Shown in pieces: positions 1 to 64,000 of a stretch of DNA of 64,000 nucleotides; position 1 is the stretch's first letter; each line of letters starts with the position of its first letter. Below the pieces are notes generated by a model that saw only the letters and a list, made by a program, of their open reading frames with translations, did no database searches and was not told the DNA's origin. This DNA comes from Hypomesus transpacificus. Lineage: Eukaryota > Chordata > Actinopteri > Osmeriformes > Osmeridae. Where the stretch lies: positions 264,785-328,784 of the forward strand of contig NC_061064.1 of NCBI RefSeq assembly GCF_021917145.1, in the 5' to 3' direction. Made by a program: the position numbers and the translations under genes.

Positions 1-190
1 CCCCCTACCTTCTCCTCCTCCTCCCCTTCTCTCCTCCCCCCTCTTCCCCCCTTTCCTCCTCCCTCCCCCCCTCCTCCGCCACCCCCCCTCTCCTCCTCCC
101 TCCCCCCCTCCTCCTCCTCCGCCCCTCCTCTCCTCCCCCTCCTCCCTCCTCCTCCTCCACCCCCCCTCTCTCCCCCTCCTCCCACCTCCT
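1..190. repeat. Pyrimidine-rich low-complexity tract
   Basis: Almost pure C/T on the plus strand, made of irregular CTCCTCC and CCCCCT blocks. It lies directly downstream of the brcc3 stop codon, so it would be purine-rich in the brcc3 transcript or its 3' flank. The reading frame that crosses it on the minus strand (Gly/Glu/Arg only) is composition, not a protein. Confidence 0.9.
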
Positions 191-198
191 CCTCTTCC

Positions 199-2276
199 TC
201 ACATGGCCGCCAGCTCGTGTGTGAGTCTGTCCTTCTCGTGCTGCAGCTCCAGGATGCTCTGCTTGTTCTGCTCCAGACGATCCTCCAGCCACTGCAGCAG
301 GGGGCCGCTCACGGCTGACATCTGACTGCACAAGTTCTTAGTGAACACTGGAGGACATGCACAGAGAACATGTAGATATTTAAGGATGAAGATGTTTGTT
401 TAGTAGATGGTTTTATCCAGAGCAATGTAGAACAATTATTGTATTAAATACAAGAGACAACCAAGGACTGGAAGTTCTACCAGTATTACAGTTGTTACTG
501 CCAAAGAAGTCTGTGTTATAAGGCACAGTGAAACAACATCATATTTCATATACAGGAACAACAAAACTTCCTGTACCTGAGCCGTTGTGAATTTTTGTAA
601 TTGGATCCAGGTGAGTTAAGCTGCAAAAGGGAAAAAAATAAGAGTAGAAAAACTACAATTACCAGTAACCCAGACCTCCGCAGCCTTTACACAGTGTCTG
701 TGTATCACAACTCACATGAGAACACGCTCATAACCTCTCAGAATGTGGCTATGTACCTGTGAATCTTCCTGTACGTGTCCTGTTCTTCCTGGCACAGGAT
801 TCTGGGTAATTCCACCGCTGATTCTAGGCACACTTTCCCAATGGCTTCATGAGGAACCACGTGAATAGGGATCTCAATTCTCTCGTAACTATAGGGACAC
901 AGAACATGGATGTTGATCAGTAATTTTATGCACAGGCAACTAAGAAACTGCCTTATTTGACTACCTTATTTAATGATAATGAAAATGCTACGTACTCTGA
1001 GCCTTTCTGAGCTTGCACAGACTGGAAGCAGGTGTACAGTACTCGTCCAGTCTTACATGGTTAAAAGACGATAAAATAGAGGGTCATAGAAAATTAAAGA
1101 TGTAGCTTGAGCACCTTTGTGTAGAACTCCCAAGTTTATTTTTGTTGACGTTTAAAAAGTAATTATTCAGTCCTTACTTTGGTGTTCTTATCTTCTATGA
1201 AACAGGAGAATATCAGGCCCACGAAGCCCTGATCCATCATCTGGTACATCGCCTGCGTCCTCACATCTGTTACAAACAGTCCGTTAGAGGCAGTCTTCTT
1301 TTTCCAACAACCGGACATGACGTATACCAAGAGTCCGCAACCGCAGAGCTAGAATCATGAGACGATGCTTACCTACATGGGATGGCCACACAGTAATGTG
1401 GGGGTGAGAGTGGTACCAACCGACAACGCGCATGGGTCGTCCAGTCATCTCTGCTAACCTGTAGCTCTTGTTAAGAAAAAAGGGTTGATACAAATGTAGG
1501 TTAAATGTATTTTTACTGTTAGATGAACTAGACACAGAAAGGGAGGCGCACACTTTTTAGAATTGATCGAATTTGTCTCAAGTTTACACTCACCTAAAGC
1601 CCACAATCAACATCTTAATATTTTCAAGTCAGTCAAAAATCTAATAAAGGATATCTCTGCTTCTGTGGAAGCTGCTGACAGCTGCTCGGGTGAGATTTCT
1701 ACACGGTCCTTCCTCTTGTCCGAACGACGAAGGATAATCACAGAATGAATGTGTACAATGCGGTTGGTGTCCACCTGTTGGACATGTAAAGGCATGTCTT
1801 AAGAAGCTTGGTACAAGTAGCGATCTGTGGACGAGTTATGGTGAACGTGTCTGTTTGAACTAAAGTCTTGAAATCAGTGGGTCACCAATAGTGAATTGGG
1901 GTAGGTAGCAGTGATCTGTTTTACTGCACAAACAACAATCTTCATGTTTGTAACAAGATAGAGCTATCAATAACATGGCTAACTAGAGAGCTGTTTCATG
2001 TTTGAAGTAAGTTAGCTACATAGCTTTAGCTAACCACACATCCATAAGAAAAATAAATACAGAGAAATGCAGTCTCAAAGTCAATGAACTGCATTTCATG
2101 GCAATTTTTTTCTTCATAATCATAGCTAGCTAGCCATCAAACAGTATCAAGAGTTGGCTAGCTAACATTACCTCCCCGATACAGAGTCCCATTACTTCTT
2201 CCTTCTCGGTACTTAATGCATGATTCATGCACACCAAAAAAGCATCCGATTCTAGATGAACTGCGCTAACTGCCAT
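199..2276 (-). CDS. brcc3: BRCC36-type Lys63-specific deubiquitinase (BRCC3)
   Basis: JAMM/MPN+ metalloprotease that cuts Lys63-linked ubiquitin chains, working in the nuclear BRCA1-A complex and the cytoplasmic BRISC complex. Eight coding exons (high to low): 2276-2172, 1774-1655, 1460-1373, 1266-1178, 1051-996, 888-757, 620-577, 347-199. They join in phase to 260 residues, the usual family length. Exon 3 encodes the zinc-binding motif GWYHSHPHITVWPSH (JAMM: HxH...S...D, with the Asp codon split to exon 4). Exon 2 encodes IVHIHSVIILRRSDKRK. The C-terminal exon is a predicted coiled coil ending LAAM. The start is MAVSAVHLESDAF, as in fish and mammal orthologues. Intron 2 is of AT-AC type (separate entry). 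Divergent from zfpl1 across a short shared promoter. Identification is very secure. Confidence 0.97.
1461..1654 (-). other. brcc3: AT-AC (U12-type) intron in brcc3
   Basis: Read on the minus strand, the intron opens with ATATCCTTT directly after the GCAGAG codons of exon 2. It closes ...CTTAACAAGAGCTAC before AGGTTAGCAGAG of exon 3. ATATCCTTT is the classic U12 donor. CTTAAC, whose A residues lie about 10 bases before the AC end, is the classic U12 branch site. No GT-AG join keeps the frame: only the AT-AC join gives ...STEAE|RLAEMTGRP, the conserved protein. Length 194 bp. Confidence 0.9.
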
Positions 2277-5431
<3,155 letters not shown>

Positions 5432-6857
5432 GCAGCGCCCCCTGGTGTCACACACGCACCCCTACAGGCAACGAGGATCTGGACAATGTACTTGGGACTA
5501 GGCGAGTTCGACGGTCAGATCTTCTCCTGGACTCGAGCGTGAGAATGAAATGGAGCGATCTGCACTGGGAAGTTTTAGTAGTTGAAAACACTTGTCCTTT
5601 TGTTTGGATTTGGCAGATGCTAATTCCCTATGCATATACTGGACAGAATTAATATATATATGTATAACGGTTTTGGGGTGTTTGCATTTGCCGAAACCAT
5701 TTAAAACAACTTATTTTAGCAGATCCATATCTTTCCAACTGTTTTTGAGTGAAAATGGGTTGGTGAGGAGGTGATAAATATACACTTTTTCATAGACATT
5801 GTATTCTATCTATGAAACTATAGGCAGATGTATGGGGTAATTGTCATAACTTAATGAGTTCATTATTACCACAACCCCAACAAACAGTGATCTGTTATAA
5901 ATATGAATCTGTTGGCTCATTTAGCTGTAGTTATTTGTTTGGTGGTGAGACTGTGGTTTGGGTTTAACTGGAAGGACAACACTGCATCTAACTCAGCAAA
6001 TGTTTAGTCTTTTCATTAATTCCACACATATGTAAATAAGAAATTGAATGAAAGAAGAAATTGAGTGTGTGTGTGTGTTTTTGACCGAAAATTAAATCAG
6101 GTTGGAACAATAACTGCTTTCTGCACATATAGTAGTCTACCTTTTTTATTTTTCAGATCGCAACCTTTTTCTTATCTATTTTTCATTTCATGAAAATGAT
6201 GGGTTTGTACACTGTTGTCGGTCCGTTTTGATTGTAAACCACAAGGAGATTCTGTTTGAGGCATCTTTTAAATCAAGAACAGAATTAATTTTACTTTGCC
6301 CATGTTTTCCCCTTTTTTTAATATTTTGACAAACACAGGTGGAAATCAGTTTCTTCTCTTACATTTTACATTTAGTCATTTAGCAGACGCTCTTATCCAG
6401 AGTGAATTACAGTAAGTACAGGGACATTCCCCCCGAGGTAAGTAGGGTGAAGTGCCTTGCCCCAGGACACAATGTAATTTGGCACGGCAGGGAATCCATC
6501 CGGCAACCTTCTGTTTACTAGCCCAACTCCCTCACCGTTCAGCCATCTGACTCCGATTCTGACTCTTGATTGCTACTGGTGACAGTTGGTGTCAAACTAC
6601 CAAGTTCCTGTGAGAGATTGGTGCTTTTGGAGTGGTGGATTGTGTTAAAATGAGAAGTTACGTTTTATTTTACTGTACCACTCACATTACTTTCCAAATA
6701 AACAACAGTCCTTCTGAGGACTTTAATGGTTTGAGTTACACCACATCTTTTCATGAATTTTTGTCAGTTCACTACAGCCTCTCGCCCAGGGCATTAATGA
6801 GCAGTCTATTCAAATGTCCGTTCTTCAGAGGAAGTAGGAAGTCTATTTATTGCTGTC
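5432..6857. other. zfpl1 3' region and convergent 3' ends
   Basis: No gene beyond the zfpl1 3'UTR is seen. A SINE occupies 6359-6553. A plus-strand AATAAA at 6697-6702 could end zfpl1. A minus-strand AATAAA (TTTATT at 6664-6669) could end the convergent membrane-protein gene whose stop is at 6858. If both are used, the two transcripts overlap by tens of bases at their 3' ends. Confidence 0.5.
6359..6553 (-). mobile_element. tRNA-derived SINE
   Basis: On the minus strand it begins GGAGTCAGATGGCTGAACGG, which contains a tRNA A-box-like segment. It continues with a degraded B-box region and then a body GTGTCCTGGGGCAAGGCACT. It ends in the tail AGAGCGTCTGCTAAATGACT AAATGTAAAATG-like sequence. 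A second copy in the opposite orientation is at 37668-37858. The head is of the tRNA-Ser/Leu type (long variable-loop class) by resemblance. The family name is not assigned. Confidence 0.75.
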
Positions 6858-7792
6858 TCAGAACTCCTGTTTTCTGTACTGGATCGTGATGAACTCGTAA
6901 CAGAACCGAGTGATGAACATCGCCAGGTTCAAGACTAAGAAAGAGCAGAGGTTGAAGCATGGTAGCAGCCATTAAGAGAAATTAACAGAGTATCACCTAG
7001 GTGATAAAGATAAGAATATCAGTGAGCAAGCAGGGAACGTTATTTACAGACTGAGAGAAGGGCATAGAACCCCATCTTGCGATATCCTGCTTGAAGGGAA
7101 TACACAGAACCCAACAGGGACCAGTAGAAACTGACTACCAGGAACACCTGCAGGCAGGAACCAGAGGAATTCATCATATAATTGAAGGATTTAATAGTTA
7201 GTCTTACAATGTGATTGATATAAATATATAACAATTACTCATACATTTAATGAAATGATCTCAAATAAAGCAATAGAAAAGCAGTGCAATACTTTCCTAT
7301 CTATTTTGGTCAAAGAGAGAAGAGGTGAGCTCACCAATATGGCCTCTGTATGGTTATGGCTGGAAAAACTAAGGTCTTTGATGACAAAATGCAGGATCAT
7401 ATCAACGCCCAGCAGGATCAGCTGGAACATGAAGAGCAGCAGAGACATAAAGATGTACAATCCTCGTTTAGAAACCGATAGAGACAGCAGCCACTCCTTC
7501 ACAATCCACCAGCCGTCCTGAAAAGCCATAAAACAACCAGATGCATTTCAACTAAATGTCTGACAATCCCAATAGGGTATGGAGTTACATACATTTATAT
7601 TAACTTGTAAATTACAGTTTAATATGTCCAGTAATTGTGTTCTATGATACTTTAGCATAATTCATACATGTTTCATTCAGACAAATACAAAACCATAATA
7701 CAGTTTACATTCTTATGTTTTGAAATCGTTCCATATTGATTGTTGTCCATGTTGTAGACTGCTAGAGGCTCTGATTCCAGTATGGTCTCCAT
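6858..7792 (-). CDS. Unrecognised small membrane protein with about three helices
   Basis: I do not recognise this gene. Four exons join in phase on the minus strand: 7792-7709, 7517-7335, 7147-7048, 6934-6858, giving 147 residues and ending ITIQYRKQEF. Exon 2 opens DGWWIVKEWLLSL and holds a strong hydrophobic segment (GLYIFMSLLLFMFQLILLG) followed by a potential N-glycosylation site (NHT). Exon 3 encodes VFLVVSFYWSLLGSVYSLQ. Exons 3 and 4 together encode a third helix around MGFYALLSVFLNLAMFITRF. Splice sites of exons 2-4 are good. The first exon (METILESEPLAVYNM) has a weak donor, GTAAAC, so the N-terminus is the least certain part. It has no signal peptide, and the order acidic N-terminus then three helices suggests a small integral membrane protein. 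Confidence 0.6.
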
Positions 7793-8354
7793 GTCTGGAG
7801 AAACAGCTGAGCACTTCCAGCTCAGGTAAAGAACAACTAGATTTGACAAAAACCAACAATGGAATTTTCAAACATCATATTCAACTATGACATCACATGA
7901 GACATGACAAATTAAGAACCAATTATCTTGATTTTCAATTTCAAAACTGTTTATTTATTCTTTTCATTATCTTATTATTTTAGTTGTTACAACTAGTTAC
8001 AGTGTTAGTACACTTTATCACCAAGACAATCATGTTTAATACATCGAAAAATAATTCAATTTTTTACATGAATGAAATACATAATTTTGGGATTTGGGTT
8101 TACATATTGTGTTGATGTATCAAGTCAGTAACCAACACTGCTGCAAGGCATTACATCCACTCACTGGGTCCTTGTGAGACAAACATACACAGGCCATAAG
8201 TATAGGCACTTAGTCTCATCTGACGAGTGCAGTCTCATAACATGAAAGTCAGCTACAGTAGTTTGCTCTGTGGCTAAACTGTATTGTCTGTAAATCTTGA
8301 ATGAGGCACATTCAGGGTTTCCAATGAGTCCTGTTAGAACGCTAGAAGGTTTCT
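7793..8354. other. Spacer between two minus-strand genes
   Basis: AT-rich sequence lying downstream of the PLAAT-type stop codon (8355) and upstream of the membrane-protein start (7792). It would hold the PLAAT 3'UTR and the promoter or leader of the membrane-protein gene. No further coding signal, RNA gene or clear repeat is seen. Confidence 0.5.
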
Positions 8355-9471
8355 CTATTGTTCTATTGTTCTGATGCAAGATAAGTTTGAAGCTGCAGTT
8401 AGTGCCTTCATACCAACAGCCACTGTCCCAACACCGACACCAACAGCATAATGAATCTGCGAAAACAAAATATCCACGTTGACATACAAGGGGAGATTTT
8501 ATGGAAGCAAATCAGTGACATAATGTTTAGAAATTGAACATTTCTGAATAAATATTATTATTATTATTAATCTTTTTAAATTTTGAGGGGGGGTCTGAAT
8601 TTTACTGTTAAAATTTAATTAACCTGAATTTCCGAACCTTTGATTTTTAGATTAGATTTTTTTTACAAGAAAAAATGAATGTTTCAATTTTAAAGAAGTG
8701 TATTCAAAACCATCAAATTCGTTGGTGTTTAAATGTCATTATTTAAGTAAGTATAAGTATTCAATGCACCTGTTGGGACTCCGCCTGCCCGTATCTCAGC
8801 TGAGTGACAAAATGTTCGCAGTTCCCTCTCAGGATGCAGTAGGGCATCTCCAGACCCAGCAGGCTGTGAGCGTCCCTCAGGATAGCGCACACTTTGCGGG
8901 GCTTGTGTTTACTGTCCAGCTGGTTGTTGACGTGGAACCTGCTCTGCCCCACCACCTCCACCAGGCCTTCCCTGGTCACCACGGCCCGGTCACACAGCAC
9001 AGACATCAGGCTCCGAAGACCAGCGTCGGCAGCCTCAGCTTACACGTCAGGATCAGAGGGATGAACAGGGAGCAGACGGAGATCACATTAAGGATTGAGA
9101 ACGCCCAGGTTATTTTAAAAAGTGAAAATGTAATTATGAACACCTCATAAAATGTAGGCATGGAATATGTTTGCAATGTTAACATGAACACCTATAAACA
9201 CCTTATAAATTGGCATGACATGAGCGTAACAATTTATGAAAACATAATCACTTCACTTTCTGAAATGGCACATTCAATGTGACCATTATTATGCATGGGG
9301 TTAAAACATTTTTCAAGGTGTAGTAAACGGAGTGTCCTCCCACTACTTACTAGGAGGACACAGGTGGATGATGTCACCTTCGCCAAGATACAAAGCCCAG
9401 TGCTGATATGTCCCCCGGAATATCTCAATCAGATCGCCAGGCTCGGGCTCCGTCAAATAAGCATAATACAT
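8355..9471 (-). CDS. PLAAT/HRASLS-family phospholipase A/acyltransferase
   Basis: Thiol acyltransferase of the LRAT-like NlpC/P60 fold that moves fatty acyl chains between phospholipids or onto phosphatidylethanolamine. Exons 9471-9351, 9038-8770 and 8456-8355 join in phase to 163 residues, normal for the family. The catalytic set is complete: His24 in [12 protein letters not shown], His36 in DIIHL and Cys114 in the signature [31 protein letters not shown] is the standard N-terminal block. The last exon encodes a Gly/Val/Ala-rich hydrophobic segment ([15 protein letters not shown]), the usual C-terminal membrane anchor, then a short polar tail. The start chosen is the only in-frame ATG near the block, and a non-coding leader exon is possible. 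It is a PLAAT1-like paralogue by feel, but I do not assign an exact orthologue. Confidence 0.88.
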
Positions 9472-10425
9472 GATCAGATATGGCCTAATAACCAAGTAAA
9501 CTATTCAAACGTATAATACAGTCGTACTAATACAATTAAGCGTGATTATTTTCATTGCCTTTACGCTTCAAATGTGACAACCAAAACAACACCAAAAGAT
9601 AATGAAAACTAACCAGCTCCAAGACAACCGGACCTGAAGCGATTATTAATTGCATTTTTTCTTTATGTTGACTTACCATTTTGGGGACAATGACATTACA
9701 GTTCGTACAGATGAAAGACAATGTCAGATATCTTCGCCACTTTACCATTGATGAAACCTGTTATAGCACACAATGTTCTTCTGTTACACCATCGAGAAGC
9801 CTTTTTGTGATGTGCTTTCTCATCCCTCGTAATATAGTTCATATCTTGCTGTAAAGACACTCCAGACCCTCGCTGACAAGCAGGGAGCTGCCGCAGGTTA
9901 CCATTATAATGTTTAGATGTTGCATGTATAGCCTAACTGATAGAGATCACACTAATCGGATCGTCACCGTATTTATTTATAGCTAATAGGCCTATGTGAT
10001 CTTTGACCCGAGTGAGTACCTCGGAGCTCCTTACGGATAAAAAAAATACCACCAATCGCTTGCTTTTTAAGGTGAATTACTTAGGATGATTAAACCCACC
10101 CTTCAAAGGTGTAATAATATTAATAATAATAATAATAATAATAATGCACTTTATTTGTAGAGCTGTTTATAATATATGTTTACAAATTAAATACAATTGC
10201 AGAACATGTAGGCCTACATACAGTTTCTTGAACACAATCAGGATTTTGGATCTTGCTGAAAACGTAAACTGGTTTGTAATTCATGCAGGAAGCGTAGTTT
10301 GTCCAGTTTGACGTCCACCAAAGAGAATAAAAAGTATAAGTTATTTGGGTCCACTGAACTACAGCGCTCTGATTTGACCACGTGACTACATTTTGCACTG
10401 GGCGTACGAGTCAAGTGCAACCAAG
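9472..10425. promoter_or_regulatory. Divergent interval between PLAAT-type gene and ganab
   Basis: 954 bp separate the two opposed start codons. The interval holds an (AAT)n microsatellite near 10109-10145 and otherwise unique AT-rich sequence. At its ganab end the bases CCAAGATGGCG (10421 onward) combine a strong Kozak context with a YY1-like motif (AAGATGGCG), a common arrangement at vertebrate housekeeping starts. No other gene is seen. Confidence 0.5.
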
Positions 10426-11430
10426 ATGGCGTGCTTTACACAGAGGTAGTTGTCTATCCAGTTTATTCAAAAGTCTATTTAAAAACAAATTATCGTTACG
10501 ATACAGCTAGCTAAGGGATAGCGCTATACATCTGTAGTGTTTGTGTGTCCTTCTCGAAATGTGTATGCCTTAATATGCGTTTTGCAGGTAACAAACAACT
10601 CCTTAAGAACAAGTTATTGCTGGCTAGCGCGCTGGAAAGCTAGCTGCTTATGCTAATCATGCCTCTGGTTGTCACTGTGTCAGTGTCACTCCCAAATGCA
10701 CACACTTGTTTCTTGAAAACATTAACTATTGCAAGCTACACGGCATGTTAAAATCACCAATCAACACAGGGTTTCAATAAGCTATCCTGTTAAGTTAATC
10801 TAGATTCCTTCCATAGCCTATTGCTAAAATGTCTCCTCTCTTGAAGTCTTGCCAATTTTTCTCCTCGCACCTCTTTCAGGATGGACATACCTCTCGTTCT
10901 GTTGATCTCAGTGATCCTCAGCTTCACCCAAGCTGTGGACCGAGGAAACTTCAAGACATGTAACCAAAGTTCCTTCTGCAGGTGAATGTCAATGTGATTG
11001 TGTGACGTATGCTTGCCATGTCCATTTTATTGTTCAGAATGGCCTAGTGTTATATACAGTAAGACAAATGGAAAGGTAATGTCTGGTTTTCAGTGAATTA
11101 TTTAGGTTAAGACTAAAAAGTGGACCTAGTTGGAATTATGTTTAATTAGGCAGGTATTAGGAATAAACTGAGTTGGCTCTCGTGTCCAGTGAACTACCCT
11201 ACTGTAGTTTCATGAAGTGGTCTTTCTCCCTCCATCTCTCTTTACCCCTCACCCTCTACATCCATCCTACCCCTCACCCTCTCCATCCATCCTACCTCCC
11301 TCCCTCCCCCTCCATCCATCCCCACTTCTCTCAACCTCCATCCCTCCCTTTCTCTCTCCATGTCCATCCATCCCACCCTCTCCCTCTCTCTGTCTCCCCT
11401 CTCTCTCGCCCTCTCTCTGTCTCTCCCTTC

Positions 11431-11513
<83 letters not shown>

Positions 11514-11619
11514 TCTCTCGCTCTCTCTCTCTGTCTCCCCCTTTCCCTCTCTCTCTGTTTCTCGCTCCCTCTCTCTCTCTCTCTCCCTTTCTCTCTCTCT
11601 CTATCTCTCTCTCCCTCTG

Positions 11620-11661
<42 letters not shown>

Positions 11662-14600
11662 CCTCCCTCTTTCTCCCTCTCTCCCCCGTTCCCCTCCCTC
11701 GCTCCGTGCAGTCGTCTGAGAGGCATGAAGCCGGCCCAGTCCCCATACAGAGCTCTGCTGGAGACCCTGCAGCTCAGTGACTCTCGTCTCACTCTGCAGC
11801 TCATCAATGACAACAACAAGGTCAGACACCAAGCCAACTGCAGCTTCAACATTTCCCTGGTTATTGTGGGTTTCTGCAGACACTTTAGAAGGAGAATATA
11901 TATATCATTTTAAAGTTTCTCCCGTGTTGAGTTTGAAATGGAGAAGCTCACAGATTTGTCAGATTCCATATTTTCTTATTATGCACCTTATCATTGCAGT
12001 GCTTTTCAAACCTTTCAAGTCAGGTTCCTCTTTGAAACTGGAAAAACATTCCAGGCTCCCTCTACCATTACAATCTTATCCTCTTTCTACAGCAGAGTAC
12101 TTCCTGTTTGACAGCCCTGTGGCTTTCACATCCCACAGTTTGAGAACTGTACTCTGTGACAGAGAAACGTAAACGTTGTGACCTCTGTGAGAGCGAAACG
12201 TAAACGCTGTGACCTGACAGCGAAATGTAAACGCTGTGATCCGCAGGTGCGTCTGTTGCTGGAGCTGTACAGGCTCCAGGGGAACATGACCCGGGTCAAG
12301 ATCAACGAGCTCAAACCCATCAAGCCTCGCTTCGAGGTGCCCGACGTCCTGATCGCGGAGCCTCCCACCGAGCCGTGAGCGTGCCTGTTTGTTTCCCCCC
12401 CCCCCCCCCCCGTTTCCCAGGTCGGCATGGAAACAGACAATGTCAGTCTCTTCTTTTCCCCCCTAACCTGCTGCACCCCCCCCCCCCCTCTCCTCTCCAC
12501 CCCGCAGCTTGTCAGTGCTGACGCAGGATCGGGGGGCTGTGGTTCTGTCCCTGGGCGGGGGGGACCGCCGCGTCATCGTCAACGCTCAGCCCTTCCGCCT
12601 GGACATCATGGAGGGGCCACAGGTGCTGCTGTCCCTCAACGCCCGCGGCCTGCTCGCCTTTGAGCACCTCCGCTACCGCAAGGACACGTGAGTCTCCCAC
12701 GGCCGTGACCCTCCACGCACGCGCCTCCGTCCGCACGCTCGCAGGTTGAACAGAGGGGACAGAAGTCGAATTTGGTTATCGACGCAGAAGAGTGTTGTGC
12801 TGTCGATTAGCTTAATGCATGCAAACTTTTAACTATACTTTTCTATCGTTACTTGTTAAAGAGGCATAAGGATGTATTTAGAAAGGATGATGTTGCATTG
12901 TTTGAATATTCTGTACGATTTCAGGAACGTTTGAGTCCTCCAAAGGCTTTTCACCTTGAATATGACAACTGTCCCTAACAACGATGCGCTCATTATTGAC
13001 CTGTTTGCCCCTTCTGTTTCCTCCCTCTGTTCCTCTCTTCCTCTCCTCCTCTTCCTCTCCTCCTATTCACGCCGCGTGCTCCAGCATTGCTCACAAAATG
13101 AGTAGCACAGTCGGTAGCATGTGGGATAGGATCAGGAGCGTGTTCTCTAGGTAACTGCTGTCAGTCTGCCTGTTTCGTGCTGTCTCTTTTGCACACGGTC
13201 CTAACTGCTCCATAGGCATCTGCCTGTGATGGAATATGAATTGAAAACATTTGTGATTCGGTTTTATGCATAACCCCTTTTGTTCTTCTATCATTTTAAA
13301 TGAACGTTTTCAGACATTGAAATTAAGCATTGTGTTGGCCCCAAATGGGACGGCACATGTTGCATGAAAGAAAAAATCCAAAGTCAATTATCAAATTGCT
13401 AAATTTCTGTCAACAATTTATCTCTCACCCGTGTTCAGCAGTTCCCTTAAGCCTTAAAGAGGAACTAAACACCCCAATTATTATTATTATTAAATTTTTT
13501 GTAAAATAATTTAGTTTAAATTAAACTTATCACTGCTTGTGTGTATTGATCTAACAATCTTTGACCAGAAATAATATCTGAGTATGTAGGAGCTGGCTAA
13601 GGCTGAGTTGGGGTGTGTAGGTACTCTTCATCATTCATTCAAGCACGCTTTAGTTTAAACCTAATCCTAGTTAACCCACAATCAGTTGTTCGGAGGTTGA
13701 TTTGTAAACCTGTCTTGTGAACAAGATTGAAATGTAAAGCCATAGGGTCTGATTCCAGGTTTGCTGCAATCCTCAATGATCATGTTCAGAATCTCAAAAC
13801 TTAACTCCCAGTCACCACAAAATTAAGCTGCTTTTGAATTCTGTCACGCCAGTCTGCTCTTGGTTGTGACCGCGGTATTTGTTTTGGTAAATATGCAGCA
13901 AGACTCAGGCAGACACTGAAGAGGAGGAGACCACAGAGACCACAGAGAAGCTGAGTGAGGAAAAGGTTTGTTGTGACCTTGTTTATATACACGGAAACAC
14001 CCATGTTATCATCCCACACCATGAACTGACTAGTTACTGCACAGGCTCAGTCCACGCTCCGGAGGTCAGACAAAGACTGGAGCTAGCTGGAGCTAGGGTG
14101 GATTGAATGTGATGAAGACTTAAGACCTCAAACTAGACTTCAGCTCTAGATGTTCTAGATCTCTCCGCCCACTCTCCTTCCCTCCCTCTCTCTCTTTCAC
14201 ACACACACACACACACACCCCTGTACATGTGTGTTTGATGGTCATCCAACCTAAACTACCTCACCTTTGATTCTCAGGTCGCAGAGGAGGAGGAAGACCT
14301 GCCAGGTATGTGGGAGGAGACCTTCAAGTCCCACACAGACAGCAAGCCCAACGGTACATCCCACATCCCTGTCCTCACCTCCCCTCACAACTGCCTAATG
14401 TTTCTCAATTATTCTCAAACACAGAACATGTATATCTCACTCTAACCTTGTGTTCCACAGGGCCGTCCGCCATCAGTCTAGACTTCTCTCTGGCCGGAGT
14501 GGAGCACGTCTACGGAATCCCGGAACACGCAGACACTCTAAAGCTCCAAAACACAGAGTGAGAATCCGTCACGCCAGAGTCCGTCACTGCTAGCATCCAC

Positions 14601-16845
14601 TAGCTTAACTATGTCCTGTCGGAGACCTCCACTAGCCCACTACATCTTGTGGCACGCATTACATCTGCCAGGTATTGTTGAAAGATCATTTTTGGTGATC
14701 CATCCGGTGCTGACTTCCTTTTTCCGGCCCGGTCCTCCAGCGGAGGTGACCCCTACAGGCTGTACAACCTGGACGTGTTCCAGTACGAGCTGGCCAACCC
14801 CATGGCTCTGTATGGTGCCGTGCCCGTCCTGCTGTCCCACAGCGCCCAGAGGACCATGGGCCTCTTCTGGCTCAACGCTGCCGAGACCTGGGTGGACGTG
14901 CGCTCCAGCCCTGCCGACCAGGTGGGTCCTGCCGCTCCCAGAACGCTAATCACTTATCGCTAATCACTTATCGCTAATCACTTATCGCTAATCACTTATC
15001 GCTAATCACAATGGGATTGGAGCTGTAACCGCTTGTGTTGTTGTTGTTTGCCGTGGAGCAGGGTGCCAGCCAGGCTGCCCACACGGACGTGCGGTGGATC
15101 TCAGAGAGCGGGATCATAGATGTGTTTATCATGCTGGGGCCCAGGCCCTCTGACGTATTCACCCAGTACGCTAGTTTGACAGGTACACACACACACTCCC
15201 TGACACACACACCCTGACACACACACACACTCCCTGACACACACTCCCTGATACACACACACTGACACACACACACACAGTGGAGCACAGGTGTTCCCCA
15301 CACACTGAAGAACACACACAGAGAAGCACAAGTGTACCACACACACACACACACACAGAGAGAGACAGAAGCACCTAGTGTTCCTCTCCCAGCTAACACC
15401 CTGTGTCTCTCCTCTAGGAACCCAGGCGTTTCCTCCTCTCTCTGCTCTGGCCTACCACCAGTGCCGCTGGAACTACAACGATCAGGAGGACGTGTTGGCG
15501 GTGGACCGGGGCTTCGACGAGCACGACATCCCGTACGATTTCATCTGGCTGGACATCGAGCACACGGACGGCAAGCGCTACTTCACCTGGGACAACAACA
15601 AGTTCCCCCGGCCCAAAGACATGCTGCAGACGCTCAAGGACAACAAACGCAAGGTGCGTTCCTGAGGGTGGATCACTGAGGCTAGGCACATCATCATCAT
15701 AAGCTATTATTTCAGACACTTACTAGGTCCGTAGAATAAAAGACAACATGCAGACAAACATATAATGGCCAGGGTTTCCCAGATTTGTTAAGAAGCTCTT
15801 AACGCTAAGAGCTTCTTAAGAACGTTTGAAGAGCGCTCTAAAACGCTCTTAGAATGCTCTTAGAACGCTCTTAAGAAGCTCTTAGCGTTAAAAGCTTCTT
15901 AAAAAATCTGGGAAACCCGGCCAATAACATCACGAAGTACATCATTTTTTGAGGAGGCTCAGACACCAGTGAGTCCACATATTAGAAAAGTATTGTACTG
16001 AACTTAATGCTGGATTGGTCAGTACCAGGATGATACTGTTCATCAGATGTATTGTTTAACTGTGTAACCCCCTTTCCCTAGATGGTGACTATAGTGGACC
16101 CTCACATCAAGGTGGACAGTGCATACAAGATCCACTCTGAGATTCGCTCCAAAGGCTTCTACATCAAAAACAAAGATGGTGGAGACTACGAAGGCTGGTG
16201 CTGGCCAGGTAGGCATGGCTCTTAGCTCAAGCCAGGCCAGTATGCTACGTGGCTTATTGTTATCCCAGTAAGCTATTTATTACAATGTCTTCTGAGGACA
16301 GAACTACACTTTTTACAACACTGTAAGCATGCTGGTCTTCTACACTACATCATAAAACACCTTGTTTGTGCATGGTAGAGTTAGGGGTGTGGTGATCGTG
16401 GTGGTGAGTTTCCTCACCTTGGAGACTAAGTGACTGTGTTATTTTGTTTCCTAGGGAACGCTGGGTATCCCGATTTCACCAACCCTGAGATGAGGAGCTG
16501 GTGGGCTAGCATGTTTGGATATGACCAGTATGAGGTGAGTCCATCCTGTCACATCTAGCAGGGGGTGGGGGGTTAGCCACACCTCCTCGTTCTCTCTCTT
16601 GGTTTAGCCCTCAGCCTGTCGCCCCCCCCCCCCCCCCCCCCCCCTTGTCTGTGCTCTGTTGCACCACTCAGGAATCTTTGTACTCTCCTGAATCTTCAAG
16701 GATGAGTAGATAGATAGGTTGCCCCCTCACTACTGATTTACCTTTATGACCCATGATACGCTGATCTGTGTGTTTCTGCTGTCCCGTCGTGCCTCTGTGT
16801 CCAGGGCCGCATGGACATTAACCGTAACAACAATGTATTCATAGA

Positions 16846-16902
<57 letters not shown>

Positions 16903-19900
16903 TCTCAGGGTTCCATGGAGAACCTGTTCACGTGGAACGACATGAACGAGCCGTCCGTGTTCAACGGGCCGGAGGTGACCATGCACAAGGACGCCCTGCA
17001 CGGCCCTTGGGAGCACAGGGACGTGCACAACCTGTACGGCCTCTACGTGGTGAGGGGGGGGGGGGGGGCAGGGCTCACAGGAGGGGGGGGACCCAGGGCT
17101 CACAGGAGGGGGGGGGGGGGGGGGCAGGGCTCACAGGAGGGGGGGGGGGGCAGGGCTCACAGGAGGGGGAGGAGGACCCAGGACTCACAGGAGGGGGGGG
17201 GGGGTGGCCCAGGGCTCACAGGAGGGGGGGGGAGGACCCAGGGGGGGGGGGGTCAGGAGGGTGCAATGGTTGGGGAGGGGGGAAGGGGAGAAGGAGAGGA
17301 GATGTTCCTTGCTTTATTCTACATTGTCCATCGATCCGAAATACATTCGAGCAGACATTTTATGACTCGACTGTACTTTATTGCTCCGGGTACTTTACCT
17401 CAACCCTCCTGCTTCATGAATAATTAATGACTCGTTTAATTTTCCATCCATCTGTGTCGTTTTCTGCTCTCCTGTTTGCTGCCTCCTCCCAGCACATGGC
17501 CACAGCGGAGGGGCAGGTGCAGCGGTCTGGAGGCCTGGAGAGACCGTTCGTCCTGACCAGGGCTTTCTTTGCTGGCTCTCAGCGCTACGGTACCAGACTC
17601 ACACCTCCACCTGACACCATGAAAACATTTGGCTCTTTTCCCCCCCACACACACACAATGAAACGACAAAGCAACAATTATTTGCGTAGAAACAAACGTT
17701 CTCACGTCTGAGAAATGTGCATGACCCTGTGGTGTCCATGTTGGGCTGTGGGTACGGCTCGGTGGGAGAGCATGAGACTGCAGATGGAGGGATCCCAGGG
17801 TCTGTAGTGCAGCAGGTGTCTTGACGTCCCTCAGTAACGCAGCGTGCTGCTGCTCCTGTCCTGGCAGGGTCTGTAGTGCAGCAGGTGTCTTGACGTCCCT
17901 CAGTAACGCCGCGTGCCGTCTGGTCCTGTCCTTGCAGGGGCGGTGTGGACGGGGGACAACGCTGCGGAGTGGGGCCACCTGAAGATGTCCATCCCCATGT
18001 GTCTCAGCCTGGGGCTGGTGGGCATCTCCTTCTGCGGAGGTCAGACTCGGATTCCAACCCTGTGAACCTCTTAATAATAATAATAATAATAATAAATTAT
18101 ATTTATAATGCACTCAATATTTAGACAATCTCTGAGTGCTACAAAGCATATAGTAATAAAATTACAAAAAAAGAATCAAAGTTTATTAATTTGTTATTTT
18201 AATTTTAAGATCAAGGTCAATAAATACTTCATTTAAAAAAACACATTTCATGAAAAGCTTATTTCTTAATGCGACACGCTCCCCCCATTGTCCTGTGGGT
18301 AACTCTGGCTCCTGTGCGTCCTCCTAGCTGACGTCGGGGGGTTCTTCAAGTCCCCCGGGGAGGAGCTGCTGGTGCGCTGGTACCAGGCCGGGGCTTACCA
18401 GCCCTTCTTCCGCGCCCACGCCCACCTGGACACCCCCAGGAGGGAGCCCTGGCTGTTCGGCCCCCAGAACACGGCTCTGATCCGGGATGCGGTGCGCCAG
18501 AGATACGCCCTGCTGCCCTACTGGTACCTCTGCTTCTACCAGGCTCACCGCAGCGGGCAGCCCGTCATGAGGTCAGAGGTCAAACTCCTACGGGACAGCT
18601 CAGATCTCACTGGGAATACTACGAGTTAATGAAATGTGTTCATTAAAGGTTGTGTTCCCCCTTCCTCTCTCACACTTTCACTCTGTCTCTGATCTCCTTC
18701 TCTCTCTACTTTTCTCTGTCTATCTCGTGGTCGCTCGCTCTCTCTCTCTCTCTCTCTGTGTGTGCTTCAGACCGTTGTGGGTGGAGTATCCTGAGGAACC
18801 GGCTACATTCTCTATCGAGGACGAGTATCTGATTGGTGAGAAGCTGGAGAAGGTTTCCTGAGTGTACACCGTGATCTAAGCTGTCTGGTGAAGCACAGTG
18901 ATGACGAGTCTTGGATAAATGTTTATTACTACTGAGGCGCATGTAACAGTGATCATTAATGTTCATGATTCCCTGTGTCAGGTCGGGATCTCCTGGTTCA
19001 CCCGGTAACAGACGAGAAGGCGTCCGGGGTCACCGTTTACCTTCCTGGGGAAGGAGAGGCAAGTGTCCACCAGCACAACCTCACCTTATATATTTCATTT
19101 GCTTAACAGACACTTTTATCCACAGTGACGTACAAATAGTGCATGTAGAAAATACAGATCCGTTGATGCGGAATACATCTGGAGTTTCTGCTAACATGGA
19201 TCAGTTTTCTGCTAACATGGATCTGTTTGTGTTTCTTGTTGCCGGGCAGGTTTGGTACGACGTGCACACGCTCCAGAGTCACCATGGAGCTCAGAACCTG
19301 GACGTCCCCGTCACCATGAGCTCAGTGAGTTGTGTGTCCAGAGTTGTGTGTTTCATCCAGAGCTCTCTACAACAGTGCATGTAAAGTACAGCAGGAATTC
19401 AGAAGTACATGGTTCTGACAGTGCTTTGTTGGTCAAGGAAGTCGGGGAACAGTCTGTATTTACTAGCCACAGTGCAACCATGACAACACCTCCTCTTCTC
19501 CCAACTCTCCCCTGGCTCCTGTCCCATTCTGCCCTCTCCTCCTCAGATCCCAGCGTTCCAGCGAGGAGGGTCCATCATCTGCAGGAAGAACCGTGTCCGC
19601 AGGTCTTCACTCTGCATGGAGAGCGACCCCTACACTCTCTATGTGGCCCTGGACACACAGGTAAACACCTGTGTTATCTAACTACTATCACAAGACGGTA
19701 AACACCTGTGTTATCTAACTACTATCACAAGACAAGCTGTGGGTGTGAAGACTAGTAACATACTGTAGCCAAGGACAGAGAACACTTGTCAGATTACGAC
19801 ATGACTGAAGTGATAGTTTACTGAACTTGACTGGACTGTACTCATCTCTACTCAAGTTTGAGGCAGTTCACCGTTAGCAGAACATTGCAGACATGCAGTG

Positions 19901-22565
19901 TAGGGAAATGCCTCACGGGCCGACGGCGCTACATAATTAAATGAAACCAAATGAGTAAGCTCATGTAAAACAAATATGCAACAAAAACATCGAAGACAAC
20001 GAAATAAAACATCAATAAATCCAGTGTGGGGAGGGGGAGGGTCTGGTGGGCTTGTAGCGGGGTGAGGATGTGTGGGGAGGGCTCTATTTGACTCTTCTAT
20101 TCTTCTCCAACCCCTGGTCTTCCTCTCTGCTGTAGGGCAGGGCTGAGGGAGAGCTCTACATAGACGATGGCCACTCCTTCAAATACCAGACTGAGCGCCA
20201 GTTTGTCCACATGCGCCTGAGCTTTGCTAGCCACACCATCACCTCCAGGTAGGCCCTATTACATCCCGTGCATCAGGCCTTCTGCACTGTATATATACCC
20301 CCCTCTGTGTTCTCCTCTGGTTGTGCTGACGGTAGGATGACCTCTGGTTGTGCTGACGGTAGGATGACCTCTGGTTGTGCTGACGGTAGGATGACCTCTG
20401 GTTGTGCTGACGGTAGGATGACCTCTGGTTGTGCTGACGGTAGGATGACCTCTGGTTGTGCTGACGGTAGGATGACCTCTGGTTGTGCTGACGGTAGGAT
20501 GACCTCTGGTTGTGCTGACGGTAGGATGACCTCTGGTTGTGCTGACGGTAGGATGACCTCTGGTTGTGCTGACGGTAGGATGACCTCTGGTTGTGCTGAC
20601 GGTAGGATGACCTCTGGTTGTGCTGACGGTAGGATGACCTCTGGTTGTGCTGACGGTAGGATGACCTCTGGTTGTGCTGACGGTAGGATGACCTCTGGTT
20701 GTGCTGACGGTAGGATGACCTCTGGTTGTGCTGACGGTAGGATGACCTCTGGTTGTGCTGACGGTAGGATGACCTCTGGTTGTGCTGACGGTAGGATGAC
20801 CTCTGGTTGTGCTGACGGTAGGATGACCTCTGGTTGTGCTGACGGTAGGATGACCTCTGGTTGTGCTGACGGTAGGATGACCTCTGGTTGTGCTGACGGT
20901 AGGATGACCTCTGGTTGTGCTGACGGTAGGATGACCTCTGGTTGTGCTGACGGTAGGATGACCTCTGGTTGTGCTGACGGTAGGATGACCTCTGGTTGTG
21001 CTGACGGTAGGATGACCTCTGGTTGTGCTGACGGTAGGATGACCTCTGGTTGTGCTGACGGTAGGATGACCTCTGGTTGTGCTGACGGTAGGATGACCTC
21101 TGGTTGTGCTGACGGTAGGATGACCTCTGGTTGTGCTGACGGTAGGATGACCTCTGGTTGTGCTGACGGTAGGATGACCTCTGGTTGTGCTGACGGTAGG
21201 ATGACCTCTGGTTGTGCTGACGGTAGGATGACCTCTGGTTGTGCTGACGGTAGGATGACCTCTGGTTGTGCTGACGGTAGGATGACCTCTGGTTGTGCTG
21301 ACGGTAGGATGACCTCTGGTTGTGCTGACGGTAGGATGACCTCTGGTTGTGCTGACGGTAGGATGACCTCTGGTTGTGCTGACGGTAGGATGACCTCTGG
21401 TTGTGCTGACGGTAGGATGACCTCTGGTTGTGCTGACGGTAGGATGACCTCTGGTTGTGCTGACGGTAGGATGACCTCTGGTTGTGCTGACGGTAGGATG
21501 ACCTCTGGTTGTGCTGACGGTAGGATGACCTCTGGTTGTGCTGACGGTAGGATGACCTCTGGTTGTGCTGACGGTAGGATGACCTCTGGTTGTGCTGACG
21601 GTAGGATGACCTCTGGTTGTGCTGACGGTAGGATGACCTCTGGTTGTGCTGACGGTAGGATGACCTCTGGTTGTGCTGACGGTAGGATGACCTCTGGTTG
21701 TGCTGACGGTAGGATGACCTCTGGTTGTGCTGACGGTAGGATGACCTCTGGTTGTGCTGACGGTAGGATGACCTCTGGTTGTGCTGACGGTAGGATGACC
21801 TCTGGTTGTGCTGACGGTAGGATGACCTCTGGTTGTGCTGACGGTAGGATGACCTCTGGTTGTGCTGACGGTAGGATGACCTCTGGTTGTGCTGACGGTA
21901 GGATGACCTCTGGTTGTGCTGACGGTAGGATGACCTCTGGTTGTGCTGACGGTAGGATGACCTCTGGTTGTGCTGACGGTAGGATGACCTCTGGTTGTGC
22001 TGACGGTAGGATGACCTCTGGTTCTGTCTCCCTGCAGCCCCCTGTCCCCTGAGTCCGTCTTCTCCACGGCCTCGTGGGTAGAGAAGGTGATCATCCTGGG
22101 AGCCCAGAGACCCAGCGCCGTCACCCTCACCACACAAGGTCAGTCATGGGACAACTCTGGGACACCTACCGTCTCTGGAGATGGGGAGACCTCGCTGAAT
22201 GGCTCCTCTGTCTTCCTTGGGGGGTAGTTTGGTTATGTGCTGGTCTGAGGGTGTCTATGAAGCATTCTGTGACTTGTTAAAGCGGCAGTACAAATAAGAT
22301 TTCATGAACTGTCAGCTCCAGTACCAGAAGCATCTGTGTTTGGGTTTTGTCAGCAGTTGTTTTTGTCTGTCTTTCAGACTGGTGAAGAGTGTGTGTACTG
22401 TTATGAGGTGATCCCACAGTGACTGTTCCCCCCCCCCCCCCCCCCCCCCCCACAGATGGGAGCGAGTCTTCTCTGGAGTTTGAGTTTGACGAGGGCTCTG
22501 CTGTGTTGAGCCTGAGGAAGCCAGGCGTTAACGCAAGCCTCAGATGGAAGGTGCAGCTGCAATAA
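10426..22565 (+). CDS. ganab: Neutral alpha-glucosidase AB (ER glucosidase II, catalytic alpha subunit)
   Basis: GH31 enzyme of the ER lumen that trims the two inner glucoses from N-glycans for the calnexin cycle. Exons: 10426-10445, 10880-10981, 11712-11820, 12247-12374, 12508-12687, 13085-13150 (cassette), 13899-13965, 14278-14353, 14461-14557, 14741-14921, 15062-15182, 15418-15653, 16082-16208, 16455-16534, 16909-17049, 17493-17589, 17938-18039, 18328-18571, 18771-18835, 18982-19058, 19250-19324, 19547-19660, 20136-20248, 22038-22138, 22456-22565. These give 942 residues with the cassette and 920 without. A signal peptide ([16 protein letters not shown]) precedes VDRGNFKTC. The nucleophile is Asp in [10 protein letters not shown] (about 541) and the acid/base Asp is in WTGDN (about 616). 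Start 10426 is in frame across intron 1 and has a strong Kozak context; ATG 10881 is the alternative. Confidence 0.96.
11217..11710 (+). repeat. CT-rich microsatellite tract in ganab intron 2
   Basis: About 490 bp of C/T-dominated sequence with a pure (CT)n core near 11440-11508, reaching right up to the exon 3 acceptor (CCGTGCAG at 11711). It therefore doubles as a very long polypyrimidine tract. Ser/Leu/Pro reading frames across it, and Arg/Glu frames on the other strand, are artefacts. Confidence 0.9.
12160..12246 (+). repeat. Three imperfect copies abutting ganab exon 4 acceptor
   Basis: The motif CGAAACGTAAACGCTGTGAC occurs three times with small changes (GAGAAACGTAAACGTTGTGA, then GCGAAACGTAAACGCTGTGA, then GCGAAATGTAAACGCTGTGA). 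The last copy runs straight into the acceptor TCCGCAG of exon 4 (12247). As a result this acceptor has almost no polypyrimidine tract. Confidence 0.8.
13085..13150 (+). other. ganab: Probable cassette exon of ganab (66 bp, 22 codons)
   Basis: Flanked by acceptor TGCTCCAG and donor GTAACT, phase-preserving, no stop. It encodes [20 protein letters not shown] plus flanking split codons. Skipping it joins exon 5 (12687) to exon 7 (13899) in the same phase. Mammalian GANAB is known as two isoforms that differ by a 22-residue insert at this place, between the N-terminal beta-sandwich and the acidic linker. I infer that it is alternatively spliced here too. Confidence 0.8.
14943..15010 (+). repeat. 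14-bp tandem repeat in ganab intron 10
   Basis: Nearly five head-to-tail copies of CTAATCACTTATCG, all identical except the truncated ends. It starts within 25 bp of the exon 10 donor (14921). Each copy contains CTAAT, a fair branch-point-like motif, but it is far enough from the acceptor (15061) that use as a branch site is not implied. Confidence 0.9.
15186..15362 (+). repeat. CA/ACTCCCTGACAC compound repeat
   Basis: A mixture of short (CA)n runs and repeated ACTCCCTGACACAC-like units in ganab intron 11, starting four bases after the donor. Low complexity; no coding meaning. Confidence 0.85.
15767..15922. mobile_element. Foldback MITE-like element in ganab intron 12
   Basis: A 156-bp near-palindrome. 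The ends GGCCAGGGTTTCCCAGAT and ATCTGGGAAACCCGGCC are inverted copies. The inner arms are built from repeated CTCTTAAG/CTTAAGAG and GCTCTTA units (AAGAAGCTCTTAACGCTAAG on the left, its complement on the right). No coding capacity; target duplication not evident. Single-stranded, it would fold into a long hairpin. Confidence 0.75.
16848..16900 (+). repeat. (TG)26 microsatellite at ganab exon 15 acceptor
   Basis: A perfect TG run of about 53 bases ends 8 bases before exon 15. Only GGTCTCAG lies between it and the exon, so the UG run occupies the place of the polypyrimidine tract. Confidence 0.95.
17050..17270 (+). repeat. G-rich minisatellite after ganab exon 15 donor
   Basis: Degenerate copies of CAGGGCTCACAGGAGGGGGG separated by runs of 7 to 13 G, beginning inside the donor itself (GTGAGGGG). 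It has many runs of four or more G, so it can form G-quadruplexes in DNA and in the pre-mRNA. Gly-rich reading frames here are artefacts. Confidence 0.9.
17748..17804 (+). repeat. tRNA-Cys-like SINE head remnant
   Basis: GGGTACGGCTCGGTGGGAGA followed by GCATGAGACTGCAGATGGAG resembles a diverged tRNA-Cys 5' half (A box region plus the CTGCAGAT anticodon stem region), as at 32081, 35159, 39631, 42241 and 63507. It is cut off by the duplication that follows. Confidence 0.55.
17797..17937 (+). repeat. Tandem duplication that includes the ganab exon 17 acceptor
   Basis: Two 70-bp copies, each beginning AGGGTCTGTAGTGCAGCAGG and ending in an acceptor: CCTGTCCTGGCAG at 17867 and CCTGTCCTTGCAG at 17937. 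The second joins exon 17 in frame (G|GG GCG GTG). The first would add 70 bases and break the frame, so it is a decoy. Confidence 0.85.
20313..22023 (+). repeat. 27-bp minisatellite, about 63 perfect copies, in ganab intron 23
   Basis: The unit CCTCTGGTTGTGCTGACGG + TAGGATGA repeats with no visible change for about 1.7 kb. The array stops 14 bases before the exon 24 acceptor (CTCCCTGCAG, exon at 22038). Because 27 is a multiple of three and the unit lacks stops in several frames, long repetitive reading frames arise on both strands; none is a gene. Each unit carries TGCTGAC, a strong branch-point-like motif. The array ends by turning into the real polypyrimidine tract. Confidence 0.97.
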
Positions 22566-24378
22566 CACAGAAAAACATCTTTCCAGTCCTCTTGAGTAAT
22601 GGGGTTCTCTCTGAACCACACACACACACACACTACAAACAACACACACAAACAAACAAAATACACTTTAGAAAAACACACACACGGCCCCACAGACTAC
22701 AAACAAAACAACAAACCGAACTAATTGTAGAAAAATGGACACTAGAGATGAGATAGGAATACTAGTAGGACTGGGATCAAAATATCACTTGAATCTAACT
22801 GTGGAAAGTGGAAACCTAATTGATTTATACTACTGGAAGTATGTTGGAGGGCAAGTGAGGAAAAATAATGGTGTTATAGATGGTAACTAATTATACTTGA
22901 ACAGATACATGAAGCTGCAATCTCCCTCAGTAAGGGTTTGACATTCCCCAAAGCCAGCTGGCCAGCTATATTGTCTGTGTCGCTAGCCCACTCTGGGCCA
23001 AACAGAAACCAAATTCTGATCTGGGTCACAGTAAAATGTTTCATAAGCATATTGCTTAACCAGGAAACAAGGGATTTGATCAAAACGTTGTTTAGTTTTT
23101 AACTATTTATCCTCTCATCCCACAAAAGAACATTCCGGTGGCAAACAATTATTGTCAAGCCCTGATCAAAGAGTAGTGATTTTGGATACTTGCCTAAATG
23201 AATTTTGGAATAGCACAAATGTTTGATTATGATGACAATGATGTGCATTAGTATATATATTTTTTAATGTTTACATAGTTCCACAATTAAAGAAGTGTGC
23301 AGAACAATGCACCTGTGTGCCATGCCCCCTCCTCCCTGTCTGTGGGGCAGGCGTGTTGAGGACAGATGGTCCTAGTGTCCACTGTGTTTACACTCCCTCT
23401 CTCCTGTCAGGTTTGGAAGGGGGAATTACCAAAGGCACATAGAGGGGGGAGGGGGGGTTCGATTCTCTGGAATCGCAAGCAATGATGTAATCTCGAGGGG
23501 AGAGAGTATTTCCAAGGTTGTATGCATGCACTCATGACATTAGCACGGGTTGCCTCTTGACTTGAAAATGATCATGTATTAGGTTCACTAACCAAATTGT
23601 AAGGGGGGGAGGGAGGGATTTAAAAGTGTCTAATATGAGTTGTAATAAATGAAATAAAATGAAATAAACTACAATCACTGTTTTGTACGTTTATTATAAA
23701 GTCATATGAAGGCTTATATATGATATGAATACTACATACATACAGAACATCCTGGTTAAACTAGCAGCCTCCTCTCTGAAGGAAACGACATGCTGTCTCC
23801 ACCCAGGGGGATGTACATGCAGTCTAGTGGACCATAGTGAGTACCCGAATCCATGATACCTAAAGAAATATTCACATCAGTCTGGTCACAGTATCATTTC
23901 ATTAGGGCATACCGCTGAATGTTATGGAACAATAATGTGCCAAAAAGATAAAAGCTTATATCAGTTTTAGCATCTGCTAAAATAAAAATGGAACACATTC
24001 ACATTCCAAAAAAGGCGTTGCCAAAACGAGGGCGCTAAAAAGAGACTTGAGGCCCAGACCGTAGCTGTTGTGTTCTTTGTTGTCAGCTTATCTGTCCAGA
24101 ATTTCCTGCAGAAAATGTGTTAGTTAAGGTGGTAGGGTGGGGTTTACCGGGGGAGGGGGGGCTAGTTTGTGCGATAGACTAATGCGTTCTGCGGAGAAGG
24201 AAGACTGGCATTGGTCACGGTTTGGAATGGAAGGGAGAAAACAGGAGAACTGCGGATATCGCTATTTAAAAAAAAGAATGTTTTTTTTGGGACTACGTAG
24301 TTAAGGCGGCGGGCGTGTGTTGCTTAGGCGGCCGCAGTAAATGAAAAGTGCTGTGGGAAACCCTGCTGTCCTTGCGGG
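22566..24378. other. Convergent 3' ends of ganab and slc25a45
   Basis: The ganab 3'UTR begins with CA-rich sequence. Plus-strand AATAAA signals cluster at 23644, 23653 and 23663, and a minus-strand AATAAA (TTTATT at 23690-23695) lies 25 bases further. The two transcripts can therefore end almost back to back, giving a ganab 3'UTR of about 1.1 kb and a slc25a45 3'UTR of about 0.7 kb. No other gene seen. Confidence 0.55.
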
Positions 24379-26289
24379 TCAGTCAGCTGGCAGGGAGGTG
24401 AAGGACCGCATGAGGCTCTCGTAGCTGAGGAAGGTGACAGCGTTGACAGGGAAGGCTCTCAGGCTGTTGAGCAGCAGGCCTTTGAAGAACACCCTGGGTC
24501 CCTCCTCTCGCAGGCTGACACGCATGCAGTGAAGGACCCCGTCATACTCCTGGCCCCCAGCGCCCGACATCTGCAGACGGGCTTTCACCACGTCCATGGG
24601 GGTGGCGAAGGCCCATGTGACCACGCCCGCCAGCCCGCCCGCCATCAACACTGCGAACGTACCTGAGGGTGACCGACCGACGTTTCAGACATTGTACAGT
24701 GTGACAGGTGTCATTGTGGTGCTCGTCGGTAGGACTGTGCCTGAAGATCAAGGATCAGGCAAGCACAGTTAACAACATACGCATACTCATCCACACCAAC
24801 ATGACCTCTGAGCAGGGGAGCGAGCTGCGACACGCAAACCGAAACCACGAGCGACTCCACTCACCCGGTTGCTTTCCGCTCTCAGTCAGGGCCCTGCATG
24901 TCATCTCGTAGGGCAGGAAGTACAGTCCGTAGCAGGGCACGTCCCTCAAGGCCAGGGCAAAGCCTCCCCGGAACAGGCCCCTCAGCCCGTCCGCTCTCAG
25001 GATCACCGCGGCACAGTGGACGGGGCCCCTGTATCGGCCTCCCTCCTGGGTCTGCGTCTGCAGGCGTACCTTCACCAGGTCAACGGGCGCTGTGACCAAC
25101 ACCTGGAAGCAAAAGCCTGTAGTGAAACACCTGTAAACGAGCTATGTTCCACATTCATGCTTTCACGTTTTAGTTAACGTCCACCCCTCCGTTTAAATAC
25201 AAACCTCTTTAGAAAGGAAGGTACTTCTGTTCTTAACCCCTCCCACCTCTACCCCATCCCGTCCCCACCCTCGCTCCACACCCCACGTCGGGACTCGACC
25301 ACCATCGTTTGAGAACCAATCACATCTTCACACTCACATTGTGTCACTTCAGCAGAAGCTGATCCAAACTCTCCTAACTTTTTATCCACGCTACAGCCGC
25401 AGCCCAGCAGTGTACCTGCGTCGCACCAGAGAAGCACCCGGCCGCGAACACAGCTGCCGCAGAGGCGTTGTTGCCTTTGCTCCTCTCGTTGCCCTGGGAG
25501 TGAGTGAGGTAGTCTAAAGCGTTGCTATAGGAGCCAAACACCACAGAGTTGGTGATGCCAGTGGTCAGGACCGGAAAGGCCATGCCTTTGAAGAACCCAT
25601 GGATCTGATTCGACCAAGAGAAAACAAAACATAGATGAAAAAGCTGAATGAAGAGAAAACAAAATTACATTACTGGCCTTTCGATATGTGTATGTGAAGA
25701 TCTTGTATTCGGTACAGTTCATTCTACAAAATCTAAGATAATTTTTTTAAATGTTCCCACCTGTGGATTATTAAAGTTTTATTTTATATATAAATAGATG
25801 TTAAAGAGAAAGAAAGTCATTTGTAAATGTACTACTGATGTTACTGACTACACTTGCATACACAAATTTCAAGCTTCATTTAGGGTTAGAGTATGCAAAG
25901 CCTACCCCTTCACGAGAGTAGGTCCTTGTTATGCAATCAAGAATCCCTTTATATTTACTCTGGGTCTGCAGACGCACCTACACAGGTATGGAACACGGAG
26001 GTTAGTAATGGTGCCTAAAAAACTGGAATTTAAACGTAAAACATAAAGATGACGTTCACGCTGACGTATATTCTGACCTTCATTGTGTCTATTGGATGGC
26101 CAACAGCCAATCCAACACCACCTTCATAAGGGGAACACAAGAACGTTCTGTCAATCTAGACCGCCAAGTATACCATTCAAATACAAATGTCATGTAAAGT
26201 TTTGATGAAATCTAGATTTTTCGATTTGACACGAGAGGATTGTTCACATTACCTGAAACGCATCCTGCAGCGAATTCCACCAAAGGCAT
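24379..26289 (-). CDS. slc25a45: Mitochondrial carrier, solute carrier family 25 member 45
   Basis: Inner-membrane carrier of the SLC25A45/47/48 branch; SLC25A45 has been linked to methylated amino-acid transport. Exons 26289-26253, 26121-26078, 25977-25906, 25604-25416, 25102-24865 and 24662-24379 join to 287 residues (human 288). Three repeats of about 100 residues each start with the carrier signature PxDxxK: HPIDTMK, APVDLVK and TPMDVVK. The start MPLVEFAAGCVSGG and the blocks VRLQTQSKYKGILDC and RGPVHCAA fit member 45 better than 47 or 48. Transcribed toward ganab; its promoter side faces frmd8, 2.3 kb away. Member assignment is likely but rests on memory of the paralogues. Confidence 0.9.
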
Positions 26290-28588
26290 GGCTTTTCCCG
26301 TCTATGCACAACTCACTGAAACGTGAAGCGTGTTGTTTATTACAGTTGCTCTCAATTGCTAAAACACTCAAACCCATTGGCTGAACTAAGTGCTCAGTTC
26401 CCTGAACTAATTGAGCTAATTGTGCTTGTCTGTTGTCAATACTGTAAACCATATCACCATGGTAAAACACAATTTGCAGATCTCACTTACACTTTTCAGC
26501 AAAACTCTAAACACATTCTCATTCTCAAAACACATTTTGCACTCTGATGCACATGTCATCCATACTGGTAAACACAAGTGGCAACAATCAAATACAAATA
26601 GAGAAAACATGTCAGTGACTGAACACAATCATTCAAAATTGATTTCACTTGTTTCAAATGATGGGACATAACCAGTATAAGACAGTTCAGAGAGCAAACA
26701 GCTTATTGAAGGTGAGAAAATATTGCTTGTGATGTTGACAAAGTGCTCTGGCCTGACCCAGCACAAAGACAAGAAGAAGCACATTGATCCCGTTTGCTCC
26801 TTAAATTTGAGTCCCTTTCAGTATTGTATACTGTAGTACAGTCATAGAGTACAGTGCATTGTAGGCTGTATACTGTACAATGAACAAATTGTATGGCCCT
26901 GAACATTGTGCTTTCCATTTGTTACAGTAACAGCACTGACTGCTCAATATATTTTGACTGGTTGCAGGTTTATATCAACAAAGGAGGAGAAAGAACAAAG
27001 AAAATTGCAAAGAGCAAAGCAGAGTAGTAATTTCTGATCAATTTTGAGCTATTATGATAGAACATGTTTTTGTTCATCAAAAGCCAATGACGGATAAATA
27101 TGAAATTTGTTTTGAGATTAAAAATGTACTTCTCCCTGAGAATTATATGTTTTGAACAATGGGTTTTCTATTTTTTGGTTTACTGACTGCTTGATAGTGT
27201 ATATCATTTTGATCACTTTGTTTATGATTTGAGAGCAGAGCAGTGTTTGATTTTGAGCACAGGTAAAATTGTTTTGATATGAAGTAGGCCACACATTAGT
27301 AGAATAATCTGGTGTATATTAGTGATTTTTCAGTACATTTTGAAAAAGTTATTAAGAAACTAACTTCATTTCGCTATTTAACTTCATAATTTGATGCAGA
27401 TGATGATGCTGAACTTGAACGTCATACTTCAGATCGGTAATATGATCTTTGAACTCAACCATAACCTCAAACTATAATGTAGCCTATTCTTACAGTTCTA
27501 GTTTGCCAAGTGCTTTCCAAATGTTCTAATCCGGTTTATAGCATTTTTAAATTTATTTTACACATGTCAGAAATGTGAGATTAACTGATATTTGCGGAGA
27601 AGGGTCTGTGCAAAACACTTTTATGGTGAAATATTCAGTTTTTGTCTTGAACATAATGTACGCCACATAACAGTGGCAGACTGAGATTATTTACAGTAAT
27701 ACATTGTTAGCCTACCTGTTGCGCGTCACTTTACTGCACAATTAATACACATCCAAACTGTCTCATGAAGATCCTTATCTGAGTTTTTAACTTATTTTTA
27801 GCTTCTTCTGTACCCACGTCCTCATCTTTAGACTTGAGGCTTGCTGCTTTCACGTAATGTCCTCATTACATATCCTCAGTCCTGCCTTCCAGTGCGATTT
27901 GCTGCCGTTCCGTGGTGAAAATGTGCACTATCCAGTTAGCAAAATGTCGATAAAATATACTGTGTCGATACCCATTTAGAAAGACTGTGTCCATACTAGT
28001 AATTATTTCACATCGTTTTATTAGTTAACACATAGTGTATAGCCTACTAGTCAACCTACTTATTAGTTGCTTGCTCCACCCTTACAAATTGCAAATTGAA
28101 CATCTCTTTCCTCCCATATTTTAAAGTGGTCTCCGCCGGTGCCTAAAACGTGCGTACCCCATGTGAAATACGTGGGCACGTCCAGAGGCGGTAGACGTTA
28201 GTGGGAGCTATCCTGTCTTGACATTTGGCGGTGCTTGACCAGACTTGTTTGTGTACGAGGGAATTGTTGATATTATTTTTAATTTTTTTTACAGCTTGGG
28301 AAGGAGACATCATACATATTTTACAATTTCTTACGGATTTTTGGACACTAATTTTATTTCATCAAAAGGTAAACGGGAGAAATGTGTTGCTCCACAGCGG
28401 TGGTGCTAGCTAGCAAGCTAGAACAAATCTGTCACTTCTACTGCTAGCTAGCCAGCTAACTTTAGCTTTACATTCCAGAGTTATCTGAAAGTGCTTCTTA
28501 AGAGCAGCGTCTGTCATTGATCTTGCTTAGATTAACATGCATGTCAGTTAACGTTTACAGACTTTTAATCTTTTGACTATTGCTTCAG
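26290..28588. other. slc25a45-frmd8 spacer with probable old DNA transposon
   Basis: Contains the slc25a45 promoter at its left end and the frmd8 leader exon (about 28150-28370, ending AAAAG|GTAAAC) and intron 1 at its right end. Between about 26320 and 27260 the sequence is AT-rich with weakly inverted ends (TTGCTCTCAATTGC near 26346; TTTGAGAGCAGAGC near 27229) and a middle like a decayed transposase-bearing element. This suggests an old non-autonomous DNA transposon. I see no gene. Confidence 0.4.
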
Positions 28589-31500
28589 ATGGAAGGAGAT
28601 GAGTGTGGTTTTGCCCCGGAGTCATCAGATGGACATTCGCAAAGAGGAAGCGTTGCCTCATCCGTCACCCGCGGTCAGTTGTGTAGCTGGTTAGCCAGCT
28701 TTTGTTTACAATCTATTGTGTCGGCTAAGATCGAGAACAATTAAGACTGGACAAACCTGTGACATTACGGTGTGTATGCAACTGAAAGTGACCTACTTCT
28801 AGTTATTTACCTTAGAAATTTCCATTAAGACACACATCTCCATTTCAAACGGGTCATGCTCGTCACAATCCATGAAATACCAAACACTGACGAACAGCAA
28901 AAACACTCCCACTGGAAGTGAAAAGTCACTCGGGGAAAGGGTTCGACAATCAACCCTTTGAATTTCCCATCCAGTTTGGAGGTTTTCATAAGACCTCAAT
29001 AGTAATCCTTGATGGCCGCCGGAATGTAATCCTAAAGCCTGCTATTCTTATGAATTGTGTCATCGTTTCCCTGTGTGTGCTTTGCATTGCAGCCCAGGAT
29101 GTTCTAGTCTACTTAGTTGGCGACAGTGCGGTTCACCTGTGTGTGGAGGGAGTTGGCTGTGTGAGTGTACACGAGCTGGGTCGCAGTGTCCGCGAGGCTC
29201 TCCACATTCCAGACGCTATCCAGGACGTCTTTGCCTTCTGGCTCTGCTCCCCCCTGCTCGGTAATAACAACGGTTCTTTCATACAAATACTTTTAACTGA
29301 TGTGACCACCTTGAGGGACTTTTTTGTGGTTTGAAAACCATAGGATGCTGTTAGAATCATCTTTCAAAAAAAAGATGTGGTGTTAATGGAAACTTTTTAC
29401 TGTTGGTCAGCGAAGATGCACAGTGTAATTTATGTATAATTCAACCTCTTGAGGTGACCTGTCTGAATGTTTCAGAATGACAGCGAATCACTATTCATAA
29501 CCAAACTGATTACAGACAGTTAGAGACTAATGTTTAGCGTGCATTGTAAATGCCCTCTTCCTGGTTTAGTGAACTCTGCCATCTTGTTTTCCTTCTGCAT
29601 CTTTCCTCTCCTCCCTCAGAACTGCAGTTGAAGCCGAAACACCAGCCCTACAAACTGTGCCGGCAGTGGCAGGACCTTCTGTATCGCTTCACCGAAGCCT
29701 CGCAGGAGGACATATCCGAGGGTGAGCCCGTCTGCCTAGCTGGGGGGGAACCATGCGTGCTCCCCTGGGCTCGCAGGTCATATCTCTCTCTCTCCTGCTG
29801 GAGGGTTTAGCCTTGTCCATTTTGATGATTCATTTTCTTCTAGAAATGTTGTTTGCACATTACACACAGTCAGTATGACCTGGTTAGTCCACTCTAATCC
29901 TAATCCTTGTTGTGCATCTGTCAGCAGTGGAATATGAGTCTTTTGTTTGTGTAATATCCTTTTGTTTACACTGCTTTATTCAACTTTTAGATGAACCCTG
30001 TTTGCAGTACAGAAGAAATGTGTTTTATCCCAAGTCTAAAGAACTACAGGTACAGTAAACATCCTTCCCACAACTGTGTCGACCAAACATCAGCTTTGTG
30101 CTTCCCTCGCATCACCAATACTGCTTAAAAAACAAGATTTATTATGAGCCAAAGGGTTGTAATGTAATCGGTTTCAAAGCCTGGTGTCTGCTGAGTGTAT
30201 GTCCCATCCCTGGTTCCAGATTGAAGATGAGGGGGTGCTGAGGCTGCTGTACGACGAGGCGCGGGGGAACATCCTCCTGGGGCGCTACCCCTGCGACCCT
30301 GGCCACTGGACCAGCCTGGGGGCTCTGTCTCTGGCCCTGGAGGAGGGCACCGGCCTGGACAACCAGAAAGCCGCCGCTGTTGTCAGGTAACGCCCGTCTG
30401 TTGTCACATGCTGTGGTATTTCCAAGTCGTTTTTGGTTCAAAACAGCTTGAAAATAACATGTGAATGTACAATTAGCATAAGACATTTTTTTTTAACCAA
30501 AAATATAAACAAAGCAGGTGTTAAAATTTGCTTTTGTTTGTTTGTTTATGGATGGAGATATCTAGTTTTGGTCAGTCACAAACGTAACCCTCGTCTCTGG
30601 TTCGGCCCTCAGGGAGAAGAAGCTGTCGTCCTTCCTCCCCGTGCACGTAGCGGGCTTGGGCGGGGGCCTGTTCTCCTCCCTCTGGGGGAAGGGCAGCCGG
30701 CATGCGGAGCTGGAGAAGAAGCTGCTGGAGGAGTACCAGAGGATACGAGGCTCGGCAGGGAGCCCCCCTGAACCCACACAGCACCTGCGCCAGTACCTCA
30801 GCACCTGCCACTCTCTGCCTTACTACGGGTACGGAGGGGGGGGGGGGGGGGCTTAATAATTTTTTGTTAATTGCTCAAGAGGAAGTGAAAATAAATCGTT
30901 AGAATAAGCTTGTGTTTTATATGCGGGGGTAGTTCTACCTAACACCTGTGTGGTTCGCAGGTGTGCTTTCTTTGCTGGGGAGATTGACAAACCTGTTCAG
31001 GGACTCCTGCAGAGGTCTGGACGTAAAGCGGTGAACGTGGGGATCAGCCTGGAGGGCGTGTATGTGATTGACCTGAAGGAGAAGGTGAGGAGGGGGTTGG
31101 GGGGTGAGGAATAGATGAGGTCACAGGTTAAATGATATGTCATCCCTTTTTCACTCCCATGATTAAGGCCTTCCTTGTATCTCTCTCTCTCCCTTCCACT
31201 TCCTCCCTCCCTCTCCCCTCCCCCCTCCCTCTCTCTCCACCCTGACGCTGTCTCTGTCAGCATGTGCTTCTGGGCCTTCGCTTCAGTGAGCTGTCCTGGG
31301 ACCACAGCTACCCTGAGGGGGAGGGAGACTCCCACATCCTGTGGCTGGAGTTTGACGGGGAGGACGCAGGCGTTCCTGTCAACAAGTTACTGAAGATCTA
31401 CTCCAAACAGGTATTACATCTACACTGCAGACCAGTACACAGGCAAACCCTCAGGATCACACTGTGCTTAACGCTGTTAGTTCATGTATCTGGATGTACC

Positions 31501-32371
31501 GTATACCGTTCAAAACCCCCGTCTGTGCTTGGCTTTGGATACAAGCATCTTCTAGATGTACTTTGTATTCGTTGAGCAGAGGCTTCGATCCACAGCGACA
31601 TACAGAATGGGATTTGAAGGAACATCATTGGTCAGTTGTCACATGACTCCCCCGTGTCGTGCGTTTCCAGGCGGAGCTGATGAGCGGTCTGATTGAGTTC
31701 TGCGTGGAGCTGCGCTCGACGTCCGAGGCTGCCGCCGTGTCGGAGGAGGACGGCGTGGCTCCGTCGCCTCAGACGGAGGAGCGGGGGGGAGGCGAGGGGG
31801 GCAGGCGGGGGGGCAGGCGGGGGAAGCTACGCAGGCAGAGCAGCGTGGTGTGCAGCAGGGTGAACTCTCTCAGCACCATCGACTATGTGGACAACGGTGA
31901 GTCATCGAGCCAGTTGTTGGCTCAGCTGCGGCACTTGTTTGGACACTGGTTTCTTTTCGTTCGCTGACTCACTTCGGCATCACTCTCTCTTACACTCTCC
32001 CCATCTCTCTCTATCTCTCTTGCTTGCTCGCCCGCTCTCTGATGTGTAAACCTCAGTGTTAACCGCAGTGATTAAGCAGGATGGGTGTTGCTCAGTGGTA
32101 GAGCCTTTTTCCTGCAGATCAAAGAACCCACATTCGAATCCTTTGTATACAAGTGTCTGCTAAATGATTAAACGATAAGCTGTAATTGTTTTATTTCAGA
32201 CTTGGTGCTACGTAGACATTTAATTTATTCTTGTGTGTTTTCTTCTTCTCCTGGGCAGGTAAGGAAATTAAGCGTGTCAAGCCAAAGAGAGCTGCTTCCT
32301 TCTTCACCAGGCAGGCCCAGGCCCCCACATATTCTGCGGTGGAGGTGTCGGAGAGTCTGGAGCAGGGCTGA
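28589..32371 (+). CDS. frmd8: FERM domain-containing protein 8 (iRhom-binding protein iTAP)
   Basis: FERM-fold adaptor that binds the N-termini of iRhoms and stabilises the iRhom-ADAM17 shedding complex at the cell surface. Exons 28589-28673, 29093-29260, 29620-29721, 29991-30049, 30220-30386, 30613-30828, 30961-31084, 31261-31410, 31671-31896, 32259-32371 join to 469 residues (human about 464). The N-terminal ubiquitin-like lobe starts [19 protein letters not shown]. The helical lobe includes [14 protein letters not shown]. The third, PH-like lobe has [20 protein letters not shown]. The tail is basic and Ser-rich ([20 protein letters not shown]), with a Gly/Glu/Arg-rich linker before it. The start codon lies directly behind the acceptor, with a non-coding first exon. 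Identification is secure. Confidence 0.95.
32081..32174 (+). repeat. tRNA-Cys-like SINE copy (degraded)
   Basis: In the last frmd8 intron: GGGTGTTGCTCAGTGGTAGA (A box), TCCTGCAGATCAAAGAACCC (anticodon arm region), CATTCGAATCC (B-box region), then a tail GTGTCTGCTAAATGATTAAA. This is a fuller copy of the tRNA-Cys-headed family also seen at 35159, 39631 and 42241. Confidence 0.7.
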
Positions 32372-34285
32372 GGCTGGGGCTGGTCCTGGGGCTGGTCTCC
32401 ACCCTCACTCTGTCTGGAGACCTTGAAGCCTTGACATGCAGGGACATGTGGGACAAATCAAAGATGTCCTATGTTTTTAGGGGTAATCACAATCAGTAGA
32501 TCTAACACGAGCACGTAGGAAACACTTGGTTTCCCCCACAGACGAAACGGAAGGAGCTTAAGAGTTGATCTCCTGATATCATGCAAATGGACCAATTGAG
32601 GGACAAAAGTGTGAATACGTATTTATGCAGAAGTGTGTGTGTGTATAAAATGTAATATGAGAATATTGGGATAATGGGCGCCAATACCTACAGAAAGGAT
32701 GTGTGACTGCATGTCATTAACCCTCAAAGAGGGACTCCGTGAGTAGAGCAAACATATTCCCTTTATCACGTATGCAAAACATGTAGAAACCAAACATGAA
32801 TATGGGGAGAATATTATGGAATGGCTGGACAAATCATGATTGTGCAACTTTTGTAAAGACTGCTGTTATCTGTGCAACCTTACTCTAGATCAGTGGTTCT
32901 TAACCTTGTCCTCAGGGAACCCCTGTCCTGCATGTTTGAGATGTTTCTTGGCTCCAACACGTTTGATTCAAATGCATGTTCGTTACCAGGCTTCTACGGA
33001 GCTAGATAATGACCCATTTATTTGAATCAGGTGTGTTGGAGCAGGGAAACATCTAAAACATGCAAGACAGGGATTCCCTGAGGACCAGGGTTAAGAAACA
33101 CTGCTCTAGATACAAACTATTTAGACAGTTAAGTTGTTTGGTTTTGATAGTGTTTGCATGTCTGTTTCTGAGCAGGTAGCTTCCCTGTTCTAGAATATTG
33201 CACATTTTATTAGTGGAGCTTGTTAATGACAACTCACCGAGTATGTTTACTTACGCAACAGGTGCTCTCTCTCAAGTTTGGTTCGATCAGAAGGATAATT
33301 TCAGTCAGTCAATACAACATCTCTAATGTAAATATAAGTTTACAAACTGAAGAATGTGGTCTTTTATAACATTGATTTGAATTGTTCAACTAACAGCTGC
33401 AAAAAAACATGGTCTTGAATGATGTAATGTCAATGTATGTTTTGTTGAGAGAAACCCATAAAATTGATAGGTTCACTTTCTGTATGATCCCATCTTTCAG
33501 TATTTTAAACTGCACTATTGATACATTTGAATACGGTGTACATTTCTATTTCTAAGTCTTTGTATCATTTTGATGTGGTCTCACTTTCACATGTTTGACC
33601 TCATGTTCACGTAAATATGAAGCAATAGGTCATGTAAAGCCTTATCCTTTCCAGTTAGCAGTGTCTGGATAGCTAGACCAAGTGCCTTTTTTATTTGTAA
33701 TAAGTTGGCCTCTAGGGAACTGTAATGAGCTTGTCCAGCTGTCTCTCTGGGTAAAACGATGGGTCACTTTGGCCTTCAGTGTTTTTGTCATTAAGTTTTA
33801 TTTCATCTTGTTTTGTGTATATCGAGACTGTGATTTCAATCTTAATCTTTCCTTTGTAATATCTGTAACACTATATGCACTACCATATTTAACCAGTGTC
33901 TTGTTCTACCCACGATAAATCATTCTAACAAATCTTTCTACTAATCTTTCTGAAACACTGTGGTTGAATTAAATAGTTAAAAAGACGGTTTTGTTTGTTA
34001 TGTTATCCATTTTCCTTCATTTAAGTAAACATTTGTAAACAATAAAAAGTCAGTGGAAACTGTCTGGCGTAGGCTACGTCACTTGCACCCCCTACTGGAA
34101 GAATGAGAGAAAGCAGAAATACAGACAATGTTTACACTAGTCGTGGTAGCTAGCTCTGCCGGATGCTCGATTTGATGATGTGGTAGCTTTCCTGAGCAGG
34201 CTAGCCGGGTGGTAGCGAGCTGTCAGTTGAATCCACTACTTTTTCGGGATTCATATCTAATAGTACACACCGACAGTCTGTCAAC
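32372..34285 (+). other. frmd8 3'UTR and vps51 promoter
   Basis: After the frmd8 stop the sequence is non-coding. It includes a 213-bp hAT-like element (32891-33103), and the first good AATAAA is at 34041-34046, implying a 3'UTR of about 1.7 kb that carries the element. The vps51 start follows 240 bp later. TACGTCAC at about 34075-34082 is a CRE-like half site that may serve vps51. No other gene seen. Confidence 0.55.
32891..33103. mobile_element. hAT-like MITE with 8-bp target duplication
   Basis: Left end CAGTGGTTCTTAACC, right end GGTTAAGAAACACTG: inverted terminal repeats of the Charlie-like hAT form. It is flanked on both sides by the same 8 bases, CTCTAGAT (32883-32890 and 33104-33111), the target-site duplication size of hAT elements. 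The interior is foldback and shares its arms (GTTGGAGCAGGGAAACATCT) with the element at 4669-4868. No coding capacity. Confidence 0.88.
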
Positions 34286-37200
34286 ATGGACAAAGATACA
34301 GGTTCTGCAGCTACGAGCTCTCCTGACTCCGACGCAGCGCGGAAGCGCAAAGTGCACGGCATGCTGAAGCTTTATTACGGTCTGAATGAGGAAGGAAAGA
34401 CCGTGGATCAAGCTGAGTCGCTAGATCCTTGCGATATAAACGGGCCACATTTTGATCCTGATGTGTATCTCAACAAGGTAAATGAGACGTGTTTTTGCAA
34501 TTTGTTCACTATTTCTCTAAAGCCGTATATGCTGTAGCGATTGTATAGTGTTCCATGTTGCCACACTATAGGCCTAGTAGTTGGTTGAAAGGTAACGTCA
34601 TCTGGAGATGCAGTGAAGTAGTCGGTTAAGGGTGGTTCAGCTATCAGACAAGCTGTAGGCCAACTCTGTGTTGTTCATTGATTGTTTCTTTTGGGTGTTT
34701 GCAGCTGAGGAGAGAATGTTCTCTTGGGGAGTTGATGGATCAGGAGACCTGTATGGTCAAGCAGATCCGCTCCTTGGACAGTGACATGCAAACTCTGGTG
34801 TATGAGAACTACAACAAGTTCATATCTGCTACTGGTGAGAAGACGAATCTCTAGCCCAACCATGATCTTTTTATTTTCTTTCTTTTTTCACTGTAAATAT
34901 TGGACATTATGATTTTGACCGTGATAAATCTTGCCCTGCTCGTCCTCACCAGACACCATCAGAAAAATGAAGAATGATTTCAAGAAGATGGAAGACGAGA
35001 TGGACTGCCTCACCACCAACATGGCCGCCATCACAGAGTTCAGTGCCCGCATCAGTGGGACTCTTCAGGATCAGCACGCTCAGATCACCAAACTGTCAGG
35101 TAGAAAACCCACACAAGCAATCATCTCACGCTCGTATGCATCTCCATCACTATCTTGATAATGGGTATAGCTCAGTGGAAGAGCATTTGACTGCAGATTG
35201 AGTTCAAATATCCCCTCCCATAACCTCCCTTTCTCTCTTCTTCTCCTCGCTACCCCTCCTCTCCCCTCTCCTCTCTACCCCTTCTCTCCCCTCTCCTCTC
35301 AACCCCTCCTCTCCCCTCTCCTCTCCTCTCTACCCCTCCTCTCCCCTCTCCTCTCTACCCCTCCTCTCCCCTCCACCTCCTCTCCCCTCTCCTCTGTACC
35401 TCTCCTCTCTACCCCTCCTCTCCCCTCTCCTCTCTACCCCTCCTCTCCCCTCTCCTCTCTACCCCTCCTCTCCCCTCTCCTCTCAACCCCTCCTCTCCCC
35501 TCTCCTCTCTACCCCTCCTCTCCCCTCTCCTCTCTACCCCTCCTCTCCCCTCCACCTCCTCTCCCCTCTCCTCTCTACCTCTCCTCTCTACCCCTCCTCT
35601 CCCCTCTCCTCTCTACCCCTCCTCTCTACCCCTCCTCTCCCCTCCTCCTCCTCTCCCCTCCACCTCCTCTCTACCCCTTCTCTCCCCTCCTCCTCCTCTC
35701 CCCCCTCCTCCCCTCCCCCCTAACCCTTCAGGGGTGCACACCCTCCTGAGGAAGCTGCAGTTCTTGTTCGAGCTCCCGGCCAGGCTGAACAAGTGTCTGG
35801 AGATGCAGGCCTACTCCCAGGCCGTGAGCTCCCACCGTCGAGCCCGCTGCGTCCTGCAGCAGTACAGCCACATGCCCTCCTTCAGGGGCATACAGGACGA
35901 CTGCCACGACATCATGGACAAGCTGGCGCTGGAGCTAAGGCAGAAGTTCAGGTAGGGCTTGGTCTCTCTCTCTCCAATTCAGGTAGGGCTTGGTCTCTCT
36001 CTCCAATTCAGGTAGGGCTTGGTCTCTCTCTCCAGTTCAGGTAGGGCTTGGTCTCTCTCCAGTTCAGGTAGGGCTTGGTCTCTCTCTCCAGTTCAGGTAG
36101 GGCTTGGTCTCTCTCCAGTTCAGGTAGGGCTTGGGGTCTCTCTCCAGTTCAGGTAGGGCTTGGTCTCTCTCTCCAGTTCAGGTAGGGCTTGGTCTCTCTC
36201 TCCAGTTCAGGTAGGGCTTGGTCTCTCTCCAGTTCAGGTAGGGCTTGGTCTCTCTCCAGTTCAGGTAGCGCTTGGTCTCTCTCTCCAGTTCAGGTAGGGC
36301 TCTCTTTCCAGTTCAGGTAGGGCTTGGTCTCTCTCTCTCCAGTTCAGGGAGGGCTTGGTCTCTCTCTCCAGTTCAGGTAGGGCTTGGTCTCTCTTTCCAG
36401 TTCAGGTAGGGCTTGGTCTCTCTCTCTCCAGTTCAGGTAGGGCATGGTCTGCCCCTCTCTGCACCTCCAGCCGTCTCTAGGAGGGGATCCCTCCGATCTG
36501 TTTTAAAGATCCCAGTTCAGATGAAGACACCTTGTGGTTTGTGTCCGCAGGGACGGAGGCTCCAGTTCCAAGGACCTGTCTGAGTGCGTGGAGCTCCTGC
36601 TGCAGCTGGACGAGCCGGCCGAGGAGCTCTGCGACAAGTTCCTGAGCCACGCCCAGTCACGGCTGGAAGCAGACCTCCTGGGGCTGGAGGCGGAGCTGGT
36701 CCAGCCTCCCCCCCCTTCCGCCGCCGCCGTGGCCGAACCCCCTGCCGTGTCCTCTCACAGGTCTCCCTCCGGCGCCTCCCCGAGAGCCAGCGCCCTGCCC
36801 TCTCCCAGCTCCCGGACGGACATTTTAGAATTCATTGACCGAGGTTGCAACGAGTTTGTCAGCAGTCTGTGCCTGGTGATCGCGTCTTACCAGGAGCTGT
36901 TCGTCAACCGGCCAGAAGAGGGCGACCTCGTGTCCCAAAACATCCCCGGGATGGCCAACGGCAAGCTGCATACTTTCGTAGACAACCTGGCCTCCCGCTA
37001 CTTCTCCCTGGTGGAGCGTAGGATCCAGGAGGAGAGAGGGGTCGGGGATAACTCCCTGCTGGTCCGCGCTCTGGACCGCTTCCACCGCCGGCTCCAGGCC
37101 GTGACCAAGCTCCTCCCCGGGTCCGCGGTGCCGAGCCAGGGGACGGAGATCGTGGTGCGGGCGGCCAGGGAGCGGATCAAGCAGTACCTCGCGGCCCTCC

Positions 37201-39906
37201 AGAGCTTCTACCTGGACAGCCTGACTGACGTGAGGCAGGCCCTGGCGGCACCTCGGCTCTCTGTGGGCGGGGCCTCGGGGGTGGGGGGCCACGGGGGGTC
37301 ATCCATGGGGAAAGACAACCCCACCAGCCTGCCAGAGCTGCTCTCCTCCCTGTCCGCCTCCATTCTCAACCAGATCAAGTCTGTGTTGGCGTCTGTGCAC
37401 CTTTTCACGGCAAAGGACATTACCTTCTCGAACAAGCCTTACTTCAAGGTAAGGATGCTCAAGCTGAACCTGTGCAGTTAGGAAGCTCTTTCAAGATCTG
37501 ATATGTGCCTTCAGATCTTGTTTTCTACCCCCAGATCTGGTTTTTATCCTGTTCCAACGTCTGTGTTCAGAGTGAGTCTAGAGCAGGTATAAATAGCTTC
37601 ACCCAACCTCCCCCTCGCCCCCCCATCATCAACACCATCTCCTAGCCTCTATAGTTTGTGGGCGGGGGTCAGATGGCTGAGCGGTTAGGGATTCGGGCTA
37701 TTAATCAGAAGGTTGTTGGTTCGATTTCCGGCCGTGCAAAATGACATTGTGTTCTTGGGCAAGGCACTTCACCCTACTTTCCTCGGGGAGAATGTCCCTG
37801 TACTTACTGTAAGTCTCTCTGAATAAGAGCGTTTGCTAAAATGACTAAATGTAAATGTTGTGCGACCACACCTGCTTACTGTGCGTCTGCCCGTCCTCCT
37901 GCCCGTCCTCTTGCCTGTCTGCAGGGGGAGTTCTGCAGCCAGGGGGTGCGAGAGAGCCTCGTGGTCAGCTTCATCAAGTTTGTGTGTCAGTCGTCCCGCC
38001 AGTTCTGTGAGAGCGCGGGGGACAGGGGGGGGTCCACGCCCCCCGCCCTTCTCTTGCTCCTGTCCCGTCTCTGCCTGGACTACGAGACCTCCACCATCTC
38101 CTACATCCTCACCCTCACGGACGAGCAGTTCCTCGTGCAGGTAACGGTTCACTTTGAAGATTCTTGATCTGAAGTTTTCCTAGATTTATGTTTATGAATG
38201 TACGCATATTAGTGCGTGTGGTAAAAAATAGCAGATAATCTAGTATCTGAAGTGTGTTGTTGTGACAGTGTTTCGCTGGTCAGAGTCAAGGAAAGGGTCT
38301 GTATTGTTTGCCAGGAACAGTTCAACTGTGATCTCTCAGTAAGGAGGTAAAAACAACGTCACGACAGGAACGTTGTGTGTTTAATCTCTTGCTCCTCTCC
38401 CTCAGCATCATAGTCCTGTAACCGCGGTAACAGCTTTGTGTTCAGAGGCTCGCGAGGCAGCACAGAAACTGCTGAATCATTACGTCAAGGTGCGTCATGG
38501 TTACAGTCATTATCTATTATATACATTGTTGATAAGAATATTAAACCAACATAGGATTAGAATTTATGCATGAATAGGATTAGGATAGACTGCTAGGAAA
38601 CTTGGAAGAAGGCCAAAAATTAAAATGTACTTAATAATAAATAAACCTGAAACTAGAAAATACATTTATTCTGTTTTTCCAAGTACCATGGTTCCTCCCA
38701 GCCCGAACAGGGCTGTTATCTTACCCACCAACTGGCTCTGTGTGCAGGTTCAGGGTCTGATCATCTCTCAGATGCTGAGGAAGAGTGTGGAGACGAGGGA
38801 CTGGGTCAACACCATCGAGCCCCGGAACGTGCGAGCGGTGATGAAGAGGGTGGTGGAGGACACCACGTCCATCGACGTGCAGGTAAAGCTCACATCCACA
38901 CAGCCGGCCCTCTTCCTCATAGCATCATGTGACTCTCTGAGCAACCTCAATTTGTGCTACTGCTTCCTGACTGGCTGAATGTTGAGACCCTCCACTTGTT
39001 GTGCTGCGTCCTGATTGGCCCCCGTACTCCCTGCAGGTGGGCCTGCTGTATGAGGAGGGTGTGAGGAAGGCCCACAGTAGTGACTCCAGCAAGAGGACCT
39101 TCTCTGTGTACAGCAGCTCCAGACAGCAAGCCCGCTACGCTCCCAGTTACACGCCCAGGTTACTAACCCTTTCTGCTTGGTTTTTATACTGTAAACAATT
39201 AGATTTAGATTTTTGATATTTCATATTTGTATGACTTTCTTCTGCAGTGCACCCATGGATACCAATCTCCTGAGCAACATACACAAGCTGTTCTCAGAAA
39301 GGATTGATATCTTCAGCCCGGTAGAGTTTAACAAGGTAGGAGCGAACAAGAATAGGTTCTTAGTTAACCACACACCGAAAAAATCTGGATTTAGTTTGTA
39401 TTTGTCTGTTGTATTTTCCTATCACGGCTATTGTACATTTCTTACATTGAAGAAATGTTGAATGTCATTCACCATCTTTCCATCCAACACCTTCTGTCTC
39501 TGACGTCATCTCTTCTCTCAGGTTTCAGTGTTGACGGGAATCATCAAGATTAGCCTGAAGACTTTCCTGGAGTGCGTCCGTCTGCGCACCTTCGGTCGCT
39601 ACGGCCTGCAGCAGATCCAGGTACGGAGCAGAGCTTAGCGGGCAGAGCAGTCCCCTGCAGATTAAGAGGTCCCAGGTCCAAATCCCCCCTGTACATTGCT
39701 TGAAAAGTGTCTCCTTGGTGAACACATGTATTGTTCTTATCCAGGTGGACTGCCACTACCTGCAGATGTACCTGTGGCGCTTTGTCTCAGACGAGAACCT
39801 GGTCCACTTCCTCCTGGACGAGATCGTGGCCAGCACCGCCCACCGCGGCCTCGACCCCGCCCCCATGGAGCAGAGCGTCATCGAGGTCATCTGTGAGAGG
39901 GGTTAA
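34286..39906 (+). CDS. vps51: VPS51, subunit of GARP and EARP tethering complexes
   Basis: Shared subunit of GARP (with VPS52, 53, 54) and EARP, which tether endosome-derived vesicles at the trans-Golgi and recycling endosomes. Exons 34286-34477, 34705-34834, 34953-35099, 35732-35951, 36551-37448, 37925-38140, 38406-38489, 38748-38882, 39037-39158, 39248-39335, 39522-39620, 39745-39906 give 830 residues (human about 782). The N-terminal Vps51/Vps67 domain includes [29 protein letters not shown] and [20 protein letters not shown]. Exon 5 is unusually long (898 bp) and contains a Pro/Ser/Ala-rich insert that accounts for the extra length. Later blocks [34 protein letters not shown] and the end VIEVICERG are conserved. 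Introns 3 and 4 are filled by repeats. Identification is secure. Confidence 0.96.
35159..35728 (+). repeat. SINE scrap and 500-bp pyrimidine tract in vps51 intron 3
   Basis: First a tRNA-Cys-like scrap (GGGTATAGCTCAGTGGAAGA, to about 35212). Then comes about 510 bp of C/T sequence made of 24-26 bp units of the form CTCTACCCCTCCTCTCCC CTCTC. The tract runs to within 10 bp of the exon 4 acceptor (CCCTTCAG, exon at 35732), acting as a very long polypyrimidine tract. The Ser/Pro/Leu reading frame across it is an artefact. Confidence 0.9.
35947..36445 (+). repeat. 29-bp minisatellite starting on the vps51 exon 4 donor
   Basis: About 18 copies of TTCAGGTAGGGCTTGGTCTC + TCTCTCCAG, 27-31 bp each. 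The first copy is the real exon end: exon 4 finishes ...AAGTTCAG and the donor GTAGGG follows at 35952. Every copy thus repeats the last five exon bases, the donor, and a CT-rich stretch ending CCAG that resembles an acceptor. The genuine acceptor of exon 5 (GTCCGCAG, 36550) lies outside the array. Confidence 0.95.
37668..37858 (+). mobile_element. tRNA-derived SINE (plus orientation)
   Basis: In vps51 intron 5. Head GTCAGATGGCTGAGCGGTTA with a good A box (TGGCTGAGCGG) and B box (GGTTCGATTTC). Body TGTTCTTGGGCAAGGCACTT. Tail AGAGCGTTTGCTAAAATGAC TAAATGTAAATG. It is the same family as 6359-6553. Head and tail are both present, so it looks close to full length (about 190 bp). Confidence 0.8.
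39631..39695 (+). repeat. tRNA-Cys-like SINE remnant in vps51 intron 11
   Basis: AGCTTAGCGGGCAGAGCAGT then CCCTGCAGATTAAGAGGTCC and CAGGTCCAAATCCCCCCTG. The order (A-box region, anticodon arm, B-box region) is that of a tRNA-Cys-headed SINE, without the tail. Confidence 0.6.
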
Positions 39907-40920
39907 AGGTCGAAGGGCAAGAGAGGCCTTGTCTTGAGTGGTGAAGACTGTGTTATACACTGGCTGCTATTCAGAAAGGTTTTGTGTGGATGTTATGTTT
40001 TAGGACACTCTTGAATGTTGGGACAGGGAGGCAAGTTATGGAGGTGGTGCTATATTTGAATAGTATGAATGATTTGTGAAAAGTTCTATTAAATCAAAAC
40101 TGACAAAAAAAGAGTTATCTCTTCCTCATGTATGCTCTTAATCATTCCACTTTGTTCTGTTTTCATTTTTCACTGATCCTGCTGGCAAAATAATGATTAT
40201 TGATGAAATGATTATGCTTTTCTGTGTGTGTACTCAATAAAGTAGGCCTATCTGACAATAGGATCGTTGACATGATTCTTCCAAAGTATTATTCAACTAT
40301 ATATACTATGTTCGGGACAGGGAACATTGTACATATTCAGAAAGACACGATTTGGTCGAACACGATTAAGCTTTTTAACTGTAGAAGCATGTTTCTCAGG
40401 TGTGTATACATTCTACGCTAACCGTTCAGGTACTTTTATTGTGAAAGTTAGTGTGTGTAAAAAAAGGTGTTTCCGGGAAAAAACGGTCATTTGATTGGTT
40501 AAAGGTTCCCCTCTCCACACTCATCTGATGTCCAAGACTTGATCTCATTGGTTGAGAGACGAGTCATGCACAGTGGGCCTGTTCTCGGGCGAGAGGCGTG
40601 AAACCAAACTTGCGGAGATGACAGCGACGCGCTGCTAAGGAAAGAATGTGAGAAACGATAACAGTAGAGTTAATATGCATGCTGAATGTAACATTGTCTT
40701 TATTTATTAGCATTGCGTCTCGGAATTCAGAGGGATTCTGAATTATATATTGCTAAACATAGAATTTGAACCCAAGTACCTCAGTGTTTTTTTTACAATC
40801 TGTTATTATAATCATCGTTCAGGATACCAGAGTATCAGATTTTACAACGCGTATTTATTTTTGTGCTATTCCTATTTTTCACATGTTCCCTGCCCCTGCC
40901 TTTCCAACAGGAGACGGAAC
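39907..40920 (+). promoter_or_regulatory. vps51 3'UTR and tm7sf2 promoter/leader region
   Basis: AATAAA at 40236-40241 probably ends vps51. Two inverted CCAAT boxes (ATTGG at 40494-40498 and 40547-40551, 53 bp apart) lie upstream of tm7sf2. NF-Y binding at paired CCAAT boxes is a common partner of SREBP at sterol-synthesis genes. No clear sterol-response element was found by eye. A non-coding leader exon is likely, since TTTCCAACAG just before 40911 is a good acceptor. Confidence 0.5.
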
Positions 40921-43900
40921 ATGAAGCCTACACACAAAAAATCACATTCAACTGAGAGGGAATTTGGAGGAACTTTAGGTGAGAAATGTATTGTCATGAA
41001 ATAAGAATCAATTTAAACATTCACAAGGGATGAGTGACCAAGGGGTGCCAGGTTTAAACCCCCTTTCTGTGTATCACTTTGGATGGATAGTGTCTGAATG
41101 AACACACTATAATACATATAATTAAACCCAGGCTCATATTACATAACATCTTCTGCTTCTCTCCCCCCTGTGAAGGTGCTACGTGTATTCCAGTGTTCCT
41201 GCCTCTCACGGTCCTTTACCTGCTGTGTGTGTGTCGCTCTCCGGCCGCCAGCGTCCTCCAGTGGCCCCCGGTCCTGCCTCCTGCCAGCCAGCTATGGGAC
41301 CCCCTGGCCCTGGTCCTCATACTGAGCTGGGTGGGCTTCCAGAGCTTCCTCTACCTGTTACCAATGGGAAAGGTGGGAATGATTACCTGGTTCAGAGATC
41401 CTGACACACACTGTATACCTTTAGTGTAGATGTTGTAGAGTGAATCCCAGCATTTAATGCAAAATAATGCATTTTATTTATAGTACGCCTTTCATTATCG
41501 AGGCGATCTCAGGGGGCTACAATTGTATGTCGTACGTATGCGAATAACAGTTTTCATGATCTTTCTTGCAGGTTTCTGAGGGATTGGTTCTGAGGGATGG
41601 ATCCAGACTCAAGTATCCTATAAACGGTAAGGTAGGTCTTGGACAGAGCCCCTGCTGTGGCCAGTCCAATACTTGAGTAACAGATCAAGGCAGTTTGCCA
41701 TAGTGCACCTTCTGTGTGGATGTTTTCGTTGAAGATTGATCAGATTGATGTGTATTACAGTTTAACTTGTTACTTTGCTCTTTATCTGTTTCCATGTCCT
41801 TGGCCTTCAGCCTTCGTACTACAGATTTTCCACCCAGTCCAAACTCCACACAAACGCACACACAGTACATAACCCTCGGTACATAACTCTCTCTCCCAAC
41901 TGCAGTCGTTCCGTCCTTATAACTCTCCCCTTCTTACCCCATCCTCCTCACACACACGACCACCAATCCCTGACCAGCTGTTTCTCTCTCATCCTCCACC
42001 AGGTTTTTCTGCTCTTTGCATCAGCGCCGGGCTGTTTGCTGTGCTGCTATGGCTGGACATGCCGCTGGGGTATCTGTTTGAACTGATGTTGCCGTTGGCG
42101 GTGTGTGCCATCGGAGTCTCCTTCCTCCTCTCCCTGTACCTCTACATCCGCTCCTTCTGGGCCTCTGCCCCGGCCCTCGCACTGGGGGGCAACACAGGTC
42201 AGAAACTACACTAAAAGTTTCAGTGAAATAAGTTGTGAATGGAATGGGCATGGCTCTGTCGTAGAGCATTGGACTGCAGATGAAAAGGTTGCAGTATGTT
42301 CCTTTGCATTCGAAAGCATCTTCTAAATGAAATTGAAAAAAATATATATATCCACTTCCTGTGCGCACACCTTTGGTTTCCTGTCCAGGTAACCCCCTGT
42401 ATGACTTCTTCATGGGACGCGAGCTGAACCCACGGATAGGAGTGTTCGATCTGAAATATTTCTGTGAGCTAAGACCAGGTCTGATTGGCTGGGTGAGTTC
42501 AAATGGGGTGTTAAATCCTAAGGTGAATAATTCCCTCCTTTATGAAATATTATTGCATAGCTGAACTGATCGGTTTGAAGGGGTTGTGTAATGTTTCCAT
42601 TTGGGAGACCAAATGACCAGTGGTGACCATAAACTCTGTCCCTGTCAGGTTGTGGTCAACCTGGGGATGCTTATGAAAGAGGTGGAGCTGAGAGACTCAC
42701 CATCCCTGGCCATGATTCTGGTCAACATCTTCCAGCTACTGTATGTAGCAGACGCCCTGTGGAATGAAGTGAGTCACAGGAATGGACTTCAGTATACCTG
42801 GTTTATAGTTTTACCACATCTGCATCCGTTAGAACCTTACACAGACTGTAATGTGTCTGTAGAGCATTTCACTGCGTCTCAAATACCCTAATCAACATCA
42901 GTTTAGGATAAAGGCATCGGCTAAATGAACACGTGATTATTTCCACAGGAGGCGATTCTGACCACCATGGACATTGTGCATGATGGCTTTGGGTTCATGT
43001 TGGCGTTTGGGGACCTGGCCTGGGTTCCTTTCGTCTACAGTCTTCAAGCAGCCTTCCTCGTCGTCCACCCCCAGACCCTGACCCCTCTCACGGCCACCGC
43101 TATAGTAGCACTGAACGGTACATAGCTGGCCCCAATGATTGATTGATTAAGATTTGTATAGACTCTCTTTCATAGACTGATAAAAAAAAAAGTAATTTAA
43201 TCTTGTTGTATCTCACCCTATTTAGGAATGGGATATTTTATTTTCCGAAGATCCAACTCTCAGAAGAATCAGTTTCGACGTGACCCCACGCATCCCAGTG
43301 TTGCAAGTCAGCCAACATCCTGACACTTGTTCATGACATGGATTTATTTATTAGTCACGCATGGCCCAGAGGAATCAGTACCCTCTCTAAGAGCTGTTGA
43401 GTCTTGAGAGAAAAAAGAGAACTGGGTCATAGCGACAGCTACAACAATCTTATTATTGGCTATGGTTCATAGCATGTTCTTCATTATGTATCAAAGTGCA
43501 TAATATGTGTGCAGTGTAAGGACGAATGTTGCACTGGAGAAAGATGAATCTAGGTCCAGCAGAAACAGCAGATGGAGCTTGAATATTTAGAGATTTTAAC
43601 TATTTAAAATGGTTGCCAAAACTGAAAAAAAAAATATCAACTTAAGTCTCCACCCTTGCATACTTTTTTTGTTGTTGCAGAGCTGGAAACCATCGCCACA
43701 GCAACGGGGAAGCGCCTGTTGGTGTCTGGGTGGTGGGGTCTTGTTCGACACCCCAATTACCTTGGTGACCTTCTCATGGCCTTGGCATGGTCTCTACCAT
43801 GTGGTAAGCAGCATCTCACCTCTGTTGTCCCCCATCACTGGATGTGCCACATCGTGTGACATTTCCATACGTGAATAATAAAAGTTCATCCCAGTCATAA

Positions 43901-44092
43901 TACAGCAGGTTGGCTTCATTCATCTCTCCAGGGTTCTCTCACCTCTTGCCTTACTTCTACGTGGTGTATTTCACCATCCTGCTGATTCACCGCGAGGCTC
44001 GCGATGAGAGGCAGTGCAGGGCCAAGTACGGCCTAGCCTGGGACACCTACTGCAGACGAGTGCCCTTCCGGATCTTTCCATACATATACTGA
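40921..44092 (+). CDS. tm7sf2: Delta(14)-sterol reductase TM7SF2
   Basis: Multi-pass ER enzyme that reduces the C14 double bond of cholesterol precursors using NADPH; relative of the lamin B receptor C-terminus. Exons 40921-40978, 41176-41372, 41572-41626, 42003-42197, 42389-42492, 42649-42768, 42949-43117, 43226-43306, 43681-43803, 43932-44092 give 420 residues (human 418). There is no Tudor domain at the N-terminus, which separates it from LBR. Conserved blocks are [33 protein letters not shown], the sterol-reductase signature [18 protein letters not shown] and the C-terminal [20 protein letters not shown] at 44292-44297. Convergent with znhit2. Identification is secure. Confidence 0.96.
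42241..42335 (+). repeat. tRNA-Cys-like SINE copy in tm7sf2 intron 4
   Basis: GGGCATGGCTCTGTCGTAGA, ATTGGACTGCAGATGAAAAG, a weak B-box region with TTTGCATTCGAAAGC, and a tail CATCTTCTAAATGAAATTG. Diverged member of the tRNA-Cys-headed family. Another weak scrap lies near 42835-42930 in intron 6. Confidence 0.6.
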
Positions 44093-44515
44093 ACTGTGTC
44101 GCTCCCACCGTCAAGGAAGATTCGGCACGACGTCTTGGATGAAGTGCATTTTTCAAAACCTGATCAATTGAACCTTTCAATGTGTACATTTTCCACCTCC
44201 CTTGTGATGAAAAAGGTGGATTGGCTGGACTTAGTTTTGACCACCTGTTAGTATAGTATTTTTCTTAAATATTACATTGTACTGGGGCCTAAATAAAGAA
44301 ACGTTTTTTTTCTGTAACTTTTTATTGTCATACATTAGCACTATGATATTTAGTTTGGTATAGAGTATATCACACCCAGGTTAATAAGGGAGTTGTAGGG
44401 GTTTCTGGAACAGATTAACAGAAAGGTAGGCCTGGATCATTTCTGAAACTTTGTTGAATTGTGAATTGATTAAAGGAATTAACAAATTAATAAAAAAGTG
44501 TCACAATGAAAACCT
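44093..44515. other. Overlapping 3' ends of tm7sf2 and znhit2
   Basis: The plus-strand AATAAA for tm7sf2 is at 44292-44297. The first good minus-strand AATAAA for znhit2 outside its coding end is TTTATT at 44321-44326. The predicted ends (about 44315 for tm7sf2 and about 44305 for znhit2) meet within a few bases. A second AATAAA on the minus strand is built into the last codons of znhit2 (44520-44525). Confidence 0.5.
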
Positions 44516-46357
44516 TTAATTTATTTCTTTGATCAACACACCCTTCCCTCTTCCTTTTTTCCAACTCTCTTCTACTCTCTTCTTCTCTCCTTCCAAAGCT
44601 TTCCTTCCACCCTCCCTCTTCCTCTGCTCTCGCCACAACTCCGCAGCCAGTTTACACAGCGGCTGGCCATTTTCAGACACCCAAGCTTGAAAAAATTCAC
44701 ACTTCTTCATGGCCAGGAAATACTTCCGTCTAGTGTCCCCGTCTCCCCCTCTCTTGGGCAGGGCTGCCCTGGCCTGAGACAGGGCTGAGCTGAGCTGGCT
44801 CAAAGCTGCCAGGCAGTATCCCAAAGTGTCCTGGCTACTCCTCCCACTCATAATATGAGCCACAGCCTTCACTGCCCTGTCTCCAGCCCCAGGGTCCTCT
44901 TGGTCAAAGTAGCCCCCTGCTAGAAGGGCAGCCTGTCCACCCTCAAGGGCTTCCGGGACCGAGTTGAATACCCGGCCTGAGCTCAGAGACTCAGACACAG
45001 CTAAGATCGTCTGGCAAAACTCCTGAGTTACATCCGGCTCCAAGTCACCGTTGAATAGTCTGAGGGCGAACGTGTAGCCGAACAGGACGTTGACCAGGCC
45101 ATAACAAACGAGTGGGGATGGATTGGAGGAGAGTGAACTCAGTGGAGGGATTTGGAGGCTAACAGGAGGCACACCAGTTGTTGGTTTAGATCTTAGGACA
45201 CTGCTGACAACGTTCTGTTTGCCGTTTTGTTTGCCGTCACCATCTTCAGTCACTAACTGCCCTCCACTCTCAGACAGCTCATCTGCCCACTTGACTTTTT
45301 GGCTTTCTGACCTTCGTTTTGGCTCGTTCAAAACCTTCTCCTGTTTCTGTGTGTCCTCTACATCTCCTGCACAGCTCCTTCCCTCCACGGCTGAAACACC
45401 TCCCTCCAGGTCGCTTGAATCCTCCTCCAGGAGCTCCACCAGAGCTTCCCCCCGCTCGCCCTCCTCGTGTTCCTCCCACCATGGCTTCCATAGGGGGACC
45501 AGCACACCCACCGTCCCCCCCTTCACCAGACTCAGAAACTGGTCCTTCTCCTGGCTGGTGAGGCGCTCCCACAGGGCCTCCTCAGATACAGTCTGGATGT
45601 CCAACCCAGATAGCCTGTCGACCAAATCTAGCTTCTCTTCATCCTCGCTTCCCTCATTGCTGTTTCCGTCAGCCCCTTCTTCGCCCAGCTCACCGATCTC
45701 TTTTAGACGGGCTAAAATGTCCTCAATCTCTTCAGGACTCCCGTCACCAGTTGACTGAATCTCAGCTAACCTTGACAGAAGCTCTAGAGACTGTGTGGTT
45801 TCTTCATCCTCCCCCTCAGCATCATCCCAGCCATCTTCCGTTTCCTTCATCCCACACGTCTTCATCCCACACGTTTCCACTCCCTCGGCCCCATCTGGAG
45901 CGTGTCTCAGTTTCAGAAGAATCTCTTGCATCCTTCTCTTCCCCTCGCTCTCCGTTTCATTCGTGGCCTTCAGTTCCCGCATCACAGACTCTTTGTAGAA
46001 CTCCTCTGAACACACCGAGTGGTTTGTACTTCTGTAGCACACAAGGCTACAGTAGGGTACGTTGCAACGTGGGCAGGTGTAGCAGGAAAGTTGGGATAAA
46101 CACAGCCCGCACACAGGCCTCTGTGTCTCGACACATGCATTATCAGAAGACCCACATTCCTTCCCGTCGTCGGTTGCCGGAGTCAAGAATTCACCTTGAT
46201 TGACGCTTCCTCGGGCTGGGAGCTCAATCCCACCTCTTATAATAGTTCCAGGCTCTTCGTCAGTCCATTCGCTGCAGTGATGTTGTTCTCGGGGTCTGAT
46301 GTCTGTCAATAATGTCCTAATGTTCGGGGGGATTCTCTGCCGTAGAACTGGATTCAT
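44516..46357 (-). CDS. znhit2: Zinc finger HIT domain-containing protein 2
   Basis: Intronless gene of 613 codons; ZNHIT2 helps the R2TP/RUVBL1-RUVBL2 machinery assemble the U5 snRNP and box C/D particles. The zf-HIT module is complete: C83-x2-C86-x8-C95-x2-C98-x4-C103-x3-C107-x5-H113-x2-C116 (VCGLCLSQLSCYTCPRCNVP onward). After it comes a long acidic, Glu/Asp/Gly-rich middle (about residues 150-380) that is much longer than in mammals (about 400 residues in total). The C-terminal folded part (CYGLVNVLFGYTFALRLFNG, FFQAWVSENGQPLCKLAAEL) matches the family. The tail is basic. Start is the first ATG; MNPVLRQRIPPNIRTLLTDI is a credible N-terminus. The antisense frames in this span are shadows. 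Confidence 0.94.
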   Translation of the reverse strand: MNPVLRQRIPPNIRTLLTDIRPREQHHCSEWTDEEPGTIIRGGIELPARGSVNQGEFLTPATDDGKECGSSDNACVETQRPVCGLCLSQLSCYTCPRCNVPYCSLVCYRSTNHSVCSEEFYKESVMRELKATNETESEGKRRMQEILLKLRHAPDGAEGVETCGMKTCGMKETEDGWDDAEGEDEETTQSLELLSRLAEIQSTGDGSPEEIEDILARLKEIGELGEEGADGNSNEGSEDEEKLDLVDRLSGLDIQTVSEEALWERLTSQEKDQFLSLVKGGTVGVLVPLWKPWWEEHEEGERGEALVELLEEDSSDLEGGVSAVEGRSCAGDVEDTQKQEKVLNEPKRRSESQKVKWADELSESGGQLVTEDGDGKQNGKQNVVSSVLRSKPTTGVPPVSLQIPPLSSLSSNPSPLVCYGLVNVLFGYTFALRLFNGDLEPDVTQEFCQTILAVSESLSSGRVFNSVPEALEGGQAALLAGGYFDQEDPGAGDRAVKAVAHIMSGRSSQDTLGYCLAALSQLSSALSQARAALPKRGGDGDTRRKYFLAMKKCEFFQAWVSENGQPLCKLAAELWREQRKREGGRKALEGEKKRVEESWKKGRGKGVLIKEIN

Positions 46358-47380
46358 GGTGTCTTTAAAACAGACGTGTTAACGTGGATTGAAACGTTAG
46401 TGGCGCTCTATATAATTCTGAAAAGAGACAAGAACTTCGTTGAGAAATTATGGTGGTTGGCATATGCTTACAACATGTTGCAATCAAGTTTCTTAGTTAT
46501 AACCTTTTCGTTGTACTCTTAATAAAACTAATCGTCAATGTTACTGACTGGACATTTAGGTTATCTAGCTAAACAATTCGACGATAGCAGCTGTCTAATA
46601 ACTACCTTAAAATTCTGAATCCATGGTATGAACGTAACCTCAAGAAACTGCAGTTATGTAGTCAGAACGTTCTACATATAAAGGTTTTCGGTCATTTGTT
46701 TATTTCATTGCCATTTTCAGAACCCACGATCGCATGTGTTTTGCCGCACGTTGTTTTAGTGGTTGTCGTAAATTGGATCTGGATGACGTCAAACTGCTGT
46801 AAAATAATTGCAAACGTAAAGTGCTTCTTTTTTTTTTGCAGTTTCTTGCTGACATAAGAAATTCATCTAGATTCAAGGCCTTTGCACTCTTTGACTCAAT
46901 ACCAAGTACACCAACATTTCTTAATCTCATCTGACATTTTGGTAACGTTAATGTAAAGTGGAAATGTTAAGAAAAAATGGTGTGCTGCATAGGAACGCCA
47001 GCAATGTAGTGACTAAATGTCTTGGTGAACAAAAATGTCTCATGTAACTGGCCCCTATCTGCTCCCCCACCCCCTCTAGAACCAGCTATGAATCCTCTTA
47101 AAAAGCAGGAAGTTTGCAACGGAGTATGTATTTATTATAAAATAACATATCAAAGACAACTGATGTTTTGAACTACATTTGTTTGTTGTGTTACATATAA
47201 ATACTTTTTCTTGACATCTTGGACAAGCTTCATATTGTAGTCAGACAACAGTTGGATGTCTGACAGCATTAATGTTTACGTCTGTGAATCATGAAGTCGT
47301 CTCTTCCTCTGAGAAGTTACTGTAGAATTGCAGTGACTTAGCAATGGGCTTCCCCTCACTTGACTGACCCACTTGTCCTG
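46358..47380 (-). other. znhit2 promoter and mrpl49 3' region
   Basis: Unique AT-rich sequence between the znhit2 start and the mrpl49 stop. Minus-strand AATAAA (TTTATT at 47131-47136) is a good end signal for mrpl49, about 250 bp after its stop. The rest is the znhit2 promoter. No repeat or extra gene recognised. Confidence 0.5.
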
Positions 47381-48570
47381 TTAGAATCCCTTCTTCAGCA
47401 GCCACTCTTTCAGTTCTTGATCAAAGTGGCCTTTGACTCGAACTGTCATGGTCACCTCATTGACCTGTGTTGGAAGGTCTTTGCCTGTAACTTCTTTGAG
47501 GTATTCTTTCACATCCTTTTCAAGAGCCTGGCGAGACATTAGGAACATTCAATAAAGATATACCTCTAACAAAGAGAACTACTACTTAATTAAACTGCAA
47601 AAAACACCTACAAAAGATAAGTTCCTATGTCCTGTCCTTCAAACTGGCATTTGCTTGACTCCTAATCAACTCACCCAGATGTCTCCTTCTACCTTGCGTA
47701 AGAGTGTCGTTCTTCGACTGCCGTGTGTGATGTCAGTGTACACAGGGATGTTGTGCATGCGCGAGCGGCGGATCATGTACGGCAACGCAGGAACCACCTC
47801 TGTGAACAGATGTGAGTCAACAAAGTAATGTCTGGTTAACGGATTGTGAGAAACAAATACAGACATGATACATTTAGACCACTTGATGTAAACACCATCA
47901 TTACAGCCTTGTTTCACATCTTCACAGATTCCCACAGATCAGCCCCTGTAACCAACCTAAATCATCAATGACATACATTACATCCATCATTTCACCAGTC
48001 TTTTTTTTCTTCTTAACCTTGAACCAATTAGTGGTGACATGTCGATTTTTACCTGCTGGAGGGGTCCATCCTGACGGGGCAGGACCATCGCGTTTAGGTG
48101 GAGTAGGCACTCGCGATGGTGGAATTAGTCTTTCTACAAATTTGTATTCAGCTTCCGACTCCTCCACTTTATGCTTCTGTTCTCCAACTGAGCTACACAC
48201 TGTCTGAATTGGCAGATGAGACAGTCATTTTTCAAGTATAGCTAGCTAAATGCATATATATTAACTCGTTAGCTAAGATGTGGATAATGGTCCTATGTAC
48301 TCTCTTGACAAACCGCATACATTACTTGGATAAGTATGCTGACCGTAGCAGGGTTATGTTACTGAGCTAGGTAGGTAGCAACGCGCTAGCTTGCTAATGC
48401 TGTGCTACCGTAGGTAACAAAAACAGATCTCCAATATTTTAGACAACATTCGAACTTACTCGTAATAGAGAGACATTGCTGGTTGTCTTCGGCTGATGTC
48501 TGTACAGCTGTAAAGAAGCCCTAGCCGCTCTGCATAACATTGAAACGCGGTGGTTGAAGGAGAGCGACAT
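47381..48570 (-). CDS. mrpl49: Mitochondrial large ribosomal subunit protein mL49
   Basis: Structural protein of the 39S mitochondrial ribosomal subunit, related to the release-factor-like ICT1/IMG2 fold. Exons 48570-48460, 48203-48053, 47799-47675, 47527-47381 join to 177 residues (human 166). The first exon is Arg/Ser-rich with few acidic residues ([20 protein letters not shown]), a typical mitochondrial import signal. Core blocks are [47 protein letters not shown] and [14 protein letters not shown]. The C-terminal block [16 protein letters not shown] is nearly identical to mammals. Same strand as dmac1 and uqcc3 upstream. Identification is secure. Confidence 0.96.
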
Positions 48571-48882
48571 CTTGGTTCCAGTCGGACAGGTTGTGTGAGG
48601 GGAGATCGTTGCAGGAACTACGTCATTAAAGTTCCCTCCAGCTTTGTTGACAACAGTACCAACGACATGGTTTTCTACAAATATGATTGAAAGCGCCTCC
48701 TTTGAGCCTGCATGCCTCGACCACAACTAACACAGAGACTATTGTGTAGACGACATTTGTAGCAGTTGTTTATTGCATTGTTGTTTATTGCAGTTCATCT
48801 CTTACAATTTCAGAAATATAAGTCAGAATACAGATAGACTTGAAGTTGGTGACAAAGCTTGGAAAATGGCACGTTCACATGT

Positions 48883-49250
48883 TTACGTCTTCCTCTGCGA
48901 TTTCCCCACCGGATCAGCAATGATCACCATTCCCCAAGCAGCCAAACCTAAAATGGTTCGAGTCGTCGATGTTAAAAATATACAGATCCACATTCAATGC
49001 TAACAACGAGAACGGATCACACAACACTAACTATTGACTCACTTGCTGCAAAAGTTATCTGAGCGACAGTTCCCACTGATGTTGTTCCGCCTTGTTTCAT
49101 CACATTTCGAGCAGCTTGGAATACATATGCCGCAGACATCAACAAACCGCCACCGGTGACAGCCCGACAACTCCAACAGTTTCCAAACAACTGACTTGAA
49201 TCCGGTGATACTGGGGGTGGTGATGCCGTGGCCACGGGTGGTGTCGCCAT
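48883..49250 (-). CDS. dmac1: Distal membrane-arm assembly component 1 (complex I)
   Basis: Small inner-membrane protein needed to build the distal part of the membrane arm of respiratory complex I (formerly TMEM261). Two exons, 49250-49043 and 48947-48883, give 90 residues. The N-terminus is Pro/Ala/Ser-rich (MATPPVATASPPPVSPDSSQ). The CWSCR motif, shared with human DMAC1, opens the first helix (AVTGGGLLMSAAYVFQAARN). The second helix spans the splice junction (TFAASLAAWGMVIIADP). The tail is basic (VGKSQRKT). It is slightly shorter than the human protein (about 112). It ends about 310 bp upstream of the mrpl49 start on the same strand, with AATAAA on the minus strand at 48784-48789. Confidence 0.88.
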
Positions 49251-50182
49251 GGTAAGCTCAGATCAACTGCGTTAGCTAATTGCAATGTTCGGAAATATTT
49301 TAGGTTAGTTTGCCATAAAGCCTTAACCTACGTCACTCAAGATTCTTGGCTTGAAGTTGCATTCATTTTAAGTAAATGAACCTTCTGCAACAATTTGCAC
49401 ACAACCTTCAGATCAAGCATTCACACAACCGAAAAAGTGGGCAGTATTAACCGGTCGGAAATGGGTGCAGCACGCTTTTTAGTTCCCCCCACAACAGACA
49501 TAAGTCTTTATGTCCCAACAATATTTTCATAGCCCAAACCAAAATGATTACGGGATTACACCAGGTTGTGTCATTACATATTTAATTTACGTACCTATAC
49601 ATAGCAATGACAATCAAACTTCCGAATCGGGAAAGTTGAATATAAATAGACATATCCCTTTATTGAACACATTTCCTTTCCGCGCTATGCGGTATGCTGT
49701 TGGCTATTCTAGAGAGTAACCAATGGCCAATAGTTTGACCTTCTTGAGCACACAACATCCTTGCATTGGCCAACAGGGGTTGGCAATCTCTTACTTAATG
49801 TCCTGATTGGAGAATACACGGGATATCCAAAGTTATGTACAAAAGAGCACGTCATAATTCCACGAATTTCCAGACTTGTAGCCTATGACTCGTGAAAGAT
49901 CTCGTGCTTGTAGTTGGCCATAACCATAGAGAACTCAGGTGGGACAGTTCTAGCTTGAAATATAAATTCTCTTAAGAGACTCAGCAATAACTGAACACAC
50001 TTGTGCTCCACAACATTCAATTCCGTTCTAACACCAATGAGAAAATGATCGTTCTTTACGGAACGAGTTTAAGGTCATTATTAGTTATTTCAGACCGTTT
50101 CAGTCACTGATGCCAGAACACTGTAGTTGACACGGTCTCTTTCCACCAGACTTCAGAGAAACCGTCCGCCTTTCCCGTAGCT

Positions 50183-50579
50183 CTACTTCTGCGCCCCCCC
50201 AGTTCCTCTGGCAATATTATCAGGCGTCTCCGCAGCTTCTTTAAGCACTTGCATGATGAGCGCGGTCCTCCTTCTCGACTCCTCCATTCTCACCGGGTTT
50301 GACTCTGGAAGATTCTGATCAGAGTTGCAAAAAGAGTGACGTGACAGCAATGGCTAGAGACTGCACATGTAGCTATTCATGCTAGCTCACAAAAACATGT
50401 TAGGCCTTGTTCAAAGCTTTATATTATGACTTACTCGCTCATTAGGTACGTGTACATCTTACCTTTATCAACTGATTCCTCCTGTCCTCCCCAGGTGCAA
50501 CCGCTGCCCACATTGCATAGCCCATGCCAACTAAACCTAAGAGTGCAGTATAAGTGAAAATAACGCGTAGATTGCTCAT
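50183..50579 (-). CDS. uqcc3: Complex III assembly factor UQCC3
   Basis: Small inner-membrane protein that stabilises cytochrome b during assembly of respiratory complex III and binds cardiolipin. Two exons, 50579-50463 and 50314-50183, give 82 residues (human 93). The N-terminus has one membrane helix (VIFTYTALLGLVGMGYAMWA) directly followed by the family motif VAPGEDRRNQLIK (human VTPGERRKQEMLK). The second exon holds an amphipathic basic helix (EESRRRTALIMQVLKEAAET). Too small for naive gene finding. A ZNF143-like site lies about 145 bp upstream of the start. AATAAA on the minus strand at 49659-49664 is a possible end. Confidence 0.88.
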
Positions 50580-50722
50580 CACGCTAGACAATAAGCTCCT
50601 TATATTAAGACAACGACTATTTTAACTGTATGATTTCTAAATGCGCTGTTTACAATAGTTCTTCAATAGGTCAGCGCACTGCATGGTGCATTACATCCGC
50701 CATAGATTGAAGTCGATGCAAG

Positions 50723-50733
50723 GCATTGTGGGA
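50723..50733 (-). promoter_or_regulatory. ZNF143/STAF-like core site upstream of uqcc3
   Basis: On the plus strand GCATTGTGGGA, i.e. TCCCACAATGC on the gene's strand, matches the core of the ZNF143/THAP11 motif (TCCCAnnATGC). It lies about 145 bp before the uqcc3 start codon, where such sites sit in many nuclear genes for mitochondrial proteins. Inference from motif and position only. Confidence 0.5.
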
Positions 50734-51840
50734 TAGCCTTACTTAACAAAACATCCAAGGACATTCTGGTTTATTTTCACTATAAAGAAAAAATATAATA
50801 ATACGATTATTACTATATTCCATTTGTCTTTTCTCTTTATTCATTCTTTTTTTTTTACATTCGTCCATATTTTCAATTTTCTTTATTTGCCAAAGTCTAA
50901 TCAAAATCTTTGAATGACAGAAATTATTTCATAAATAATAACACGTTTTCGAAATGTACGATTCGACTTCAGTTCTATAACTGCGTTTTAAGCGACACAT
51001 GGATACCATTTTGGCAGGGTTGAGGAACACGAACATGGCTAAATCCGAGTTCTCTGGCTATATCCTGTACATTCCACCAGGTGGCATTCTTGAAACACCG
51101 TTCCTTTGAAATAGCAGCGAGCAAAATTACCTGAGAGCAAGCGTTTACATTAGACATTTAGGAGAATATAGTGCGAGGGGGAGAGAGAGAAATAGAGAGA
51201 AAGTGTGTGTGTGTGTTTGCGTGTCTATGAGTCACATCGTGTGGGTGTATTGAGTGTTGAAGGGGCTTATAAAGTACATTCATCAATGTCAGATAGAGAG
51301 CAACGTGACAGCCTTTTGCCAGTGTTCAGTGCAGTAATGTAGCCTAACTTGAAAAAAGCATGATGGAACGGCCAATACATTGTGATGCATTTCAGATAAA
51401 TAAACTCAGAAGAAGAATTTCTACTTGCTAACTTACAGTGTTCTTTAAACCAAAGACACTGACACATAACTGTGGAGTTAATAACACACTTTCTTGTCTC
51501 CTGTAAATGCAAAATAATGGTTTGTGTAATTGGCCAGAGGAATTGTTTGCCAAACAGAGAATTAATAACCGTCTTTTAGAGAGCCACCTTTCTCCACTCT
51601 AGTGAGGGAAACCTCATAGCTCACTGTCAAGCACAAACATATCCAATGGGTTTGTCCTGCTCATCAATCCAACCTGTTTCTCTTTGATTGAGACTGTGGC
51701 ACTTGCAGATGCCTGAGCTCGTTGCCATGACACCCGTGTCTCCCGAAGGGGGTGTGCATCCGAATGAACATCCATGTGGACCTTCTTTGTTTGCTTGTGC
51801 CTTCCATCCTGTTTGCATGTTTGATTGTGTCCTATCATTT

Positions 51841-51870
51841 GGGGTGGGGGGTGGGGGTGGGGGGTGGGGG
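51841..51870 (+). other. G-quadruplex-prone run
   Basis: GGGGTGGGGGGTGGGGGTGG followed by GGGGTGGGGG: five runs of four or more G separated by single T. This is the tightest possible quadruplex loop pattern. It lies in the gene-free stretch, so no target gene is implied. Confidence 0.7.
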
Positions 51871-53140
51871 CGGACTGGCGCAGCACTTTAAAATGATAAT
51901 GAGTGATCTGCATGCCAAGCAATGCAAGCTTTCTCTGTATCTGTTGCAGTCATCACATCTGCCATGCCTTGTACATGTCCTAAAATGTTTCTGTTTCAAA
52001 AGCAGCCGTGCAGAGAACAGGTATATTTTCCATCATGGGAAAGATGTGTGTGTGTTCATGTGGATGCCTGTATTTGTGTGTGTTTATGACTGGGTGTACA
52101 GAATGTGCTTTCCTTCTCAGAGTGGCAGTAATAAGCTTCTATTCAGCCCGGTTAGTTACATTTTGCCAATCTGGCCGAAACGTTGGTTCGTCTATTTGTG
52201 AGTTAGACTCACTAATCGCCTAAAGAGGGTTGATATGCAGATGTTATGCATGCTCTGTTTTATTCATGAGGAGACTTCTCCTTTCCAAAATACACAAACA
52301 TATGTACACAAAACACGTACGTCTGATCATGTCACAGACGCCGACTCACAGTCTAGACAAACCACGACACGCCCTCGTACTGGTTTTTTCCCAGGAGTGC
52401 ACGAGTCAATGTCATAGTGGCCCCTGTATTTGTCATGTCCACTTTTTGTTTAATATACTCTCCTTCTCGTGTTCCTCTTCCATTTACCTTCTAACAAGCA
52501 GTCATTTATCAGACTTCCCTCTGACTATCCATTAATCACCTCTCCTCGCTGCCAGATAAGATTTCTGCAGAGGTGTAATTATCTGTAATCTTCACTAATG
52601 TATTATTAATATTTTGCTCTGTGTGCCCCTTGTGGCATTTGAACAGTGGATATTCCGTCCAGTATATTGTACCTGTATTTTAACATGTGTACAGACTGTG
52701 TAGAATATCCAGAAATATATGTGTTGAAGACATTGTCCAATGCAATCCAAACGGGAAGCTCGACTGGCACAATGAATAAGCAAAATGTGTCCATGTGAGA
52801 GCAAGAGATAATTTGTCTATCCATGTGTGCATTATGCCAATGCTGAATGCAATGTCTCAAACTTTTCAATTGTAACCAGTTTCCATGGTAACATCTCTCT
52901 GGAGGCAGAGATGAGAGGGGGAGAGGGAAAGGGAGAGAGAAAGGACTGGAGTTGAGAAAATGATTATTACGGGGGTGTAGGGAAAGGCAGAGCCTAGACT
53001 GAATGAAAGACAGAGTATGGACTGTTAAATATGAGACAGGCAAAGAGAGGACGAGAGAGGGTGTCTGAGTGGCTGTATGCATGTCTGGGATTGCTATAAT
53101 CTTTAGCCATGATTAAGTGTATGCTTTATTGAATGTTACA

Positions 53141-53200
<60 letters not shown>
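53141..53200 (+). repeat. (GT)10(GA)20 compound microsatellite
   Basis: A perfect GT run of 20 bases passes directly into a perfect GA run of 40 bases. Pure length polymorphism candidate; no gene nearby. Confidence 0.95.
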
Positions 53201-53203
<3 letters not shown>

Positions 53204-55747
53204 TCATATTTAGTTGGCATTGGCAGGTAGGGGCTGTTGTAAAGAAATTGGATGTTGGAAAATTGGACGACAAAATACCAGTTTCATATTAGTTTACCTC
53301 CCTCGCCACTACTGTGTTTCCTGTACATGACTCACCACGGAACTTCGTTGCTGCCATGCATGTAAAACCTGTTTCAGATCTGGACTTTGAATGACTGAGA
53401 GCAAGTGAGTCAAATGGAATCTAACGCAATTTTGTTGCCATGGTGACACTGGAGAATGAGATGCTGTTACTGTCACTCCCCCCCCCCCCCCCCCCCCCCC
53501 CCCTTCCAATCTCCCTCTGTCACACTCTCTTCCATTGCAACCTCTGTTTCCGGTTTGGTCTCTCTCTCACCGACAACACAAATCTATTGATTACACATAA
53601 ACATGTGAGGAATGGATCATTAACACATCCAGATGAGCCAACGTTAAACACATTGTTATTTTATTATAATACAGTATGTGATTTGCTGTTAATCTTTGTA
53701 TTATAATGTATACAAACTAGCGCGCCAATAAATACTGGACCATACGGTAATGAAAGATGTAGAAAATACATATAGGTACTCTTAAATATATGACATTCAT
53801 AGATGATCAACCTACCTATGTCTCTCTTTATTTTCTTCAGATTTTGTGCTTTAGTAATTGCCCATTAAATTTCCATCATGTTGGCACGAGTTAACACCTT
53901 ATTGTCCTCTGTCTGTCTGAAGGGAATTAGACACAAACAGCACAGAGGTTTCTTGGCACAAGATCCCAAGCAAAACAATGTTGACACTCAGCTAATGGCT
54001 CCCAACATAGCATGGCTCTATCTGGTCACAGGCCAATAGAACATAATATTATATATTAATATAATATAATATCTATATAATAGAATATAACCACAATCAC
54101 TACAATTCTGGCCAGCCTATGACAAACAAGTTCTCACACAGTTCTACGATGTTGGATGATACTGTGCAACTCTCTACTGAGGTTTAAATCACACGAGACC
54201 GAATTTATCTACACACAGAGCAAATTATGAACAAGATTAGCAGTGAGGCGGTGTAGCCCCCCGGTGGAACCAAAGCTTTGCCATGAACTGAGCACCCCCA
54301 TGTCGTGATAATGTTACACTTAAGAATAAAGCACAGTTGTGTCCGTGCCATTGTATGACACCTATAGCAATACGTTGTAATGTTCGTGACAAAGTCGTCA
54401 TTGAGTCACAATCAGCAAGTCACAATCATTTTCATCGTCATCGCCATTATTATCAACATTATTGTGCTTTCTGCTACACCCACTTTTAACACGCAAGGTA
54501 GTTAAAATTCCATTCGTACGACCCTCCGGGTTTTCGACGTCTCTGTGAACGACATTACATTGCTGTTTATTTGAAATTGCTTTTCAGAGAGAAAACATCT
54601 CGTTTGCTGTCAGAGCTGTGAAGAGGGTGGCTCTCTGTCTATAGTCTCTTCACGGAGCTAGGAGCTCTTTGGAAAGCCTAGGCAACATCAGCCCTTCCTC
54701 CCCTTGACAGACAAACGCTGACTACTCAAGCACCCTCAGCCCCCTTACTCTTCCCTCACCCCTCGCCCACAGCCCAAATATTCCTGTAATTCCTGAATAT
54801 TTATCTTGGAGAGAAAAACGTCTGTTGTCCCTTTGGCCAGGGCTGGAGTTTGAGAGATAGGGCTGTGATTCAGAGAAACGCTGCTTGGGAAAGCGCTCGG
54901 GGGTGCCCGTGGTGTGCAGAAGCTTACTGGATCTCTTTTATCCAGTCAGACAGTGTGACGGTTTCATTATGTCCTCAACTCGTTTGATTGGTTTTCCTGC
55001 ACTGAGAATTTGGCTGGACATTTAAATGTGGAGATTTTCAAAGCTGCGCCACTTTTATACTGGTGGCTAAAACAATAAATACACAGAAACCTATGGCATG
55101 GAATCATGGTATTTCTGGTTATATTGTATTGATAAGCTTTGGCTGTCTATTTAGGACTCAAACAACTAAATGGATTGAAATACCAAATGATTCACCAAAA
55201 GTTCAAGATAAATGTTGAACTTTTGTATTTTCTAATACTGATATGATCTATTTGTTTATTGTGAAGGTAGTATGATGTTTCCAATCTTTAACATCTGAAC
55301 TAAGAGCGAGTTAAAACACAAGTGTTTGGGTTCACAGTTAAAAACTGCGCCACCAGGAACAGTCCAGAACGCTCGCAGCCCTTGAGGAACGTTACGGTCG
55401 AATAAAGGCAACACAAATACCACTGTAGCAGAGAGGCGTCTTGTCTGTCTGCGTCTCACTTCCATCCTCCTGGGATTCTGCCGTACTCCAGCCCACGTCT
55501 ACGTACATGTCTGGACTGAGTCAGCAGTCTCACTCCACATATCGCCTCTCCCAACGTTCTCAGATATTCATCCGAGTCGTTCCCTCCAGAGGTTCGATGT
55601 GGATGAATCACAGAGGGGAGCTGAAGAATGGATGGAGAGGAACTGGATGCGGACCGGTAAAAAAAAAAAAAAAAATGTTTCTTGCTCTTTCTTTTGCTCT
55701 TTCCCTGCTCTCTTCACTCTTCCTTCAGTTCTCACTTGGTGTTTCGT

Positions 55748-57174
55748 TTAGAAGCTCACCAAGGCGTAGACCATACTTCCCACGAGGAGGACAGACACAC
55801 AGATGGACAGGAGAACAAAAAAAAAAGACAGTGTGAATCACTGTCTTGCCTTCAGGAACATCAGTGAAGCCTTTTTAAATTACATTTTATCGGCCAGTTA
55901 CAGAACAGCTCAATCAGATTATAATCCAAGTCACAAGTGAAGATGGCATAGTGAAGACACCATGTGAAAGGTGGTTGAAACAAACAGTTCCTTGACTCTC
56001 CCCACCAAAATACTTCATTTTGTACTTCGTACTTTAAGCTGTTCTGTTTGCTTCCATCCTGATTTCTTTCCATTGTGCACTATTTGTCTCTTTCGATAAA
56101 ATCATCTACTAAATGAATACAAACGTAACGTTACGAAAGGTTCAACGATGAATTACGTTTGACTTTACATTTGAGTCATTTAGCAGTTGCCTTTCTCCAA
56201 AAAGACATTGACACTGGATGGAGGTGTTCTCACCTGTACAGGTAGTAGAAGAAGGAGAGCAGGTAGAAACCCAGCTTACACCAGGACTCCTTCTGGCAGT
56301 AGTTGAGGATGTCTGAGTTCATAACGCTGACTGGGTCGTACATGACCTCTGACCCGTCCGCCGGGCGGTGGAAGAACCTGGGGGAGAGAGGAGGGCCTCT
56401 GAGTGGAAGACTACTGCTGTGCCAGCTAAACCTGTGATCAATATCTGACACATATATATGTGGTATGGTATGTTGAACCTATCATGTATATGGTATCTTG
56501 AACCTACGTTCAGTACTGTAGTATATGTTGAACCAAATTTTGAAATGCTGTAGATTGAACCTTTAAAACATACTCTATCTTATGTGAATATGCCTATACA
56601 ATACATATATTATATATACAGTATATGTATACATACATGTTGTATATGGAGCCAAGACTCCTATTGATGAGTCCTACCTCCAGAGATGGTAGAAGAGCAG
56701 AGGAATGTTGAGGCCCAGAGTGACCCACTCTCCAGCACACATAAACATCAGGCAGAACAGGCCGTGGATAGAGTACTCTGGGACCACCAGCTAGGAGGGA
56801 CAGCAAGGGGTCAGGGATTGCAGAGGCAAATCCACACTCACACACACACACACACATACACACACACATTCACACACACACACACACATAAACACATTCA
56901 CACACACACACACACACATAAACACATACACATTCACTCACATATCCACACACACACACACACATAAACACATACACATTCACACACACACACATGTCCA
57001 AACACACCCACACACGCAACAAAAGTGCAATTTTAGATAGGGTGGAAGCGATTTCCGACGTGATTTTCATAAAATCCAGGTGTTCCTTCCCTGTTCTTTT
57101 TCTGGCTCCACATCTTGTCCATTAACACCGACAGAGGAAATGATGGAGGGAGCTGGCAGTGCAGAGAGTTAATT

Positions 57175-57254
<80 letters not shown>

Positions 57255-57725
57255 GAAGGTGGGCTGCCGACAGAAGGGGAAGATATGCATCAATATGTCA
57301 CAGTCCTGAAAATAGTCTCACAGTGAAATGTGTTCTAGGTACTTTTATGCCCTTATGTCTCATTCTCAGGTCAATGACTGTGTGTATGTGCCTGTCTGTA
57401 TGTGTTTGCATGCAGATGTGCCTGTGTGTGTGTTTCTATCTGTGTGTGTGTGTGCGTGTGTGTTTGTGTTTGTGTGGGCGAACCAAGTCCAGAGCTACCC
57501 CTGCTGTACTTACCTTTCGAAGGAGATTACAGATTCTTTCAATGTTCAGAATTCTTTCCCTCTGGAAATTGAAGAGATAGAAAATGTCTTCACATTAGAC
57601 AAGAACAAGAAGCCTGACAAGGGGAGATTAGAGTTCAGCGTGAGACTGACTAAAGCTGGGATCAAACTGACAGGATGACACAATCCAAAGGAATCTTGAT
57701 TCCTTGTTTGAATCTATGTTTTGTA

Positions 57726-57761
<36 letters not shown>

Positions 57762-59242
57762 TTCTGTGTATGTGTGTGTGTGTGACAGAGTCCTGGATCT
57801 GTGTCCATGCTGTTCACAGCTGAGTGGCAGTTGCCTCTGAGCTGGGTGGATACACAGAACTGGGTCACGCTCTACAGAACTGAACTGGTCTCTTTGGGAG
57901 AGAGATCTTACCGCTCTGGTGGGGTTGCTCTGATCGATGGGGTTCTTGAAGTCGGTACGCAGCTCATCAAATGCAATTATCTGAAAGAAATGCAATGGGG
58001 TAACCTTTGTTGTTATTTGCATTTCAGATCAGAAGGGATAATCTACAGTTGGCTGTCACACAGATTTTTCCATCGCTTGACTTGTTTTTAAGTCTTACTA
58101 GATTTCTCTTAGTACATTATTGATTTAGACGTCATATGGCCTCTTCTCTCCTCTCTCGACTCCTCTCTCCTCCTCACTCTGCTCCTCTCCACTTCTCCCC
58201 TCTCTCCTCCCCACTCCGCTCCCTCTCCGATGTTTTATTGATCAGTTCCGATCCCTACAGCTGTGTTTTGTTCTAAACAAAACATTTTTTTCCTTTCCCT
58301 CCTTTCCCATGGTCTACAGAATTTCACTCCCCCTTCTCCATTTCCCTTCTCTCTGTTGTAAACAGATGCAGTTTCCATGGTGATGAGCCCCTCAGCCGGC
58401 ACCATGGTTACTATAGAAGCGAAAAAGCCATCCGATTGGTTAAGAGCCACGCATAGATAGGGGGCGCGAACCACGGATAGCGGCAGATGGGGGGAAGGGG
58501 TGGAACAAAATTATATTTTGATAAGCATTTTCAATAACATGGTTCGTTGCTGACACGCTCTCACACACACACAGACTCCTTCTTTCCCCCCATCCATCTT
58601 CCATAGACACATTCTCCCACTGACTGACTCACCCACTTAATCAATTAATTAGTCAATACAAACCAATTCAAGCCTGTGGCCCACAAATAACAACCTGATA
58701 AAACAATTTTTTCCCCTAAAAATAATCCCAGTTGTCAGGTGTCTAAAACTCAGAGCAACAGGCTTGTGTGAGTGAGTGTGTGTGTGTGTGTGTTTGTTTG
58801 TTTACAGACAGACCACAGACATGAACACAGAATACTAATAGAGCTCGGATCTCCTGTGACGTCTGTTGAAAATTCCATTAATGGTTTTGCAGAGACACGG
58901 ATGTGCTCCACTTAAGACAAAAGTTGGCAGTGACCGTGCACATCTCTGTCTTGCCTCCTTTCAACATCACATCCACATTAAGAATTCCTAACTCTCATTT
59001 CATCTTTCTCGTCCTCGTGTCTGCGTATTTGTGCGTGCATGAGTGTTGTGTGTGTGTGCGGTACTGTACGTGTGTGTGTGTGTGTGCGGTACTGTACGTG
59101 TGTGTGTTTACTTCAGCCTGTTGGACTTCCTTTGAAGGAATCATCGTAAGAGACGACTCACCTGCCATATGACGAAGAAGATGAGCGCAGCACACAGCAC
59201 GAGGGTGAGCATGTAGCAGAAGGCAGCAAAGGTGAAGGCCAT
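55748..59242 (-). CDS. cnih2: Cornichon family AMPA receptor auxiliary protein 2
   Basis: Brain cornichon: an ER cargo receptor that stays with AMPA-type glutamate receptors and slows their closing. Exons 59242-59162, 57980-57912, 57561-57514, 56790-56678, 56377-56234, 55775-55748 join to exactly 160 residues, the human CNIH2 length. Exon 1 is the first helix ([20 protein letters not shown]). [20 protein letters not shown] is the cornichon signature. [10 protein letters not shown]-type exon 3 (48 bp) and [18 protein letters not shown] follow. [14 protein letters not shown] points to CNIH2 rather than CNIH3 or the short CNIH1/4. The last exon is only 28 bp (SMVYALVSF). Introns hold long GT/CA microsatellites. 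Confidence 0.96.
56838..57015 (+). repeat. Imperfect CA-rich repeat in cnih2 intron 3
   Basis: About 180 bp of (CA)n runs broken by CATAAACACATACACATTCA-type units. GT-rich on the cnih2 transcript. Confidence 0.9.
57179..57252 (+). repeat. Perfect (TG)37 microsatellite in cnih2 intron 3
   Basis: An unbroken TG run of 74 bases; on the cnih2 pre-mRNA it reads CA, a potential hnRNP L binding stretch. It lies about 260 bp downstream of the exon 3 donor (57513 side). Confidence 0.95.
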
Positions 59243-62715
<3,473 letters not shown>

Positions 62716-64000
62716 ATGGCAGACAGAAGTCAAGTGTGTTCAATATGGGTGGGATCGGAAACAGGGATTCTGAAAGGTAAAACAACGTATTCTTCCAGAA
62801 ATTCTGTGTTAATTTTGTAGCAAGACATAACGGCTAACAGATGTTACACGTGGGTTGCCTACAGAGTTCGTATTGACGCTGGACTTTTTAACAAACTACA
62901 TGTTTTTAACAAACGACATGTTTTTAACTTAACTAGCTAGATAAGTCGAGCAGTCTAATGTAAACTAGGGGCCCATTGTATGCAATTAGCTTGTTACCCC
63001 TTCTAATGACACTGGCAACAGGATTACATACACTATATAGCGTTTTTCTTCTACAGGTGTCAGCCTATCCAAAAAACAGGCTTTCAATTTCTGTGAGATG
63101 AGTTGTCTGAGCCGAGACCAGGAGGTGTGCGCGCTGTGCTGGGGTGACCAACACGAGACCGAGGTGCGTGCGTGTGTGTATGTGTGTGAATGTGAACACC
63201 TGCTGCTCAGTAGTCAGAGCTTGCTGTTAAAACCAAACCAAAGTGGATGACGGACACAATCTAAGTGAACGGGAGATGAGTGGTGAGCCCAGTCCTCATA
63301 CCACCCCCTCCCGCCTGTCTCCTCCAGGTCTTGGTGGGCTCGGTAAATGGTACGGTGAAAACGTTCAGCACTGAGAAAGGAATCTTCACTGAGACGAGGC
63401 AGTGCGGGGACATCGGCCAGGGAAAGTTCACAGGACTTGCTGTGACAGACAGGTATGGGCAAGTGACACTCCAGTGTAGGTCTAGGTCTTAAAGGGTCTC
63501 ATTCAATGGTAGAGCATGGGGATGGGTATAGCTCAGTGGTAGACCATGGGGATGGGTATAGCTCAGTGGTAGATCATGGGGATGGGTATAGCTCAGTGGT
63601 AGACCATGGGGATGGGTATAGCTCAGTGGTAGAGCATGGGGATGGGTATAGCTCAGTGGTAGACCATGGGGATGGGTATAGCTCAGTGGTAGATCATGGG
63701 GATGGGTATAGCTCAGTGGTAGATCATGGTAATGCGGTATACTGAGTATGGTACTGTGAGGTGTGGTATGTATATCTGTTAATGAAAAGGATTAGTGGTT
63801 AAACTCTTGTCTGTCCGCGCAGTTCTCTGATCACGTGTGTGGAGTCGGGACTGCTGCGGGTGTGGAAGGAAGGAAGCACCGACACAGTGAGTGACTGACT
63901 GTGTCACATCAATTACAATCCTTCTTCACCTTTGGATCTAGTTAAGGTTCCACCTGGTGCTCTGTATCCAGGTAGAAATCAACGCCGGGAAGAACGTGTG
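62716..64000 (+). CDS. wdr74: WD repeat-containing protein 74 (5' part, cut by window end)
   Basis: Nucleolar WD40 protein (yeast Nsa1) that works with the AAA ATPase NVL2 in 60S ribosomal subunit maturation. Visible exons 62716-62776, 63057-63163, 63328-63452, 63823-63886 and 63972 onward encode about 128 residues. These include the N-terminal WVGSETGILKGVSLSKKQA, CALCWGDQHETEVLVGSVNG, TVKTFSTEKGIFTE and SLITCVESGLLRVWKEGSTD, matching the first two WD40 blades of human WDR74. The gene continues beyond the window. Intron 3 contains a tandem array of a tRNA A-box unit. Start is the first ATG (CTATGGCAGACAG). Confidence 0.93.
63507..63735 (+). repeat. 30-bp tandem array of a tRNA A-box unit in wdr74 intron 3
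   Basis: Seven full and two partial copies of GGGATGGGTATAGCTCAGTG + GTAGACCATG, differing only at AGACC/AGAGC/AGATC. The unit is the first 20 or so bases of the tRNA-Cys-headed SINE found elsewhere in the window, with the Pol III A box TAGCTCAGTGG intact in each copy and no B box. The reading frame of a 10-residue repeat across it is an artefact. Confidence 0.95.

Follow-up and report, generated by a model that had tools for sequence, protein, structure and literature searches.

A pure and probably recent 27-bp minisatellite that includes the probable branch-site region of a small intron in a ganab-like gene

The host gene and its repeat-bearing intron

We analysed a 64,000-nt stretch of Hypomesus transpacificus DNA (contig NC_061064.1), hereafter the window, whose first letter is position 1. 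It carries 22 hand-placed exons that form one open frame through to the stop codon and are separated by 21 introns. The gene is probably ganab, which encodes a sugar-trimming enzyme and is needed for glycoprotein folding, and one of the placed exons, 22 codons long, is presumably similar to the additional exon of GANAB isoform 2. The choice of ganab over its paralogue ganc rests on PDB matches and general background; for the exons either side of the array described here, the best PDB match is neutral alpha-glucosidase AB, 8d43 (E = 1.9e-07 and 1.5e-04). These two exons, at 20136..20248 (+) and 22038..22138 (+), were located by PDB match and hand placement and had been numbered 23 and 24 in a preliminary description of the locus. 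Between them lies the penultimate intron (20249..22037, +; 1789 nt; donor CAG/GTAGGC, acceptor CTGCAG/CC, with the slash at the junction). Since the downstream exon is 101 nt in length, its skipping shifts the frame. An in-frame TAG stop (20250..20252, +) directly follows the upstream exon, so that intron retention or use of any donor in the array would end the protein there.

The intron contains a tandem array at 20314..22023 (+), made up of 63.33 copies of the 27-bp unit CCTCTGGTTGTGCTGACGGTAGGATGA that are 100% identical. Tandem Repeats Finder, like a direct script, gave a period-27 run of 1710 bp with zero mismatches and zero indels, bearing out the absence of variation that had been noted by eye. 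The earlier count of about 63 identical 27-bp units also stands, but the array starts at 20314 rather than 20313, and the 14 bases said to separate it from the CAG of the acceptor are the distance to the exon, with CAG included; the distance to the CAG itself is 11. Head-to-tail units of about 6–100 bp in many copies define a minisatellite, and the array, with 27 bp × 63.33, is one. Its edges are sharp, the 27-bp flanks agreeing with the unit at 7 of 27 positions on one side and 6 of 27 on the other, and the flanks are not degenerate units. A 6-mer, CCTCTG, is common to the left flank and the unit. Perfect identity together with sharp edges indicates a very recent expansion or homogenization, as had been proposed. 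At an assumed 1e-8 substitutions per site per generation, a stretch of 1710 bp would wait about 58,000 generations on average for its first change, an estimate that is only rough because slippage can erase variants.

The 9-bp sequence CCTCTGGTT both starts and ends the array. The smallest form is therefore one unit plus 9 bp, which gives an intron of 115 nt (the host intron minus the array is 79 nt), a normal length in this gene given that the other 20 placed introns measure 107 to 748 nt. In so small an intron any array lies close to a splice site, and the 14-nt distance is thus unsurprising in itself.

No other locus carrying the unit was found at up to three mismatches in the 437-Mb assembly (376 contigs): the matches counted, at least 63 since repeat counts are lower bounds, all lay in the array. 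A dispersed or transposon-derived repeat was rejected on this absence of copies elsewhere. Pairs of TGCTGAC spaced 27 bp apart gave 104 matches on both strands (62 in the ganab array), and the reversed pattern gave 12; such pairs thus occur outside the array too, a point against the reading that we favour below.

Candidate branch-site motifs in the repeat unit

CTGAC is present in every unit. In the last one it lies at 22000..22004 (+), and its A (22003), a candidate branch point, is 34 nt from the intron end, in agreement with the distance of about 34 bases reported earlier. An alternative candidate is ATGAC at 22011..22015 (+), whose A at 22014 is 23 nt from the intron end; no other AG occurs between this motif and the acceptor AG. 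Given that only 14 nt separate the array from the exon, leaving little room for a branch site outside it, the branch site very probably lies within the unit, in its last copy, at either CTGAC or ATGAC. The idea that the array grew from the branch-site region thus gains support from the geometry, namely the shortest intron of about 115 nt and the 14-nt spacing. A motif match alone is weak evidence, because shuffled units yield branch-like motifs at no small rate: with letter shuffles CTGAC appeared in 1.7% and YTNAY in 25% of units, with dinucleotide shuffles in 21% and 51%, respectively. An allowed YTNAY was found 15–50 nt from the end in 11 of the 20 other ganab introns.

The preliminary description had further suggested that the intron may carry some 60 usable branch sites, a suggestion that is not supported under the AG-exclusion rule (PMC1431707, in the portion available to us). 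The nearest upstream AG, in the TAG of the last unit (22007..22009, +), is 28 nt from the exon, which should place the branch site within about 28 + 15 nt. In every unit the G of TAG is 6 nt past the A of CTGAC, and for any branch site other than the last, the TAG of the following unit lies about 33 nt downstream, ahead of the true acceptor. Among the four CTGAC motifs in the last 120 nt of the intron, only the last complies with the rule; the next, at 61 nt, fails, and the others are farther away. Our table of exclusion limits was computed with 12 extra bases instead of about 15, which leaves the array-intron result unaffected, and did not leave out AGs closer than 12 nt to the exon, a point that matters for intron 7 only. 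Because each unit contains a TAG, the rule limits branch use to the last unit and leaves only the last CTGAC for the ganab acceptor. An intron with many branch sites thus fails by rule, not by experiment, and the sole choice within the unit is between CTGAC and ATGAC of the last copy. The array therefore serves as a warning that copies of a motif are not the same as usable sites.

Folding of the array was ordinary. Compared with dinucleotide shuffles taken over the whole stretch, segments 21902–22037 (z = −2.92, 200 shuffles) and 20249–21220 (z = −11.96, 20 shuffles) folded better, but these scores were discounted because such a control is unfair for a repeat. With six tiled copies of shuffled units as the control, folding was at least as good in 117 of 400 dinucleotide shuffles and in 177 of 400 letter shuffles, and a special RNA structure bridging the intron was rejected on this control. 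A coding function was rejected as well, since reading on from the exon meets the TAG at once; the open frames through the array follow from the 27-bp length of the unit. A non-coding RNA function was likewise set aside, no Rfam family having reached its gathering score over the window, and 20240–22240 matched none of the phage records, a set without bearing on fish.

Origin of the array and competing explanations

Taking these results together, the array is a real, very pure and probably recent intronic minisatellite that includes the probable branch-site region, a kind of repeat already known. We consider it likely that it is a young and mostly tolerated minisatellite in a small intron and that its inner copies are bystanders. 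The birth of minisatellites is usually explained by expansion between short direct repeats. What the sequence shows is the anatomy, purity and geometry of the array, the positions of its motifs and the failure to find another copy; its ancestral state, mechanism of expansion, age, branch-site use and near-neutrality are what we infer. An ancestral intron of about 115 nt would have carried CCTCTGGTT as a 9-bp direct repeat, with copies 27 bp apart, across the branch-site region, and slippage or unequal exchange between these copies would have produced the 63 identical units. A complete 3′ splice site would remain, made up of the last unit and the 14 nt of acceptor sequence left outside the array, and the intron would be spliced from the original donor to the original acceptor through the CTGAC or ATGAC of the last unit, with the inner copies standing by. 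The array would then be a clean case of a tandem repeat swallowing the branch-site region of a small intron while splicing stays formally intact, because the last copy remains beside the acceptor. Any function of the array is probably slight.

The bystander status of the inner copies is made uncertain by the finding that a donor-like site in the unit outscores nearly all other GTs and that the unit TAG is middling. This site, ACG/GTAGGA, occurs once per unit; the 63 copies span 20332..22007 (+), with the first GT at 20332 and the last at 22006. It is unlikely that the array is a minisatellite of decoy signals whose growth would lower ganab output, the 63 donors competing with the true donor or disturbing the next exon. 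With the first array donor the upstream exon would gain 83 nt, and in general 83 + 27k nt, and each transcript extended in this way would carry the TAG stop at 20250. With splice-site matrices that were built from ganab introns, 19 in number after the array intron and the GC-AG intron had been set aside, the unit site scored 6.75 and the real donor 7.67, and only 5 of the 373 other GTs in those introns scored as high as the unit site; a matrix from only 19 introns, however, weakens this comparison, and complementarity to U1 extends over 5 of 9 positions for the unit site versus 7 of 9 for the real donor. As acceptors, the TAG of each unit scored −0.26 and the true acceptor 7.52. Given that 66 of 283 other intronic AGs scored at least as high as the unit TAG, it is, by sequence score, a middling decoy and not the worst. 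AGGT is absent from the unit, so that it holds no dual-specific or recursive AG/GT site.

A precedent for decoy signals exists in the human disease gene ABCA7. According to the parts of PMC5954066 available to us, a VNTR in intron 18 has a 25-bp unit with a donor in each unit and about 12 to 427 units, an isoform retaining one repeat unit exists, and skipping of exon 19 and lower expression correlate with repeat length. As far as those parts go, both arrays are intronic, adjoin a splice site and repeat in tandem a unit that carries a donor or donor-like site, of which ganab has 63; in ganab the splice signals of the unit (donor-like site and branch-like motifs) are recognized by sequence score only. 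The two differ in that the ABCA7 array flanks the upstream exon and includes the real donor, whereas the ganab array is 65 nt away from its donor and takes in the branch region instead, and in that a correlation between length and splicing is established for ABCA7, while the ganab array is known from its sequence. Moreover, in the same account retention of one unit, which reflects use of the repeat donor, was constant with repeat length, and only skipping of the next exon changed. The precedent is therefore silent on the donor route, which slightly lowers the probability that we give to decoy signals, and a length effect in ganab need not run through donors. By analogy, an effect of length on ganab splicing is possible. 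If repeat number does tune splicing, the 63 donor-like sites would be at least as good a cause as the branch motifs, and the array would be a counterpart, outside humans, of the ABCA7 repeat.

Rather improbable, in our view, is an effect of assembly, by which a shorter or more varied array would have been made uniform and long by the assembler or polisher. In a genome sample of 200 kb, drawn as 20 stretches of 10 kb on two contigs of 11.5 and 17.8 Mb, 123 arrays of period 10–100 were found, 7 of them at least 300 bp and 1 of them over 1000 bp in length. In this genome, then, minisatellites are common and long arrays no rarity, and the only unusual trait of the ganab array is its purity at such length: it is perfect over 1710 bp, while none of the seven arrays of at least 300 bp is 100% pure and the longest (1476 bp) is at 93%. 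Although this would suit an artefact, variation persists in other long arrays of this assembly, which match at 85 to 97% in the sample and at 83 to 90% in the window; the sampled contigs are also long and the array edges are clean. Short perfect arrays also occur in the window, for example at 14944–15009 and 19660–19733.

We attach equally little probability to the array being a length-dependent brake on ganab, in which 63 donor-like sites and 63 branch-like motifs lacking good acceptors would load U1 and SF1/U2 onto the intron and the repeat number would set the frequency of correct joining of the penultimate exon. Very improbable is the original proposal that about 60 usable branch sites let repeat number tune splicing of the C-terminal exons: CTGAC does occur in every unit, with the last copy at the usual spacing for a branch site, but the TAG of each unit puts even the second-last CTGAC beyond the AG-exclusion limit, the inner copies are without a good pyrimidine tract before the next AG (the TAG that scored so low), and the motif is fairly frequent in shuffled units.

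Known systems and other arrays in the window

The preferred reading, a mostly tolerated minisatellite, can be set beside several known repeats, each described here from the portion of the source available. The seven-bp repeat in intron 5 of dog LHX3 (PMC3223203) likewise sits in a very small intron, where its number sets the distance from donor to branch site; loss of one unit leaves the LHX3 intron too short, at 68 bp, whereas ganab has a long array and would keep an intron of about 115 nt even with a single unit plus 9 bp. Gomafu/MIAT (PMC3116199) carries tandem UACUAAC and so resembles ganab in having branch-site motifs in tandem, and its repeats bind SF1 and delay splicing in vitro. The Gomafu repeats, however, are exonic, in a nuclear noncoding RNA, and have the optimal UACUAAC, whereas those of ganab are CTGAC in an intron; they are also common to all homologues examined, chicken included, while the ganab unit was found at one locus only. 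In the dual-specific splice-site array of UBC (PMC10809524), splice signals are multiplied with a tandem repeat, as in ganab, but the repeat is coding and its AG/GT serves as both donor and acceptor; the ganab unit lacks AGGT, which the vps51-like array described below has. One open-access library, covered mostly at the level of listings, yielded no report of a repeat in a ganab intron, nor of any intronic repeat described as multiplying branch sites. In the parts available, the branch-point text of PMC5379132 concerns a single-base variant and not a repeat, PMC7352778 mentions hTERT intronic repeats as splicing elements, and PMC2688266 deals with the repeat content of fish genomes.

Several tandem duplications in the window overlap splice signals. 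In ganab itself, a duplication in two copies includes a donor (19660–19733) and another, also in two copies, includes an acceptor region (17796–17939). The most striking case is an array at 35945–36450, in a gene that we take to be vps51, in which about 17.7 units of about 27–29 bp repeat the exon end and the donor TTCAG/GTAGGG. It presents 16 sites of equal donor score. Of the 15 extra donors that follow the first, 13 abut an acceptor-like AG scoring at least 5, forming AG/GT dual sites; the intron has a donor score of 6.2 and an acceptor score of 7.0. Should repeat number in ganab indeed act as a brake, the two arrays together would mean that tandem duplication repeatedly multiplies splice signals in this genome. 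The next exon of the vps51-like gene, at 36552–37448, had no match in Pfam or PDB.

In ganab and the vps51-like gene, arrays are also found close to splice junctions in excess of what uniform placement would give, suggesting that their placement may not be due to chance. Of 10 ganab arrays, 7 had a junction within 20 nt, against an expectation of 2.45 (p = 0.0014); with three vps51-like introns added, the count was 10 of 13 (3.27 expected, p = 0.0 in 20,000 simulations). With period of at least 10 only, the figure was 9 of 12 (3.13 expected, p = 0.00025), and with two-letter-rich arrays dropped as well, 5 of 8 (2.4 expected, p = 0.042). The sample comprises two genes with hand-placed introns and part of the clustering is trivial, through pyrimidine tracts and CA/TG runs, so that we treat it as a lead only. 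Elsewhere in the window, 44519–46378 (−) carries a HIT zinc finger.

Arrays at the splice junctions of a second gene

The intron at 35952-36550 lies in a gene that we take to be vps51-like, and a donor array (35945-36450) of about 17.7 imperfect units, each roughly 27-29 bp, occupies its start. Every unit carries a copy of the exon's last bases together with the donor (AGTTCAG|GTAGGGCTTGGTCTCTCTCTCC), giving 16 donor-like sites of equal score. An acceptor-like AG adjoins 13 of the 15 extra donor-like sites, which marks the array, as judged from its sequence, as a putative tandem series of dual-specific, recursive-like AG|GT sites. In the preceding intron, a pyrimidine-rich array with a 25-bp unit (35242-35715) ends 16 nt before the acceptor, so that a single exon of this gene stands between two arrays, both touching its splice signals. 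The donor array is perhaps of greater interest than the 27-bp array in the penultimate intron of ganab.

Further features of ganab introns

Intron 7 of ganab carries 4.7 perfect copies of CGCTAATCACTTAT (14944-15009), each copy containing YTNAY motifs, and the acceptor lies 52 nt beyond them; by motif content this would be a second, small ganab array of branch-like motifs. Two-copy tandem duplications include a ganab donor (37 bp, 19660-19733) and an acceptor region (69 bp, 17796-17939). With exons as hand-placed, the intron at 19059 (GAG|GCAAGT) is probably of the GC-AG type.

Other arrays in the genome and the window

Among the matches listed genome-wide for TGCTGAC pairs spaced by 27 bp, further period-27 arrays with this motif were found on contig C2 near 2,731,000 (matches L003-L008) and on contig C3 near 339,000; their units (TGCTGACCTCCTCTGTGACCTCCTCTG; TGCTGACTGGTGCAGGCTGTGTCTCTG) differ from that of ganab. 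Near the end of the window, an array of 7.9 copies of a 30-bp unit (63503-63741, 95% match) has GGGTATAGCTCAGTGG in common, within its unit, with 35163-35178; by its appearance the array may belong to a tRNA-derived element.
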